From Planctomicrobium piriforme (GTDB lineage Bacteria > Planctomycetota > Planctomycetia > Planctomycetales > Planctomycetaceae): a stretch of DNA of 64,000 bases. Both the position numbers and the translations under genes were made by a program. Shown in pieces: positions 1 through 64,000 of this stretch. How positions within the stretch are numbered: the stretch's first letter is position 1; each line of letters starts with the position of its first letter. The stretch is from NCBI GenBank assembly GCA_945860955.1, contig CAMATH010000016.1, forward strand, positions 1 through 64,000, given 5' to 3'. The notes under the pieces are model-generated. The model was not told the origin of the DNA. It worked only from the letters and a program-made list of their open reading frames with translations, and searched no databases.

Positions 1-586
1 GGAGCGCCTGCATAATGAAGTTGGAAACGACCCGTCCGTCGTCCGGGTGCATTCTCGGACCGTAGGTGTTGAAGATTCGGATCAATCGGACTTCCACGCG
101 GTGCGCTGCGTGATACGCCATGCAGAGCGACTCGGCGACCCGCTTCCCTTCGTCGTAACAGCTTCGCGGTCCGACCGGATTGACGTGTCCCCAGTACGAT
201 TCGGGTTGGGGATGAATTTCGGGGTCGCCATACACTTCCGAAGTCGAGGCTTGCAGAATGCGAGCCCGACACCGCTTGGCGAGTCCGAGCATGTTCACCA
301 TCCCGATGGTCGACGTCTTGATGGTCTTGATCGAGTTGTACTGATAGGCGACGGGGGAGGCGGGACAGGCGAGGTTGTAGATCTGATCCGCCTCGACGAA
401 CAGCGGATACACGATATCGTGGCGAATCAACTCAAACCGGGGATTTCCCAGCAAGTGGCGGATGTTGTCCTTCCGACCGGTGAAGAAATTGTCGACGCAA
501 ATGACGTCATCACCCCGGGCGATGAGTCGGTCGCACAAATGACTTCCCAGAAAGCCGGCACCGCCCGTGACGAGGATTGTGGACAT
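1..586 (-). CDS. UDP-glucuronate decarboxylase, N-terminal part (window edge)
   Basis: About 195 N-terminal residues of an extended short-chain dehydrogenase acting on nucleotide sugars; the rest lies left of the window. The start ATG is at 584-586. Seen in order: [11 protein letters not shown] near residue 8 (NAD-binding Gly loop), STSEVYGDP, the active-site YDEGKRVAE (Tyr-xxx-Lys), and [10 protein letters not shown]. The YDEGKR form is typical of UDP-xylose synthases (UDP-glucuronate to UDP-xylose plus CO2, cytoplasmic) rather than GalE epimerases. It lies 88 bp after the preceding minus-strand gene and could share its transcript with purM. A related NDP-sugar epimerase remains possible. 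Confidence 0.87.
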
Positions 587-674
587 AAGAGGTCAGCAGG
601 ATCTCTGGGGAAAGGCTGTGATCGCGGGGGGGGCATTCCCTCGGACAGGTTGCTTAGACACATTGAGATGTTAC

Positions 675-1163
675 TCAATTCGGTTCCGCTGGTGCCTCGG
701 GTCGCTCGGCGGTGGTCGCCTCGGGCGCGACCGGTTCGGTGTTTTTGTCGGTGGTCGCGGGTGTCTGCGGGGAGGAGTTGTTTTGATTCGAAGGACCATT
801 TGGCTCCCCTGTCGATTGTGTCGGTGCGTCAGACTTCGCACGGCTTTGTGCCGTGCCCGCGGCTTCCGCCTCGACCCGGATCCTTTCCAACAAGTCGCGA
901 TAACTCTCAGCCTTCATCCGCGCCTGTTCGGCATCCATGCGTGCCATTTCCACGTTCGCCAGCGCGCGTTGCTCTTCCGCCAGGATTTGTGCCTGGAGTC
1001 GCGACGCAATCAGACCCTGACCGGAAAGGTTCATTACCAACGTGACAGCGAGCAGGAATCCTGCGAGCGCCATTAACACCAGTGAGATGACAGCAATCCG
1101 CCGCCAGCGTCGGACACGAATCCGCAGCTCCAGAATCTCAATCTCTAATTCGCCTGCGCTCAT
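675..1163 (-). CDS. Small membrane-anchored coiled-coil protein, function unknown
   Basis: 162 residues, not recognised as a named family. A charged N-terminus (about 22 residues) precedes one hydrophobic segment (about residues 23-46, IAVISLVLMALAGFLLAV). A helical stretch rich in Ala, Glu, Gln and Arg follows (residues 55-100), likely a short coiled coil. The tail is a low-complexity Pro/Thr/Ser/Glu segment. The layout suggests an inner-membrane protein with a soluble coiled-coil and disordered tail. It starts 27 bp after purM stops, on the same strand, so co-transcription is likely, but the neighbours say nothing about function. Confidence 0.7.
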   Translation of the reverse strand: MSAGELEIEILELRIRVRRWRRIAVISLVLMALAGFLLAVTLVMNLSGQGLIASRLQAQILAEEQRALANVEMARMDAEQARMKAESYRDLLERIRVEAEAAGTAQSRAKSDAPTQSTGEPNGPSNQNNSSPQTPATTDKNTEPVAPEATTAERPEAPAEPN

Positions 1164-1190
1164 GACAGTTTCTCCAGACGCACCTGTGGT

Positions 1191-2279
1191 CTAATTCAGC
1201 AACGTGACGCCCCGTTCTCCCTCTCCCACAACGCCAATCCGGTGTGCCGCGACATTCTGCTTCGCCAGCCGTCTGACGACCGAATCCACCGACCGCGGTC
1301 GCACCACCAGCACAAACCCGATCCCCATGTTGAACACCCGGAACATCTCTTCCCGGTCGATGTTCCCCAGCCCCTGCAACCAGCCGAACATCGCCGGGGG
1401 TGTCCAGGAATTGCGGTCGATTTCAACCCGGCATCCGGTCGGTAGAATCCGCTCGAGATTCCCCGCGATGCCTCCTCCGGTAATGTGCGCCAGCCCCCGG
1501 ACTGCGTCGCGTCCGTGCTTGCGGCTCAACAGATCAACGACCGGTTTCACATAAATTCGGGTCGGCGTGAGGAGCGTCTCTCCCACCGTCTGATTCAACT
1601 CGGGAACCAGGTCATCGACCTTAAGCCCCGCGACGTCGAACACCGCCTTTCGCACCAGACTGTAACCGTTGGAATGGAACCCGCTCGATTCCAGTCCCAG
1701 CACAATGTCTTTTGGTCGCATCGCCGACCCGTCGATGATGCGTTTGCGTTCAACCACACCGACGCAGAAACCCGCCAGATCAAGATCCCCCTTGGAGTAG
1801 ATATCCGGCATGATCGCCGTCTCTCCCCCCAGAAGGGCGCAGCCGGCTTCGGTACACCCCGCGACCACACCCGCGACCACTTGCGAGATCAAATCGGGAT
1901 CGTCTTTGGGGAGGGCAAGGTAGTCGAGGAAGAACAGCGGTTCGGCACCGAGGCAGAGGCAGTCGTTGACCGACATCGCAACCAGGTCGATACCAACGGT
2001 GTTGTAGACCCCCAGCTTGGCGGCGACTTTTAGCTTGGTTCCGACGCCATCGGTTCCCGAAACCAGAACCGGATCTTCGTAGTTGACCGCGAAACGGCGG
2101 GAATTGCCGAGGCGGAACAGGCCGGCGAACCCCCCGGGGAGATCCATCACGCGTGGCGTGTGGGTCCGCTTCATCAGAGCGGGAAGCCGTTCCATCGCCT
2201 GGTCGTACAGCTCCAGGTCAAGCCCGGCATCCTGATAAGTCAGCGAAGTGGGAGGGGATTTGGGCTTCCGGGCGGACAT
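1191..2279 (-). CDS. purM: Phosphoribosylformylglycinamidine cyclo-ligase (AIR synthetase)
   Basis: 362 residues, the usual size for PurM, which closes the imidazole ring of AIR from FGAM using ATP in de novo purine synthesis (cytoplasm). Family signatures read directly: SYxDAGxD-like TYQDAGLDLELYD near the start, SGTDGVGTKLK (Gly-rich nucleotide site), GIDLVAMSVNDCLCLGAEPLFFLDYLA, GGETA, and HITGGGIAGNLERILP. ATG at 2279 is preferred over an upstream in-frame ATG (2315), because it gives the conventional N-terminus MSARKPKS. First gene of a probable minus-strand transcript with the next two genes. Divergent from the ECF sigma gene. Confidence 0.95.
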   Translation of the reverse strand: MSARKPKSPPTSLTYQDAGLDLELYDQAMERLPALMKRTHTPRVMDLPGGFAGLFRLGNSRRFAVNYEDPVLVSGTDGVGTKLKVAAKLGVYNTVGIDLVAMSVNDCLCLGAEPLFFLDYLALPKDDPDLISQVVAGVVAGCTEAGCALLGGETAIMPDIYSKGDLDLAGFCVGVVERKRIIDGSAMRPKDIVLGLESSGFHSNGYSLVRKAVFDVAGLKVDDLVPELNQTVGETLLTPTRIYVKPVVDLLSRKHGRDAVRGLAHITGGGIAGNLERILPTGCRVEIDRNSWTPPAMFGWLQGLGNIDREEMFRVFNMGIGFVLVVRPRSVDSVVRRLAKQNVAAHRIGVVGEGERGVTLLN

Positions 2280-2613
2280 GATGCGATGACTGGGGAACGG
2301 ATGGGTGATGATCACCCGGATGCGAGGGGAACTCGGTCGACGGGAACGGGGCCGAATTGGCAGGACCGGCCCATCTTCCCTGAAGTAAGTAGAATACCGT
2401 CACGGAGGGGGGGCTGTCGATTTACTCCCGCCGCAGAGCGTCGTCGCTACAAAACCGACATTCCCCAGGTGGAAGTCAACTGGATTTCGCAACAGGGGGG
2501 CACTCGCCTCCGCCCTTGACGATCGGTACACTGGAAAGCGTCGTCGAAACTCTGCCGCTCAATCGGGGTTCAATGATGTATCCCGCTCCTTCAACCGACG
2601 TCACGAACAGCCC
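2280..2613. other. Divergent intergenic region purM / ECF sigma
   Basis: 334 bp between divergent genes, so promoters for both should lie here, but I could not read a convincing -35/-10 pair. The only clear structure is a small palindrome with 7-bp arms, GGGTGAT/ATCACCC, at 2303-2317, just upstream of the purM start. It could be a regulator site. Confidence 0.5.
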
Positions 2614-3252
2614 GTGAAACCCACACGCGCCGAACCGAATGCCGCCGCGCGGGATCCCGACGCGAAACTGATGCTGCGCGCCAAGCAGGGAGACGAAGTC
2701 GCCTTCACCCAACTGGTGACCAGTTATCAGGATCGACTGGTGGGGGTGTTGACGCATCTGGTTCAAGACCGCCAGGCCGCCGAGGACTTGGCGCAGGAGG
2801 TGTTCCTGAAGATCTACAAGGCCCGGCATGGATACGAACCGACGGCGAAGTTCTCGACGTACCTGTTTCGAATCGCCAACAACCTGGCGAGCAACCGTCG
2901 GCGCGACGTGGGCCGCAAGCGGGAAGTGACGTTGGTGGGATCCGATTCCGGTCCGCTGGGAGCCCGACCCGCCGAGCAGATTCTGGCCGAGACGTCGGGA
3001 ATGATGCCCGCGCGACAGTTCGCGCGGATTGAGATTCAGGCGGTGGTGCAAGACGCCCTGTCGACGTTGAACGAGAATCAGCGGATGGCGGTGCTGCTGC
3101 ACAAATTCGAGGAGATGAGCTACATCGATATCGCGGCGACTTTAGACACGACCGTGTCGGCGGTGAAGTCGTTGCTGTCGCGGGCGCGCGAAAACCTGCG
3201 GGTGAAACTGGAACCCTACGTGACCCAGGGGACTTGGGGCTCTCAGGACTGA
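2614..3252 (+). CDS. ECF RNA polymerase sigma factor
   Basis: 212 residues with the two-domain layout of extracytoplasmic-function sigma factors. Region 2 contains LVGVLTHLVQDRQAAEDLAQ followed by EVFLKIYKAR and a FSTYLFRIANNLASNRRR helix (2.3-2.4, -10 recognition). Region 4 contains LNENQRMAVLLHKFEEMSY and a helix-turn-helix with VSAVKSLLSRARENLR (-35 recognition). Sigma regions 1 and 3 are absent, as expected. Starts at GTG 2614; no strong Shine-Dalgarno is visible. It heads a three-gene set in which the second gene looks like its membrane anti-sigma partner. The inducing signal is unknown. Confidence 0.92.
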   Translation: MKPTRAEPNAAARDPDAKLMLRAKQGDEVAFTQLVTSYQDRLVGVLTHLVQDRQAAEDLAQEVFLKIYKARHGYEPTAKFSTYLFRIANNLASNRRRDVGRKREVTLVGSDSGPLGARPAEQILAETSGMMPARQFARIEIQAVVQDALSTLNENQRMAVLLHKFEEMSYIDIAATLDTTVSAVKSLLSRARENLRVKLEPYVTQGTWGSQD

Positions 3253-3273
3253 CGCAAGACGGATTCGAACATC

Positions 3274-3783
3274 ATGGCGAAAATCAGCAGGCTCTCCGGG
3301 GAACAGCGCGAGAATCTCGTGGCATACCTCGACGGCGAGCTCGACGAGACGTCGGCGAAGGAAATCGAGCAGGCGCTCGCCTCCAGCCCGGTCGCGCGTC
3401 ACGATGTCGACATGCTGTCGCGCACTTGGGATCTTCTGGGCCAACTCCCGACCTCTCCCGCGGGGGAGGAGTTTACCAGTCGCACGGTCAGTTCGATTCG
3501 GGCGGCGGAGAAACCCAAGGCCCGTGTCGACGACGCGGCGGTCTCGCGGGCGATTCGCCGGACTTTGGGATTGGCCATCGCGGTCCTGGTTCTTCTCGGT
3601 GCCGGGACGGCGGGCTTCCTGGGAACGAACCGTTGGATTCCCAACGAGGCCGACGAGATTCTGAACGATTACGAAGTGATCAGCGAACTCGACAAGTACC
3701 TCGAAGCGGGGGACATTGACTACCTGTCGAAACTGCAGGAACACCGGGAGTTCTCTGAGCATGATGAACCGAACGCTCCCTGA
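3274..3783 (+). CDS. Putative membrane anti-sigma factor without zinc-binding cysteines
   Basis: 169 residues. The N-terminal cytoplasmic part begins with LVAYLDGELDETSAKEIEQAL, which resembles the helical anti-sigma domain of ECF partners (YLDGEL). One transmembrane segment follows near residues 94-114 (LGLAIAVLVLLGAGTAGFLG), then a short acidic exterior tail. The protein contains no cysteine at all, so the classical HxxxCxxC zinc anti-sigma motif is missing. It starts 22 bp after the ECF sigma gene and overlaps the next gene's start by about 23 bp, so translation is probably coupled. Role inferred from context plus topology. Confidence 0.7.
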   Translation: MAKISRLSGEQRENLVAYLDGELDETSAKEIEQALASSPVARHDVDMLSRTWDLLGQLPTSPAGEEFTSRTVSSIRAAEKPKARVDDAAVSRAIRRTLGLAIAVLVLLGAGTAGFLGTNRWIPNEADEILNDYEVISELDKYLEAGDIDYLSKLQEHREFSEHDEPNAP

Positions 3784-5020
3784 TCGATGTGTCGCAGCTC
3801 TATGCGCCACAGAATCGTGCGCCACAGAATCGTGTGCCACGATTTCGTCCGCCGCAGGTCGTGCCGTTCCCCGATCGGATACCTCACGTCCCGCGCGGAA
3901 CTTCGCGCGGGCGAGCGTTGTCGTCGCACTGATTCTGTTCACAATGGCTGGCACAGTTCAAGCGGCCAAAAGTGAAGCCGAATTGCGCGAGGAAAAGGCC
4001 AAGAAGATCGAGGCGCTGTCGTTGGCCGAGCGGGAACAGTTGAAGCAGAATCTGAAGGCGTTTCGAGAATTGCCGGAATCGGAACGCCAGCGGGTGCGCG
4101 GGCTGCACAAACAGCTTGAGGCCGACTCCAAATCCGGGGGCAAGTTGACGCTGGTTCTCAACAACTACTACGAGTGGTTGAAGTCGTTGACTCCGGGTCA
4201 GCGGTCGGATCTACGCGGCGAGGCCGATCCGGTCCGACGTCGACAACAAGTCACCGACCTGTTGGCAAAGCAGCAGGAGGCGGCCGACCCGAGCAATCCC
4301 AAACGACGCCGGATGGGGTTGAGTGACGCCGACCTGGCACGGGTCATGCCGATTCTGGAACGGGGCCTGATCGAAGAGGGGCAATTGTCGGAATCAACAG
4401 TCGAAGACAAAAAAGGGCTGGCGCGGTATAGCGCGGTCCTCATGGCGGCGTTTCCCGCGGACCGCCGCGATCCAAACCCGATCTGGATGAAACCGGAACT
4501 GGTCAATGAACTGCTGGAGGCGCTGACCGAGGAAGATCAGAAGAAGATGCTGGCCCGCGACGTCGACAACCGCCGCCGGGCTGCCCGGTTGTTCTTTGCG
4601 ATCTTCACGAGTGTGATGGCCGAGTTTCGCAAGCAGGCGAATGAAATTGATCGTTCCAAGCTGGAGAAGTTCTTTACCGAAATGAAAGGGGAAAAGGCGG
4701 ACGAGATTCTGCGGTTGCCTTACGACGCCCAAAGCACCAAGCTCAAGCAGATGTATATGCGGGAGCACGCCGACGAATTCCCTCAGCCCCCGGAACCACC
4801 TCAGTGGCTCAACCAGGTGATGCGGATGGGAGGACGTGGTCCGGGCGGTCGACCGGGAAACGGATTCGGTCCCCCCAATGGGTTTGGACCCGGAATGGGA
4901 CCGGGGGGGGACGGCCGTCCCAATGGAGAGCCTCCGCCCGATGGGGACGACCGGGGACCGCGTCGGCCCCCCGGGGATAAGCGCCCTCGGCCGCGCGATA
5001 AAATGCGCCGCCCCGAGTGA
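3761..5020 (+). CDS. DUF3106-like exported protein with Gly/Pro-rich tail
   Basis: 419 residues from ATG 3761 (ATG 3764 is equally possible). After an unusual N-terminus carrying three pentapeptides CATES-CATES-CATIS comes a hydrophobic export or anchor segment (VVVALILFTMAGTVQAA). Charged helical sequence follows, rich in LSxxEREQLKQNLKAFRELPESERQRVR, the style of DUF3106 and related periplasmic proteins. The last 75 residues are Gly/Pro/Arg-rich (FGPPNGFGPGMGPGGDGRP). It overlaps the anti-sigma-like gene, so it probably belongs to the same ECF regulon and may act as the envelope sensor or effector. No enzymatic motif seen. Confidence 0.75.
   Translation: MMNRTLPDRCVAALCATESCATESCATISSAAGRAVPRSDTSRPARNFARASVVVALILFTMAGTVQAAKSEAELREEKAKKIEALSLAEREQLKQNLKAFRELPESERQRVRGLHKQLEADSKSGGKLTLVLNNYYEWLKSLTPGQRSDLRGEADPVRRRQQVTDLLAKQQEAADPSNPKRRRMGLSDADLARVMPILERGLIEEGQLSESTVEDKKGLARYSAVLMAAFPADRRDPNPIWMKPELVNELLEALTEEDQKKMLARDVDNRRRAARLFFAIFTSVMAEFRKQANEIDRSKLEKFFTEMKGEKADEILRLPYDAQSTKLKQMYMREHADEFPQPPEPPQWLNQVMRMGGRGPGGRPGNGFGPPNGFGPGMGPGGDGRPNGEPPPDGDDRGPRRPPGDKRPRPRDKMRRPE
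3803..3847 (+). repeat. Three tandem 15-bp units inside the DUF3106-like gene
   Basis: Two identical 15-bp units (3803-3817, 3818-3832) and a third diverged one (3833-3847) encode CATES, CATES and CATIS in frame. They sit upstream of the hydrophobic export segment, in a part of the protein that looks unlike a normal signal peptide n-region. Confidence 0.85.
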
Positions 5021-5087
5021 TGTTCCACGCGGGGCCGCGCTTTGTCAGGAAGCGGTGTTCGCCCTCCAATTCCAGGAAAGTCAGTCC

Positions 5088-6251
5088 ATGTCCGCATTGG
5101 TTCGAACTCTCGGTCTGTTCTTCGTGGCGCTGGGGATTGGCATTCCATCGGTTTGCGTTGCCGGTCCGCAGTCGTCCCCGTCCGAGTCGCCTGCGACCCC
5201 AAAAACGACTGTGCCCCCCCTTCCCCGTTTGCCTCGCGAAAACCTGCTGATCTGGCGCGACGCCGCGGGCGAACAACACCCGGTGAAAACCGTCGACGAC
5301 TGGAAGCAACGTCGGGCGGAAATTCTGAAAGGGATGCAGGCGGTCATGGGGCCGCTCCCGGGGGATTCCAAGCGCTCACCTCTCGCACCCGAAACGGTCG
5401 AAGAAGTCGACTGTGGCACCTACGTCCGCCGACTGATCACGTTCCAGTCGGAGCCCGGCTCACGCGTTCCCGCTTACCTCTGTATTCCGAAGTCGCTGCT
5501 GGAAGACAAGACAGGCAAGAAACAGGCACCGGCGGTTCTCTGTCTGCATGGCACCGACAATGTTGTGGGACACGGGACGGTCGTCGGACTGGGAACCCGC
5601 CCCAATCGACAATATGCCGCCGAGCTGGCCGAGCGCGGGTTTGTCACCCTCGCCCCGAACTATCCCAAACTCGCGAAGTACCAGCCCGACCTCGCGAAAC
5701 TCGGTTGGGACAGCGGAACACTGAAAGCGATCTGGGACAACATCCGTGGCCTCGACCTGCTGGAGTCCCTCCCCTTCGTGAAGCCGGGAGGGTTCGGCGC
5801 GATCGGTCATTCCCTGGGTGGCCACAACTCGGTCTACACCGCCGTGTTTGACGTTCGGATCACCACGGTTGTCTCCAGTTGCGGACTCGATTCGTTTCTC
5901 GATTACTACGGCGGAGAGGAATCGAAGTGGCTCCCCGACAAGGGATGGACACAACAGCTCTACATGCCGCGACTGGCGAATTATCACGGCAAGCTCGCCG
6001 ACATTCCGTTTGACTTTCACGAACTGATCGGTGCCCTCGCGCCGCGCCACGTTCTGATCATCGCCCCGACCCGCGATCACAATTTCCAGGCGGCGAGTGT
6101 CGACCGAATCGCGAAGTCGGCCGGCGCGATCTTCGCCCTCTACAATCACCCCGACCACCTGGCGGTGGAGCACCCCGATTGCGAACACGACTTCCCGCCG
6201 GAGATGCGCGAGCGCGCGTATCGACTGTTTGAGGAGACGCTGCGGAAATAG
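5088..6251 (+). CDS. Secreted alpha/beta-hydrolase (dienelactone hydrolase / acetyl-xylan-esterase-like)
   Basis: 387 residues from ATG 5088, preceded by AGGAAAG. The frame is open further upstream, but that part overlaps the previous gene and has no family resemblance. Residues 1-25 form a signal peptide (LFFVALGIGIPSVCVAG). The mature part has the alpha/beta-hydrolase order: substrate-loop APAVLCLHGTDN, nucleophile elbow GAIGHSLGGHNS (Ser in GHSLGG), an acid-position candidate in IIAPTRDHN, and a His candidate in HPDCEHDFP. Similar planctomycete proteins are annotated as acetyl-xylan-esterase-like or dienelactone hydrolases. It likely de-esterifies glycans in the periplasm; the exact substrate cannot be read from the sequence. 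Confidence 0.8.
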   Translation: MSALVRTLGLFFVALGIGIPSVCVAGPQSSPSESPATPKTTVPPLPRLPRENLLIWRDAAGEQHPVKTVDDWKQRRAEILKGMQAVMGPLPGDSKRSPLAPETVEEVDCGTYVRRLITFQSEPGSRVPAYLCIPKSLLEDKTGKKQAPAVLCLHGTDNVVGHGTVVGLGTRPNRQYAAELAERGFVTLAPNYPKLAKYQPDLAKLGWDSGTLKAIWDNIRGLDLLESLPFVKPGGFGAIGHSLGGHNSVYTAVFDVRITTVVSSCGLDSFLDYYGGEESKWLPDKGWTQQLYMPRLANYHGKLADIPFDFHELIGALAPRHVLIIAPTRDHNFQAASVDRIAKSAGAIFALYNHPDHLAVEHPDCEHDFPPEMRERAYRLFEETLRK

Positions 6252-6328
6252 TGCGATGCGCTGGAGTGGGAATTCACGCATCATTTGTTCGATCCTGGTT
6301 CTTTCATTCCTGTTGATGTGGTGTGAAT

Positions 6329-7186
6329 ATGTCAGACAGCAATCCTTTGAGAAACGAAACCCAAGGCTTTCGAGCGGGTCTATTTTTTGTCGGCGTGGTT
6401 TTGGGAGCTGTGTATTGGCTCTCTCCGACGGTTGGAAACGGGCAAGGGAAGTCGGAAGACAAAGTAGCAAAACCCCCTGAAAAGGGGGTCGCCGTCAATG
6501 TGGCGGCGAAGACGGGAGTTGTTCGTGGACGGATTGTGTATCAGGGGGAAATTCCCGTGCCTCGGTTGCTGGTGAGGCAGGGAGATCCGTCGGTCAAAGA
6601 TTCGGCAATCGCCGCGAAATTCGATATTCCGGACGAGAGCCTGATCATCGACCCGGAATCACGAGGGGTCGCAAATGTCTACGTTTACCTCGCCGAGCGG
6701 CCGGAAGACTGGACGCCTCCCGAGAATGAAAAGCTCGAAGGTCGGACGGTTGTTCAGAAAGGGGCTCGGTATTATCCCCATGCCCTGGCGGCGCGAACCA
6801 ATCAGAGGATTGAACTGCAGAACGAAGATCCACTGCCGCACAATACTCATCCGAATCCGGTGAGCAACGTCCGTTTTGGCCAAGTGATCGCGCCGGCGGA
6901 CGAGCCTCAGCGATATGTATTTCGGAAGCCGGAAAAACGCCCGTTTGCTGTCGTTTGCGATTTTCACACCTGGGAGAAGTGCTATTGGCTGATCACCGAT
7001 CATCCGTTCGCGGCGATCACCGATTCGGAGGGACGGTTTGAGATTGCCGGCCTGCCACAGGGGCCTCACACGTTCACACTCTGGCACGAGTCGGACGACT
7101 TCAAACAGCGGAAACTCGAGGTCAAGCTGGACGCCGGGAAAACGACGGATCTCGGTTCGATCCCGTTTCAGCAGCCGGCGGAATGA
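6329..7186 (+). CDS. Exported cupredoxin-like / carboxypeptidase-regulatory-like protein
   Basis: 285 residues from ATG 6329 (an in-frame GTG at 6323 is possible). N-terminal hydrophobic segment at about residues 14-32 (LFFVGVVLGAVYWLSPTVG). The middle region resembles planctomycete methylamine-utilisation-type or plastocyanin-fold proteins: VRGRIVYQGEIPVPRLL, ANVYVYLAERPEDW, IELQNEDPLPHNTH, and VVCDFHTWEKCYWLITDHP. The His and Cys residues in these blocks could bind copper. The C-terminus (ITDSEGRFEIAGLPQGPHTF) is a carboxypeptidase-regulatory-like beta-sandwich. Followed by an ATGA overlap with the next gene. Function otherwise unknown. Confidence 0.72.
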   Translation: MSDSNPLRNETQGFRAGLFFVGVVLGAVYWLSPTVGNGQGKSEDKVAKPPEKGVAVNVAAKTGVVRGRIVYQGEIPVPRLLVRQGDPSVKDSAIAAKFDIPDESLIIDPESRGVANVYVYLAERPEDWTPPENEKLEGRTVVQKGARYYPHALAARTNQRIELQNEDPLPHNTHPNPVSNVRFGQVIAPADEPQRYVFRKPEKRPFAVVCDFHTWEKCYWLITDHPFAAITDSEGRFEIAGLPQGPHTFTLWHESDDFKQRKLEVKLDAGKTTDLGSIPFQQPAE

Positions 7187-7470
7187 ACATGCCATCGCCA
7201 TCGAATCGAATCAGTCCGGGAGTCCAGATTGTCTGTACGCATTGCCGTGGCAGGCTGGTGGAGCGGGGCGAAACCGATTGGCTCGTGCGCGTGATGAACG
7301 GTGAAGGAATGGAAGCGACTCCGGTGCGCCCAGCGGGGGCGGTCGCGGTCGCGCCGTCGGCGGGACTGGTTTGCCAGAACGGGGAGTGTCGACGGGTTTA
7401 TCTGGTGTGGGATGGGATCCCGAATCTGCTCACACAGGAGGCTGGGGTTTTGGTATTGTCTCGCGGTTGA
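7183..7470 (+). CDS. Trm112-like zinc-ribbon protein
   Basis: 95 residues; ATG 7183 overlaps the upstream stop (ATGA), with a second ATG at 7189. The first half carries IVCTHCRGRLVERG (CxxC) and the second GLVCQNGECRRVYLVWDGIPNLL (C-x5-C plus the DGIPxLL ending). That order is the Trm112/YcaR pattern of small zinc ribbons. In other organisms Trm112 activates methyltransferases; bacterial members are mostly uncharacterised. Coupled translation with the cupredoxin-like gene is likely. The insert between the two Cys pairs is longer than in YcaR (about 60 residues). Confidence 0.75.
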   Translation: MNMPSPSNRISPGVQIVCTHCRGRLVERGETDWLVRVMNGEGMEATPVRPAGAVAVAPSAGLVCQNGECRRVYLVWDGIPNLLTQEAGVLVLSRG

Positions 7471-7552
7471 CTTGTGAACTGACGGCAGGGGGCTGACGCC
7501 GCCCCGCTCGCCTTGCTGGTTGTTTTTTTCGCCCTGTTCTTGGAAGTTGCGC

Positions 7553-9484
7553 ATGGTGCCGCTGGTCTTGCGAACGTTGAATCTCTGGGTCTTGCTGGTG
7601 GTTGTTTCCTTCAGCGGTGTGACGACCGCGGTGGCCCGTCCCCCGGAAGCGCGGCGGTCGATCTGGTTTGGATTCGAACGGCTCGACTTCACCGTCGATG
7701 GTCGCAACTGTCTGTTGATTGTTCCCGAAACTCCCGCCGAGGGATCCCCCTGGATCTGGCGGACGGAGTTCTTCGGGCACGAACCGCAGGCCGACCGCGT
7801 CCTGGCCTCGAAGGGGTTTCACGTCGCCTACATGGATGTGCAGAACATGTACGGCGCTCCGGTCGCGCTCGACCACATGGACCGCTTCCACGCATTCCTG
7901 GTCAAAGAATTCCGACTCTCTTCGAAGCCGGTCTTGGAAGGGTTCAGTCGGGGCGGACTCTTTTCGCTCAACTGGGCGGCCCGCAATCCGACCAAAGTGA
8001 GTTGTATCTACAACGACGCTCCGGTCTGTGACTTTAAGAGCTGGCCGGGTGGAAAAGGTCGTGGCCCCGGTTCCAAGGGGGACTGGGAACAATGTCTGCG
8101 GGTCTACGGACTGACCGAACAGCAGGGGCTGGAATACAAACTCAACCCGGTCGACAACCTCGCCCCGCTTGCGCGGGAGAAGGTTCCGCTGCTGCATGTC
8201 TGCGGCGACGCCGACGAAGTGGTTCCCTTCGACGAAAACACGCGACTGCTCGCCGACCGGTACGAGAAAATGGGTGGCCCCATTACAGTGATCGCCAAGC
8301 CAGGTGTCAAACATCACCCGCACAGTCTGCAGAATCCGTATGCGATCGTCGACTTTGTCTTGAAACACACGATCGGAGGGTCGGCGAGCGCGGTTCTGCC
8401 TGAGACTCCCGTCGACTACCAGGTGATCCAACGAAAATCGCGGCTGGCCGGCGTCGTGGCGATCAAAGGGTTTGTGTCGATCGAATCGGGCAATGTGGAG
8501 GCGCGATTCGTTCTGCCGGGGACCGACCCGGCCAATGTCCGGCATCCGGCGTTTTCCTGGCAGAACGTGCAACTGGACGGCAAGACGGGGCGTTTCTCGG
8601 CGGAGATCGAGGTCGCCGCCGGCGGTTGGTATCGAGTGGAGTTGCGGATGGTCGCCGACCAGAAGCCACTCACACTGACGACGATCGACCATGTGGGGGT
8701 GGGGGAAGTGTTCGTGATCGCCGGCCAGTCGAACTCGACCAATTACGGTTCCGAGAAACTGCTGCCTGAGACGCTGCGGGTCGCGACATTCGATGGCACG
8801 AGCTGGCGGCTGGCGACCGATCCGCAACCGGGAACGCACGACGGCAGCACCGGGGGGAGTTTCGCTCCCGCGTTCGGGGACGAACTCGCCCGGCGGTTCA
8901 ATGTGCCGATCGGTGTCGCGTCGACCGGCGCGGGAGCGACCAGCGTTCGGCAATGGCTCCCCAAGGGAGAAAAGATGACCAATCTGCCGACGATCGACGC
9001 GTTTGTGAAACCAGCCGGCCAGGGAACGTGGGAAGCGACCGGCGAACTGTTTGACCGGATGACGACGCGACTGAAAGCGCTCGGTCCGAATGGCTGCCGG
9101 GGGGTGCTGTGGCACCAGGGAGAATCGGACGCCGGCCAAGCGCGTGCGGGCTATCCCGCGGACCGGCAGATCACCGGAAAGCAGTACACCGAATTTCTAG
9201 AGAAGGTGATTCGCGGCTCAAGAAAACAGGTCGGCTGGGAGGTTCCGTGGTTCGTGGCGCAGGCGACGTATCACACCGAAGAAGACGCGGCCGACGAGGA
9301 GTTTCGCAATGCGCAGAAGGAAGTCTGGAAGCCAGGATTGGCACATCCGGGGCCAGATACAGACACCCTGCGCAAAGAGTACCGCGATGGGGTCCACTTC
9401 AATGGCAAAGGACAACGGGCACACGGCAAGCTGTGGGCCGACCGCGTGGGAGAGGTGATTGAGCGGGAGTTGGAGGGAAAATGA
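7553..9484 (+). CDS. Two-domain secreted esterase: alpha/beta-hydrolase plus sialate O-acetylesterase (SGNH)
   Basis: 643 residues from ATG 7553; an earlier in-frame ATG at 7520 lacks a better context. Signal peptide about residues 1-30 (LWVLLVVVSFSGVTTAVA). Domain 1 (about 30-290) is an alpha/beta-hydrolase with GFSRGGLFSLNWA (nucleophile Ser), GDADEVVPF (acid) and GVKHHPHS (His). Domain 2 (about 350-640) is SASA/SGNH: IAGQSNSTNYG (block I Ser), LWHQGESDA and DGVHFNGKGQRAHG (block V Asp-xx-His). Likely removes acyl groups from complex glycans outside the cytoplasm. Two complete catalytic sites in one chain is notable. Confidence 0.85.
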   Translation: MVPLVLRTLNLWVLLVVVSFSGVTTAVARPPEARRSIWFGFERLDFTVDGRNCLLIVPETPAEGSPWIWRTEFFGHEPQADRVLASKGFHVAYMDVQNMYGAPVALDHMDRFHAFLVKEFRLSSKPVLEGFSRGGLFSLNWAARNPTKVSCIYNDAPVCDFKSWPGGKGRGPGSKGDWEQCLRVYGLTEQQGLEYKLNPVDNLAPLAREKVPLLHVCGDADEVVPFDENTRLLADRYEKMGGPITVIAKPGVKHHPHSLQNPYAIVDFVLKHTIGGSASAVLPETPVDYQVIQRKSRLAGVVAIKGFVSIESGNVEARFVLPGTDPANVRHPAFSWQNVQLDGKTGRFSAEIEVAAGGWYRVELRMVADQKPLTLTTIDHVGVGEVFVIAGQSNSTNYGSEKLLPETLRVATFDGTSWRLATDPQPGTHDGSTGGSFAPAFGDELARRFNVPIGVASTGAGATSVRQWLPKGEKMTNLPTIDAFVKPAGQGTWEATGELFDRMTTRLKALGPNGCRGVLWHQGESDAGQARAGYPADRQITGKQYTEFLEKVIRGSRKQVGWEVPWFVAQATYHTEEDAADEEFRNAQKEVWKPGLAHPGPDTDTLRKEYRDGVHFNGKGQRAHGKLWADRVGEVIERELEGK

Positions 9485-9949
9485 CCCGGTTCGAAACCAG
9501 ACCGCAATCGGCGGGAACTGCAATGTCTCGCCAGACCCGAGACCCCATCCGGCTCGCCCGGATGGTGAATGAGATCCTCGCTCTGTCAGACAAGATCGAC
9601 GTCAAACGATACCTGTCCGGATCGCAAAGCGATTGGTCGCCAATCATCGCAGGGAACGCGAAACGCATTCATGCCTCGCAAAAACCACGACATCGCCGGT
9701 GGCACACGTTGACTTGGTTACTGACATCCTGTGTGGCAGACAGAGCGAGGATCTGATTTACCAATCCACACGAGGTGGATGGGGTCTGGACCGCGCAATG
9801 TGGACCGGGGCTAGCCATCGATCTTTCTCCCCATCCGCTCCAGGCGGATGGGGCCGTCGCCAACACCACCCTCCAACCGGCTTTCCCAAATCCCCATCCG
9901 GCTCGAGTGCAATTACACCCCACTCCCTACAAGACCGAGGTCTTCATAG
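9485..9949. repeat. Spacer with several small inverted repeats
   Basis: 465 bp with no convincing gene. It contains two hairpin-forming palindromes sharing the core CCATCCG: 9829-9853 (10-bp arms, 5-nt loop) and 9545-9565 (8-bp arms, 5-nt loop), plus a single arm near 9890-9907. A 16-bp sequence at 9572-9587 recurs inverted at 9739-9754. This looks like a decayed REP-like cluster between the esterase gene and the MFS gene. Confidence 0.6.
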
Positions 9950-11305
9950 ATGACAGCCGCCACAACAATGCCTGCCGTCGGTCCGTTGTCACGCAACGGA
10001 CGGTACCTCGTTCTGTCTGCGGCATTCCTGGGCTGGCTGTTTTCCGGAGTGCAGATGTCGCTGATGAATCTCGCGTCGCGTTCCGCGACCGAGGACTTTA
10101 TCCGAGCGAACCAATTACCGCTGATCCCGCATTCCGGCGAGTCCCAGACCGAGCCGACTCTGGCCGACGAAGCCGCTGTGAAGCGGACGTTATCCCGTGA
10201 GTCGCCCCGATGGTTTTCGTACTACAACAGCGCGTTCCTGCTGGGGGCGGCGTTGGGCGGGTTGACATTTGGCTGGCTGGGAGACCGGGCGGGCCGGGTG
10301 CGCTCGATGGGGATTAGCATTCTGTGGTACTCGTTCTTCGCCGGCCTGGGGTATGTCACGCGGTCGCCGGAACAACTTTTGTGTCTGCGATTCGCCTCGG
10401 CGATGGGAGTGGGGGGGATGTGGCCAACCGGGGTCGCCCTGGCCGCCGAAGCGTGGGACGACGTCTCGCGTCCGATGCTCTCGGGGCTGATTGGAACTGC
10501 CGCGAATGTGGGAATTGTGCTGATGGGCATCGTGGGGTATGTGACTCCGATCACGATGTCTTCGTGGCGGTGGATCATGCTCGTGGCAGCGGCACCGGTG
10601 ATTCTGGGTGTCTTTGTGTTGGTGTTTGTTCCCGAATCCCCCACCTGGTTGGCCGCCCGCGAGAAACGGCGGTCGACGGGTGATTCCCCGCGAATTCTGC
10701 GGGATCTGTTTCGCCCGCCGCTGTTGAAACTGACACTGTTGGGAATCGCGCTGGGGGCGATTCCCCTGCTCGGCGGCTGGGGTGTGACCGCCTGGCTGAT
10801 TCCGTGGTCCGACCAGGTGCTCGGGGCGATCGATCCCAAGGCGAAGGCGTTTACCTCGATCATGCGGGCGGGAGGCGGTTCGATTGGCAGTCTCATCGGT
10901 GGCTGGGTCGCTAATCTTTGCGGCCGCAGGTTGACCTACTTTCTGATCAGCCTGCTGACGGTAATCACCAGCGAAATCATCTATTTCAACCTGACACCCG
11001 ACGACGCCCTGTTTTCGACCATGGTGTTTGTGGTCGGATTCATTTCGACCGTCTTTTTCGGCTGGCTGCCGCTCTATCTCCCTGAGATGTTCCCGACCCA
11101 TACGCGGGCTTCAGGTTCGGGGATCTCGTTCAATTTCGGCAGAATTCTGACAGCGGTCGGCGTACTGGGGACCGGGGCGCTGACCGCTTGGTTCGGCGAA
11201 GACTACGCGGCAGCCGGCCGGGTGACGAGCCTGATCTACGCCTTCGGAATGCTGGTCATTCTGTTCGCCCCGGACACGTCGAAGCGCAATCTTAAGGACG
11301 TGTGA
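9950..11305 (+). CDS. MFS transporter, sugar-porter-like
   Basis: 451 residues with about 12 transmembrane segments and a hydrophilic insert after TM1 (residues 40-83). Diagnostic blocks: FGWLGDRAGRVRSMG (MFS loop 2-3 motif G-x3-D-R-x-G-R), VPESPTWLAAREKRR (PESPxWL, sugar-porter type) and LYLPEMFPTHTRASGSG (PE-x-FPT-x-R, loop 10-11). A proton-coupled or facilitative carrier of an organic solute in the inner membrane; the substrate cannot be assigned. It follows a glycan-esterase gene, which would fit uptake of a released sugar or acid, but 465 bp of repeat-bearing DNA separates them. Confidence 0.85.
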   Translation: MTAATTMPAVGPLSRNGRYLVLSAAFLGWLFSGVQMSLMNLASRSATEDFIRANQLPLIPHSGESQTEPTLADEAAVKRTLSRESPRWFSYYNSAFLLGAALGGLTFGWLGDRAGRVRSMGISILWYSFFAGLGYVTRSPEQLLCLRFASAMGVGGMWPTGVALAAEAWDDVSRPMLSGLIGTAANVGIVLMGIVGYVTPITMSSWRWIMLVAAAPVILGVFVLVFVPESPTWLAAREKRRSTGDSPRILRDLFRPPLLKLTLLGIALGAIPLLGGWGVTAWLIPWSDQVLGAIDPKAKAFTSIMRAGGGSIGSLIGGWVANLCGRRLTYFLISLLTVITSEIIYFNLTPDDALFSTMVFVVGFISTVFFGWLPLYLPEMFPTHTRASGSGISFNFGRILTAVGVLGTGALTAWFGEDYAAAGRVTSLIYAFGMLVILFAPDTSKRNLKDV

Positions 11306-11608
11306 CACGACGGTCACCAGGGAACTCGTTGTCGGCGAGACGCTCCGCGGCTCGCCTAATCGCACCGCGGGTGCCGGTCGGAAGTGTCGACCGAACTGCG
11401 GAGTGTGGTTGTGTGGCTCTGAGAGTGCGTACGACGGACAGAAAGAATTGGACAGGATGAAGAGGATGAAAGGGATGAACAGGATGGAGTCGCGCGCCAT
11501 TCCTGCTCCCTGGATCAGTGGATGCAATCAGAAAACTCCCAATCCGCACGATCGACAACCGCCTCAGCAATCCTGTCCATCCTCTTCATCACCGGTCGCG
11601 GAACGAGA
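11306..11608. other. Intergenic region between convergent MFS and SDR genes
   Basis: 303 bp without a supportable gene. It holds a purine-rich simple-sequence stretch at 11452-11488 (repeated GGATGAA/GGATGGA-like units), and a matching segment in the opposite orientation at 11569-11593. A diverged third copy occurs near 57694-57712. No terminator with a clear T-tract was found. Confidence 0.5.
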
Positions 11609-12310
11609 CTACGGCACATCCTGCGGATCGCCATTCTGTTCGGCACCAAGCGACAGAAGAAACGGAACCGCCCGTTTGCTCCACTCGTCGGCGTCGGGAT
11701 AACTGCCGGCGGACCGTCCGAAGCAGCTCTGCAGCATATCGGTGTTAATGATGCCCGGATTGAGTGGAACGGCGGCCATCCCTTTGGGGAGTTCCTGGGC
11801 CAGCGATTGTGTCAGTCCCTCGACCGCCCACTTGCTCGCGCAATAGGGGGCGACTTCCGGAGCTGTCGACCGTCCCCAGCCGGAACTGAAATTGACGATC
11901 ACTCCTTTCTTCTTCGCGACCATGGCCGGGACGAAATACCGAATACAATTCGCTGTTCCAATGATGTTCGCTTCAATCACCCGGCGGAATTCGTCGGGTG
12001 GCACCTTCCATAGCGGGGCATTGCGGTTGATTAGGGCGGCGTTGTTGATCAACAGATCGGGGGGACCAAATTCGGCGATCAGACGGTTGGCCCAACCCGA
12101 CACCTGTTCCTCCAGGCTGACATCAATGGGGCTGAAGTCGTGAGGCTTCGCGTGCTGTTTTCGCAGGCTGGTCACGTCGGCGACACTGCGGCCGCACCCC
12201 AGAACGGTGTGCCCCAGCTCCACGAATCGATCGCACATCGCCCGCCCCAAGCCGCGGGTGACGCCGGTGAGTACGATGATTTTCGGGGCGGTGACGGCAG
12301 CGCGGGGCAT
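11609..12310 (-). CDS. Short-chain dehydrogenase/reductase
   Basis: 233 residues from ATG 12310; the longer frame upstream overlaps the divergent MFS gene and is unlikely. Classical SDR signatures: VLTGVTRGLGRAM (TGxxxGxG cofactor loop), LLINNAALI (NNAG-type), VNFSSGWGRS (catalytic Ser) and YCASKWAVEG (YxxxK). Cytoplasmic NAD(P)-dependent oxidoreductase of unknown substrate. Divergent from the MFS gene at 12365, with only 54 bp between starts. The C-terminus ends in a loose polar tail. Confidence 0.88.
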   Translation of the reverse strand: MPRAAVTAPKIIVLTGVTRGLGRAMCDRFVELGHTVLGCGRSVADVTSLRKQHAKPHDFSPIDVSLEEQVSGWANRLIAEFGPPDLLINNAALINRNAPLWKVPPDEFRRVIEANIIGTANCIRYFVPAMVAKKKGVIVNFSSGWGRSTAPEVAPYCASKWAVEGLTQSLAQELPKGMAAVPLNPGIINTDMLQSCFGRSAGSYPDADEWSKRAVPFLLSLGAEQNGDPQDVP

Positions 12311-12350
12311 GAAGGGGGCTTTCGTGTGGGCGGGAGGCGAGACAAGGTGG

Positions 12351-12356
12351 TATAGT
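12351..12356 (+). promoter_or_regulatory. Possible -10 element very close to the MFS start
   Basis: TATAGT lies only 8 nt before the ATG at 12365. If used, the transcript would start within a few bases of the start codon (leaderless or nearly so), and no Shine-Dalgarno is visible there. No good -35 was identified, so this is weak. Confidence 0.3.
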
Positions 12357-12364
12357 CTTAACCC

Positions 12365-13843
12365 ATGAGCGAACCTCAGGATAGCGATCCACTCACCGAT
12401 TCGGTGTCGACGCCACCGACCAACGTCCGTTGGCTGGTGCTGGCGCTGGCGTGCGGGACGTCGTTTTTTCTGTACTTGCATCGCTACACCTGGAATTTCA
12501 TCGCTCCCGAGTTACAGAACACCTATCATTGGACCCCCAACGAGATTCAGAACGCCTACGTCTGCTTCAGTTGGACTTACGGTTTCGGTCAGATTCCGTG
12601 TGGCGTGCTGATCGACCGGCTTGGCCCCCGCAGATTCCTGGCGGCGATTGTCGCCTTGTGGTCGCTGGTCATTCCCCTACAGGCGAGTGGGTCGCGTCTT
12701 CTGGTGCCGCTCGCCCGGCTCGGATTAGGGGCCACCCAGGCGGGATGTTATCCGGGCCTCGCGCAGGTCACGGCACGCTGGTTTCCGTTGCGCTACCGCA
12801 CCATCGTTCAAAGCCTCGTCGCTACCGTCTGCGGTCGCGGGGGCGGAGCGATTGCCCCCATTCTCATGGCCACGGTTCTCATGGCCTGGCTGCGGTTCGA
12901 TCTGCAAACGACGCTGTGGCTGATGACCGGGCTGGGGGTCATGTTCGCCCTGCTGTTTTGGACATTCTTTCGCGATTCCCCGCGCCAAGACCCTCGCGTC
13001 AACGCGGCCGAGCGGGCGCTCATTTTCGGGGATTCGATTCCCGAAGGGATCAAGGGGAAAGCAGCGGTGACCAGCGATCGAGCGGTGACCGAAAACGTGC
13101 CGGACGACTCCCCCGCATCACAGCGGCCACTGGGAGTTTTGGGATCGATCCGCTCGGCGGTATCTCGATATTCACCGCTCGGAATGGCGCTGCGATTGCG
13201 CAGCGTCTGGATCATCGCCATCATGCAGGCCTTCGTCGCGGGTGTCGACACAATCTACTCGTCGCTGCTGGGACTCTACTTTCTGTCGCGGGGGGTGACT
13301 CTGGGCAAGGCGGGACTGTTGGCGAGCGTGCCGTTGTTCGGGGGAATGATTGGTGGATTGTGTGCGGCGACACTCACTGACTGGATGCTGCGCGTACTTC
13401 CCTCGCGCCGCGCGGCCCGTGTCTCGGTGGGGGTTGCCGGAAACCTGCTGGCGTGTGGAGCGATGCTGGTGATGGTGCGACAGTCCGACGCGACGGCGGC
13501 GGCATTCGCGCTGGGGGCTGTTAAACTGTTCGCCGACATGAGCCAGCCGATCGGCTGGGGAAGCTGCACCGATATCGGTGGCACCAAGGGATCGGCCACC
13601 GTTTTCGCGATCATGAACACCGGGGGAAACATCGGCGGAGTTCTGTTCCCGTTGCTGTTCGGCGTGGTGCTGGAAAAAACTCCTCGTGTGGAATTGGCAG
13701 ATGGTGTCCAACAACAGAACTTCGTCCCCCTGCTGACCGTGGCGGCGGCAGTCTACGTCGCCGCCGGCATCTGCTGGCTCTTCATCGACAGCACAAAAAC
13801 CCTCGACGACGTAGAACGCGAACTACGAACCACCGCCCCCTGA
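12365..13843 (+). CDS. MFS transporter (anion:cation symporter-like)
   Basis: 492 residues, about 12 TM helices. Starts with a 20-residue polar N-terminus, then VRWLVLALACGTSFFLYLHRYTW and a helix-2/loop motif GFGQIPCGVLIDRLGPRRF (G-x-L-x-D-R-x-G). Long cytoplasmic central loop (about residues 205-275). C-terminal half contains TDIGGTKGSATVFAIMNTGGNIGG, typical of ACS/hexuronate-phthalate-type carriers. Likely imports an organic anion. Only 31 bp separate it from the iron-ADH gene downstream, suggesting a shared transcript and perhaps one catabolic route. Confidence 0.85.
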   Translation: MSEPQDSDPLTDSVSTPPTNVRWLVLALACGTSFFLYLHRYTWNFIAPELQNTYHWTPNEIQNAYVCFSWTYGFGQIPCGVLIDRLGPRRFLAAIVALWSLVIPLQASGSRLLVPLARLGLGATQAGCYPGLAQVTARWFPLRYRTIVQSLVATVCGRGGGAIAPILMATVLMAWLRFDLQTTLWLMTGLGVMFALLFWTFFRDSPRQDPRVNAAERALIFGDSIPEGIKGKAAVTSDRAVTENVPDDSPASQRPLGVLGSIRSAVSRYSPLGMALRLRSVWIIAIMQAFVAGVDTIYSSLLGLYFLSRGVTLGKAGLLASVPLFGGMIGGLCAATLTDWMLRVLPSRRAARVSVGVAGNLLACGAMLVMVRQSDATAAAFALGAVKLFADMSQPIGWGSCTDIGGTKGSATVFAIMNTGGNIGGVLFPLLFGVVLEKTPRVELADGVQQQNFVPLLTVAAAVYVAAGICWLFIDSTKTLDDVERELRTTAP

Positions 13844-13874
13844 GTCCTAACTGACAACTGACAAAATCCCCCCT

Positions 13875-15050
13875 ATGCCTCTCACCTACGAATTCGCCGC
13901 CCCCCGTCGCATTGTCTTCGGTTCCGGAAAACGCCGGGAGCTGGGGAAACTGGTCGCCGACCTGGGGGATCGGGCGTTTGTCATCGTCGGTTCGCGGACC
14001 TTGATGGCGTCGGGTGAGATTGGCGAATTGCTGACGCTGCTGCAAACCGCTCGGGTTGATGCGATTCTGCTCGATACGATTTCCCGCGAACCCTTGGTGA
14101 CCGATGTGAATCGAGTCGCCGGTCTGCTGAAACAACAGGGGCCTCGGGCGGGTGATGTCGTGATCGCGATCGGAGGCGGGTCGGCGATCGATCTGGCCAA
14201 AGCGGTTGTGGCGGTGGCGGCTCATCCGGAGTCGGAGGGGATTGTGGACTTTCTGGAAGGGGTCGGCAGAGGTGTCGCCGTCACGCGCGAAACACTTCCG
14301 GTGGTGGCCGTCCCAACGACCGCCGGCACCGGTTCGGAAGCGACCCGGAACGCGGTCATTTCGTCGTACGAGCCGACATTCAAAAAGAGCATTCGCAGCG
14401 AACGGCTGCTGCCAAAACTGGTGGTGGTCGATCCCGAACTGGCGCTTTCGCTCCCTCCTGCGGTGACGGCGGCGACGGGAATGGACGCGATCACCCAGTT
14501 GATCGAAAGCGCGGTCTCGCGTCGACGGGCTCCGATTCCCATGGCGTTGGCGTTGTCGGGACTGTCCGGCGCGGTCGCCGCTCTGCGAGTCGCATTTCTG
14601 GACGGTTCCAACCTGGCGGCGCGTGAGACCATGGCGCATGCCGCACTTCTATCGGGAATGGCGCTGGCGAATTCGGGATTGGGTCTGGCTCACGGCGTCG
14701 CCGCCGCCCTGGGAGTTCACGCCCAGGTATCGCACGGTCTGGCGTGCGCCGTGATGTTGCCTGTGGCGATGCGATTCAATCTGACGACGTGCGAAACGGA
14801 ATTCGCACAGATCGGCGAGGCACTGTCCGGACGCGAATGGCCCACGCGCCGGGCGGCCGCCGAGGCGGGACTGTCGACGATTGAGGGACTGTTATTCGAC
14901 TTGCGTATTTCACGACGGCTTCGGGATCTGGGAGTCACGGAAGAACAGATCCCCCAACTCGCGCGGGATTCCAAAGGGAACAGCCTGAGTGGTAACCCGC
15001 GCGATGTTTCCGAGGGAGAATTGTGTGAGCTGCTGGCAGCGATGTGGTAA
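13875..15050 (+). CDS. Iron-containing alcohol dehydrogenase family protein with one altered metal ligand
   Basis: 391 residues. Dinucleotide-binding GGGSAIDLAKA at 100-110 and PTTAGTGSEATRNAVI at 147-162 are standard group III ADH blocks. By alignment to FucO-type ligands (Asp, His, His, His), D204 (TGMDAITQLIES), H273 (LGLAHGVAAALG) and H287 (VSHGLACAVMLP) are present, but the second ligand position is Gln208 instead of His. It should still bind NAD(P) and may use a different metal or none. Probable substrate is an alcohol, aldehyde or keto acid. Sits between an MFS carrier and a PRTase gene. Confidence 0.87.
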   Translation: MPLTYEFAAPRRIVFGSGKRRELGKLVADLGDRAFVIVGSRTLMASGEIGELLTLLQTARVDAILLDTISREPLVTDVNRVAGLLKQQGPRAGDVVIAIGGGSAIDLAKAVVAVAAHPESEGIVDFLEGVGRGVAVTRETLPVVAVPTTAGTGSEATRNAVISSYEPTFKKSIRSERLLPKLVVVDPELALSLPPAVTAATGMDAITQLIESAVSRRRAPIPMALALSGLSGAVAALRVAFLDGSNLAARETMAHAALLSGMALANSGLGLAHGVAAALGVHAQVSHGLACAVMLPVAMRFNLTTCETEFAQIGEALSGREWPTRRAAAEAGLSTIEGLLFDLRISRRLRDLGVTEEQIPQLARDSKGNSLSGNPRDVSEGELCELLAAMW

Positions 15051-15073
15051 GGTTCCACTCATCGCGGTGTTGT

Positions 15074-15092
15074 CTCCCGACCGAGTCGGGAG
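15074..15092 (+). promoter_or_regulatory. Hairpin in the leader of the pyrE-like gene
   Basis: Perfect 8-bp arms CTCCCGAC/GTCGGGAG with a CGA loop, 40 nt upstream of the GTG start. No T-tract follows, so it is not an obvious terminator. It could influence translation or transcript stability. Confidence 0.5.
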
Positions 15093-15131
15093 ATCCGAAT
15101 TTCGAGGGCAGAACAACTGGAGGCGCAAAGG

Positions 15132-15749
15132 GTGGAAGATCGGCTACTGGAACTGATGGCAGCGCGTCACGGACACTTCGAGTTTGAGTCGGGGCACCAC
15201 GGAGAGTTGTGGCTCGATATTCCGCGACTGTTTGTTCGACCGGAGAAACTCCGTCCGTTTGCGATGGAACTGGCCAGTCGCCTGAGCGAAACGGGAGCGG
15301 CCATGGTCGTCGGGCCCGCGGTGGAAGGGGCGTTGCTGGCTCAAATAGTCGCTGAAATCGCCTCGTTGGAATTCGGTTTCGCCGACCGCATCGTCTCCCG
15401 CACAACATCGGGTGAAGTCACGGTCGACTACCAGATTCCGCGCGCACTCCGACAGTTCATTCAGGGGAAACGAGTTGCCGTTGTTGACGACGTGGTCAAC
15501 GCGGGGTCGGCAATTCTCGCGACTCTTAAGAACCTGACAGACATCGGCGCGGTTCCCGTGGTCTTGGGAACCTTGCTTGCTTTGGGCGAGTCCGCGGCAT
15601 TACTCGCGTCCACTCACCAATTGACTTTCGTTGCGATTGCGCACCGAGACAACCGTCTGTGGGAACCGGCGGATTGCCCGTTGTGTGCCACGGGAGTTCC
15701 GTTGGATGGCCCTTGTGAAGTGAGTCGGATCCCTCGTGATTCCACATAA
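15132..15749 (+). CDS. pyrE: Orotate phosphoribosyltransferase-like protein
   Basis: 205 residues beginning at GTG 15132 with upstream CTGGAGGCG as ribosome-binding site. The type I PRTase fold is shown by the PRPP loop RVAVVDDVVNAGSAIL (residues about 116-131) and VVGPAVEGALLAQIVAE. OPRT makes OMP from orotate and PRPP in pyrimidine synthesis. The DD-VVNAGS form differs from textbook PyrE (ED-VVTTGGS), and a C-terminal block has WEPADCPLCATGVPL with two Cys. Another PRTase activity is possible; the symbol is tentative. Confidence 0.72.
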   Translation: MEDRLLELMAARHGHFEFESGHHGELWLDIPRLFVRPEKLRPFAMELASRLSETGAAMVVGPAVEGALLAQIVAEIASLEFGFADRIVSRTTSGEVTVDYQIPRALRQFIQGKRVAVVDDVVNAGSAILATLKNLTDIGAVPVVLGTLLALGESAALLASTHQLTFVAIAHRDNRLWEPADCPLCATGVPLDGPCEVSRIPRDST

Positions 15750-16344
15750 CCGCACACTCGTGAATCCGGGAGATTAAGTGTCAATCGCAGCCAAAAAGGG
15801 CCGCTTCGCGGGTTGCCAAGTGAATCGATGTGGCTCCGTGGGTGGCCCGCGAGAGTTGTTGTGGTTGCAGCGTTGAGGGCGTTTGCCGGGATCGTCGTGT
15901 GTACGGCATAAGCGCCGCCGTCACGCAGGCAACGGACGCGGCCGCCACGAGTGCGCAGCCACTACGGGGCGCGACTAAATCACGCGGCGCAGTCCAGGGT
16001 TGTCCGAGCGAACGTCAACGGGCAATTCGTTACGATCGGCATCTCCGCCCCGACGGGCCTGAAAACCCCGCCGGGGCCGGCGGGGGTGCTTGCAGGGGGG
16101 GCGGGGCTAGTCTACAGTGCTTGCTTGGTCTGTTCCGGGCGAAAATCCGCAGTTGGCCGGCCGACAATCGGCTCGCCAACACTTGCCGGGAAATCGGCGT
16201 AAAGCCAAGCACGCCGATCGTCCGCCGGTGGATAGACCGCCGCGACCACCTGTTTTCATTTCGTCAGATTCCTGATTGCCATACTCACCGTTTGTCCACT
16301 TTTTCCGAGTGGAGCCGAGCGTTTGAGTTGGGGAACCCGAACCG
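15750..16344. other. 595-bp intergenic region, nothing recognised
   Basis: No frame here resembles a protein, and no tRNA-like fold was seen. The only structure is a GC-rich inverted stretch near 16070-16090 (CCCGCCGGGG/CCGGCGGGGG). It likely contains the promoter of the ABC transporter set, but no motif could be read with confidence. Confidence 0.5.
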
Positions 16345-17238
16345 ATGTCGACCGCCGCCGAGAATGTGATTGTCACCCGGAATCTCACGAAGACCTATCG
16401 GGACTTCTGGGGTCGGCCGAAGGTCAAGGCGCTCAATTCGCTCTCAATCGATGTGAAAAAAGGGGAAGTGTTCGGACTCCTGGGTCCGAACGGTTCGGGC
16501 AAAACGACCACGCTGAAACTGCTGCTGGGACTGCTGTTCCCGTCGGATGGCGAGCTGTCGATTCTGGGGAAGCCGGCGACCGACGTCACGAAAAACGAAC
16601 AGATTGGCTACCTGCCCGAAGAATCGTACCTGTACCGGTTCCTGAACGCCGAGGAAACACTCGACTTCTATGGTCAGTTGTTCAATATGTCGGCGGCGGT
16701 GCGAAAGCAGCGGACGCGCGACCTGATCAAGATGGTGGGGCTGGAACACGCCCGCCGGCGGCAGTTGAAGGAATACTCGAAAGGAATGACCCGCCGCATT
16801 GGGCTGGCCCAGGCGCTGATCAATGATCCCGAACTGATTCTGCTGGACGAACCGACGAGCGGCCTGGATCCGATCGGTTCCCGCGACATGAAAGATCTGA
16901 TCATCGGCCTCAAAGAGCGGGGGAAGACAGTGGTCATGTGCAGCCACCTGTTGGCCGACGTGCAGGACGTGTGCGATCGCATCGCGATTCTGGACGGGGG
17001 TGAACTCAAGGTTTTCGGACGGGTGCAGGATCTGCTGAAGGATCAGGGGGTGACCCAGATCAAGACGTCGAAACTTCCCGAAAATGTCGTGGAAGAGGTT
17101 CGGGCGCTGCTGGCGAAGCATGGTGGCAGCGTGATGGAAGTCGACAGCCCGACAACGACGCTCGAAGAACTGTTCGTCAAGACGGTTCGCGACGGCGCGG
17201 CCCGGCCTGGGCAGCGGTACATCCCCCCCGCCGCCTGA
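16345..17238 (+). CDS. ABC transporter ATP-binding protein
   Basis: 297 residues, cytoplasmic nucleotide-binding subunit of an ABC-2 type transporter. Walker [11 protein letters not shown] near residue 49, Q-loop [10 protein letters not shown], signature [15 protein letters not shown], Walker [15 protein letters not shown]-loop [13 protein letters not shown] roughly 60-residue C-terminal extension follows ([21 protein letters not shown]), as in CcmA/Nod-type and gliding-type ATPases. First gene of a three-gene set with a permease and a TPR-like membrane protein. Confidence 0.93.
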
Positions 17239-17301
17239 TGGTGGTGTGGCCCTCTTCCCCGACCCCAGCCCAGTCGCGATCAGAGTCTTTCGGAGAATTC
17301 C

Positions 17302-18978
17302 ATGTCGTTGTCTTTTGACCCGAAACCGTTCGACTTTGTCGCCGGCTTCACCCAATGGGGCGTGGTCTGCCTGGTGGTCGCGGGGATCGGCTGGGCGGTC
17401 GCCGCTCTGCTGATGTTCCTGCAAGGGGGCGCTCCCGGTCTCGCGCGATTGGTCGATCAAACACTCGACGTGTTCCGCGACTTCGCCCAGACTTCTCCCC
17501 GTCGGGTGTGGGCGCTGTCGGTCCACACGTTCCGCGAAGCGTCCCGCCGCCGGGTGTTGTGGGTCTTCGCGGTCTTCGCAGTGCTGTTTCTGTTCGCCGG
17601 CTGGTTCATGCCGGAGTTGAAGCAAGACCCCGAAATGGCGGTCAAGAACTATGTCAGCTTTGTTCTCCGCACCATCTCGTGGCTGACCGTACCCGTGGTT
17701 CTGCTCCTGGCGTGTTGGGGTTTGCCGGAAGACATTCGGGCCCGTTCGCTGCACACCGTCGTGACCAAACCGGTACGCCGTCAGGAGATCATTCTCGGTC
17801 GGATTCTGGGCTTCCTGGGAATTGGTCTGGCGATTCTGGTGATTGTCGGCGCGGTCGGGAATATCTGGATCCTCCGGCAGGTTCCCTCGAACTACGCCGC
17901 CAATTTGGCCGCGCGTGTCCCCGTGTTTGGCGAACTCCGCTATCTGACGCGTGAGGGGGCAATCGAAGACGAGAACAACAACCAGGCGACCGGGGTCAAC
18001 GTCGGCGACGAAGTGATGTTCCGGCAGTTCGTCGAAGGGAACACCAAAGCCCGCGCGATCTGGAAATTCAAAGGGATCAATATCAACCAGCTCGCTGGTG
18101 GCCAGTTGATCTTCGAGTCGGCGTTCCAGTCGTTCCGTACTCACAAAGGAAAGATCGATCAGGAGCTGCTGGGACAATACACCCTGGTAAATCCGAAAAC
18201 CGGGGTTCGGGTGCCGTTGCAGCCCTTCTTCAATCGCGAATTTCGCCGAAACACCTACAACGTTCTCGACCGCAACGCCCGCAAAAACGCCGCTGGCGAT
18301 TCGAGTGTCGAGCTGAAAGACGAACAAGGCCGGGTCATTGATCTGGGGAAAGACCTGCTGAGTGACGGGGAACTCGACGTTGAGGTCGCCTGCCTCTCCC
18401 CCGGCCAGTTCCTGGGAATGGCCCGTCCCGACCTGTTCATTCGCCTTCCCGATCGATCGTTCTTGACGAGCTATTCGAAGGGACTGTTTTCGATCTTTCT
18501 GATGCTGACGATGATCGTGGTGTTGGGGGTGACCTCGGGCTGCTTCCTCAAGGGACCGGTCGCCACGATGCTCACCCTGTTTGTGTTCCTTGTGGGACGT
18601 GTGGCGCACGCGTTTTTCGAACAGATCACCAGCGACAAATTCTTCGATAACCCCAAGATTCAGATGCGGGGCCGGGGATTGTTTGAGTCGCTGTATCGTC
18701 TGCCGACGCATATCTCGCCGCAGATCGATGTCGAAGACACCACAACGCAGCGGATCATCAAGGCGGTCGACAATGTGGAACTCAACGCCCTGTGGGGCGT
18801 GAAACACCTGTTCCCCGATTTCAAACAGTTTGACTCAACGCCGTACGTGGCGAATTCGTTTGACGTCCCCTGGGCCGAGGCGCTGTTGCCCAACCTGGCG
18901 ACCACTGTCGGATTCTGCGTGCCGTGGATCATCGTGGGGTACTTCGCCCTGAAATCCCGCGAATTGGAGGCCAAATGA
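17302..18978 (+). CDS. ABC-2 type permease
   Basis: 558 residues. Membrane segments cluster at the N-terminus (about residues 15-40, 85-103, 115-143, 168-190) and the C-terminus (390-415, 420-440, 535-553). A large ~190-residue soluble domain (200-385) lies between them. The segment TFREASRRRVLWVFAVFAVLF and RSLHTVVTKPVRRQEIILGR are typical of ABC-2 permeases that work with a NatA-like ATPase. It is 63 bp downstream of the ATPase gene and overlaps the next start (ATGA). Exported substrate unknown. Confidence 0.85.
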   Translation: MSLSFDPKPFDFVAGFTQWGVVCLVVAGIGWAVAALLMFLQGGAPGLARLVDQTLDVFRDFAQTSPRRVWALSVHTFREASRRRVLWVFAVFAVLFLFAGWFMPELKQDPEMAVKNYVSFVLRTISWLTVPVVLLLACWGLPEDIRARSLHTVVTKPVRRQEIILGRILGFLGIGLAILVIVGAVGNIWILRQVPSNYAANLAARVPVFGELRYLTREGAIEDENNNQATGVNVGDEVMFRQFVEGNTKARAIWKFKGININQLAGGQLIFESAFQSFRTHKGKIDQELLGQYTLVNPKTGVRVPLQPFFNREFRRNTYNVLDRNARKNAAGDSSVELKDEQGRVIDLGKDLLSDGELDVEVACLSPGQFLGMARPDLFIRLPDRSFLTSYSKGLFSIFLMLTMIVVLGVTSGCFLKGPVATMLTLFVFLVGRVAHAFFEQITSDKFFDNPKIQMRGRGLFESLYRLPTHISPQIDVEDTTTQRIIKAVDNVELNALWGVKHLFPDFKQFDSTPYVANSFDVPWAEALLPNLATTVGFCVPWIIVGYFALKSRELEAK

Positions 18979-20342
18979 ACAACCTGACTTCGTTCCAGCG
19001 TAAGCTGGTGTACATCACCGGCATCCTGATTCTGCTGATCCCGATCACCTGGCTGGGAATGCCCCCGGAGCCGGGTGCCGACAACCGGGTCAAGCCCGGC
19101 AGCGGTGGCAAACTGTCGCAGTTGCGACAGTCGGAGGAGCTGGGAGAGACGTCCTTGGGGAACGTCGATCCAACCAGTTCAACCATGAATCTGCTGCTGC
19201 TCGGCTTTCGCGGGATCGCCACCAGCTCGCTTTGGATGGAGGCGCAGGATCAGCAGAAGCGCAAGGAGTGGGCCGAACTCGATTCGACCATCAAGTCGAT
19301 CGTCCTGTTGCAGCCACACTTTTTGAAGGTGTGGCACTTTCAGGGTTGGAACCTCGCCTACAACGTCTCGGCGGAATGGGACGCGGTCGCCGACCGGTAT
19401 TACTGGGTCAAGCGTGGGGTGAAGTTCTACATCGAAGGTAAGGACCGCAACGAGAAATTCCCCGAGTTGTACTGGTTCACGGGGGACACGTTGGGCAAGA
19501 AACTCGGCCGGGCCGATGAATGGAAAGAGTTCCGCCAGTTCTTCCGCAGCGACCCCGACAAGGAACAGTATCCCAACGGGATCGATCCCGACGTGAAGGT
19601 GTATGGCAAGGAAGACAATTACCTCGAGGCGCGGGAATGGTTCCTCAAGGCGAATGAAGTCGTCCAGACCTACAAGAACCGTCAGCATATCATGGCCGAG
19701 CCGTTGTTCCGATTTTACCCGGCACGGGCGCTGATTGACTATGCCATGGCGTTGCAGCGCGAAGGGAAGTTTGGCGAAGAGTCGCGGGCTTCGTGGGAAG
19801 ACGCCTTCAACGAATGGGCGAACGTTTATGGCCGGCAGGAGTTTGAATGTCCGATCGGCACGATTCATATGGAACTGCAGGAGGATGAAGTCGCCGAGTG
19901 GCAAGCGAAAGACGCCGAGGAGCCACAGGAAGTCAGACGCTATCTGAACTGGGTGGCGCGGTACCAGGACATGTGCAACTACCGGTACTGGCGGTCGCGC
20001 TGCAAGATCGAGGGTGAAAAGGACATGGCGGACGCCCACCGCGACCTGTTTGATGGCGAAGAGGCGTATCGGAAAGCAGACTTCGACACCGCGATCGAAA
20101 CCTACAAGCGCGGGCTGACGAAGTACGAAGCGATGCTGAATCAGTATCCCGATCTGAAAGACGACGACAACACAATCGAAGAGATCATGGTCGCCCATCT
20201 GTTTTGGCGAGACTGTTTGCGAATTGTCGAAGGGGCGGAACCGTCGGACGACGAAGATTTCCCGCTCAAAGACATGTGGATCAAGCACCAGAACCGCAAG
20301 CCGCAGATGATGGAGGAGTTCCAGCGCCGCCAGCGGCGGTAG
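18975..20342 (+). CDS. Membrane-anchored TPR-like protein of the ABC triad
   Basis: 455 residues; ATG 18975 overlaps the permease stop by four bases, so translation is probably coupled. One N-terminal TM segment (LVYITGILILLIPITWLGMP). A helical domain with tetratricopeptide-like character follows: TKYEAMLNQYPDLKDDDNTI, DTAIETYKRGLTKYEA and others, with many W/Y residues in the middle (VWHFQGWNLAYNVSAEWDAV). Likely a periplasm-facing scaffold for the ABC transporter. The order ATPase-permease-this protein looks like a planctomycete-specific arrangement. No enzymatic motif. Confidence 0.75.
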   Translation: MNNLTSFQRKLVYITGILILLIPITWLGMPPEPGADNRVKPGSGGKLSQLRQSEELGETSLGNVDPTSSTMNLLLLGFRGIATSSLWMEAQDQQKRKEWAELDSTIKSIVLLQPHFLKVWHFQGWNLAYNVSAEWDAVADRYYWVKRGVKFYIEGKDRNEKFPELYWFTGDTLGKKLGRADEWKEFRQFFRSDPDKEQYPNGIDPDVKVYGKEDNYLEAREWFLKANEVVQTYKNRQHIMAEPLFRFYPARALIDYAMALQREGKFGEESRASWEDAFNEWANVYGRQEFECPIGTIHMELQEDEVAEWQAKDAEEPQEVRRYLNWVARYQDMCNYRYWRSRCKIEGEKDMADAHRDLFDGEEAYRKADFDTAIETYKRGLTKYEAMLNQYPDLKDDDNTIEEIMVAHLFWRDCLRIVEGAEPSDDEDFPLKDMWIKHQNRKPQMMEEFQRRQRR

Positions 20343-20744
20343 TCGCAAACTTTGATCTCGCCGTTGGAATCAAGCTGGGGGGGGGCGTTGTCCCCCCCCA
20401 TGTTCTCACTTTCGGCCGAAAGCAATGCCAAAATCCCCCGGGGGGTGTGCCGGGTCCGAGGTTACCGAATATTTCACCGGCAAATTCCGCTGGTCCTGTT
20501 GATCAACCGCTGGTGATTCGACCTGTCGGAGTGATTTCGCAAATCTTGAAATTGAGTTTGGGCTGCGACTCGGGTGGGGGGCATCCGCCGAGCCAGATCC
20601 TCATCCTGACGCATCTGGCCCAAGTCGCCCATTCTCTGTATGTTGCCGGAATATGACAAATCCGACAATCCGCATCGAAGTCCTTGGGCTGACTTTGCCG
20701 ATAGTACCCGATGTAGTGATTCCATCACTTAGCCGGTCCATGGT
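20343..20744. other. Intergenic region with GC hairpin before the TolC-like gene
   Basis: 402 bp. A hairpin of eight G-C pairs (20378-20385 with 20392-20399, loop CGTTGT) lies about 35 bp after the TPR-like gene. It could slow transcription, although no T-tract follows. No gene recognised in the rest; the TolC-like gene's promoter should be here. Confidence 0.5.
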
Positions 20745-22937
20745 TTGTTCCCTCATCTCGACGGGTGTCGCTTGTCTCCCGCTGTCAACGATCGTCGTCT
20801 GAGAGCCGCGCTTCGTCCGGGGGTTTTCCTGGTCGCCTGCGGTTTGATCTGCGCGGCCGTCGCGGGCTGCGCCCACTCCGAAAAACGACTGAGCTATTTT
20901 GGAACACCCGATTACGAGGAAGAGGTCAATACCGACCTCAAAATCGAAGAGCCGGATACAGTCAATGTCCCTTCCGACGCCGCTGTCGGAACCGTCAACC
21001 CCCGCACCATCGGGGATCGCAGCCACGACGGAGTGTGGGATCTGACACTGGCCGAGGCCATTCAGCTCGCTCTCGAAAACAACAAAGTCGCCCGCACACG
21101 CAACGAGTTTCTTTCGCCCGGTAACCCGATCCTGCAAAACGGCGAAGGAGTCGCGTCGGTCTACGATCCTGCGATTCGCGAATCGGGGGTACTGTTCGGA
21201 ACCCGTGGTGTCGAAGCGGCCCTGTCGTCGTTTGACCCGGTGTTCAATTCCAGCATCACGATGGGGAACAGCGAGGCGATCCAAAACAACCCGATCACGT
21301 CGGGAGGAATTCAGGCTGGGCGAACGCTAGAACAGCAGACCAGCCAGTTCGCCGCCGGGTTCACCAAGAACATGGCGTACGGTGCCCAAGTGGGGGTGAC
21401 CCAGAACTGGAACTACACCGAAAGCAACCAGTTGCTGCAGTTGTTCCCGTCGGTCTTCACGGGGAATCTGCAGTTCAGCTACCAGCAGCCGTTGTGGGCC
21501 GGGGCGGGGACGGAGTTCACACGCATCGCGGGACCGGTGAATCCCAACGTGCAGGCGATCGCGGGGGTCAACCAAGGGGTGGTGATCGCCCGCATCAACA
21601 CCGACATTTCGCTCGCCGACTTCGAGTTCCAGGTCCGCAACATGGTCTTCGATATCGAGACCCTGTACTGGGATCTGTACCAGGCGTACCGCAATTACGA
21701 CAGTCTCGCCCAGGCGCGAGACGCCGCCCTGTCCACCTGGCGCTCCGTCAGCGCCAAGTCGAAGTCAGGGCTGATTGGCGGTGGACGGGCCGAAGAGGCG
21801 CAGGCTCGCGAACAATACTATGAATCACGATCCCGGGCCGAAACCGCGCTCGGCGGTCCCGCCGGGCGGGGTGGCGAATCGGGGATTTACGGCCTCGAAC
21901 TGCAACTGCGGCGGATCTGTGGCTTGCCCTCGAACGATGGCCGAATCATCCGTCCGATTGACGAACCGGGCATGTCGCCGATCGAACACGACTGGCACAC
22001 CTGTCTGGCGACGGCGTTCGCCCGGCGGTCGGAACTGCGGAAACAACGCTGGACGATCAAGAGTGTCGAGCTGCAACTGAAGGCGGCCAAGAGCGTGGCG
22101 AATCCGCAGCTCAACCTGGTGTCGTCGTACCAGCTAAACGGGTTCGGCAACAGCCTGTTTGGTCCCAACGGTCCGGAGGGGTCCGATGGTGCCCAACTGC
22201 AAAGCGCGTATCGCACGCAATTCCAGGGGGACCAGACCGCGTGGAACGTCGGTCTGCAATTCTCGGCGCCGCTGGGATTACGCAGCGCGTTGTCCCAGGT
22301 GCGTAACCAGGAACTGCGGGTGATCAAAGCCCAGGCGGTCTTGGCCGCCCAGGAACTCGAAGTGAGTCATGAACTCGCGGGGGCGTTCCAGGCGATCGAC
22401 TACTGGTACCAGAACGCCGAGACGAACTACAACCGGCGCGAGGCGGCGATGGAAAATCTCGAAGCGGTTCAGGCCGACTACGATCTCGACCGAAAATCGC
22501 TGGATCTTTTGCTACAAGCGCAGAATCGATTGGCGATCGCCGACGTGGCGTTCTACCGCAGCGTGACGGAATACAGCAAAGCGCTGTGTGAGTTGCAGTT
22601 CCGAAAGGGAACTCTGCTGGAATACAACAACGTGTACTTGGCCGAGGGGGCCTGGTCGACCGAAGCGCAGCGCGACGTGATGCGAAAGGCATGGGCCCGC
22701 AGCTACTCGTTCGACGCGCCCCGACTTGATCCGGTGCATGACGAGCCGGAACCGTTCGCCCGGGAAGTGGGTTACGAAACGCGGGTCTCGATTGGTGTCG
22801 AGGCGTTCGCCCCGGAGCGAGAAAAGACCCCGGCCAATATCCCGCTGCCTCCCGTGCCAACCAGCCGACTCAGCCAGCCGATCGGTGACGACGATGACTT
22901 CGCCAACTGGGAAACCCCTGCGGTAGGAAATGACTGA
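20745..22937 (+). CDS. TolC-family outer-membrane efflux lipoprotein
   Basis: 730 residues from TTG 20745 (an in-frame TTG at 20772 is a good alternative; no ATG fits). A lipoprotein signal ends in LICAAVAGC. OEP repeats follow: WDLTLAEAIQLALENNK (first outer-membrane efflux helix), QVRNMVFDIETLYWDLYQAYRNY, ELRKQRWTIKSVELQLKAAK, and LDLLLQAQNRLAIADVAFYRS. The length exceeds E. coli TolC (~490) owing to inserts between the repeats and a Pro-rich tail. Forms the outer-membrane channel of a tripartite exporter; the next three genes supply periplasmic and inner-membrane parts. Confidence 0.87.
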   Translation: MFPHLDGCRLSPAVNDRRLRAALRPGVFLVACGLICAAVAGCAHSEKRLSYFGTPDYEEEVNTDLKIEEPDTVNVPSDAAVGTVNPRTIGDRSHDGVWDLTLAEAIQLALENNKVARTRNEFLSPGNPILQNGEGVASVYDPAIRESGVLFGTRGVEAALSSFDPVFNSSITMGNSEAIQNNPITSGGIQAGRTLEQQTSQFAAGFTKNMAYGAQVGVTQNWNYTESNQLLQLFPSVFTGNLQFSYQQPLWAGAGTEFTRIAGPVNPNVQAIAGVNQGVVIARINTDISLADFEFQVRNMVFDIETLYWDLYQAYRNYDSLAQARDAALSTWRSVSAKSKSGLIGGGRAEEAQAREQYYESRSRAETALGGPAGRGGESGIYGLELQLRRICGLPSNDGRIIRPIDEPGMSPIEHDWHTCLATAFARRSELRKQRWTIKSVELQLKAAKSVANPQLNLVSSYQLNGFGNSLFGPNGPEGSDGAQLQSAYRTQFQGDQTAWNVGLQFSAPLGLRSALSQVRNQELRVIKAQAVLAAQELEVSHELAGAFQAIDYWYQNAETNYNRREAAMENLEAVQADYDLDRKSLDLLLQAQNRLAIADVAFYRSVTEYSKALCELQFRKGTLLEYNNVYLAEGAWSTEAQRDVMRKAWARSYSFDAPRLDPVHDEPEPFAREVGYETRVSIGVEAFAPEREKTPANIPLPPVPTSRLSQPIGDDDDFANWETPAVGND

Positions 22938-23056
22938 CCGCGGGTGGCGGTGGGTTGGCTGAATGGGTTCGCTGTCGACACAATAGATGCGGCGTGAGCC
23001 AGGTTACGACAAAACACGGATGCCGACGACAGCGGGTCGTGAAGGAGATCGAAAAC

Positions 23057-24019
23057 ATGTGGAAGCGATGGTCAATGGCGAGTCTGCTGGCCGCTGTGGC
23101 GGTGGCGACGGCGGCGGTGCAGGCCCGCAGCCAGAACGACGGAGCCAACGCGAAGCCACCGGTCCCTCCCCCCTATGTCATTGAAGTTCCCAAATGCGCG
23201 ATCAAGCTGATGAAGGAAGTGATCCTGTCGGCGGAACGCCCGGGGATTCTGGGAGCGATTGATGTCGAAGAGGGGGACACTGTCGAAGAGGGTAAGCTTC
23301 TCGCCAAGGTGAAAGACGACGTTCCCCTGGCGACATTGGCCATCGCCCAGAAGGAGGCGGAATCGGATATCGACATTCGTTACGCGAGCAAGGCGGCGGA
23401 GGTCGCGCAAGTTGAATTCGAAAAGGCCGAGGCCGCTAATCGCGTCAAAAAGGGAACCGTCCCCGACGTCGAAGTGCGGCGGGCCGAACTCGCCGCCCGG
23501 AAGGCGGAACTCGAAATCGAAAAAGCCAGCCACGTTCACGAAGTCAACGGCCTGAAACGGGACGAAGCCAACGTTCAGGTGAAAACCTGTCGCATCGAAG
23601 CGCCGTTCGCGGGGTATGTTACAAAGGTGCATCTCACCAAAGGGGCGACCGTTCGCCAGGGGGATCCCGTCGTCGAAATGGTCGTCACCTCGAAAGTGAA
23701 AGTGGAAGGACACGTGTCGCTGTCCGACGCGTTGCGGCTGACTCCCGGAATGCCCGTCACCGTTGAGGTGCTGCTGAACGAAGAGAAGGCAAAGCGGGAT
23801 GGCGAAAAGCAGTCTCCCAAGGTTCATAAGACGGTCAAGGGAGTGCTCCGCTACGTCGACGTCAAAGCGACCTCGGGAGACAATCGGGTGCGAATTTGGG
23901 CCGAGATTCCCAACGAGGAACAGCACCTGATCGCGGGGCTCAACGCGATCATGAAGATTGAACTGCCGGCGAACGTCGCTCCCAAACCTCCCGCCGACGA
24001 CCAGAAAGACGACAAATGA
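23057..24019 (+). CDS. Periplasmic membrane fusion protein (HlyD/RND type)
   Basis: 320 residues from ATG 23057, preceded by AAGGAGAT. The frame is open further 5' but without a ribosome-binding site. Signal peptide about residues 1-24 (ASLLAAVAVATAAVQA). Biotinyl-lipoyl half-motif SAERPGILGAIDVEEGDTVE, a long charged coiled coil (residues about 95-180, KAAEVAQVEFEKAEAANRV), the second lipoyl half IEAPFAGYVTKVHLTKGATV, then a beta-barrel. Adapter linking the TolC-like channel to the inner-membrane M50/HlyD protein. Its stop overlaps the next start (ATGA). Confidence 0.87.
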   Translation: MWKRWSMASLLAAVAVATAAVQARSQNDGANAKPPVPPPYVIEVPKCAIKLMKEVILSAERPGILGAIDVEEGDTVEEGKLLAKVKDDVPLATLAIAQKEAESDIDIRYASKAAEVAQVEFEKAEAANRVKKGTVPDVEVRRAELAARKAELEIEKASHVHEVNGLKRDEANVQVKTCRIEAPFAGYVTKVHLTKGATVRQGDPVVEMVVTSKVKVEGHVSLSDALRLTPGMPVTVEVLLNEEKAKRDGEKQSPKVHKTVKGVLRYVDVKATSGDNRVRIWAEIPNEEQHLIAGLNAIMKIELPANVAPKPPADDQKDDK

Positions 24020-26232
24020 GCGCCGGGGGACTGCTACCGTCGACCCGTCGACCGGTGCCCTTGCTGCGCCGGGCCGATCTGGTCGCGCAGCGTGTGGAAT
24101 GCCAGGGAGGCGAGTACTTCGTCATCAAAGATCCGGTGACGCTCAAGTACTTTCGCCTGGACCCCGAGCACTACCACGTGCTGGGATTGCTCGACGGGCG
24201 ACGCAGCCTCGACGCCATTCGCGACGACCTGCACATCGCCTTCCCGTACGCCCGCCCCACGTTGCCGGAATTGCAGTCGGTCGTTGTCGATTTGCATGAG
24301 AAGGGGCTGCTCGCCAGCAACCGCCCGGGACAGGGAAACGTCTTCATCGAAAAGCGCGAAGCGCTTCTTAAGAAGAAGATCTTCGGGGTCTTTCAGAACA
24401 TTCTCAGTCTGCGACTTCCCGGCTGGGATCCCGAACGGACGCTGAAGCTGCTGTACCCGATTGTCGGCTGGCTGTATCACCCGGCGGCCGTCGCCATTCA
24501 GGTGGCGATGATCGCCGCCTCCTGGGTGCTGCTGTCGATCAACTTCGACCACTTTCGGCGATTGCTTCCCGAGTTTCAGCAATTCTTTGGCTGGCCCAAC
24601 CTGTTGTGGCTGTACCTGACACTCGCCTGCACGAAGATTCTGCACGAACTGGGGCACGGTCTCACCTGTCGGCATTTCGGAGGGGAGTGCCATGAGATCG
24701 GCGTGATCGTGCTGGTGTTCAGCCCGACGCTGTACTGCGAGGTGAGCGATTCGTGGATGCTGCCCAATAAGTGGCATCGCATCGCGATCGGGGCGGCGGG
24801 GATGTGGGTCGAATCGGTCCTCGCCGCTTTCGCGCTGTTCGCTTGGTGGTTTTCGACCCCCGGGTTGTTCCATCACCTCTGTCTCAACATCTTCTTCGTT
24901 TCGACGATCACCACGGTGATCTTCAACCTGAACCCGTTGATGCGATACGACGGCTATTACATGTTGAGCGACTTTCTCGAGATTCCCAACCTCTCGGAAA
25001 AGGCGAACACGCTGTTGCGAAACACGTTCGCGAAGGTCTGTCTGGGGGTTGAAACTCGCGAAGATCCGTTCATGCCGCAACGTGGCCGGCATTGGTTCGT
25101 GCTGTATTCGGTCGCCAGCGCGATTTATCGCTGGGTCGTTCTGTTTGGCATCACGCTGTTCCTTTACACTGTGCTCAAGCCTTACAAGCTGCAGAGCATC
25201 GGCGTCGCCCTGGCATGGTTTTCCATGGCGGGAATCGTCGGCAACCTTGGTTACACCCTGTACCGTCTCATGGCCACACCTCGCAGCGAACCGCTCAGCC
25301 GGAACCGCATCGGCGCCACGTTGCTGGTCGTCGCCGCCCTGATCGTCGGGCTTCTGGCGATACCTCTCCCCTGGCACGTCGAAGCGCCGTTCTACGTCGA
25401 ACCGCTGGACGTCGTGTACGTACAGACTTCGGTCCCCGGCAGCATCGAGACAATCCACGTCAAGGCGGGAGATACTGTAAAAAAGGGGGCTCCCCTGATC
25501 GATCTGGTCGATCCCGAAAAGGTTCTCAAACTGCAGGAACTAGAGACACAGCTCGCCACACAGAAACTGGAAGTCCAGAAGCAGGAGGCGATCGGGAACC
25601 ACGCCGCGATTGTGGTCGCCGAGCGACAACGCGACTCCATTGAAGAACAGATCGCGGAATTCAACCAGCAGATCGAGATGCTGAAGTTGAAAGCTCCGGT
25701 CGCGGGAGTGGTCGTTTCGATGCCCCGAGTTGAGGAACCTCCAGGCGGGGTGGAATCGCTGGACCTGCACGGCTGGCATGGTAGTCCGCTCGACAAAATC
25801 AATCTCGGTGCCGCGCTCGAACCACGGACGCCAGTGATGTGCATCGCGCCCGACAGCAACTACCAGGTGATTTTGCTGGTCGATCAGCAGGATCGCGGCG
25901 ACCTGAGCGTGGGGACCGAGGTGGAGATTCGATTTGACCAGCTTCCGGGAGAGATCTGGAGCGGCAAGGTGTCGAAGATCTCACCCCGCCACGCCGACTT
26001 CGCCCCTCCCTCGCTGACCAACAAAACCGGAGGGGATCTGACGACGGTGAGCGACCGTCAGGGGCGCGAGCGGTTGTCGAGCAGCGCCTACGAGGCAGTT
26101 GTGGTGATTGACGAGAATACCGACCGGCTCCGCGCGGGGCTGCGTGGCCGCACCCGGTTTTCGGTTGGTCACCGCTCTTCGTGGCAGTTGATTTTCCGCT
26201 GGTTGAGGCACACGTTTCACTTCAAAATCTAG
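24016..26232 (+). CDS. PqqD-like / M50 site-2 metalloprotease / HlyD fusion protein
   Basis: 738 residues. Residues ~15-100 form a winged-helix domain like PqqD/RRE peptide-binding modules (YFVIKDPVTLKYFRLDPEHY, LLDGRRSLDAI). Residues ~140-440 are a membrane M50 peptidase with zinc site HELGH (210-214) and NPLMRYDGYY (third ligand Asp312). Residues ~455-720 are an HlyD-type arm with two lipoyl halves (VPGSIETIHVKAGDTVKKGA, LKAPVAGVVVSM) and a coiled coil (KLQELETQLATQKLEVQKQE). The layout suggests that a peptide or protein is bound, cleaved in or at the membrane and passed on. ATGA-coupled to the fusion protein gene. Confidence 0.85.
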   Translation: MSAGGLLPSTRRPVPLLRRADLVAQRVECQGGEYFVIKDPVTLKYFRLDPEHYHVLGLLDGRRSLDAIRDDLHIAFPYARPTLPELQSVVVDLHEKGLLASNRPGQGNVFIEKREALLKKKIFGVFQNILSLRLPGWDPERTLKLLYPIVGWLYHPAAVAIQVAMIAASWVLLSINFDHFRRLLPEFQQFFGWPNLLWLYLTLACTKILHELGHGLTCRHFGGECHEIGVIVLVFSPTLYCEVSDSWMLPNKWHRIAIGAAGMWVESVLAAFALFAWWFSTPGLFHHLCLNIFFVSTITTVIFNLNPLMRYDGYYMLSDFLEIPNLSEKANTLLRNTFAKVCLGVETREDPFMPQRGRHWFVLYSVASAIYRWVVLFGITLFLYTVLKPYKLQSIGVALAWFSMAGIVGNLGYTLYRLMATPRSEPLSRNRIGATLLVVAALIVGLLAIPLPWHVEAPFYVEPLDVVYVQTSVPGSIETIHVKAGDTVKKGAPLIDLVDPEKVLKLQELETQLATQKLEVQKQEAIGNHAAIVVAERQRDSIEEQIAEFNQQIEMLKLKAPVAGVVVSMPRVEEPPGGVESLDLHGWHGSPLDKINLGAALEPRTPVMCIAPDSNYQVILLVDQQDRGDLSVGTEVEIRFDQLPGEIWSGKVSKISPRHADFAPPSLTNKTGGDLTTVSDRQGRERLSSSAYEAVVVIDENTDRLRAGLRGRTRFSVGHRSSWQLIFRWLRHTFHFKI

Positions 26233-26294
26233 CGTGTCGCTGGAGTTTGTTTGATGTTTCACAAGTGGTGTCCGCCCGCTAAGGCAATGGTCTG

Positions 26295-28532
26295 ATGTCC
26301 GACGAACAAAACGAACCGGCCGATGTGGAACTTCCACCCGAACCGCGCCGCCTGCTCGATGAAATCGCCGCGCTGTCGTTGCAGCCTGTGCCTCTCGAAA
26401 CATTCTTTGGCGAAACACTGCCCCGCGCTGTCGCCGCCCTTCAGGCGGAAGCGGGTGCGGTCTGGCTGATCGACGCCCAGCGCCGCCTGGTGCTGGAGCG
26501 CGAGCAAAACCTCATCGCCACCGGGTTCCTCAACGATCCGATGATGAAGGCGGCGTTCGAACAACCGTTCACGACGGCGATTGAACGCTGCGGTGTCGTT
26601 GCGCACGCCGCCCGGCAGGAAACTCTGGATGGCCCCGGACGGATGTTCTCGCTGCTGATGGGAGGTCTCTGGGCGGGCCGACAACCAGCGGGGTTGATTC
26701 AGATCGTCGAGTCGGCCGACGCCGACCCGGCCACCCAGCGCCAAAGGGCCACGATTCTCGAAATCGTCTGTCGTCACACAATGACGTTTTTGAGCCGGAC
26801 GGCGGCGTTTCCGTCGGCGACTCCCGCCGGCCAGCCCCCGCGGCCGGTCGCTCCCCCCAGCCCCGACGTCTCATCAACCGCCAGTCCCCCGACCCCGCAG
26901 ACACCCCCGGGAAGGGTGGTTCCGGCCGGTCAGCCGGCGGTTCCTCCTCCCAAAGTGGTTCCCAATGTCGAGGTGATTCCCGCGGGTGCCAAACTGGGGG
27001 CCACCCAGGGTTCTCCCGGCGCTCCGGCCGCGCCCGCCGTCGAACTGATTCCACTCGATGGGGTGCTGGCGATGTACGAACATCTGCGGGTCAAAGACGC
27101 CGCCCTGGTCGCCGCCAATGAAGGACGCCGCTGGCTTGGCGTCGACCGGGTTTCGGTCGCCGAGCGGGTGGGAAACAAACTGAAACTGCTTGCGATTTCC
27201 GGGGCGGCGTCAGTGAATCCGCGAGCGAACGTCGTACAGTTGCTGTCGGCTCTCGCCGACAAGGTGGTGCAGTCGGGCGAACGGCTGGTCTTCGATGGCG
27301 AGAGTCACAACCTGCCCCCGCTGCTCGAACAGCCGCTCGCTGACTATCTGCACGAAAGCCGGTCGAGAGCGGTGGTCATCGCCCCGCTGTTCGACCCAAT
27401 CGCCTGGAAAAAGTTCACCGAGGCGGGGGTGCGCGTGGAGAAGGACCCGGTCCCCCGCCCGAAACCGCTGGGGGCACTGGTACTGGAACAAATCTCGGAA
27501 AACCCGCTACCCGCCGACCTGGAAGTTCGGCTCGATCGCGTCGTAGCGCACGCGGGACTCGCGCTGCGGAACGCGCAGGAACACGAACGGATCTTTCTGC
27601 TGCCGGTCTGGCGGTTTCTCGGCGGTTACAGCTCTTGGTTCAGGGGCCGACGACTCGCGCAATGGCTGGGGGGACTGGCGGCGGTCGGCGCCATCGCGGT
27701 CGCGATGGTTCTGGTCCCCTGGGACTACCGCGTCGAAGGCAAGGGCCGGCTCATGCCGGTCGTGAGGCAGGAAGTCTTCGCCCCCTGGGACGGCGATGTG
27801 GTCAAGGTCCATGTGGCGACGGGCGATCAGGTCAAGGCGGGCGATGTGCTGGTGGTTCTCAAAAACGATGAACTGCACGCCCGCTATCTCGCCCAAAGCA
27901 ATCTGATGGTCGAGAAGGAAACCCAGATTGAGTCGATCCGGGCCCAGTTGAGCGAACCCGCCCCGGGGATGACCGCCGCCAGCAAGGAAGAACTGCACTT
28001 CAAAGGCTTGCAGTTGAAGGCGGAAATCGACGGTATCGAACGGCAGGTGAAGAGCCTGAAACAGCAGCTCGACGCACTGACGGTGAAAGCCAGTATTGAC
28101 GGCGTTGTCGCGACATTTCGTGTCGATGAACTCCTGCGACTGCGGCCTGTCCGCCGGGGTGAACTGCTGTTGCAGGTGATGGATCCGAAGCAGGGCTGGC
28201 GGATGGAACTGGATGTTCCGGAAAACCGGCTGGGACACATGCTCGAGGCGCAGCGGGTTTCGGGCAATGAAAAACTGCCGGTCCGTTACGTGCTGGCGAC
28301 CGGAACCGAAGAGACCTGGGATGGGGAACTCGACAGTCTCGGAAGCCGGTCGATGGTCTCGGAAAAGGAAGGTGCGGTGATCCCCGTCTTCGCCACACCG
28401 GGCACTCCGTTCCCCGAAAATCCCCAGATCGGAGCCGAGGTGACGGCGAAGATCAACTGCGGCAAGAAGCCGCTCGGATATGTGCTGTTCGGCGACGTGA
28501 TTGAGTTTGTGAGGAAGCGGTTGTGGTTTTAG
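26295..28532 (+). CDS. GAF-domain / HlyD-type inner-membrane protein
   Basis: 745 residues. A soluble N-terminal part has two GAF-like regions (about 20-175 and 255-430), separated by a Pro-rich linker (PPTPQTPPGRVVPAGQPAVPP). One TM segment near 452-475 (GGLAAVGAIAVAMVLVPWDY) leads to a periplasmic HlyD arm: VFAPWDGDVVKVHVATGDQV, coiled coil (VEKETQIESIRAQLSE, IDGIERQVKSLKQQLDALTV), ASIDGVVATFRVDELLRLRP. A cytoplasmic GAF sensor fused to an adapter arm could gate export. It follows the M50 fusion gene by 62 bp and completes the operon. Confidence 0.82.
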   Translation: MSDEQNEPADVELPPEPRRLLDEIAALSLQPVPLETFFGETLPRAVAALQAEAGAVWLIDAQRRLVLEREQNLIATGFLNDPMMKAAFEQPFTTAIERCGVVAHAARQETLDGPGRMFSLLMGGLWAGRQPAGLIQIVESADADPATQRQRATILEIVCRHTMTFLSRTAAFPSATPAGQPPRPVAPPSPDVSSTASPPTPQTPPGRVVPAGQPAVPPPKVVPNVEVIPAGAKLGATQGSPGAPAAPAVELIPLDGVLAMYEHLRVKDAALVAANEGRRWLGVDRVSVAERVGNKLKLLAISGAASVNPRANVVQLLSALADKVVQSGERLVFDGESHNLPPLLEQPLADYLHESRSRAVVIAPLFDPIAWKKFTEAGVRVEKDPVPRPKPLGALVLEQISENPLPADLEVRLDRVVAHAGLALRNAQEHERIFLLPVWRFLGGYSSWFRGRRLAQWLGGLAAVGAIAVAMVLVPWDYRVEGKGRLMPVVRQEVFAPWDGDVVKVHVATGDQVKAGDVLVVLKNDELHARYLAQSNLMVEKETQIESIRAQLSEPAPGMTAASKEELHFKGLQLKAEIDGIERQVKSLKQQLDALTVKASIDGVVATFRVDELLRLRPVRRGELLLQVMDPKQGWRMELDVPENRLGHMLEAQRVSGNEKLPVRYVLATGTEETWDGELDSLGSRSMVSEKEGAVIPVFATPGTPFPENPQIGAEVTAKINCGKKPLGYVLFGDVIEFVRKRLWF

Positions 28533-28571
28533 TAAGTGAAGTCCAGTTCGCTGACAATGCGACCCCCCCTG

Positions 28572-28592
28572 CCCCCCCTTGGTAAGGGGGGG
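28572..28592. terminator. GC hairpin after the export operon
   Basis: Perfect 9-bp arms CCCCCCCTT/AAGGGGGGG with a GGT loop, 40 bp after the GAF-HlyD stop. No T-tract follows, so it could also be a dispersed repeat element rather than a terminator. Confidence 0.4.
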
Positions 28593-28672
28593 ATGGTCGC
28601 TTCGCGACCTTGGCCCTGTGCGGCGTCGCCGCTGGCGTGATCGGCGTCTTCGCCCGTCGTCGCCGCGCGTAA
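28586..28672 (+). pseudogene. Possible 3'-end relic of a C-terminal sorting-signal (CTERM-like) gene
   Basis: A 28-codon open stretch after an in-frame TAA, with no start codon in it, reads LALCGVAAGVIGVFARRRRA and then stops. A hydrophobic stretch plus terminal Arg cluster is the layout of PEP-CTERM/MYXO-CTERM-type tails. A real rho-independent terminator follows at 28762. I infer a deleted gene of which only the end and terminator remain. The match is short and chance cannot be excluded. Confidence 0.35.
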
Positions 28673-28761
28673 GCTGTTCCCACCGATTCGCGAAGGCAGA
28701 GACTTCGCATCGATCAAGCGACGCTTCTGAATCAAGTGACTCAGGTCAAGTCGAATTCACT

Positions 28762-28801
28762 CCGGGTGCGCGGTGGTACTGCCGCGTGCCCGGATTTTTT
28801 T
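28762..28801 (+). terminator. Rho-independent terminator, plus strand
   Basis: A 12-bp stem (28762-28773 with the CCGCGTGCCCGG arm ending at 28792/28793; two pairs are G-U wobbles in RNA) is followed by a run of seven T from 28795. It ends transcription arriving from the export operon and lies 9 bp before the stop of the convergent S9 peptidase gene. Confidence 0.75.
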
Positions 28802-28809
28802 ATTGAACT

Positions 28810-31362
28810 TCAGCGCACCGGCTTCAACGTTCGTTCAAAAAACTCAGCCCGGCGCCTTCGTCCGTAATTCGATTCCGCCGCCCCGTGCCCCGCTCCCGGG
28901 ATGAGCAGAAACTCAAAATCCTTGTCGGCACGAACCAGAGCGTCGACCACCTGCAGAGTCGAAGCGGGGTCGACGTTGCGATCCAGCTCCCCCACCACCA
29001 GCAGCAACTTCCCCTGGAGTCGATGCGCCTGGGTGACGTTGGACTGGTCCGCATAATGCGTTCCCAACGGCCAGCCCATCCATTGCTCGTTCCACCAAAT
29101 CTTGTCCATGCGATTATCGTGGCAGCCACAGTCGGCGACCGCCGCCTTGTAAAAATCGCTATGCCATAACAACGCCCCCAGCGCGTTTTGCCCCCCCGCC
29201 GACCCGCCGTAGATGCCCACGCGTGTCAGATCGAGTTCCGGATGGCGTTTCGCGAGTTCCCGCATCCACAGAATGCGGTCGGGAAAGCCGGCATCCGCGA
29301 GATTCTTCCAGCAGACGTCGTGAAACGCTTTCGACCGGTCTCCGGTCCCCATGCCGTCGATTTGCACCACGCAAAACCCCCTGTCGGCGAGTTCCCGCGC
29401 CCCCCAATACGGTTGAAACGCTTTGGGCACATGACTCGAATGGGGGCCGGCGTAAATCAGCTCGACCACGGGGTAGCTTCCACCCGGGGCGAAATCGCGC
29501 GGCCAATGCACGATTCCAAAAATATCGGTTGTTCCATCCCGCCCCTTGGCCGCGAATCGGGTGGGGAATCGCGCTCCGGCTAATGTGAACTCCGAACCGT
29601 CGGCGGTCTCGAGGTCGCAGACCCGAGTTCCATCCGACGCGCGGCGTAGTTCATGGATGGGAGGGAGATCCACACGAGACCACGTATCGATGAGAAAGTC
29701 CCGATTCGGAGACCACTGGACCCCATGCGTCCCATCTCCTGCGGTCAGCCAGGTGAGGCCGGTCCCGTCGAGATTGACCCGCCCCCAATGCACGTAGTAA
29801 GGGTCCTGGTCGGGAAAGACCCCGCTGGCGCGAAACCAGATCTGTCGCGTTTCCGGGTCCACCCGCTCGACTCCGCGAACCACCCATTCACCGCGAGTGA
29901 TCTGGTTTTTCACCGCGCCCGAGTGCGAATCGATCAGATACAGATGATTCCAGCCATCGCGCTCGGACATCCAGACGAGTTCACGCGCCGAGTCCAGATA
30001 GTTCACGAAGTATTTGCTGGCGTAATTGATGAACGTGGGCGCTGTTTCGTCGACGATTGCACCGACGGCACCGGTACGCGTTTCGATGGCGAGAATCCGC
30101 AGCGTCTGATGTCCTCGGGCGTTGTACACAAACGTCACCCGCGCGCTGTCTGAGTCCCAGCGCACATCGTCGATGTTCCAGGGAGAGTTGAAGAGTTCGT
30201 CTTGCAGCGGAATTCCCTTGCCTGCGGAAACGTCGAACAACCGCGGCTGCCGCAGAGGAATCGGATCTCCCGGTTTGATGTAGGGATACGAATGCAGTTT
30301 GGGCTGCGATCCGTCGCGCGGTGCCGACTCAATCAGATGCACCCTGGGTTCCGGGACGGCCCGCGTGCGGATCGCGAGCAGCCGCGAACTATCGGGAGAC
30401 CAATACACCTCGGGGAGAGATTCGGGCCAGTCGGGAGTTTCGTAATCCATCTCGACCGCGCGGGCCCGTACCGCGTCGCGGTGGTAGCTTTCGGTCGGCG
30501 ATCCATCCTGACTCAACGGGCGCTCGACGCCGGTTTCCCGTTCCCGCACGAACAGATTGTGATCACGCACAAACGCCACGAGTTTGCCGTCGGGAGAGGG
30601 AACCGCATCGGGAGTCGGCCGAGCATCCTGGCGAGCGGGGCGAGTCCCCCGTCGCTCTTCCCGCGGCGGCCGCTTGCCGTCGATCAGCGCGAGTCCCCGT
30701 CGATCGGTCGCCTGGACAACGGCGATCGGCATGTCTTCGGTGCCGGTCACCAGCCAGCGGTGGCCGGCGAACGTGTGCTGCGCCCGCTCCTGCTTTGGCT
30801 CAATCTTTCCGTAAGAACGACGCGCTCCTCCTGGTTCCAGCCAGAAAATCTCGACGGGATGATCGAGTTCGTTCACGAACACGATCTCGGTTTCAGCACC
30901 AGTTCGCCGGGATGCCCGGATTGGCAAATCGGTCGGGAGGGACTCGGGAGGAGCCGGCGGGGCTTGGGAGATCGTGTAGTCGGCCAGCGTCAGCTTCCAG
31001 GCGGCCCCCCGACCGCGCAGCGTGACCGCCGAACGGTCATCAAGAAACTCTATCGATTCCACTGGCAGCTTGTCGGCGGAGAGGGGCTGTTTCAGGAATT
31101 CTCCCAGCGACGCGGCGACCCGGGAATGATCGAACGCGGGGCTACGTACACCCGTCTTCGTGTCGACAACCACGAATTCGCGAGTCTCCCCCGGCAGGTC
31201 ATTCCGGTACCAGAAACACTTGCCCGCATCAAACCAATGTGGCTCGATCGACAATTTGTAAACACGGGGCGACGGGCGATTCTGCGCGAACCCGGCAGTG
31301 GATCCGACGTGCGACAGCGTCAACAGAATTATGCAGAGAGCGACCCAGCGGACGATGGACAT
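28810..31362 (-). CDS. Prolyl oligopeptidase family (S9, DPP-IV-like) peptidase
   Basis: 850 residues from ATG 31362; the open frame extends 37 codons more but lacks a signal peptide there. Residues 1-30 are an export signal (WVALCIILLTLSHVGSTAGFA). An N-terminal DPP-IV-like beta-propeller follows (VPSPDGKLVAFVRDHNLFVR, PEVYWSPDSSRLLAIRTR). The C-terminal alpha/beta-hydrolase has GIYGGSAGGQNALGALL (nucleophile Ser), VVGELDRNVDPAST (Asp) and GAGHGAAE (His). Likely a periplasmic dipeptidyl- or oligopeptidase that trims peptides. Downstream of the sigma factor gene on the same strand and convergent with the export operon. Confidence 0.9.
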   Translation of the reverse strand: MSIVRWVALCIILLTLSHVGSTAGFAQNRPSPRVYKLSIEPHWFDAGKCFWYRNDLPGETREFVVVDTKTGVRSPAFDHSRVAASLGEFLKQPLSADKLPVESIEFLDDRSAVTLRGRGAAWKLTLADYTISQAPPAPPESLPTDLPIRASRRTGAETEIVFVNELDHPVEIFWLEPGGARRSYGKIEPKQERAQHTFAGHRWLVTGTEDMPIAVVQATDRRGLALIDGKRPPREERRGTRPARQDARPTPDAVPSPDGKLVAFVRDHNLFVRERETGVERPLSQDGSPTESYHRDAVRARAVEMDYETPDWPESLPEVYWSPDSSRLLAIRTRAVPEPRVHLIESAPRDGSQPKLHSYPYIKPGDPIPLRQPRLFDVSAGKGIPLQDELFNSPWNIDDVRWDSDSARVTFVYNARGHQTLRILAIETRTGAVGAIVDETAPTFINYASKYFVNYLDSARELVWMSERDGWNHLYLIDSHSGAVKNQITRGEWVVRGVERVDPETRQIWFRASGVFPDQDPYYVHWGRVNLDGTGLTWLTAGDGTHGVQWSPNRDFLIDTWSRVDLPPIHELRRASDGTRVCDLETADGSEFTLAGARFPTRFAAKGRDGTTDIFGIVHWPRDFAPGGSYPVVELIYAGPHSSHVPKAFQPYWGARELADRGFCVVQIDGMGTGDRSKAFHDVCWKNLADAGFPDRILWMRELAKRHPELDLTRVGIYGGSAGGQNALGALLWHSDFYKAAVADCGCHDNRMDKIWWNEQWMGWPLGTHYADQSNVTQAHRLQGKLLLVVGELDRNVDPASTLQVVDALVRADKDFEFLLIPGAGHGAAESNYGRRRRAEFFERTLKPVR

Positions 31363-31653
31363 CGTGACTGACCGGCAACGGGATGAAGAGTTGAATTCCG
31401 TGGCACCAGCCAATGCCTGGATGAAGCGCTCGACCGGAGACGAAGAGTGAGTTTCGTGCAGGGAGGAAGACAAATCAATCGCGTACCATGACAGTCGCTT
31501 TGCACAAGCGAAACGGCGAAATCATCGACGAGCAACCAAGCGATTCCGATACGGCGGTTCAATCTATCTCCACTCGACTCTGCCGAAGATGTCGAGACCG
31601 CGGCGTCGTAGGAACGCCGTCCGCCACAAAAGTTTCCGATTCGACCGGCTGTT

Positions 31654-32517
31654 CTACCGGTCGTTATCCCCGTTCAGCCCGACAGCCAGCGTCTTGAGCG
31701 ACTCCTCTTCAATCTGCCGCACGCGCTCGCGAGTGAGGTCGAGGAGTTCACCAATTTCCTTCAGCGTGTGCGGCTGGCCATCATCCAGGCCGTACCGCAA
31801 CCGCAGGATCATCGCCGCGCGCGAATCAAGAGTATCGAGCCGACGGCGGACCCATGCGAGCGAGTCATCTTCCTCAAGATCGTGATCGGGCTCGGGGGTC
31901 TTTTCGTCCAGCAGAAAATCGCCGAACGACCAGTCGGAATCGAGCCGTTCCGTCTGCATCGTCGCGTTTTGAAGCTCCAGCGCCTGCTTCAGAATCTCGA
32001 GCTTCTTCCGGGTGAGCTTAAGGTCAACGGCGATCTCTTCAATCGTCGCGACGCGACCGAGCTGTTCTTTGAGTCGCACACCCGACTGGCGGGCTTTGTT
32101 CATCAGCTCGACCATATAGGCCGGGATGCGAATCGTCTTTCCCGTGTTGATCAGCGCCCGCTTGATCGACTGTGCGATCCAGAGACTCGCATAGGTGCTG
32201 AACCGTGTGTTCATGTCGGGGTCGAACCCCTCGACGGCGCGCAACAGCCCGAGGTTGCCGTCGGCGATCAGGTCCTGCAGAGGCAGGCCGCGTCCCAGAA
32301 ATCGACGTGCGATGCTGACGACCAGCCGCAGGTTCGCCTTCACCATCTCTTCGCGGGCCTGCAAGTCGCCCGTCTGGATCCGACGGGAGAGTTGCTTTTC
32401 TTCGGACGCCGTCAGGAGCCGAGTCGCGTGGATGTCCTTCAGATAGGTTTCCAGCGGGTTCTGAACCGGCTCATGATCCTTGCGCGGCTTCAGCCGGGAT
32501 TTGTCGGGCTCGGACAT
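31654..32517 (-). CDS. Second sigma-70 family RNA polymerase sigma factor
   Basis: 287 residues with regions 1.2 (NPLETYLKDIHATRLLTASE), 2 ([57 protein letters not shown]), 3 and 4 (ILRLRYGLDDGQPHTLKEIG, LTRERVRQIEEESLKTL). This is a group 2/3 (RpoD-related, non-ECF) factor. Region 2.4 has SLWIAQSIKRAL in place of the housekeeping [11 protein letters not shown], so its promoter preference should differ from that of RpoD nearby. Located 229 bp after rpsA and separated from it by a terminator. Confidence 0.92.
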   Translation of the reverse strand: MSEPDKSRLKPRKDHEPVQNPLETYLKDIHATRLLTASEEKQLSRRIQTGDLQAREEMVKANLRLVVSIARRFLGRGLPLQDLIADGNLGLLRAVEGFDPDMNTRFSTYASLWIAQSIKRALINTGKTIRIPAYMVELMNKARQSGVRLKEQLGRVATIEEIAVDLKLTRKKLEILKQALELQNATMQTERLDSDWSFGDFLLDEKTPEPDHDLEEDDSLAWVRRRLDTLDSRAAMILRLRYGLDDGQPHTLKEIGELLDLTRERVRQIEEESLKTLAVGLNGDNDR

Positions 32518-32672
32518 GAGATTGGGATCAGACTCGCGATGAAAGACTCGGGAAGCGAGGCGCGCGACGGGTGCGCGGCGACTCGTTGTCTTTCATCGGC
32601 GGGGTATGAGCCTCTTCTGCGAAAATCCCCCGCTCGACCCCGAAAACGACTCAAGTTCGTGTCGAACAGCGC

Positions 32673-32710
32673 AAAAAAAACGGCCCTTCCACCAAGTGGG
32701 GAAGGGCCGT
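32673..32710 (-). terminator. Rho-independent terminator of rpsA
   Basis: Inverted repeat ACGGCCCTTCC/GGAAGGGCCGT (about 32680-32710). On the minus strand the stem is followed by eight U (the AAAAAAAA run at 32673-32680). It lies 37 bp after the S1 stop codon. Confidence 0.9.
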
Positions 32711-32746
32711 TCGCGACGGTCGCGCTGTGCGAGTCAGTCGTAGCGA

Positions 32747-34510
32747 CTACTCTTTCTTCTCGAAGCTGAACAAGGGGCCGGCCGATCCGCCGGTACCACC
32801 CTTGAGTTCTTCGCGGGGGGCGTTGAGCGCGGCCTGCGCCGCCTCGTCGGCCTGCACCAGTTCTTCGATCGGCGCGGTCAGCTTGCGGCTGAGACCGATC
32901 TTGCGGTCGGCGGTATCAACCCGCAACACGCGGACTTCGATCGGCTGGCCGACTTTGACCTCGGCTTCGGGGTTGTCGACTTTGTGTTCGGCAAGTTCCG
33001 AAACGTGCAGCAACCCTTCGAGGTTCGATTCGAGCTGAACGAACACACCGAAGTTGGTGATCTTGGTAACCGTTCCCGTGACGATCGAACCGGGCTGGTA
33101 GCGACCGGGGATGTCGGTTTCCCAGGGATCCTGCTGGAGCTGCTTCATCCCCAGCGCGATCCGTTTGCGATTCTGGTCGACCGAGAGAACCTGGCACTGC
33201 ACCTTGTCTCCCTTTTGCAGCACTTCGCTGGCGTGCGACACCTTGCGGGTCCACGACATGTCCGAAACGTGCAGCAGGCCGTCGATACCCTCTTCGATTT
33301 CGATGAAGGCACCGTAGTTCGTGAGGTTCCGCACCGTTCCGTCGACAATCGCGCCGACCGGGTACTTCGAGGTGACAGTATCCCACGGATTCGCCTGGGT
33401 CTGCTTCATACCCAGCGAGATCTCTTGCTTTTCCTTGTTGATCGCCAGCACGACCACGTCGACCGGATCGCCGATCTGGACGAGTTCGCTGGGATGATTC
33501 ACCCGGCGGGTCCACGACATCTCGCTGATGTGGACGAGACCTTCGATGCCCGGCTCGAGCCGAACGAAGGCACCGTAGGTCATGATGTTGACCACTTCGC
33601 CACGAACCTTCGTGCCGACGGGGAACTTCTGCTCGACCATGTCCCAGGGACTGGGCTGCTTCTGCTTAAGGCCGAGGGCGATCTTTTCCTTCTCGTGATC
33701 GATGTTCAGCACCATCACTTCGAGTTCGTCGTCGATCTTAACCATCTCGGAAGGATGGCTGATACGACCGTAGCTCATGTCGGTGATGTGGAGCAGACCG
33801 TCGATGCCGCCGAGGTCGACGAACGCGCCGAAGTCGGCGATGTTCTTGACGACACCCTTGCGGACTTCGCCCACCTTGAGTTCGGTCAGCAGTTTCTGCT
33901 TGAGCTTCGAACGCTGATCTTCGATCAGCTTGCGGCGGGAAACGACGATGTTGCGACGGGCTTCGTCAATCTTGAGGATGACGCATTCGACCTGCCGGCC
34001 GATGTAGTCGCCAATGTCCGCCGGGCGACGGATGTCGACCTGGCTGGCGGGGAGGAAGACATGCACACCGATGTCGACGAGCAAACCACCCTTGATCTTC
34101 CGCATGACGGTGCCGGCGACGACATCCCCTTCCTTGCGGGTCGAGATGATCTGTTCCCAGTCGCGGATCCGCTTCGCCTTGCGACGGGAGAGCTTGATCA
34201 CCCCGAGGGTGTCGTCAAACTCTTCGAGCAGCACTTCGACCTTCTGGCCGGGCTCCGGGGGCGGTTCTCCTTCGTCCCACTCGTTGAAGGGAACAATCCC
34301 TTCGCTCTTGCAGCCCACGTCGAGGAGGACATCGTCTCCCTCACGTCGCAACACCACGCCCGAAAGAATCTTGCCCGTTTCGAAGAAGGGCGAATCCACA
34401 ATCAACGCATCGAACCCGCCGCCACCCTCAATCCCCATCACTGAGGAGAACACTGCGTCGAGTTCGTCGTCGTCGATCGAAAATTCACGAATGAGGTTGC
34501 GATCTACCAT
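32747..34510 (-). CDS. rpsA: 30S ribosomal protein S1
   Basis: 587 residues from ATG 34510; the 13 codons upstream of it in frame are not S1-like. Six S1 (OB-fold) repeats can be followed, each with a GxVxxIxxFGAFVxL-type core: [100 protein letters not shown] and [21 protein letters not shown]1 unwinds and presents mRNA to the 30S subunit. Transcribed toward the second sigma factor, with its own terminator. Confidence 0.96.
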
Positions 34511-34650
34511 GGACCAGAAACCGCCTGACACAAATAGAGACACGAACACCCTGCCGGTGGAGCGCGCACGCGCCCCCCGAACTGACTCGGCAAAGTGGGA
34601 AGCGAGTCATCCTAGCATAATCTCCACGGATTGGGCCAGAACAGATCGAT

Positions 34651-34697
34651 AAAAAAACGCAGACCGGAAAACCGACACGTGTCGGTTTTCCGGTCTG
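34651..34697 (-). terminator. rpoD terminator: 38-bp perfect palindrome plus U-tract
   Basis: 34660-34697 is a perfect palindrome with two 19-bp arms and centre CACGTG. Read on the minus strand it is followed by seven U (AAAAAAA at 34651-34657) after GCG. It lies about 150 nt after the rpoD stop. With no unpaired loop bases except those strained at the tip, it is unusually long for an intrinsic terminator. Confidence 0.85.
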
Positions 34698-34760
34698 ACA
34701 AAATTGGGAACTCGGGACAAACGCAGCCCAGAGAACGGTTTTCGCTATGCGTAAACGCAG

Positions 34761-34790
34761 CGGCGGTTCGGCAGGAGCCTCGCCCTCCCG
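34761..34790 (-). repeat. Dispersed GAGGGCGA repeat, copy A
   Basis: On the minus strand it reads CGGGAGGGCGAGGCTCCTGC followed by CGAACCGCCG. The same core recurs three times in the 47.1-47.6 kb spacer. Copies give the translated artefact REGEAPAEP in one frame. Confidence 0.7.
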
Positions 34791-34847
34791 TGGATCGTTT
34801 CCTCCAAACCACCTGTCGCGCATCGCGACTTCGCGACAATTCCGAAG

Positions 34848-36554
34848 CTAATCCAAATCGTCGATGGTATCGACCTCGTGATCACCCTCTGCTCCCACCG
34901 CGACCACTTCTCCCTCGGGAATCTCGCCTCCCTTGGCCGTTTCGACGAACCCCTTCAAGTGCATCGAGCGGGTGTGGTGCTGCAGTTTTCGCAGTGCTTT
35001 CGATTCGATCTGACGAATCCGCTCGCGGGTCACCTTGAAAATGCGCCCGGTCTCTTCCAGGGTGTAGCTGTAGCCATCCCCCAGACCGTACCGCAATTTG
35101 ATGATCTCGCGTTCACGATAGGTCAGGCTCTTCAGCACGTGACCGATCTTGTCCTTGAGCAACTTATGCATCGCTGACTCAGACGGCGTATGCTCCGAGC
35201 CATCTTCCAGGAAGTCGCCGAAGCTCGAATCTTCGCTCTCTCCGACAGGGGTATCGAGGCTGATCGGGTGCTTCCAGGTCTTCATGATTCGCTGGGTTTC
35301 TTCCAGCGACAGGCCGACCGCCTTCGACAACTCTTCCATCGTTGGCTCGCGACCCTTCTTCTGGCGGAGTTCTTCACTCTTCGCCTTCAGGGTCGAGATG
35401 CTCTGGAACATATGTACCGGGATCCGGATCGTCCGGGCATGGTCGGCGACCGCCCGGGTGATCGCCTGCCGAATCCACCACGTCGCGTACGTCGAGAACT
35501 TGTACCCGCGACGGTACTCGTACTTCTCAACGCCACGCATCAGGCCGGCGTTTCCTTCCTGAATCAGGTCGAGGAAACTGAGGCCCCGGTTGCGGTACTT
35601 CTTGGCGATCGAAACCACCAGCCGCAAGTTGCCTCCCGACAGTTCCTGCTTTGCCTGCGTCCAGACCGCGAACCGCTGCTGCACAATCCGCACCCGCTCC
35701 CGCATCGATTCGGGGGTTTCGTGCGTCATCAGCGTCAGTTCATGCAGTTCCCGCTCGGCACGCGCCAATTCGTCGTGATTTCGGCGGGAACGTCGCAATT
35801 CCTTGATGTGCAGCTCCAGCTCGGTCATCCGGCCGCTGACCTGGTACAACCGCTTCATGATCGGCTGCAACCGCTGAGTCCGCAGACTCAGTTCTTCGAA
35901 CAGTGTCGTCATCTTGCGGCGACATGTCACCAGGGCTTCGTGAATCTTCGCGCGCTCGGCGGCCGGGGTCGCCGGGTCGAACCAGCGGCCAAAGTCAGCG
36001 ATATTCCCTTCCATCAGACGTTTGATGGTCGGCAAATTGTGCGGCATCCGCCCGAGAATCTGCTCTTTCTTGACGTTTTCGGTCTCGGAGGTGCGCAGCG
36101 TCCGCTCGAATGGCAGTTCACCCGCGAAGACTTTTTCCAACGTCTCCAGCGCCGCCGTCATGCAGAAATGGCACTCCATCAGCGCCCGGCGATATCGCTT
36201 GCGGCTGACTTCGATTTTCTTGGCCAGATAGATCTCGCGCTCGCGGCTCAGCAGCGGGATGTTTCCCATCTGACTGAGGTACATTCGCACCGGATCCCGC
36301 GACGACATGGCGGGGGCTGGGGCGTCGTCTTTGTCTTTGTCGGACGGAGGCTTGACCGGCATGCCCGGCTGTGGCTTATTGGGATCCTCTTTCAGGTCGA
36401 GCTTGCGCTCTTCCAGGTTGAGAACCAGCACGTCGACCAGCGACGGCGCGCCCCCTTCGTCAGGCAGGTAAGCGTGCACCTCCTGAAATGTCACAAAGCC
36501 CCGCTGCTTCGCGTTGCGCAACAGCACCGACAGGGGGTCATCAAACTCGTGCAC
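34848..36554 (-). CDS. rpoD: Primary RNA polymerase sigma factor RpoD (SigA)
   Basis: 568 residues from GTG 36554, chosen because AAGGGAG stands six bases upstream; the frame stays open 27 codons further. Region 1.1-like N-terminus ([20 protein letters not shown]), region 1.2 ([20 protein letters not shown]), a variable linker, region 2 ([59 protein letters not shown]), region 3, and region 4 ([37 protein letters not shown]). The housekeeping sigma factor. The tail after region 4 is acidic and longer than in E. coli. Confidence 0.96.
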
Positions 36555-36686
36555 GGAACACTCCCTTTTCAAGGATCTGGGTGAAATTGATCCATCCTGG
36601 CAGGCAGCCGAAGGGAATCCGATCCGCGGGGCCATTCGTCCCCAGTTCTCTGCTTCACTTCGGCCAACGACGAGGTCTCAATGAAT

Positions 36687-36692
36687 ATTATA
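36687..36692 (-). promoter_or_regulatory. -10 box of a probable rpoD promoter
   Basis: On the minus strand a perfect TATAAT lies about 133 nt upstream of the rpoD GTG, within an A/T-rich patch that stands out from the surroundings. The -35 region is not a good match, so promoter strength is uncertain. Confidence 0.5.
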
Positions 36693-36846
36693 CTGTGGTT
36701 GTGGGGTTGGTCTGAAAAATGCGACGGGAAGGGGGAAATCCATTCTCGATTATCTCCGTTCGGACCGGATTGAGTCAACTCTCCGAGTTGGCAATCTGGG
36801 GGGAGTTGGGAGAGTGGTGTTCGGTTCAATCCAAATTGGTAACTCC

Positions 36847-38994
36847 TTACGCGGCATCACGTTGTACTGCGCGAGGCGACTCTCCCAGTCGGGGGAATTC
36901 CCCCGATTTCTCGGGTTGTGTCGATTTCGACGCATTGCCAATCGAATCCCCGGATTCGACCACATTTTCGTTTGCGAGGTCGCGAGCGTGATACAGTCGG
37001 CGGTAGGTTGAGCAGTCCCGCAGCAATTCGGCGTGCGTACCATTCGCAACGACTCTCCCGCGCTCCAACACCACAATCCGCGTCAGAAACGACAACAGGC
37101 TGTCGGTGATCGAATGCGTGATCAGAAACACCGTCCGACCTTTCACAAACCGTTCCAGCGACTGATGGATCAAACGTTCACTCAGGGCGTCGATCGCACT
37201 GGTCGCCTCATCCAGGATCAGGATTCCAGGGTTCCTCAAAATCGCCCGCGCCAGTGCGATCCGTTGCCGCTGTCCGCCGGATAGGCTGGCACCTTTGGCA
37301 CCGACGCGCGTCTCCAGGCCGTCGGGCATCTGATCGAGGAATTGCGTCACAGAAGCCCGATCCGCGGCCGCTTTGATCTGGGCTCGCGTCGCTTCCGGAT
37401 TTCCGCAACGGATGTTTTCAGCGATCGTGTCGTCAAACAGCAGCGTCTCTTGGGTAACGAAACCGATCTTGAGCCGCAGGTCGCGCAGCGAGAAATCCCG
37501 CAGATCGATTCCATTCAGATTCACCGAACCTCGATCGGGATCGTAAAACCGCGGGATCAGATTCACCAGCGTCGATTTCCCAGATCCGTTTTCTCCCACC
37601 ACGGCGACGACCTCGCCAGCGGCGATATGGAGCGTGACGCCATCCAGAACCGTGGGGCGGGCATGCCCCTGGCTCGCGAAGGTGAACCCCACATCCCGGA
37701 ATTCGACCTGACGGATTTCCTGGGGAAACTCCACAGGCCGGGCCGACTCGACCACCAGCGACTTGGTATCCATCAACTGGAACACCCGGTCCGCCGCCGC
37801 CGCCGACCGCTTCAGCTTGCTGAAAATACTCGACAGTTTCCGCACCGGGTCGAGAATCCCCGCCAGCAGGGTGTACATCATCGAGAGTTCCGCCACATCC
37901 ATGGGCTCACTCGCCAGGGGAATGCCAAAGATACTCGTCTCTCCCCGCAGCACCAGGTACGCCCCAGGGAGGATCCCCATCACCACAGCGACCATGCCGA
38001 GCATTTCGGTGGTCGGGCTGGTCAGGGCGTCGGTCATCACGATCCGCATCGACCGCCGGTAGAACTGCTTGCTTTCCCGGTGATGGACCCGCCTTTGGCG
38101 ACGGCCGCCATTGAACGCGATCACCACCTTGATCGACTCGAATGACTCTTCGAGAACCTGGTAGATTCGGGCGACCGATTCCATCGACTTGTGACTCGCC
38201 TTTTTCAGGCTCTTGCCAATTCGATGAAACACGACTCCCGCGACCGGTACGAACAGGATCGACAGCAACGTGAGTTGCCAGTTGACCCAGAACGCCATAC
38301 ACAGACAGGCGATCGCCTTCAGTGGTTCGCGCACCAGCCGGCCACCCAGGAGGCCCAGCCCCGAACCCAGTGCCTCAATGTCATATGTCAGCCGGGCCAT
38401 CAGATCCGACGTCCCCTGCAATTTGAGAGTCTGGTAGTCCAGCGTCAGAACTTTGCGGAAGCATGCTTTGCGCAGCCGCATGACGGTTTGTTCGACCACG
38501 CTCCCGACCAGCACTTCCTCGGCGAACATACACGCCAGCTTCGCCACGGTCAGGAGCAGGATGACTCCCAGAATGAGCGCGAACGACCGAAACAGGTCGG
38601 CGGGCAACAGGGGAATCGCGTAGACTTCGATCCAGCGGTACAGTGCGAGTCGCTGCGACGCCGTCGTCAGTTTCCGTTCCGCCCGGGCCTTTTTACGTAA
38701 CAGGCTCAATTCATGGGCGGAATCAGTGGCGACTTCGCTTTCGCGATGTTCCAGATCTTCCTTCGCCTCGGAAATCTGCTGTTCGCAACCGTCAATCAGT
38801 TCCTGCAGGCAGATCGCGGGGGACTTCCCTTCGAGCAGTACTTTGACGACGGGATAGGCGATCGAGAGGATCGCCCCCCAGAAGAAGGCGACCAGCCCGG
38901 CGAGTAAAAACGACACGAACAACCGGCGCCGGCTGGGCCAGACGTAGGGGAGAATTCGTGTGAAGTGGCTGACTTCGCGGTTTTCGGGTGACAT
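36847..38994 (-). CDS. MsbA-type ABC exporter (TMD-NBD half transporter)
   Basis: 715 residues from ATG 38994. N-terminal TMD with a first TM (LFVSFLLAGLVAFFWGAILS), then an unusual ~80-residue charged coiled-coil insert (LIDGCEQQISEAKEDLEHRE to KLTTASQRLALYR) before TM2. The remaining TM helices run to about residue 400. NBD: Walker A VVGENGSGKST, Q-loop GFVTQETLLFDD, signature SLSGGQRQRIALARAIL, Walker B ILILDEATSAID, H-loop LITHSI. Works as a homodimer exporting lipid or peptide substrates. The TM1-TM2 coiled-coil insert distinguishes it from E. coli MsbA. Confidence 0.92.
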   Translation of the reverse strand: MSPENREVSHFTRILPYVWPSRRRLFVSFLLAGLVAFFWGAILSIAYPVVKVLLEGKSPAICLQELIDGCEQQISEAKEDLEHRESEVATDSAHELSLLRKKARAERKLTTASQRLALYRWIEVYAIPLLPADLFRSFALILGVILLLTVAKLACMFAEEVLVGSVVEQTVMRLRKACFRKVLTLDYQTLKLQGTSDLMARLTYDIEALGSGLGLLGGRLVREPLKAIACLCMAFWVNWQLTLLSILFVPVAGVVFHRIGKSLKKASHKSMESVARIYQVLEESFESIKVVIAFNGGRRQRRVHHRESKQFYRRSMRIVMTDALTSPTTEMLGMVAVVMGILPGAYLVLRGETSIFGIPLASEPMDVAELSMMYTLLAGILDPVRKLSSIFSKLKRSAAAADRVFQLMDTKSLVVESARPVEFPQEIRQVEFRDVGFTFASQGHARPTVLDGVTLHIAAGEVVAVVGENGSGKSTLVNLIPRFYDPDRGSVNLNGIDLRDFSLRDLRLKIGFVTQETLLFDDTIAENIRCGNPEATRAQIKAAADRASVTQFLDQMPDGLETRVGAKGASLSGGQRQRIALARAILRNPGILILDEATSAIDALSERLIHQSLERFVKGRTVFLITHSITDSLLSFLTRIVVLERGRVVANGTHAELLRDCSTYRRLYHARDLANENVVESGDSIGNASKSTQPEKSGEFPRLGESPRAVQRDAA

Positions 38995-39250
38995 GCATCC
39001 TGCTCGTCGTGACGGGATGCCGGCTGTTTCACCGGGTCGGCCGGGCGCATTCCAAAACACCCGCGGCGACTCTCCCGCACGTGTCATCTAGCAAATCCAC
39101 CGGTTCCGACGCAAGACGAAGTTGCTCACCTGCAGATCCGAACACCATTGGGCTATTTTGGTCCCCGCCCGATCGCTCGCACGGGAGGTCACTCCGCCTG
39201 GCGGTTCTACGTACCACAGCCGCTTTAAATACTCGGTTGGGTGTAATCGA

Positions 39251-39592
39251 CTAACTTTCGTTCCACAGATGCCGTACCAGCCCCCCCGCTTCTGTCAGGG
39301 AATTGTCTTCCTCAAACGTGCCCATGTACGCGAAATGGGCGCGGATCTCACGCAGCTCCTTGTCGTTGGGCCGACGGGAAGGAGACGCCGCTGGATCGGC
39401 GTTTGCTGCGAATGAGACCGTAATGTGCGTCCTGCGACCTCCCCCTTTTCCCGCCGACTCGTCCGCGACGGTCAATCGCAAATACCCTTTGGGACGTGCA
39501 ACCGCATACACCTCGAGTTCCCCGCCCCCAGCCCGCTCATGGATCGCGAGCAGCTCCGCGGAGACCGGGACAGCCTCGAGTTTCAGTGACAT
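39251..39592 (-). CDS. Conserved-looking hypothetical protein
   Basis: 113 residues, no recognised family and no membrane segment. Sequence: an N-terminal helix, a beta-rich part (ELEVYAVARPKGYLRLTVAD), a GGGRRTHITVSFAANADPAA stretch, then PNDKELREIRAHFAYMG followed by EEDNSLTEAGGLVRHLW. The last block has the look of a small nucleotide- or clamp-associated domain but no catalytic motif. ATG 39592 has GGAG 13 bases upstream. Codon use fits the neighbours, which argues that it is real. Confidence 0.6.
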   Translation of the reverse strand: MSLKLEAVPVSAELLAIHERAGGGELEVYAVARPKGYLRLTVADESAGKGGGRRTHITVSFAANADPAASPSRRPNDKELREIRAHFAYMGTFEEDNSLTEAGGLVRHLWNES

Positions 39593-39663
39593 GCAAATCA
39601 GCTCCGAAGGAACGGGGAAAGAGGGTTATACTCTACGCGGCAGAAAACCACGGCGTAGCCGCT

Positions 39664-39719
39664 GAGCCGCGCCCGTCAGGACGCGGTTACCGACTACCGC
39701 TTCCTGACGGGCGCGGCTC
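39664..39719. repeat. Palindromic repeat family, copy 1
   Basis: Arms 39664-39686 and 39697-39719 (23 bp each, one mismatch at the fifth pair from the loop). Same sequence as copies at 42330 and 54537. Lies between the hypothetical gene and gluQ. Confidence 0.85.
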
Positions 39720-39833
39720 GGGCTGAACAGAACTCAACTCGAAGTCTACCAGAAACCGCACCACAACTGCCGTTTCAGGTCGGGCGGCGAATTCGCTACG
39801 ATCAGCCCGTCGTTGAATTCCCGGGAAGTCCCC

Positions 39834-40718
39834 ATGCGCACCCGTTTCGCCCCCAGTCCAACCGGTCCGCTGCATCTGGGGCATGTCGCCGCGATGATTT
39901 TTGTCTGGGGACTGGCCGACCGCGAGCGGGCGACGGTCGACGTCCGTATCGAAGACCACGATCGCCAGCGCTGCCGTCCCGAATACACCGATCGTCTGAT
40001 CGCTGACCTGGAATGGCTCGGTTTCGTCCCCGCGCGCGGGGGAAACTGGTCGCGGCAGTCGTCGCACTGCGACCGCTACGAGTTGGCACTCTCGGCCTTG
40101 CGCGATCGCGGACTGATCTACGCCTGTGAATGCAGCCGCAGAATGCTGGGAACGGCCCGCGATGGTCTCGAACCCTGTTACGCTGGAACGTGTCGCGACA
40201 GCAGATTGCGTGAGTCGCCGACGACGTCGTTACGCATCCGTCTTCCCGATGACCGCATCCGGTTTCTTGACGAACGCCATGGTGTTCAGGAACAGCAGCC
40301 TGCGAGTCAGTGTGGCGATTTTGTGATCCGCGACCGGCACGGGCACTGGACGTACCAATTCGCAGTGACAGTCGATGATCTGACCGACGGAATCGATTGG
40401 ATCATTCGCGGCGACGACCTGTTGCCGTCGACCGGTCGACAACTATTGCTGCGCCGGCTCCTGGGAAACCATGCCACGCCGCGGTGGTTTCACCATCCCC
40501 TGATTCTGGATGCGAATGGCCGCAAATTGTCGAAGAGCGAGGCGGCTCCACCACTGGAGGATTTGCGACAAGCGGGGTTCAAGGCCGCCCAGGTGATTGG
40601 ACTGGCGGCGTGGCGGGTGGGGCTGGTGAGGGAGGGGGGCGCGATTGAGGCGGCGGAGGTGGGAGAGTGGGTTGGCAGGGAGCTGACGCCGCTCCGCTCG
40701 CCTGGTGAGGTTACGTAA
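39834..40718 (+). CDS. gluQ: Glutamyl-Q tRNA(Asp) synthetase
   Basis: 294 residues from ATG 39834; an upstream TTG at 39813 is in frame but less likely. A GluRS catalytic core without anticodon-binding domain: HIGH-type PSPTGPLHLGH at residues 9-19, zinc site with YACECSRRML and CYAGTC, GDFVIRDRHGHWTYQFAVTV, and KMSKS-type RKLSKSEA. YadB-type enzymes attach glutamate to queuosine-34 of tRNA(Asp) and do not charge tRNA(Glu). The 3' end overlaps the convergent decarboxylase gene by 8 bp. Confidence 0.92.
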   Translation: MRTRFAPSPTGPLHLGHVAAMIFVWGLADRERATVDVRIEDHDRQRCRPEYTDRLIADLEWLGFVPARGGNWSRQSSHCDRYELALSALRDRGLIYACECSRRMLGTARDGLEPCYAGTCRDSRLRESPTTSLRIRLPDDRIRFLDERHGVQEQQPASQCGDFVIRDRHGHWTYQFAVTVDDLTDGIDWIIRGDDLLPSTGRQLLLRRLLGNHATPRWFHHPLILDANGRKLSKSEAAPPLEDLRQAGFKAAQVIGLAAWRVGLVREGGAIEAAEVGEWVGRELTPLRSPGEVT

Positions 40719-42264
40719 GACGCTCGCCGTGATGGCGGAGGGTCGCCAACAGGTTGTCGAGATGATCGGCCGTTGTTAGAGGATTGATCAGGGTGCAACG
40801 GAGCGCGGCCACACCGTTTTGTGCCGTGGGGACCAGATAGCTGTCACCCGACTCGATCACCGAACGCCGCAGTCGAAGCTGAAACGCGCCGACCTCGGCG
40901 GGAGTCGCGTCACGGAGTTTCGCAGGGATGTGGCGAAAGACCACGATGTTGCATTGCGGTTCGTGTAGAGGGACGAAATCGTCGGCGGCAGCCAGTTTCT
41001 CATACAGCGTTCGCCCCAGCGCGAACGTCACATCGACCAGATCCTCGAACAACTGAGGCCCGAACAGGCTCCAGACGCCCCACAACCCGAGTGCCGCCCC
41101 TCGTTTGGTGCATTCCAGTGTACGCAGACCGCCATCGAATTCCGCGAGGCCCGGAGTGGAGGGATCGAACAGGTACGGGGCGCTTTGACGGAACGCCTCA
41201 AAGCCGTGCTGTTTGTTCTTGTAGAACAGAAACGCGCACAGGGCGGGCACAAACAGCATCTTGTGGGCGTCCCACGTGAGACTGTCTGCCTGATCGAGGC
41301 CGGCGAGCAAGTGGCGGTGCTTTTTGCTGAGGAGTGCCGCTCCGCCGTGCGCCGCGTCGACGTGCAACCAAACCTCCTGCCGCCGGCAGACGTCGGCGAT
41401 TTCCACCAGCGGGTCAAACGCGCCGATGGGGGTCGCACAGGAACTGGCGGCGACCGCGATGATGGGATGCCCCCGGCGTTTCAAGTCAGTCAGCGAGTCA
41501 TCGAGTCGTTGCGGGTCCATGCGCCGGCGGCTATCGAGTACGGCGGGCACGACGTGGTTGGTGCCGATTCCAGTGATGCCTGCCGCCCGGGCGAGGCAGT
41601 AATGGGCGTCCGCCTGCACGACGAGTTTCGCGGGCTGGCCGCCGGCCGACTGCAACTCGGGCGCGATCCCCTGTTCCCAGCTCTGGCCCAGCTTCACGTT
41701 GCGGGCGACGAGAATCGCCGTCAGATTCGCGATCGACGCTCCATGCGTCACGATTCCGCCGCTGTTGGCGCTGTCCCAGCCGATGTGTCCTGTCAGGGTG
41801 CGGATCATCGCCTGTTCCGCGGCGCTGGCCCACGGACCCATCTCAAAGATCGCCATGGGGTTGTTGGTGACCGCTCCAATGCAGTCGAACAAACCCGCGA
41901 GTGGGACCGGAGCGGGAACCTGATGCCCCACATACCGCGGGTCATGCAGATTGATTCCATTCGCGAGCGCGAGTTCCACCAGTCGCGCGAACTGTTCGAC
42001 GCACCGCGCGTCCCCAACGGCGGGGGACTCCTCCGCAGGTGACTTCCAAGCGGCGCGGAAGGCGTTCAGTGAGTCAAGCGCCTGCGCGGTGAGCTGGCGA
42101 GGATCGGTCCAGTTCAAGACCGATCCCTGTGACTGTTCGGATCGATCGAGGTGCGACGCCAACTGGTCAATCAACCGGTCTCCCGCGGCGCGAAAGAGCT
42201 CGGGTTGATACGCCCGCCGAATGCGACTGGCGGCTTGTTCTAATTCTGGATCGGAGGAGGCCAT
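40711..42264 (-). CDS. PLP-dependent aromatic-amino-acid-type decarboxylase (group II)
   Basis: 517 residues from ATG 42264. Group II PLP decarboxylase with HGASIANLTAILVARN (cofactor phosphate site), VVQADAHYCLARAAGI, WLHVDAAHGGAALLS (Asp for the pyridine N) and SLTWDAHKMLFVP, where Lys in DAHK forms the Schiff base. Family members decarboxylate glutamate, DOPA, tryptophan, diaminobutyrate or related acids; substrate not deducible. Cytoplasmic. Convergent with gluQ, with overlapping 3' ends. Confidence 0.88.
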   Translation of the reverse strand: MASSDPELEQAASRIRRAYQPELFRAAGDRLIDQLASHLDRSEQSQGSVLNWTDPRQLTAQALDSLNAFRAAWKSPAEESPAVGDARCVEQFARLVELALANGINLHDPRYVGHQVPAPVPLAGLFDCIGAVTNNPMAIFEMGPWASAAEQAMIRTLTGHIGWDSANSGGIVTHGASIANLTAILVARNVKLGQSWEQGIAPELQSAGGQPAKLVVQADAHYCLARAAGITGIGTNHVVPAVLDSRRRMDPQRLDDSLTDLKRRGHPIIAVAASSCATPIGAFDPLVEIADVCRRQEVWLHVDAAHGGAALLSKKHRHLLAGLDQADSLTWDAHKMLFVPALCAFLFYKNKQHGFEAFRQSAPYLFDPSTPGLAEFDGGLRTLECTKRGAALGLWGVWSLFGPQLFEDLVDVTFALGRTLYEKLAAADDFVPLHEPQCNIVVFRHIPAKLRDATPAEVGAFQLRLRRSVIESGDSYLVPTAQNGVAALRCTLINPLTTADHLDNLLATLRHHGERLT

Positions 42265-42329
42265 CGGGTCGAGTTTAGGGGGAATCGAAGGGAGTCTCAA
42301 TCGGCGGCCGAAAACGCGGTGTCACCGCA

Positions 42330-42387
42330 GAGCCGCGCCCGCAGTAAGCGGTCATACCGGTCAACCGCTTCCTGACGGGCGCGTCTC
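42330..42387. repeat. Palindromic repeat family, copy 2 (diverged)
   Basis: Left arm 42330-42351 and right arm 42365-42387. The left arm carries a base loss/changes relative to copies 1 and 3, and the right arm one change, so pairing is imperfect. Upstream of the decarboxylase start. Confidence 0.7.
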
Positions 42388-42636
42388 GGATTCGACGTCG
42401 GGCTGGCGCAACCTCAGAAGCGAGCCGTCCGTCGCGAAATGGGTTGGTCTCCGTCGGGGCTTCGCCGCTCCGCTCACCATTCCGCGACGCCCATTATCGT
42501 GTCACCGCGTGAAATCTCAGATTGCTTCTTTGTGAGTTCTGGGGCAGCCCCCAGTGCGTCAAATTGCGGTTGTGCACGCAGCGGGGGCAGTCGTTCTGAG
42601 AAAGACGCCTACGTTACCCGCGGACACCATTCGGAC

Positions 42637-42679
42637 TTGCAACACTCACACACCAACTGTATGATGTGTTGTCATACAG
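42637..42679 (+). promoter_or_regulatory. Promoter and overlapping operator of the YtrA-type operon
   Basis: -35 TTGCAA (42637-42642) and -10 TATGAT (42660-42665), spaced by 17 bp. An inverted repeat CTGTATGA/TCATACAG (42657-42664 and 42672-42679, spacer 7) covers the -10 box. The first codon of the GntR gene is 22 bp beyond the repeat. This is the arrangement expected for autorepression by the encoded GntR/YtrA regulator. Confidence 0.8.
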
Positions 42680-42700
42680 CGAAAACACCCCGCCGACAGC

Positions 42701-43123
42701 ATGCACATTCACGTCGACCACAACAGCAGCCGCCCCGTCACCCGTCAGGTGATCGAGCAGATTCACTGGCTGATCGTCAGCGGCCGGCTCGCTCCAGGCA
42801 CCCGGCTGCCGTCGATTCGTGAGTTGTCGAAGCAGCTGCAGGTGAACCCGACCACAGTCACCCGCATCTACGGCGAACTCGCCGGCGCGGGAGTCATCGT
42901 GATGCGGCAGGGAGATGGCGCGTTCGTCGCCGACCAGCCGTTGCGGCCTTCCCCGGAAGAGATCGAACGTCGGGTCGCCGAACTTTCACGCGCGATGCTC
43001 GTGGAAGGTCTGCGGCACGGATTGAGCAAACGGGAAATCGATCAGATCGTCGCGGCGGAGTATCAGAAGATCCGCCAAACCCCCGAAGAGAAGAAGGGAA
43101 AGCATGAACCCGCCCGCCCTTGA
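42701..43123 (+). CDS. GntR-family (YtrA subfamily) transcriptional regulator
   Basis: 140 residues: a winged helix-turn-helix (residues about 12-75, RQVIEQIHWLIVSGRLAPGT, LPSIRELSKQLQVNPTTVTR) and a short C-terminal helical part (about 80-140), the small size typical of YtrA. These regulators sit in front of ABC transporter genes and repress them until an envelope-stress or antibiotic signal. Its stop overlaps the ABC ATPase start by 20 bp. A palindrome over the promoter -10 is its probable site. Confidence 0.9.
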   Translation: MHIHVDHNSSRPVTRQVIEQIHWLIVSGRLAPGTRLPSIRELSKQLQVNPTTVTRIYGELAGAGVIVMRQGDGAFVADQPLRPSPEEIERRVAELSRAMLVEGLRHGLSKREIDQIVAAEYQKIRQTPEEKKGKHEPARP

Positions 43124-44060
43124 GACACGCGGCCTCACCAAACGCTTTGGCAAATCGCCGGTCGTGGACGAATTGTCGCTGGCGGTCCCCGTCGGGTCGG
43201 TCTGCGGTCTGCTCGGCAACAACGGTGCCGGCAAGACGACGACGATTCGCATGCTGATGGGGCACCTGTACCCGTCGGCGGGATCCGTGCTGACGCTTGG
43301 TGTCGACCCGCACTACCAGCGGGAGGAGACTCTCCAGCGAATCGCCTACGTCTCGGAATCGATGCGACTGCCGTGGTGGATGACGGTGGCCGGGGCGCTG
43401 CGGATGAACGCCAGTCTGTTTCCGAAGTGGGAAGCGCGACGTGCTGACCAGTTGCTCGACGCGTTCGATCTCTCGCGAAAGAGCCGGTTCGGGCTGATGT
43501 CTTCGGGGCAACGTCGCAAGACGCTGCTGCTATTGGCGCTGTGCCAGGGGGCCGAGTTGTTGATCTTCGATGAGCCTGCGAACGGACTCGATCTGGAATC
43601 GCGACGGGCGTTTCTCGACTGCGTACTCGATCTGGCGCTCGAAGGAAACCGGACCGTGCTGCTCTCGTCGCACATTCTCAGTGACCTGGAACGGGTGGTC
43701 GATCGGATCATTCTGTTGCGCAAGGGGCGACTGCTGCATTCGGGGGTTCTCGACGAACTGAAATCGGGGACGCGTCGGCTGTTCGTGCCGTTGCGGCTGG
43801 AGCGGTCGGTGTTCGACGAACACTTTCGCGTCCATGCGTACGAAGCGGCCGACGCGGGCGGCACGACGGCGACGGTACTCGATTTCAGCGACGCCGCCTG
43901 GCTGCGATTTCTGTCGGCGCTGCCCGGCGAGATCCGCCCCGACACAAGGGAGTACGGTTTGAATCTCGAGGAACTCTATCTGGAGTTCGCCGGGAATCGA
44001 ACCAACAGGCCCCGGGATCGGGGAACGATGAATGAACAAATCCGAATCACCAATCCATGA
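43104..44060 (+). CDS. ABC transporter ATP-binding protein (YtrB-like)
   Basis: 318 residues. Walker A GNNGAGKTTT near residue 36, Q-loop IAYVSESMRLPWW, signature region GLMSSGQRRKTLLLLAL (MSSGQ in place of LSGGQ), Walker B LLIFDEPANGLD, H-loop LLSSHILSDLE. The C-terminal ~90 residues form the regulatory extension. Nucleotide-binding subunit for the permease that follows. ATG 43104 overlaps the GntR gene. The last residues run through a polar stretch of no clear fold. Confidence 0.92.
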   Translation: MNPPALETRGLTKRFGKSPVVDELSLAVPVGSVCGLLGNNGAGKTTTIRMLMGHLYPSAGSVLTLGVDPHYQREETLQRIAYVSESMRLPWWMTVAGALRMNASLFPKWEARRADQLLDAFDLSRKSRFGLMSSGQRRKTLLLLALCQGAELLIFDEPANGLDLESRRAFLDCVLDLALEGNRTVLLSSHILSDLERVVDRIILLRKGRLLHSGVLDELKSGTRRLFVPLRLERSVFDEHFRVHAYEAADAGGTTATVLDFSDAAWLRFLSALPGEIRPDTREYGLNLEELYLEFAGNRTNRPRDRGTMNEQIRITNP

Positions 44061-44093
44061 CGTGGCCCGAAAAATCCAACACAGGAGTCCAAC

Positions 44094-44816
44094 GTGAGAT
44101 TTGCACTACTGAAATACGATCTCTGTCGTGTGCTGGGCTGGTGGATACCCGCAGCGCTCGTGGTCTGGCTGATCGTGTTGTTCGACACCGCACCGTTGCC
44201 GGTGACCGAATCGTGGCTGCTGGTAGTCGCCCAATTGCTGGGGCTGTCGACCGCTTGGCCCTTGTTTTCAGAATCTTCGTCGACGTTGTGTTACGTCTTC
44301 ACCCGGGGGATGACGCGCTCGCGAATCTTTTGGTCTCGCTGGCTGCTGGGAATGGCCTTTCTGGGAGTTGTGACAGCAACCGCCTGGGGGTTGATTGCTC
44401 TCGGTCCCCGGGCGCACATGCACCGCGTGTTCGAATTTGACGACGCGGTCTTCTTTCCCATGGTGCGTGATTTCGAATCGAGCTGCGTTGTCGAAATTCT
44501 CAAACTCTCGGCGGTCGTTTACTGTCTGACCGCGTTCGTACTCACGCTCCGCAAGTTGCTTTCACCACGCCGGACTTCCAGTCTGTGGGGAGGGCTGCGC
44601 ACCGCCCGCGACATGGCGATCCTGACGCTGGCATTCCTCGTCATCTGGACCATTTCGCAGTCGCTGGAAAGCTCGCCGTTCGTGGCCCGGGTCGCTCCGG
44701 CCTATGCGCTGTTTGAAAAGGCGTTCTGGTACTGGAACCCTTTCTTCTGGCTGGCGGCGGCGCTTTGCACCTGGAGCGCGGCCCACATCTACCGGCATCT
44801 CGAATTCCCCGCCTGA
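44094..44816 (+). CDS. ABC transporter permease, YtrC-like
   Basis: 240 residues from GTG 44094, with CAGGAG six bases upstream. Six probable TM helices (PAALVVWLIVLFDTAPLPV, LLVVAQLLGLSTAWPLF, LGMAFLGVVTATAWGLIAL, LKLSAVVYCLTAFVLTL, MAILTLAFLVIWTISQSL, FFWLAAALCTWSAAHIY). Short ABC-2-like permease partner of the ATPase upstream (33-bp gap). Exports or detoxifies an unknown compound; the YtrA-type regulator suggests response to cell-wall-active agents. Confidence 0.8.
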   Translation: MRFALLKYDLCRVLGWWIPAALVVWLIVLFDTAPLPVTESWLLVVAQLLGLSTAWPLFSESSSTLCYVFTRGMTRSRIFWSRWLLGMAFLGVVTATAWGLIALGPRAHMHRVFEFDDAVFFPMVRDFESSCVVEILKLSAVVYCLTAFVLTLRKLLSPRRTSSLWGGLRTARDMAILTLAFLVIWTISQSLESSPFVARVAPAYALFEKAFWYWNPFFWLAAALCTWSAAHIYRHLEFPA

Positions 44817-44830
44817 ACCGAGGTCGTTCC

Positions 44831-47131
44831 ATGAATCGCGACAATCCCGCCTCCCGACAACTGCTGGGACTGACCGCTGGGTACTTCTTGCTCCCGCTGC
44901 TGGGTCATCTCTGCCTCCATCCGACACTCGGCATCCCGGCGTTCTTCGACGGCGACGCGCGCCGGCCGATCTGGGTCGGGCTCCTGGGGGCGATTCTCGT
45001 TGGCGTCGCCTGTCTCGCCTTGTTACGGTCCGCCCGCGTGGTGCTGGCGGCCGCGCTGCTGGTGATGGCGTTCGTCACGCAGTATTACGTCGTCGTTGCT
45101 TCTGACGATGGCCGCAACACAAAGACCCCCATGGCAATCACCTTGCAGGACTCGAATGGATTGGGCGACGTTCAGGTACTCTGCAACGGCGTGTCGCTGG
45201 GGACGCTTCCTGTTTCTCTCTGGGAATCTGACTTTCGCGCTCAAGTTCCTGAATGGACGATTCCCCCCGATCAACCGTTTGCCGGGGTCCAAATGAACGG
45301 TAACGGGCAGCCGTGGTACCATATGAACACTCTATTTTTCTGGACGCCGATCGCCCCGTCCAGCGATTGGCGCAAGTGGCCCCCGGAGACTTACAGTTGG
45401 ACTCACAATGGCGACGCCGAATTCATGGCCAAGATGGCCGAATCGCGCTATTGGTGGCACTTTGAAACAGATGGTTTCGTGGGACTGAAAGCCCTGGGGG
45501 GACTGGGAGGGGGAGGCGGAGGGGGATTGGTTGTACAGGAAGTGAGCCATTCCGTAAGCGGCATCCAGTTCCCGGCGGTTCCCAAAGTCGTCGAGCTGCT
45601 GCTGGAGGGAATTCGGGAATCGGACTATCGGCCGGCTCCCGAATGGATCGCGTACGTGGCGCGGCATCGCGACCTGTTGTTTCGCGAGTTGTGCGACGCG
45701 GCGAGGGAAGACCGTCGACTGGAACCGGCGCTCGACGCCGTCACCCGGGCCGTATACGAGATTCCAAATGAACCGACCGCCGAAGAAGCGCAAAGGGTTC
45801 TCACCCGAATTCTCGACGACGTGGAAACCTTGCGGGTGATCACAACTCCGTCCATCGAAACCCGCGCGATTCCCCTGGTCGCTCCATTGGTCGACGATCA
45901 GGTCTATCGCGAGTTTCGACGGTGTTATCCCAAGTTGCTGGCCCCCACGTCCCATGGACGTTCGTCTTCATCGAGTTGGGAGTCGCTGCGGGGTTCGGGC
46001 GAATACGTTCGCGGGCTGGCGGTCCTCCGAGCGCTGGCGCATGTCGATCCGGACCCGGTCTTCAACGAATTGGTGACGCTGTGCGCCCGGTGGAAACTGG
46101 AATCACACGAGGGACTCGAATTGCTGGCGATTCTGCCCCGGTCCGGTCGACCGGAAGCACGTGCGCTGCTGAATCGGATCGGTTTGGATTCGGAACAGAC
46201 TTTCAACCCGTCTCATCATAGCGCTGAAGCCAACGTCGAACGGATCCTTCACGCGTTTGAATCGGTGGAGTCTCCCGCGATTCATCAGTCGCTGCGGAAA
46301 TGGCTGACTCGAAAGCATCCCGATCTGACGAGCAACCCGCCCAAGTTTCAGGCGTTGTCGCGGTATGTCGAACACAGGGCCAGACTGGAGGGTTCACTCG
46401 ACGACATCGCTGGCTGGATTCACTCGATCGACGTCAAGATTCCCGAAAACCAGGCCCGACTGCTGTTGCTCGCTCCCGTGGCGCAGACGCGTGACTGGCT
46501 GGCCGAACTCGAGCCGCGACTGGACCTGAACGATCGCGTGAGTCTGCTGAGCCACCTGACGCGACACCCGTGCGCCGAGGCGGACCAATTGATGCTGCGC
46601 TGCATCGCCTGGCTGACGAAGGCCTCTCCTTCAACCAGCTACCAGGTCGCCCATCGAGCCCCGCTGCTAATCGACACCCCCGCGATTCGCGAATACCTGT
46701 CGCGGCAGGCGAAAGGTGAAGACCGACGTTGGGCTGACGCGTTCACCGACCCGGGCGATGCGCCGCTGCCGCACCTCGACTGGCTGGTTCCGACGTTCGC
46801 CCAATGGACCGATGTGTCGCAACGCAAAGTCGCCAGCCGCCTGCTCCCCAATATCGGCACGCCGGCAGCGAAAGCGCTCTTGGCCGAGTGGGTGCGCGAT
46901 CCGAACCCCGAACTGGCGGACTACGTCGATACACTGGTCAGGATGTGGGAGGTAAAGGAAGCCCGCCGCAACCGCCGCCATGAGCAGCTCGCCGACCTGT
47001 TCGCGGGGAAGATCTCACCGCAGGATCTGCTGAAGTTGCCCGCGCTCCACTGGCGGGACGGAGCGTATGTGATGGACGTTTCCGAGGAATCTGGTTCGAA
47101 ACCGGCACCCGGGGGAACCGGCTGTCGATGA
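44831..47131 (+). CDS. Large membrane protein of the YtrA operon, HEAT-like repeats
   Basis: 766 residues from ATG 44831, 14 bp after the permease. Three TM segments at the N-terminus (about residues 10-33, 47-67 and 70-88, RVVLAAALLVMAFVTQYYVV), then a beta-rich domain (IPPDQPFAGVQMNGNGQPWY) with a Gly run. A long alpha-helical part follows (about 260-730) with irregular repeats of the HEAT type (AAKALLAEWVRDPNPELADY). Probable extracytoplasmic accessory protein to the ABC transporter. No catalytic motif; no close named relative recognised. Confidence 0.72.
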   Translation: MNRDNPASRQLLGLTAGYFLLPLLGHLCLHPTLGIPAFFDGDARRPIWVGLLGAILVGVACLALLRSARVVLAAALLVMAFVTQYYVVVASDDGRNTKTPMAITLQDSNGLGDVQVLCNGVSLGTLPVSLWESDFRAQVPEWTIPPDQPFAGVQMNGNGQPWYHMNTLFFWTPIAPSSDWRKWPPETYSWTHNGDAEFMAKMAESRYWWHFETDGFVGLKALGGLGGGGGGGLVVQEVSHSVSGIQFPAVPKVVELLLEGIRESDYRPAPEWIAYVARHRDLLFRELCDAAREDRRLEPALDAVTRAVYEIPNEPTAEEAQRVLTRILDDVETLRVITTPSIETRAIPLVAPLVDDQVYREFRRCYPKLLAPTSHGRSSSSSWESLRGSGEYVRGLAVLRALAHVDPDPVFNELVTLCARWKLESHEGLELLAILPRSGRPEARALLNRIGLDSEQTFNPSHHSAEANVERILHAFESVESPAIHQSLRKWLTRKHPDLTSNPPKFQALSRYVEHRARLEGSLDDIAGWIHSIDVKIPENQARLLLLAPVAQTRDWLAELEPRLDLNDRVSLLSHLTRHPCAEADQLMLRCIAWLTKASPSTSYQVAHRAPLLIDTPAIREYLSRQAKGEDRRWADAFTDPGDAPLPHLDWLVPTFAQWTDVSQRKVASRLLPNIGTPAAKALLAEWVRDPNPELADYVDTLVRMWEVKEARRNRRHEQLADLFAGKISPQDLLKLPALHWRDGAYVMDVSEESGSKPAPGGTGCR

Positions 47132-47143
47132 CGCACCGTGAAA

Positions 47144-47202
47144 GTTGGGGCGCAATCGACGTTGCGGGAGGGCGAACGTCCTCGTGAGCCGCCAGTGTGC
47201 GA
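47144..47202 (+). repeat. Dispersed GAGGGCGA repeat, copy B
   Basis: 59 bp; differs from copy D (47527-47585) at only two positions. Core GCGGGAGGGCGAACGTCCTC. Same orientation as copy D. Confidence 0.9.
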
Positions 47203-47380
47203 ACAACCGCCAAACACCGCCTGCTGGGCAGCGCTCGGCATCCAACTGAACCATGTTGTCGAATTGGAATCGATGTCGTGGACACCCCAAACACGCGTTT
47301 GGACCAGCGAGAATCCAGCGGTGGCTTCCAAGGGAACGTGGGTCGATGGCTGCCCGGAGAACGTCGTATTGCGCTCGAAA

Positions 47381-47416
47381 GCACACTGGCGGCTCAGCAG
47401 GAGCTTCGCCCTCCCG
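47381..47416 (-). repeat. Dispersed GAGGGCGA repeat, copy C
   Basis: Opposite orientation to copies B and D: on the minus strand CCGGGAGGGCGAAGCTCCTG then CTGAGCCGCCAGTGTGC. With copy B it encloses an inverted-repeat-bounded segment. Confidence 0.8.
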
Positions 47417-47526
47417 GTTCATCCATGGATTTCATTTGCGCTGTATGCCGGAGGTGCGCGACCGTCTCATTGCCGGCACGCGACACCGCGCGACGCCCAA
47501 TAGACAATCGCCGGACAAACCACGTG

Positions 47527-47585
47527 GTTGGGGCGCAATCGACGTCGCGGGAGGGCGAACGTCCTCGCGAGCCGCCAGTGTGCGA
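47527..47585 (+). repeat. Dispersed GAGGGCGA repeat, copy D
   Basis: 57 of 59 bases identical to copy B; the two differences are T/C transitions. Confidence 0.9.
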
Positions 47586-47988
47586 TCACCTGCCGGACAC
47601 CATTCGCGGGGCAGCGCTCGGCCCGCCGTTTGCCGAGGAATGAACTGGGCGGACTGAAGAGCGTACGCGGCGTTGCATCGAGAGTGGCAGTTCGCCCGTA
47701 AGAACTGTCAAGTCGTTTGCGAAGTGACGTCGCTGGCTTATCGAGGCGGACATCGTCATCACCCGCCTCGTAGATTCAATCGGAGAGTCTCAACGGCGCT
47801 CAATGTCAGGTGACTCGCGACCCTCAGCCCAGAATGTCCAAGTCAACGACGATCAGGGTTTTCGCGCGGCGTTTGCAGCACTCCCACCCTCGTCCCACGC
47901 ATTGGGAACAAGCCGCTTGAATCACCCCAGGTCATTCCCAACGCACGGCGTTATCCTATGATCACGCTCGCCTCCTGGGACCAAGACC

Positions 47989-50900
47989 GTGACCGTCGTT
48001 GTCGTCGCCGAAAAACCGTCAGTCGCCCGCGATATCGCGGAGGTGTTGGGCGCGCGCACGCGGGGGCCGGGTCGGTTGCACGGCAATGGTTATGTGGTGA
48101 CCTGGGCGATCGGGCATCTCGTCGGTTTGGCGCAGCCGCATCAAATTGACCCCGTGTGGAAAGCCTGGCGCGCCGAGTCGCTCCCCATGCTGCCAACGAC
48201 CTGGCCCCTCACCGTGCTCGATTCCACACAGGAACAGTTCCGCGTGGTGAAGTCGCTGCTGAATGACCGCGCGGTGGAGTCCGTGATCTGCGCCACCGAC
48301 GCCGGCCGGGAGGGAGAGTTGATTTTCCGCTTCATCTACGAAGCAGCCGGGTGCCGCAAGCCCGTCCGCCGATTGTGGATCTCTTCACTCACGACCGCCG
48401 CGATCGAAGCGGGGCTGCGGTCCCTGAAGCCCGGCAGTCACTACGATTCGCTGGCTGCCGCCGCCCGCGGCCGGGCGCAGGCCGACTGGCTGGTCGGCCT
48501 GAATCTGTCGCGTGCCTATTCGATCGCCCACGACGAGACCTTTTCGGTTGGCCGAGTGCAGACACCCACGCTGGCGATGCTCGTCGAATGCGAGCAAGCG
48601 ATTCGCGCGTTCGTTCCCGAGAAGTACTTCGAAGTCGTCGGCACCTTCGGTACCGCGCCCTACAAGGGGACGTGGTTCAAGTTGGGTTCGGCCCCCTCCA
48701 GCGAGTCCAGTCGGCTCCCGCCCGATGGGCTACTGGCCCAAACCATCGTCGACCGTGTCAAGCGAGCCGGGACGGGGGTGATTGAGTCGATCACTCAAGA
48801 ACAGCGGAGGATGCCGCCGCCGCTCTTGTATGACCTCACCGAGTTGCAGCGGCACGCCAACCGTCTGTGGGGATTCAGCGCGCAGCGCACTCTCGAACTC
48901 GCGCAAAGCCTGTACGAATCCAAGAAGCTCATCAGCTATCCCCGCACCGACAGCCGGCATCTGTCGACGGACGTCGCCGCCACCTTGCCAGAAGTCGTGC
49001 GGACGATACAGGGGGGCTACAAAGCGCAGATCGCCGCAGGGACGGGGACCCGCGCGCTGGGCCGGCGGTTTGTCGACGATGCGAACGTGGGGGATCACCA
49101 CGCGATCATCCCGACGACCACCGACCCGACGCAGGTTTCGCTCGACGGCGATGAGCGGCGGCTGTATGACCTGATCTGCCGGCGACTGCTGATGGCGTGG
49201 CACCAGGACCATGTCTGGGCGGTGACCACCATCATCACGGCGGTGGAGTCGCGGGAACCGGTCGCTGCCGAGGTGAGACCCATTGCCGAGGTGACACCCA
49301 CAGTTCCGGCCGACTCCGTAACCATTGACCGGTTCCACTCCGCCGGCTCGGCGGTGGTCGAGCCGGGCTGGAAAGTGCTGGACGTTCCCGCGCGCAAAAA
49401 GAACGCCGAAGCCGAAGAGCAGGTACTCCCGGCCGGCCTCGCCAGAAACGCGCCGCAGCCGGTGCGCGACGTGGTCATGGTGGAAAAGCAGACCCGCCCT
49501 CCCAAGCGGTTCAACGACGCGACGCTGTTGACCGCGATGGAAACGGCGGGGAAGTCGCTGGAAGACAAAGAGCTTTCGCGGGCGATGAAAGACTGCGGAT
49601 TGGGGACGCCCGCCACCCGCGCGGCGATCATCGAAATTCTCATCACGCGGGAATATGTCATCCGTGACGGCAAGGCGCTGCAGGCCACAGACAAAGGCAT
49701 TCGGTTGATCGACGCGGTCCATCCCGCTGTCAAGAGCCCGGCGATGACCGGTCAATGGGAAGCCCGCCTGCACGCGATCCACCGGGGCGAGTCGCCGTTG
49801 TCGCCATTCATGACCGAGATCGAGACGTATGTGCGCGACGTGGTCGCGACCGTGCTGGCGGGACCGCGCGCGACACCTGCCGCCCGGTCGTTCGGCGATG
49901 AACCCGCGCCGGCGCGGAAGCTGGCTGACAGTCCTGCTGCGGCTGGGAGCACTTCTCCGGCTGGCAGCACGGCACCCGTCGACAGCACTGTTCCTGCTGG
50001 CAGCTCCGCTCCCTCCGGCAGCCCGGTTCCGTCTCGCCCGCCGTTGTCGCGCGATCTCAACGAACTGCTCAAAGGCACGTTCGGGCATTCCGGTTTTCGC
50101 CCGCATCAGGAAGCGGTCTGCGGCGCGGCTCGCGACGGCGAAGATGTGTTGCTGGTGATGCCGACCGGGGCGGGCAAGTCGCTCTGCTATCAGCTTCCGG
50201 GGCTCGCGCGGGGCGGAACGACGCTGGTGGTCAGCCCGCTCATCGCCTTGATGGAAGATCAGGTTGCCAAACTGAAGGCGTTGGGACTAAGGGCGGAGCG
50301 GATCCATTCGGGTCGGTCGCGCGTCGAATCGCGGACCGTTTGTACCGACTATCTCGCGGGAGGCCTCGACTTTCTGTTCATCGCCCCCGAGCGGCTGGGG
50401 GTACCGGGCTTCCCCGAGTTCCTCGCACGTTACAAGCCTTCGCTGATCGCCATCGACGAGGCACATTGCATTTCTCAGTGGGGGCACGACTTTCGCCCCG
50501 ACTACCGCATGCTGGGGCAACGGCTTCCGTCGCTCCGCCCGGCCCCCGTCATTGCGCTGACCGCGACCGCCACCCCCACCGTGCAACGCGACATCATCGC
50601 CCAGCTTGACCTGAAGCCCCGCAGGCGTTTCATCCATGGCTTTCGGCGAATCAACCTGGCGATCGAGGTCGTGGAGATTCCACGCCCAGACCGCATGGAG
50701 GTGATTGGGGAATTGTTGGAGGATCCCTCTCACCGGCCGGCGATCGTCTATGCGCCGTCCCGCAGAGATGCCGACGAACTCGCCCGCCAGCTCGCCGCGC
50801 AGATGCCCGCGGCCGCTTATCACGCAGGCATGCCTGCGGCGAATCGTGACCGTGTGCAGGGCCGGTTTCTGGACGGCGAGGTGGAGGTGATGGTCGCGAC

Positions 50901-52131
50901 GGTCGCGTTTGGGATGGGGATTGACAAGTCCAACGTGCGGACGGTCGCGCACCTCGCGCTGCCGCCAACGCTCGAGGGGTACTACCAGGAAATTGGCCGC
51001 GCCGGCCGCGACGGTTTGCCAGCCCGCGCGATCCTGCTGCACTCGTTCGTTGACCGCAAGACCAACGAATTCTTCCATCAGAAGAACTATCCCCCTGCGA
51101 GTGAGCTGCATGAAATCTACAAACGGCTGACTGCGGTCCCGCAGCCCAAATACGCCGTAATGGCTCGCACCCAGATGGACGAAGACCTGTTTGAGCGCGC
51201 GCTGGAGAAACTCTGGGTACACGGCGGCGCGTATGTCGACGCCGACGAACAGCTCGTGCGGGGAGACAAATCCTGGAAAGCGTCCTACGAAGTGCAGGTC
51301 GCGCACCGGCTCTTGCAATTGGAGCAGATGGAGAAATTCGCGCAGTCGCACGATTGCCGGATGACGCACCTCGTCCGGCACTTCGGCGATGAAGACGACC
51401 CTGGGACACCGTGTGGTCTGTGTGACAATTGCAACGGTGCCGGCGGCGTCGCGCAGGCGGTTCGCTCCCCGACAAAAGGTGAAACCGCCATCATGCTTGC
51501 GACGCTCGCGTCACTGGCGAATCGTCCCGACCAGTCGGTCGGCACGTTGCATCGCAACGAGGGGGCCGGGCTGGCGCGTCATGAGTATGAAACGCTCGTT
51601 TCCGCGCTGCTTCGTGGGGGAATGGTCAGCAGCCGACCGGACGTTTTTGAAAAGGATGGCAAATCGATTCCGTTCCATCGGCTTTCGTTGACACGCCTGG
51701 GGAGGAGTGCGAACGACCGGGCGATCGCCGCGTTGCAGGTGCCGGCGAAGAGAACGCCCCAGGCTCAATCGACCCGCTCTCGTGGCAAGACGAGCGCGGG
51801 GGCCAGATCGAAGCCGGGCGCGAAACCCGGATCGCGTTTTCGAAACGACACCGGGCAGAAGAGCCGGCGGCAGACGGGTCAGACCCCAGCGAACCGGGGG
51901 CCGGCCACCGGGGGGGCGTCCGCGCTCGACGCGGCGCTGCGGGCCTGGCGCAAGAAGGAGGCGGCAAAGCGGAAAGTTCCCCCGTTCCGGATTCTGACTG
52001 ACAAGGCGCTTTTGGGTATCGTTGAGTCCTGCCCGACGAGTGAAGCCGATCTGTTGGCCGTCGCGGGTGTGGGACCGACCCTGGTGGAAAAGCACGGAAA
52101 GAAGATTCTCAAGATTGTGCGGGAGTCTTGA
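47989..52131 (+). CDS. DNA topoisomerase III fused to RecQ helicase (with HRDC)
   Basis: 1380 residues in one unbroken frame from GTG 47989. N-terminal half (1-620): type IA topoisomerase III with TOPRIM DAGREGE (104-110), SVGRVQTPTLAML, and active-site Tyr317 in ISYPRTDSRHLS. A ~60-residue linker of PAGST-like repeats (630-690) precedes RecQ: Walker A PTGAGKS (726-732), IDEAHCISQWGHDFRPDY, TATATPT, AFGMGIDKSNVRTVAH, IGRAGRDG, and a zinc site with HDC plus CGLCDNC. The end (about 1308-1380) is HRDC-like (LAVAGVGPTLVEKHGKKI) after a basic linker. Expected to dissolve double Holliday junctions and remodel recombination intermediates, as the separate RecQ/Top3 pair does. Confidence 0.95.
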   Translation: MTVVVVAEKPSVARDIAEVLGARTRGPGRLHGNGYVVTWAIGHLVGLAQPHQIDPVWKAWRAESLPMLPTTWPLTVLDSTQEQFRVVKSLLNDRAVESVICATDAGREGELIFRFIYEAAGCRKPVRRLWISSLTTAAIEAGLRSLKPGSHYDSLAAAARGRAQADWLVGLNLSRAYSIAHDETFSVGRVQTPTLAMLVECEQAIRAFVPEKYFEVVGTFGTAPYKGTWFKLGSAPSSESSRLPPDGLLAQTIVDRVKRAGTGVIESITQEQRRMPPPLLYDLTELQRHANRLWGFSAQRTLELAQSLYESKKLISYPRTDSRHLSTDVAATLPEVVRTIQGGYKAQIAAGTGTRALGRRFVDDANVGDHHAIIPTTTDPTQVSLDGDERRLYDLICRRLLMAWHQDHVWAVTTIITAVESREPVAAEVRPIAEVTPTVPADSVTIDRFHSAGSAVVEPGWKVLDVPARKKNAEAEEQVLPAGLARNAPQPVRDVVMVEKQTRPPKRFNDATLLTAMETAGKSLEDKELSRAMKDCGLGTPATRAAIIEILITREYVIRDGKALQATDKGIRLIDAVHPAVKSPAMTGQWEARLHAIHRGESPLSPFMTEIETYVRDVVATVLAGPRATPAARSFGDEPAPARKLADSPAAAGSTSPAGSTAPVDSTVPAGSSAPSGSPVPSRPPLSRDLNELLKGTFGHSGFRPHQEAVCGAARDGEDVLLVMPTGAGKSLCYQLPGLARGGTTLVVSPLIALMEDQVAKLKALGLRAERIHSGRSRVESRTVCTDYLAGGLDFLFIAPERLGVPGFPEFLARYKPSLIAIDEAHCISQWGHDFRPDYRMLGQRLPSLRPAPVIALTATATPTVQRDIIAQLDLKPRRRFIHGFRRINLAIEVVEIPRPDRMEVIGELLEDPSHRPAIVYAPSRRDADELARQLAAQMPAAAYHAGMPAANRDRVQGRFLDGEVEVMVATVAFGMGIDKSNVRTVAHLALPPTLEGYYQEIGRAGRDGLPARAILLHSFVDRKTNEFFHQKNYPPASELHEIYKRLTAVPQPKYAVMARTQMDEDLFERALEKLWVHGGAYVDADEQLVRGDKSWKASYEVQVAHRLLQLEQMEKFAQSHDCRMTHLVRHFGDEDDPGTPCGLCDNCNGAGGVAQAVRSPTKGETAIMLATLASLANRPDQSVGTLHRNEGAGLARHEYETLVSALLRGGMVSSRPDVFEKDGKSIPFHRLSLTRLGRSANDRAIAALQVPAKRTPQAQSTRSRGKTSAGARSKPGAKPGSRFRNDTGQKSRRQTGQTPANRGPATGGASALDAALRAWRKKEAAKRKVPPFRILTDKALLGIVESCPTSEADLLAVAGVGPTLVEKHGKKILKIVRES

Positions 52132-52339
52132 CTTGGTGTTGATCTTCGTGGTGATGCGAGTGTGGTCCCGGGCGAGAACCTCAATGGAGAGGTCCTGGAA
52201 ATTGTATTCGTCGTGGCGACCGCGATCACGAATCTGTTTTATATATGCGGCAAGACCGTCGGGACTGAGGCTCTGCGCGGAGTCGTCCGCTGCCTGGCGA
52301 CATTCGACGTCCTTCCGGTCGATCATTCCGCCCTGCTCG

Positions 52340-52639
52340 ACGCGAACGGGAAGGCCGGTACTCACGCACCGCACCCAGATCATCCGACTGGCGCTCCAGG
52401 GAAAGTCGACCTCGGAAATCTGCCAGATCATGCACCATTCGCCAGAGGCCATCGCCAACTACCTCTCGACCTTTACGCGCTGCGCCCAGCTTGCCCAAAA
52501 GAAGATCTCCCCCGAACAGATCGCCGTTCTTCTTCGCCGTGGACTGCGACTCATTCGCGCCTACCTCGACTCTCAGTCCTCGGGTTTTCCTGTTTTTGAC
52601 CGTACCAGTCGGACCCATGTCTGGAAGTTAGGGCCTTGA
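52340..52639 (+). pseudogene. DUF1670-like C-terminal remnant
   Basis: Reads THRTQIIRLALQGKSTSEIC, HSPEAIANYLSTFTRCA and LAQKKISPEQIAVLLRRGLRLIRAYL. This is the helical C-terminus of DUF1670 proteins, a family found with mobile elements. The preceding frame does not continue into a recognisable domain and has no suitable start, so it is a fragment. Confidence 0.6.
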
Positions 52640-52774
52640 GTTTTGTGTGCCGGCGTCGAACCCAGGGCTCCGCCCCGGATCTGGGCTTCGCCCAGACACC
52701 GGGCTAGACCCTTGTCTATTGAGTCCACCCTCCGAGGCCAGTGATACTGGAACTCGGAAACGGGCTTGTTCGAC

Positions 52775-52942
52775 TGGAAACAGAAGTCCGAGTTGATTCA
52801 GTCTGTCCCCGGAGTCGGCAAGCACACTGCCGCCAAACTGATCGAGAAGCCCAAGGTCGTCACAGTCGCGCGGATGCCCTTGAAAAAGAACACAGCCGCT
52901 GGGCTCGCTTGTCGCGCCGCCGATGGGGCGACGCTGTCTTGA
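52775..52942 (+). pseudogene. IS110-family transposase remnant
   Basis: An open stretch WKQKSELIQSVPGVGKHTAA followed by KLIEKPK resembles the SIPGVG-xx-TA motif of the C-terminal (IS116/IS110/IS902) transposase domain. No catalytic DEDD half is present and no terminal repeats were found. Confidence 0.5.
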
Positions 52943-52969
52943 ATTGCTCAAGCGATTTCTTCGCGTATC

Positions 52970-53440
52970 CTATTCGGTCGGAGCGGACAGATCCGACTCC
53001 GACCGCAGCAGGTTGTATTTCCGCAGCTTTTTGTGCAGGGTGTTTCGGTCGATTCCCAGTCGGTCGGCGGCCCGGGTCTGCACCCGGTCACATTCTTCGA
53101 ACGCATGTTGGATCACAATCTTCTCGACGTTCGAGAGGATGCGGTCGAACAAGTGACCGTGCGGCTCGGTTTCGTCCTGCATGCGGTTTCGAATCAGCGC
53201 GGTGATGAGTGCCTCGCTCGAGTCATGCTCACCATTGCGTTCCAGCCCGAGGAGCATCTCGACCAGCAGTTGCGATTTCTCTTCGGGGAGCTGAGTTTCG
53301 ATGCACAACGAACCCGGAATGGAACCTCGCCTCCGAAGGACAGTGTCGTCCACGATCGTGTCGATGTGCGGGGGAGCGACTCCCGCCGAGGGACTGTCGT
53401 GGGGGGTGTTGTCGACGATGAGCGTCACAAACTTCATCAT
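52970..53440 (-). CDS. Fis-type helix-turn-helix DNA-binding protein
   Basis: 156 residues from ATG 53440 (ATG 53437 also possible). The C-terminal ~45 residues (HAFEECDRVQTRAADRLGID followed by NTLHKKLRKYNL) match the Fis/NtrC C-terminal HTH (HTH_8). No AAA+ or receiver domain is visible; the N-terminal half is without recognised fold. A nucleoid-like or regulatory protein in the NtrC-tail family. Divergent from the PII gene, 628 bp away, which could link it to nitrogen control, but that is an inference from proximity only. Confidence 0.75.
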   Translation of the reverse strand: MMKFVTLIVDNTPHDSPSAGVAPPHIDTIVDDTVLRRRGSIPGSLCIETQLPEEKSQLLVEMLLGLERNGEHDSSEALITALIRNRMQDETEPHGHLFDRILSNVEKIVIQHAFEECDRVQTRAADRLGIDRNTLHKKLRKYNLLRSESDLSAPTE

Positions 53441-54407
<967 letters not shown>

Positions 54408-54481
54408 CTTCGGCAGACGATTCGCGCACAGACAAACACAGCGGCCAAGTCTCCGTCACGGATCGACGGTTGGCCGCAGCG

Positions 54482-54519
54482 AGCGGAACGAGCCATGGAA
54501 GGCGGACGTTCCGCTTTCT
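54482..54519 (+). terminator. Possible terminator of the PII gene
   Basis: 9-bp arms AGCGGAACG/CGTTCCGCT (54482-54490, 54507-54515) with a 16-nt loop and a T-rich TTTCTTT tail. The long loop makes it weak. Confidence 0.45.
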
Positions 54520-54536
54520 TTGCGCATCCAGAACCC

Positions 54537-54592
54537 GAGCCGCGCCCGTCAGGAAGCGGTATTCGATTTCCGCTTCCTGACGGGCGCGGCTC
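54537..54592. repeat. Palindromic repeat family, copy 3 (perfect)
   Basis: Two perfect 23-bp inverted arms (54537-54559 and 54570-54592) with a 10-nt AT-rich loop (54560-54569). The longest perfect member; copies 1 and 2 are diverged from it. Confidence 0.95.
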
Positions 54593-54750
54593 GGCGAAAC
54601 CCCGGGCTTTCCGTCACGCGTTCCCTGGACGCCGTCGCTCTATTCGGGCAGGATGACACCTCACGCGGGGGAGCGTCGCGCAGGATCGTGAGTCGGAAAT
54701 GTTCCGGACGCGCCCGCCGACCCGCAAGGCCTCCAACAGGAGTGTCCCCC

Positions 54751-56331
54751 ATGCGGATCGGTTATGTCAGCGACGAAAACTATGTCGCCCTCGACGGTGT
54801 CTCTGTCGCCATTCGTGACGTGGCGAATCCGGGCGAATCAGAGACTTTGGGAACGCACTCACTCGCCGATGGTTCCGTCCATGCGAATCTGCCTCCGGGT
54901 GAATACGAATTCACTCTGGCTCGAACCGGCTTCGGTGGGAAGCGGGTGATCGCGCGGGTCGAGCCCGAATCTCCCCCGATCGCCTTTCGGCTGCTCAGTG
55001 AAAGCCTGCTCGGGTACGCTTGGCCGAAATGGATTACGGAAGGGAACTGGGGAGAATTCCGCGTCCACTCGAAGTGCGCGTACCATTTGTCCTTGTGGCG
55101 GTATGGCTGGCGTAAGACGCTGGTCGAGGATCTGGGCTGGTTTGACGATCATGGCCCCTCTCCGACAATGCAGTTGCTGCCCGACGGGGACTTCACCCAG
55201 ACGGGCGTGCGCTGGAATCAGACCGGATATGGCTCGGCTTGGCATCGGCAGAAGCAGCAGGCACCGCTGGGGAGCGGGTTGTATTACTACCACGTCCGCA
55301 ACGAGCGCGGCGAGTTCTTCTCGTTTCCATGGATCGTGCAACCTGCTCAACCTCATACCGCGATCTGTGTGTTGACGTCCAACGTCACCTGGAACGCGTA
55401 CAACAGTTTTGGCGGCCGCAGCAACTACGTGAACCAGCGCGAACTGCTCGCCCGCCCCACCGTTCACGCCCGGACCGACCTGGAACGATATACCGCCCCA
55501 GGGACGTGGCCTTTCGAAGAGTTTGGCGCACCGCTCTCGTTCGACCGCCCCGAGCCGGCCAATTCCATCCCGGAACAGGCCGAGATCACCGACGTGATCC
55601 ACGGCCGACTCGCGTGTGCGTACGCGCCCGGCGAGTGGCGCCTGCTCGGCTGGCTGGAACGGGAGGGTTTCGCGTACGACCTGTACTCGGAAACGGAACT
55701 GCACTTCGGCCGGATCCCGCTGGATCAGTATCAGGTGGTCGTCCTCAACACGCATAATGAATACGTCTCAAAAGAGATGTACTTCGCGCTCAAAAACTGG
55801 GTCCACCAGCGCGGCGGCCGACTGATGTATCTCGCGGGCTGCGGGTTTTTGTGCGAGTTTGAGTTCCTGGATGAAACCACGATTCGCTGTCGCCAGGAAG
55901 AACGACACGACCTGCGGGGGGAATCGGAAGCGTGCTTGCTGGGTGTCGCGTACTCCCATGATGGTTATCGCAGCGGCGCCCCCTATCGCGTTGTGGACGA
56001 AACGCACTGGGCGTTCGCGGGGACGGGGCTGCGGAATGGGGACATTTTCGGAACAAAAACTCTGAATGGCCGCACGCCCGGGGGGGCCTCCGGTTTGGAA
56101 CTCGACAAGATCTCGCCGCACTCACCCGCCAACATTCGGCATCTCGCCAAAGGAATGAACCCCAACGAGAGTGGAGCCGACTGCGTGTATTACGACACCC
56201 CCACTGGCGGCGCGGTGTTTTCCGTGGGTTCCCTGAACTGGACACTCTCCTGCCCGGTCGATGACGCGGTCTCACAAATCACCGCGAACGTCCTGAGGCG
56301 GTTTCTGGGGACCACTCTCGATGGCCAGTGA
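54751..56331 (+). CDS. N,N-dimethylformamidase large-subunit-like protein
   Basis: 526 residues from ATG 54751 (CAGGAG nearby); the longer open frame crosses the palindromic repeat. The core matches the DMFase beta-subunit family: ESLLGYAWPKWITEGNWGEF, a LTSNVTWNAYNSFGGRSNYV block, and DLYSETELHFGRI followed by VVLNTHNEYVSKEMYFALKN. Relatives occur in catabolic operons as putative amidases, most with unproven activity. Its stop overlaps the downstream MFS gene by 11 bp, so enzyme and carrier are probably co-expressed to use one substrate. Confidence 0.7.
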   Translation: MRIGYVSDENYVALDGVSVAIRDVANPGESETLGTHSLADGSVHANLPPGEYEFTLARTGFGGKRVIARVEPESPPIAFRLLSESLLGYAWPKWITEGNWGEFRVHSKCAYHLSLWRYGWRKTLVEDLGWFDDHGPSPTMQLLPDGDFTQTGVRWNQTGYGSAWHRQKQQAPLGSGLYYYHVRNERGEFFSFPWIVQPAQPHTAICVLTSNVTWNAYNSFGGRSNYVNQRELLARPTVHARTDLERYTAPGTWPFEEFGAPLSFDRPEPANSIPEQAEITDVIHGRLACAYAPGEWRLLGWLEREGFAYDLYSETELHFGRIPLDQYQVVVLNTHNEYVSKEMYFALKNWVHQRGGRLMYLAGCGFLCEFEFLDETTIRCRQEERHDLRGESEACLLGVAYSHDGYRSGAPYRVVDETHWAFAGTGLRNGDIFGTKTLNGRTPGGASGLELDKISPHSPANIRHLAKGMNPNESGADCVYYDTPTGGAVFSVGSLNWTLSCPVDDAVSQITANVLRRFLGTTLDGQ

Positions 56332-57640
56332 ACCCGCCAGTCGTCCCACGCATTTTCGCTTTGTCGTCCTTCTGCTGTTGGCGTGTGCCGCCACCAGCGC
56401 CTACATGACCCGCGGACTGTCGGCGGCCAATACAACCATCGCTCGGGAGTTCCAGATTTCCGATCTGGCGATGGGAGGGGTTCTGGCAGCGTTCAATCTG
56501 GGGTACTTCTGCTTTCAGGTCCCGGGTGGCCTGGTGGCGAGTCGATTCGGAGTCCGGGGGGCGCTGGCTCTCATGGCGTTCCTGTGGTCGGCCTGCACGT
56601 TGGTGGGAAGCCTGGCGACGACCCCCGATGGACTGAGCAACGCCCGTGTTTTCCTGGGAATCGCCCAGGCGGGAATGGTTCCCTGTTTCGCGAAAGTGAT
56701 TTCGGACTGGTTTCCAGTGGGCCGCCGGGGGTTGACCAGCGCTGTCATCACAGCGGCGATGCAGCTCGGTTCGATCGCCGCCTCGGGGTTGACCGCCACT
56801 CTGTTGGAGCCACTCGGCTGGCGCGGCACACTCCAAAGCTACGCCTGTGTCGGTGTCGCCTGGAGCGTCGCATTCTGGCTGCTGTTTCGCGACCGACCGG
56901 TCGATCACTTCGCCGTCAATGAGGCCGAGCGGCGGTTGATCGAGGCGGGACGCGTCGAACCGGCTGCGACCACCGATCCCGACGACCGTCCTGCCGTGTG
57001 GCCCGTGGTTGTGCGGATGCTGACCAGTGTCACCATGTGGGCGTTTTGCGCTCAGGCGTTTTTTCGCGCCTACGCCTATGAACTCTTCAGCACCTGGTTT
57101 CCCGCGCTGTTGGAGAAAGGGTATGGCGCATCTCCTGAAGAGGCGGGCCGGTTGGCGACCATTCCGACAACGGCGATTCTTGTGGGAAGTCTGGCGGCGG
57201 GGGTCATTGTCGATCGGATTTTTCGCCTGACGAATAGTGTCTTCTGGAGTCGAAGCGGGTCGGCGATCGTGGGCATGACCATCGCCGGCCTCTCGTTTCT
57301 GGCAGCCTTGGGGGTGCGCGATCCCACGCTCCTGGTGATCATCATTTCCGTCGGCACCCTGTTTTCAGCGTTGGGAAATCCCGCCACTTGGGCGACCGCG
57401 ATGGACCTGGGTGGACGTTACACCGCAGTCGTGGTGGGGGTGATGAACATGGTGGGAACGCTGGGAGCCTACTTCTGCCCGAAGCACGTGGGGGCCTTGT
57501 TCGATCACATCACCAAACAAGGAGACGACCAGTGGCACCTGGTGCTATGGCTCTTCGCCGCCGTCAATCTGGCGACCGCGGTGTTGTGGGTGTTCGTCAA
57601 TCCGGGGAAGCGATCGCCGCTGGCCGAGGAAAGTCGGTGA
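56321..57640 (+). CDS. MFS transporter (ACS-like)
   Basis: 439 residues, about 12 TM helices. TM1-2: FVVLLLLACAATSAYMTRGL, then FCFQVPGGLVASRFGVRGAL (loop 2-3), ISDWFPVGRRGLTSAVI (loop 4-5 motif of anion:cation symporters) and NPATWATAMDLGGRYTAVVV in the second half. ATG 56321 lies inside the previous gene. Likely imports the substrate of the DMFase-like enzyme or a product, an inference from the coupled arrangement. Confidence 0.85.
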   Translation: MASEPASRPTHFRFVVLLLLACAATSAYMTRGLSAANTTIAREFQISDLAMGGVLAAFNLGYFCFQVPGGLVASRFGVRGALALMAFLWSACTLVGSLATTPDGLSNARVFLGIAQAGMVPCFAKVISDWFPVGRRGLTSAVITAAMQLGSIAASGLTATLLEPLGWRGTLQSYACVGVAWSVAFWLLFRDRPVDHFAVNEAERRLIEAGRVEPAATTDPDDRPAVWPVVVRMLTSVTMWAFCAQAFFRAYAYELFSTWFPALLEKGYGASPEEAGRLATIPTTAILVGSLAAGVIVDRIFRLTNSVFWSRSGSAIVGMTIAGLSFLAALGVRDPTLLVIIISVGTLFSALGNPATWATAMDLGGRYTAVVVGVMNMVGTLGAYFCPKHVGALFDHITKQGDDQWHLVLWLFAAVNLATAVLWVFVNPGKRSPLAEESR

Positions 57641-57780
57641 CGCACGTATCTGCTGTATCGGCCGACGATTTGATCGATCAGAAAATGGAGCCTGAAGAGG
57701 ATGGATAGAATTACCAGCAAAAAGAAAAAACTGATGGTGTATTTATCCGTACGGGACGCGTGAAGAATTGAGGAGACAAA

Positions 57781-58060
57781 TGGAGTCACGACTCATGGAC
57801 TTGTCGGACTGCGGTCAGTCGACTTTCTCAATTCTGACGCGACGACAATGAGTTTGTCCAAAGGCTGAAGGATTTCACGTATTGAACCGAGCGGCGGCGC
57901 GCCTCAGGATATCTGAAAAACCCGCAGATCACGCGGCGTTTCTGCGCGGGATTGACACGCGAACGGAATCCCGTGCGCGTGAATTTCGTGGAGTTCGCGG
58001 AAGATTGGGGCTGGGGCTCGGCCCACGCGGAGCGGCATTCGGTCGCACATCGCCGTTGGT
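57781..58060 (+). mobile_element. RAYT-derived direct repeat, left copy (internal deletion)
   Basis: 280 bp. One frame reads NRAAARLRISEKPADHAAFL, the start of a Y1/REP-associated transposase (NRAxARLxLFEKxxDYxAF). It then jumps directly to ERNPVRVNFVEFAEDWGWGS, the conserved C-terminal RAYT block. The catalytic His-u-His and Tyr middle is missing. Its upstream ~100 bp (57781-57885) also match the right copy, so the repeat includes non-coding sequence. Confidence 0.75.
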
Positions 58061-58503
58061 CATTGGTTCTTCTCAACGCATCGTCGACCCAATGAATGAG
58101 CGCAACGGGCAGTCGCCCGATCACCGAGTATTCGATTCAAACTACCGCCTGGGATACGTTGCCATATCGCATTCGCCGTCGACCGAACCCAGGAGTTGCC
58201 CGAACCGGTCTCGATGATTCTGAGCCATGTCCGACGCCAGCGAATCATCTCTGGAGAATTGAGGCACAGAATGCGAATGGTCCGGCGCGCATCGCCGTTG
58301 ACTCCGACAATCGTCCCGTCTGGATAAGCTCGTACCTGATCGATCGACTGCTCGCGGATCAGGCAGTACCCGCAACGAAAGCAGAATTCGTCACGGAGCC
58401 ACGGTCGAAATGATTGCAAATCCGAATAACCAGCCGGTCCGTGCCGCCGCGCTGGCACACTTCGCGGGTAACAGAAAACGATGGTTTCAGTCTCGGCTGT
58501 CAC
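58060..58503 (-). pseudogene. HNH endonuclease gene with its catalytic core deleted
   Basis: 147-residue open frame from GTG 58503. N-terminal part CYPRSVPARRHGPAGYSDLQ then SFRPWLRDEFCFRCGYCLIREQ matches the start of planctomycete HNH nucleases (first Cys pair). It continues directly with AYPDGTIVGVNGDARRTIRI and EMIRWRRTWLRIIE, the C-terminal half. The expected HVDH...N...H nuclease centre between them is absent. The frame then runs into the adjacent RAYT repeat. Probably inactive. Confidence 0.6.
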
Positions 58504-58834
58504 GGTACTGGGTAAGCTGCTGATGCAGGCGCCGGGCACCTTCGAGAGGTGGCGGGGCAACAGTGTCGAAATACTCGTTGGCCAGTCGATCAAGTTCCCG
58601 CAATTCCTGACGCTCAATCACAGTCGCCGTCCCGGCGATCTCCTTGTCGATCAGTTCGCAACGTCTTGCCTGCGATTCTTCGGACCAGTCGGCGATGGAG
58701 GCGGGACGGATTTCGGCGTCAATGAACTGCGCCACGGCGATCCGGATGAGATGCACAACATCCTGGCCTGTTCGGATGGCTCTTTCCGAAAGGTGGCGTT
58801 CCACGTCGGCGGGTAGAGCGACCTCGTGCTTCAT
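58487..58834 (-). CDS. First protein of the HNH cassette (ribbon-helix-helix-like)
   Basis: 115 residues from ATG 58834. N-terminal LPADVERHLSERAIRTGQDV resembles CopG/RHH antitoxin-type sequences. The C-terminal SQARRCELIDKEIAGTATVI followed by LEGARRLHQQL is the recurring tail of a small protein encoded just before HNH genes in planctomycetes. Its stop overlaps the HNH gene start by 17 bp. The pair looks like a two-gene cassette, possibly an antitoxin with a nuclease. No Asp/Glu catalytic motif of its own. Confidence 0.65.
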   Translation of the reverse strand: MKHEVALPADVERHLSERAIRTGQDVVHLIRIAVAQFIDAEIRPASIADWSEESQARRCELIDKEIAGTATVIERQELRELDRLANEYFDTVAPPPLEGARRLHQQLTQYRDSRD

Positions 58835-59119
58835 CGGCGCGATTCTATCACACCGGTTCAAGGCGGGCGAGTAAAATCTGCTGGATTTGCGAGGGCATTC
58901 GTGCAACCTTTCCACCGGCCTTCCGAACCACCCTTTTTTCGACCCACTGTGAGTGTTGTCATCAATTCCTACGTGAACGGCATGTCCGTATGTTTTCAGG
59001 CCCACTGCCACCCCGGCCCAGATGATTCCGAACAATCCGATCACGTCGGCATCTCGGTGAAGTGCCCTATGAGGCCTCACGCGAATTACAAGTCAATTGG
59101 AACCGACGACTTGCTTCAG
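58835..59119. other. Island interior with unrecognised membrane-like fragment
   Basis: 285 bp between the HNH cassette and the RAYT fragment. On the minus strand a stretch reads DADVIGLFGIIWAGVAVGLK, which could be one TM helix of a small protein. No start and stop context supports a gene, so only a fragment is noted. Confidence 0.4.
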
Positions 59120-59220
59120 GACCGAGGCAAGTCGATCCCGATTCAATGCGACGAGTACCCGTTGATCGCGATGCGGTACGTCGAAGAGAATCCCCTGCGT
59201 GCGAACTTCGTGGAACTCAT
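59120..59220 (+). pseudogene. RAYT transposase C-terminal fragment
   Basis: Reads DRGKSIPIQCDEYPLIAM then RYVEENPLRANFVEL, matching the KSFPIQ-DEHLL and RYVERNPLRANLVE blocks of REP-associated (Y1) transposases. It is in frame with the antitoxin downstream, with no stop between (to 59330), but shares no function with it. Confidence 0.7.
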
Positions 59221-59329
59221 GTGCGATGAACGAGTCCTGCCCCTATTGCTTCCCCAAACCTGTTGTTGCAGCCATTCTCGTGCGATACGATGGTGCTACA
59301 AGTGTTCGTCCCCGGCGAGATTTCGAAAC

Positions 59330-59554
59330 GTGATCAAGAACTTCGTCAAGCATGGCGACAGTTGGGCGTTGGTGATCGACTGGCCCATGTTCGAGTTGCT
59401 GAAGATCGACCCCGAAATGCCGGTGGAAGTGACAACCGACGGCCGCACGGTGACGATCACTCCCGCGCCCGATCCGCACAAGAAGAAGGTTCGCGAAGCC
59501 CGAGCCAGGATTAACGAACGCCACTCTGCGGCGTTCAAGAAGCTCGCGGAGTAG
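59330..59554 (+). CDS. AbrB/MazE-type antitoxin
   Basis: 74 residues from GTG 59330 (the open frame runs further upstream into the RAYT fragment, which is not part of this protein). SpoVT-AbrB-type swapped-hairpin start NVIKNFVKHGDSWALVIDWP then MFELLKIDPEMPVEVTTDGR, followed by a charged helical tail (HKKKVREARARINERH) that would contact the toxin. Six bp separate its stop from the Doc gene. Binds DNA upstream and neutralises the toxin, as expected for this layout. Confidence 0.82.
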   Translation: MIKNFVKHGDSWALVIDWPMFELLKIDPEMPVEVTTDGRTVTITPAPDPHKKKVREARARINERHSAAFKKLAE

Positions 59555-59560
59555 TTCGAA

Positions 59561-59941
59561 GTGATCGAGTTTCTCACTCTGGAAGATGTGCTGGAAACGC
59601 ATCGAGAACAGATCCAGGTCTACGGAGGAATTGACGGGATTCGGGATCCTGGGCTCCTGGAATCGGCAATGGCTCAACCCCAGGCTCAATTCGGTGGAGT
59701 CTACTTGCACGAAGACCTGTGTGCGATGGCGGCGGCCTATCTGTTTCACTTGGTCCAGAATCATCCGTTCCTTGATGGCAACAAACGGGTCGGGTTGGAA
59801 ACCGCACTGCTCTTTCTGGAAATCAATGGTTTCCCGCTCAATGTCACGAGCGACGAATTGATTGATCTCGTTCTGCAAACGGCACAGGGCCGAAAAGAGA
59901 AGTCGGCGATCAGCGAGTTCTTTCGGCAACATCGTGCGTGA
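59561..59941 (+). CDS. Doc/Fic-type toxin
   Basis: 126 residues from GTG 59561. Fic-fold signature HPFLDGNKRVGLETALLFLE with the catalytic His and the HxFx(D/N)GNKR motif complete. Doc phosphorylates EF-Tu at a Thr and halts translation; Fic relatives transfer AMP. Length and position after a short antitoxin gene fit Doc of Phd/Doc-like modules, here paired with an AbrB-type rather than a Phd-type antitoxin. Inside the repeat-bracketed island. Confidence 0.88.
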   Translation: MIEFLTLEDVLETHREQIQVYGGIDGIRDPGLLESAMAQPQAQFGGVYLHEDLCAMAAAYLFHLVQNHPFLDGNKRVGLETALLFLEINGFPLNVTSDELIDLVLQTAQGRKEKSAISEFFRQHRA

Positions 59942-59957
59942 CTTTCAATAAGAAGAC

Positions 59958-60237
59958 TGGGATCAGGACTCATTGATTTGTCGGACTGGGGTCAGTCGAC
60001 TCCGTCAATCCTGGGACGACGAAAACGAGTTTGTCCGTAGGCTGAGGGAATTCACGTTCGCAACCGAGCGGTGGTGCGCCTCGCGTTTTTTGAGAAGCCC
60101 GGAGATTACGACGCGTTTTTACCTGTGATCGAAACGCGAACGAATTCCCCTGTGTGCGATCTTCGTGGAGCTCGCGGACGTTTGAACCTGGGGTTCGGCC
60201 CACGCGCGGCGGGACTCGGTCGAGCAACGCCGTTGGC
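59958..60237 (+). mobile_element. RAYT-derived direct repeat, right copy (internal deletion)
   Basis: 280 bp, roughly 75-80% identical by eye to 57781-58060 in the same orientation. Coding echoes: NRAVVRLAFFEKPGDYDAFL, then the NPLRANLVE-type block degraded to RERIPLCAIFVELAD, with a stop. Same internal junction as the left copy, so both derive from one deleted ancestor. Confidence 0.75.
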
Positions 60238-60790
60238 TACCTGCCCCGATCGATCCGTCCCATCCACGACAAACTTATTCCTGGGTGAACAAAGCTTGGT
60301 CGGAACCCGAACTCAACGCGTTGCGTCACTGCATAGTTTCCTGCTGTCATTGTCTACTCGGCGGCCGTGTCGCCGTGCCCAACGCCTTTTGAGCGGTTTC
60401 GCTCCACTCGCCCATCGATCGCACGACATCGACTGGACGTGCCCTTGCCTCAGGGGCATCAAGATTCGATTTCCTCGGTGAGCCAGAGAGGGTACGATGG
60501 GAGTAAACCCCTTCGCCACGAGAGGCTTGTCATGGTCGCAACCCCGGTTTCGCAGCTTTCCCCGCTTCTGGTTGCGCAAGCCGATTCGCTCAAGCGTCGA
60601 TCAGCAACTGCGAATTCTCGCGGATGAAGAACGCCAACAAGAGGCTTCACGGGATAAACGTCGGGACTGACGAGTCTCTCGGGACAGAGTCAACGACGCT
60701 CGAGGCCAGCAGAGTGTCAACTTGACGCGGCACCCGGCAGGCGTGCGGTTCCATGAGTCGTCACACGGTCGAGACGCAGATGCGTCCCGG
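60238..60790. other. Region between island and DUF4838 gene
   Basis: 553 bp with only one small open frame (60497-60670, listed separately). No promoter for the minus-strand DUF4838 gene is expected here, since it is transcribed toward this region. No terminator with a T-tract was seen. Confidence 0.45.
60497..60670 (+). CDS. Possible small basic protein
   Basis: 57 residues from ATG 60497 with AGAGAGGG four bases upstream. Sequence is Arg-rich, with an aromatic N-terminal half (SWSQPRFRSFPRFWLRKPIR) and a polar helix (VDQQLRILADEERQQEASRD). Too short to be recognised. The good ribosome-binding site is the main support. Could equally be noise. Confidence 0.3.
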   Translation: MGVNPFATRGLSWSQPRFRSFPRFWLRKPIRSSVDQQLRILADEERQQEASRDKRRD

Positions 60791-63346
60791 CTACCTCGCC
60801 TCGAGTCGGACCGTGCTGTAGTACGCCGGCTGGTAGGTCGGGGAGGTCCCGATCAGCCAGGGGCTGGAGACGTGGCTGGGGACCTTGGCGTCGGGCTTCG
60901 GAAACGTGCCGAGGTTCAGCAGCAGTTCATCGCCCGGTTTCGCATCGGTCGGGAGGTCGGTCCAGGGGATGCGAAATTCCGCTGTCACGTGCGTGGCCGT
61001 TTTCACGGAGACGACCTTGCTGAGGCTCTTCCGGCCTGGCACCACAATCATGCCTGTGGCAGGGTAAGCGTAGAAATACGCCGAGACGCTCCCCGATGGC
61101 TGACCATACAGCGCGACTTGTGTTCCTTGCCGGTCGGCCGTCATCAGCGAGACTTCCCAGATGGCGGCGGCCGTCGCGACCGGCTGTTCGATGCCGACGT
61201 ACAGAGCCTCATCAGTCCAGGCAAACCGGAACTGCGAAGCGTCATCGTTGGCCGCTTTTGGATCGCGCGGCACAAGGCCGAGCGGGCGGGCGCGTTTCCA
61301 GAACGGTTCCAGGAGTTGTCCATCGTGGGTGATCTCGGCCTCCGCAACGGCGATGGCGGCGCGGGTGGAGTCGGTGTCTTCAATGCGGAGTTTCTCCAGC
61401 AGTTGCAGACCTGGTTCGATGAGCGGCGCGATGGTTTCCTGTCCCGTCTTGTCAAAGACCGAGGCGACATACGCACCCCAGTCCGCTCGATGCCGCTGCA
61501 GAACGGCGACCCGCAGCGGCAGGCGGCTCGACGTCTCTGCATCCTGCCGACGCACGGCTGCCTCGATCCAGAGAAAGGCCGAATCGACTATGATCCGCTC
61601 GCGGCGCACATGTATCAGCGACGCGGCATCGTCCCGGACCGCCAGCGAAGCGGCGTCGAGGCAGCGATAGGCATTCGCGAAGAAGGTCGCGTCACAGAGC
61701 GATTCCAGCCACACATGCCGCCGCATGTTGGACGAGTTCGCCGGGATTTGTGACTGCCGTGTTTCGATAAGTTCCAGCAATTCGCGCATCGGCTTCGCCG
61801 CCGCCCCATAGTAACCCTGGCAGAATGTCTGCAGCAGCGGTTCCAGTTCGCGGGTTGGATCGTCCAGCAGCTTCATTCCCAGCCAGGCGCGCAACGGCAG
61901 GAAACTCTGCAGGTCGTTCGACTGCGGAGAGTCGTTCAGCCCCGCCCCCATGAAGTCCTCACACTCGATTGTGACGTACTTCACATTGCGGTCGCGAAAC
62001 AGCCGGATGTCGCGATGCATCGCGCGGACATTGGACGAAGGGGCGAACAGACCCGGCGGATGCGGATCGAACGTCCGCCAGTAATCCCAGATTCCCAACT
62101 GCTGCGCCGACGTCCCCCAGCCATCCAGCAGCGCGAGGCGTTCCGCATTGCGCGGATCGCTCAGCGGTCGCGTCATGTCCGATAAGCCGTAGTTGTCGCA
62201 GTAACGAATCATCACGTTCGGTTCCGGGCGAATCGACTTCGGCGGCGCGAGTGTGAAGTTGTACGCTTCGGTCTGCACAATCACATCAGGAAACTCGTCC
62301 GCCAACCCACGCGCGACATGATTCACGAAGTCGAGCAGGGCGCCGCTCTCCGACCCCTCGCGGTCGCTGATCGCCTTGCAGTTCGGGCAGAGGCACAGGT
62401 TCGATGTGTTGTCGTTCTGCGAAAGCACAACCATTCGCGCCGGATCACGGCCACTCTTGTTCGCTTGGACTTCATCCTCGCGCAGCATCTGCTTCGCCCG
62501 CTCCAGCGCAATGCGGCGGACGTCGGGATTCGTGACACACAACTGAATCCACAACTGCTTGTTGCCCATGTCGTCGGTCATTCGTTTGCCGGCGGCGTCC
62601 ATCGAGAAATACTCCGGATGCTCGGCTGCGAATTCCTTCGCCGAGAGGAAATATCCGAACGTGTGAACGCCATCCGGTACCGCGCGCGGATAGTCGCCAA
62701 CGACCGGACCGGCGTAGATATGCTCTTTGTTCCAAACGCGCCAGCGACTTCCATTGACCCCGTTCATCCCCTGCGGTGCCGAGTTCTGGTACGGCCAGCC
62801 GGTGAAGACAAAGCGAAAAGGAAACGCCGGTTGCCCGCGTCGATTGAGCGTTGGAATCGTCAACGTCGGCCGCTTCGGCACGACCTCGGTGAACGGGTCC
62901 AGCCGCTCGACGCCGACGTGCGCTTCGAGAAACTCGCAAACGGCGTAAATCACGCCACGCGGCGCGCCGCCGCTCAGCAGCAGCGATTCGCCGGCGGTTT
63001 GAATCCGCCACTCTTCCGGTTTCAGAAGGGAATCGGATCGCACTCGAAGTTCGTGTGCCGAGACGTTCTTCTCGTCAGACGCCCGGATCGGGAATCGGGC
63101 ACCGGTCGTCTGTTCCAGCGTCTCGGACAGCCATTGCGATGCCGTCTGCTCTTCGACTGTCGGTTTCGCCGCCGTGACGATGACGTACGACGTCTGGCCG
63201 TCGGCAGAGAGAGTCAACGGCTTGCCCGGGTTTCGTTCCTGTGCCGGTGCGCCGTTTTCCTCGGCGAAAACCCCGGACAGAAACCCCGCATTGAACTGTA
63301 GCGTCACAAGCACAATGCATGTCGCCAGCGCGCGACGGCGATTCAT
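60791..63346 (-). CDS. Secreted DUF4838 protein with C-terminal carbohydrate-binding-like domain
   Basis: 851 residues from ATG 63346 (GTG 63352 possible). Signal peptide (LATCIVLVTLQFNAGFLSGVF). An N-terminal GH-20b-like domain (residues ~45-150) precedes a DUF4838 catalytic-like barrel: NRRGQPAFPFRFVFTGWPYQ, ALERAKQMLREDEVQ, LSQNDNTSNLCLCPNCKAIS with a CxC-xx-C cluster, and WDYWRTFDPHPPG. The last ~190 residues resemble a CBM9-type beta-sandwich (FRFAWTDEALYVGIEQPVAT). DUF4838 proteins are hypothetical glycan-active enzymes of planctomycetes and bacteroidetes. Substrate unknown. Confidence 0.75.
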   Translation of the reverse strand: MNRRRALATCIVLVTLQFNAGFLSGVFAEENGAPAQERNPGKPLTLSADGQTSYVIVTAAKPTVEEQTASQWLSETLEQTTGARFPIRASDEKNVSAHELRVRSDSLLKPEEWRIQTAGESLLLSGGAPRGVIYAVCEFLEAHVGVERLDPFTEVVPKRPTLTIPTLNRRGQPAFPFRFVFTGWPYQNSAPQGMNGVNGSRWRVWNKEHIYAGPVVGDYPRAVPDGVHTFGYFLSAKEFAAEHPEYFSMDAAGKRMTDDMGNKQLWIQLCVTNPDVRRIALERAKQMLREDEVQANKSGRDPARMVVLSQNDNTSNLCLCPNCKAISDREGSESGALLDFVNHVARGLADEFPDVIVQTEAYNFTLAPPKSIRPEPNVMIRYCDNYGLSDMTRPLSDPRNAERLALLDGWGTSAQQLGIWDYWRTFDPHPPGLFAPSSNVRAMHRDIRLFRDRNVKYVTIECEDFMGAGLNDSPQSNDLQSFLPLRAWLGMKLLDDPTRELEPLLQTFCQGYYGAAAKPMRELLELIETRQSQIPANSSNMRRHVWLESLCDATFFANAYRCLDAASLAVRDDAASLIHVRRERIIVDSAFLWIEAAVRRQDAETSSRLPLRVAVLQRHRADWGAYVASVFDKTGQETIAPLIEPGLQLLEKLRIEDTDSTRAAIAVAEAEITHDGQLLEPFWKRARPLGLVPRDPKAANDDASQFRFAWTDEALYVGIEQPVATAAAIWEVSLMTADRQGTQVALYGQPSGSVSAYFYAYPATGMIVVPGRKSLSKVVSVKTATHVTAEFRIPWTDLPTDAKPGDELLLNLGTFPKPDAKVPSHVSSPWLIGTSPTYQPAYYSTVRLEAR

Positions 63347-63496
63347 CGGCACATCCTGGAATCGAAGTGATCGTCGAGGTCACGAGTGTCACATCCGCTG
63401 GCCAAACTGGCGGTGGACACAGGATCGGGGATTCTATCCAGCGCATGGGCGCTTTGTTAGGCTGCATGTGCCGTCGTCGGAAGTGGAGTCGTCACG

Positions 63497-64000
63497 ATGA
63501 GTGTTTCCCAAACCCTGCTCACATTCATGTTCGCTGACCGATTTTTTACGCCGCCCGCCACGAGAATCCGTTCCTGGATCGGGTGCCTGCTCGCTCTTGG
63601 CATTGTGAATTCCGCGGCAGCCGCTGGAGAACCGCTGCTTCAGATCGCGACCATTCATGCCGACGTCACGCCGCGGCCCGGCGACGTCGCCTGCGTCGGC
63701 TTCATGCCGAAGATTTCCTCGATCGAACATCCGCTGGAACTGAAAGGCCTGCTTGTCCGAAAGGGTGGGGGCGACCGTGCGGAAACGTTCGTCATCGCCG
63801 CCGTGGACTACTGTGGACTCTGCAACACGTCGTATGACTTGTCGTGCAGTCGCATTGCGGAAGCGGTCGGCACGACGCCCGATCGGGTGGCGCTGCAATC
63901 CCTCCATCAGCACACGGCACCCGTGCTCGACCTTGATGGTGCCAGACTGCTGTATGCCGGGGAACCGGAAAAGTGGAAAGCCCATGCCGCCTTCGTGGAG
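63497..64000 (+). CDS. Neutral/alkaline ceramidase-like protein, N-terminal part (window edge)
   Basis: First 168 residues from ATG 63497; the rest is beyond the window. Export signal (IGCLLALGIVNSAAAAGEP) at about 28-46. The mature start ATIHADVTPRPGDVACVGFM and VIAAVDYCGLCNTSYDLSC, followed by TTPDRVALQSLHQHTAPVLD (zinc-binding His pair expected there), match the start of alkaline-ceramidase-fold proteins. Planctomycetes carry many of these, mostly of unproven substrate. Divergent from the DUF4838 gene, 150 bp between starts. Confidence 0.7.
   Translation, partial: MSVSQTLLTFMFADRFFTPPATRIRSWIGCLLALGIVNSAAAAGEPLLQIATIHADVTPRPGDVACVGFMPKISSIEHPLELKGLLVRKGGGDRAETFVIAAVDYCGLCNTSYDLSCSRIAEAVGTTPDRVALQSLHQHTAPVLDLDGARLLYAGEPEKWKAHAAFVE

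Follow-up and report, generated by a model that had tools for sequence, protein, structure and literature searches.

Topoisomerase III and RecQ helicase in one bacterial polypeptide: a candidate single-chain dissolvasome

The window analysed, a stretch of 64,000 nts from a Planctomicrobium piriforme contig, contains one uninterrupted frame of 1380 aa, with a GTG start (47989-52131 on the + strand), in which topoisomerase III (Topo III) is fused to RecQ helicase. The Pfam domains follow one another from the N- to the C-terminus in the order Toprim, Topoisom_bac, DEAD, Helicase_C, RecQ_Zn_bind and HRDC. Toprim and the type IA topoisomerase III core occupy residues 1-625 and, after a linker, the RecQ motor, zinc and winged-helix domains occupy 689-1235, with a basic linker then leading to the HRDC domain at 1315-1377. 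G+C by codon position is uniform over the whole frame, the junction included. The features are:

47989..52131, + strand: topoisomerase III-RecQ fusion gene, 1380 aa, GTG start
47998..48387, + strand: Toprim domain, aa 4-133, with E8, K9, D104 and E108 (Pfam, alignment)
48442..49809, + strand: type IA topoisomerase core, aa 152-607 (Pfam Topoisom_bac, E 1e-103; the model resembles E. coli Topo III)
48937..48939, + strand: codon of catalytic Tyr317 in SYPRTDS (invariant in 51/51)
49864..50052, + strand: linker between the halves, aa 626-688, Pro/Ala/Ser/Thr-rich (predicted disordered, fast-evolving)
50098..50586, + strand: first RecQ motor domain (DEAD), aa 704-866 (Pfam)
50161..50181, + strand: Walker A, PTGAGKS, aa 725-731 (sequence, alignment)
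50455..50466, + strand: DEAH box, aa 823-826 (sequence, alignment)
50695..51015, + strand: second RecQ motor domain (Helicase_C), aa 903-1009 (Pfam)
51097..51261, + strand: predicted small helix-turn-helix-like insert at the motor/zinc boundary, aa 1037-1091 (secondary structure of the model)
51295..51435, + strand: RecQ zinc-binding domain, aa 1103-1149, with C1123, C1142, C1145 and C1148 (Pfam RecQ_Zn_bind, alignment)
51469..51693, + strand: winged-helix domain, aa 1161-1235 (model; unrecognised by Pfam RQC)
51739..51924, + strand: basic disordered linker, aa 1251-1312 (model, selection analysis)
51931..52119, + strand: HRDC domain, aa 1315-1377 (Pfam, E 2e-19; model)

A sequence-only reading had proposed that Topo III and RecQ are joined here in one 1380-residue protein with both catalytic sets intact and an HRDC domain at its C-terminus. 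The single frame with Pfam domains of both halves bears this out, as do the Pfam match to HRDC and the presence of DAGREGE, Tyr317, Walker A, DEAH and all four zinc cysteines.

The topoisomerase half passes the curated TopB models NF005829 (642.9 bits, cut-off 597) and TIGR01056 (555.1 bits, cut-off 515.75). Its Toprim acidic triad is D-x-G-x-E (the DAGREGE stretch) in contrast to the D-x-D-x-E of E. coli. Because the middle Gly is also present in aligned stand-alone TopB of Listeria, Bacteroides and planctomycetes, it is, as judged by alignment, a subfamily trait and no ground to exclude the fusion from TopB. The C-terminal tail had been thought to be missing, and indeed the Toprim_Crpt or weak zinc-ribbon match found in stand-alone TopB has no counterpart in the fusion. 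In the alignment, the stretch at what we take to be the position of the decatenation loop is slightly shorter than in E. coli Topo III.

The RecQ half passes the general RecQ family model TIGR00614 (381.4 bits, cut-off 219.8), with motifs 0-VI present, and misses the equivalog for the E. coli type, TIGR01389 (483.9 bits vs a cut-off of 640.2). None of the 32 fusion members scanned has a match to the Pfam RQC domain (32/32 without). In the predicted model a winged-helix fold does follow the zinc domain, and RecQ catalytic cores align with the model through the winged helix. HRDC is absent from those Competibacterales fusions that were checked, and is thus apparently dispensable.

AlphaFold2 with 51 homologues gave two confident folded blocks (mean pLDDT 85) separated by a disordered linker at approximately 629-680. 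In Foldseek the first block resembles E. coli Topo III (TM ~0.8 by target) and the second RecQ cores, while the pTM of the full-length model, 0.56, means that their mutual placement is not fixed. Modelled separately (pLDDT 84, pTM 0.76), the RecQ half consists of the motor, the helix-turn-helix-like insert, the zinc domain, the winged helix, the disordered basic stretch and HRDC.

Substitution of key residues in close homologues was looked for, and in 51 aligned fusions the tested positions are conserved: the catalytic Tyr, Toprim residues, Walker A, DEAH, arginine finger and zinc cysteines are invariant except for one gap and one Q830H. Y317, R319, D104 and E108 are present in 51/51, and E8 and K9 in 50/51, with one gap. 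In a comparison of the window fusion with that of a relative in the same genus (G002), the two parts of Top3 have dN/dS values of 0.05 and 0.17, RecQ has 0.085, the winged helix 0.11 and HRDC 0.14; for the two linkers the value is 0.43-0.44. Both halves of the fusion are under purifying selection.

In the window's planctomycete family about 10 of 170 genomes, from five genera, carry the fusion. Two of these ten copies, both in draft assemblies, are interrupted, one by a 23-base deletion (G002) and the other by one in-frame stop (G103), which is what an assembly error or a frameshift causing two genes to be misread as one might lead one to expect. The chance that the fusion is such an artefact is nevertheless vanishingly small. 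Of 104 relatives found by a scan of a genome collection 80 loci were kept, most of them single-frame fusions (the scan was based on two short patterns only, and the true range may be wider). Distinct single-frame fusions from independent assemblies number 62, which refutes the artefact, and some are inside multi-megabase contigs (AP025252.1, 6.18 Mb; G317:C1, 4.4 Mb; G303:C1, 6.2 Mb). Also against it, linker position is conserved though linker sequence is not (lengths range from 25 to 170 residues across the aligned fusions). The search for single chains with TOPRIM, type IA topoisomerase and RecQ domains, which the earlier reading had advocated, reached far beyond planctomycetes, to Acidobacteriota (Bryobacterales, Solibacteraceae), Competibacteraceae, one Verrucomicrobia bin and one Geobacter bin, and an invention confined to planctomycetes is thereby ruled out. 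By counts from the result tables, both halves are in one frame in 27 of 40 Competibacterales genomes, and at least 19 of the 41 Bryobacterales (Acidobacteriota) genomes sampled have the fusion. It is real and intact, and the dozens of species that carry it belong to three phyla or more. An origin from a plasmid or phage was rejected: no such record covers more than 80% of it, the matches there being to separate TopB or RecQ.

All the fusions form one clade, far from stand-alone relatives, both in the tree of the Top3 half (SH-aLRT 100) and in that of the RecQ half (SH-aLRT 99). Because of this agreement the fusion most likely arose once and then spread; repeated independent fusion is not needed to account for the trees. 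A few stand-alone proteins are placed inside the fusion clade, pointing to later splitting or loss, and in three closely related Bryobacterales genomes the RecQ-HRDC half is present alone.

A different product of such events is seen in Terriglobus albidus and two relatives. Their Topo III proteins, all three with the same end point, still bear the first RecQ motor domain, in which a P-loop-like GAGKT is retained while DEAH has become EEAE and TATA of motif III has become TREQ. An intact RecQ of the fusion subfamily (a 731-aa frame) is approximately 22 kb from the Topo III gene in T. albidus. It nests among fusions in a quick tree and is placed beside them in a careful one, and so may be either a product of splitting or a relic from before the fusion. 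Purifying selection acts on the catalytically dead remnant (dN/dS about 0.16) and hints that the Topo III and RecQ parts touch each other. It also counts against the idea that fusion merely equalises expression of two enzymes whose halves act on separate substrates, as does the persistence of the fusion across deep divergence in several phyla. That idea does draw on the long, unconserved and disordered linker (25-170 aa) and the low model pTM, on the split enzyme of Terriglobus and those Bryobacterales that have lost the Top3 half, and on Listeria, where recQ and topB are adjacent separate genes and simply neighbours. We consider it improbable.

What else the carriers encode was checked in 25 genomes, where the calling of RecQ is threshold-dependent and drafts may miss genes. 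The window genome has the fusion and topA with no other TopB, and retains a canonical RecQ with RQC and HRDC (an 814-aa frame on contig 77); of the predicted loss of stand-alone topB and recQ, that of topB holds for this genome and that of recQ does not. A second TopB is present in just one fusion carrier, G200. At the threshold used, no RecQ besides the fusion is found in G193, G195, G197, G199, G200 and G201, and several Acidobacteria lack both stand-alone proteins. Across fusion loci there is no conserved operon partner or shared neighbourhood, bar one gene in the Competibacterales clade (3′ of the fusion at five loci, and presumably hemolysin-III-like).

In eukaryotes Topo III and a RecQ-family helicase form a dissolvasome, which dissolves double Holliday junctions (PMC8191776). 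E. coli RecQ stimulates Topo III in vitro (PMC8191776, PMC7140829). However, physical interaction of the two was not observed in E. coli, and their joint action there has been argued against (PMC7140829 section 6, 2020; PMC13244152, 2026). Deletion of recQ does not mimic that of topB, and RecG, not RecQ, has been proposed as the partner (PMC13244152). In the light of these papers the initial premise that RecQ and Top3 are partners in all domains of life was too strong. Whether they cooperate in bacteria is disputed, and the fusion bears on the dispute. No description of a Topo III-RecQ fusion was found in the literature searched (open-licence papers).

The fusion is probably a natural single-chain bacterial 'dissolvasome', a tethered strand-passage and unwinding enzyme for intermediates of recombination and late replication, and is best read as a dissolvase with a fixed ratio of the two enzymes. 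We infer both activities, their coupling and their substrate. The RecQ motor would run on one strand with ATP, separating the duplex beside a joint molecule (a double Holliday junction, a D-loop or converging forks), and its unwinding would drive branches together and expose single strands. Topo III, tethered alongside, would then act as the gate: it would cut one exposed strand, hold it on Tyr317, pass the other strand or a duplex through and reseal, so that the last links (a hemicatenane) could be released without crossover. The covalent tether would stand in for the protein-protein docking of Sgs1/BLM-Top3-Rmi1 and the RecQ half would substitute for the lost TopB C-terminal tail, while branched DNA is probably held in part by HRDC and the basic linker.

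The complete Topo III core and RecQ motor, the flexible tether and the purifying selection speak for a dissolvase. So do the Topo III-like and RecQ-like folds of the models, the single clade in both trees, the single-frame copies in long contigs, the near absence of a second TopB and, in several carriers, of a second RecQ, the eukaryotic precedent and the in vitro effect of E. coli RecQ. Against it are E. coli genetics, with RecG rather than RecQ as proposed partner (PMC13244152), and also the presence of the fusion in only about 10 of 170 family genomes together with the two interrupted planctomycete copies. Covalent linkage is seemingly not indispensable, because some Bryobacterales keep the RecQ half only and Terriglobus has the two split.

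Type IA topoisomerases need single-stranded DNA. A tethered helicase would supply it, and this would serve an enzyme whose two activities are used jointly, but mainly for unlinking precatenanes and converging forks at the end of replication and not for recombination intermediates. E. coli Topo III is mainly a replication decatenase (PMC7140829), and a reaction of RecQ plus Topo III on converging forks is cited in PMC13244152 (its reference 19). However, sequence does not separate a replication from a recombination role and no replication-linked genes were found beside the fusion loci; we regard a use confined mainly to replication's end as unlikely, although it and simple co-expression are the two rivals still standing.

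Like the eukaryotic RTR/BTR complexes (Sgs1-Top3-Rmi1, BLM-TOPO3A-RMI1/2), the putative dissolvase combines Topo III with a RecQ-family helicase having HRDC and winged-helix domains, and the two would act as one unit. It differs in being one covalent chain with Topo III first, of the bacterial TopB type, and with no RMI1 seen in the chain. It shares enzyme families and motifs with the separate bacterial TopB and RecQ (those of E. coli, or the Listeria neighbours), but is without the TopB tail and a detectable RQC, and several of its hosts have no other TopB and no other RecQ. It could be envisaged, at a likelihood that we put a little short of even, that RecQ and Topo III make up a genuine dissolvasome across several bacterial phyla, one that fusion renders obligatory and that works without an RMI1-like adaptor; the Terriglobus remnant would then mark the contact surface. 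As a fusion of most likely single origin in several phyla, often the only Topo III and sometimes the only RecQ, it is independent evidence that both act at one place in its hosts. It supplies a one-polypeptide enzyme for testing dissolution without RMI1, and the natural split in Terriglobus is a route to the surface at which Topo III and RecQ touch.

To our knowledge, reverse gyrase is the sole well-known chain that unites an SF2 helicase-like domain with a type IA topoisomerase. As both modules are shared, it is a precedent for a motor that performs ATP-driven directional strand passage and positive supercoiling. That the fusion works in this way is very improbable: its order is the opposite, with the topoisomerase N-terminal, it has a complete RecQ helicase that includes the zinc and winged-helix domains, and at 88.7 bits it falls far short of the TIGR01054 cut-off of 471.7, which excludes it from reverse gyrase.

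The PADLOC profile PDLC02865 (1499 positions), named DpdF, matches aa 3-1283, almost all of the protein, with 1617 bits, and its label denotes a defence helicase, that of the Dpd DNA-modification/defence system. It is extremely improbable that the fusion is DpdF. The NCBI equivalog NF041063 scores it at 189.3 bits where its cut-off asks for 550, much lower than the RecQ models do, no Dpd gene is present among ten ORFs of the window or ten beside three other fusions (20 nearby ORFs scanned, the fusion itself aside), and the loci share no neighbourhood; membership of DpdF was rejected on the missed cut-off and the lack of dpd neighbours. By this match one profile library already contains the fusion architecture, and since PDLC02865 fits the whole of it, automatic pipelines may label such fusions as defence proteins.

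In Terriglobus a RecQ motor domain is still attached to Topo III; it is catalytically dead, and purifying selection acts on it. About 22 kb from it, T. albidus has a separate, intact RecQ that belongs to the same subfamily as the Topo III-attached remnant. The loci concerned are:

L142:5878-8571, Terriglobus Topo III with retained RecQ motor domain
L143:2-2626, the same
L222:3927-6551, the same
L198:3552-5744, intact stand-alone RecQ of the fusion's subfamily

The RecQ-HRDC half of the fusion lineage occurs alone in three Bryobacterales genomes (L212, L213 and L214; frames of 709–713 aa), in which no Top3 half was found at the threshold used. Two planctomycete copies of the fusion are interrupted, due either to draft-assembly error or to decay:

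L050 (G002, same genus as the window's genome), near 10348, 23-base deletion
L075 (G103, another planctomycete draft), near 2831, one in-frame stop

Downstream of the window's own fusion (47989-52131) are the following, of which the first two have no obvious connection with DNA repair:

54069-54407, P-II nitrogen regulator
54520-56331, DMFA2_C-domain protein
G000:C16:77848-79563, minus strand, topA, outside the window on the same contig, ~26 kb downstream

Upstream, in the intergenic region 47144-47622, a 96-base repeat occurs twice, the copies being 88% identical, and inverted partners are present as well; these may represent a dispersed family of palindromic repeats.

Nearly the whole fusion is matched by the PADLOC profile PDLC02865, named DpdF, and because of this defence-system annotation may mislabel such genes. 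The fusion L124, in a record named Phycisphaerales (isolate GAO1), is nested within Competibacteraceae; the record is probably misnamed or misbinned.
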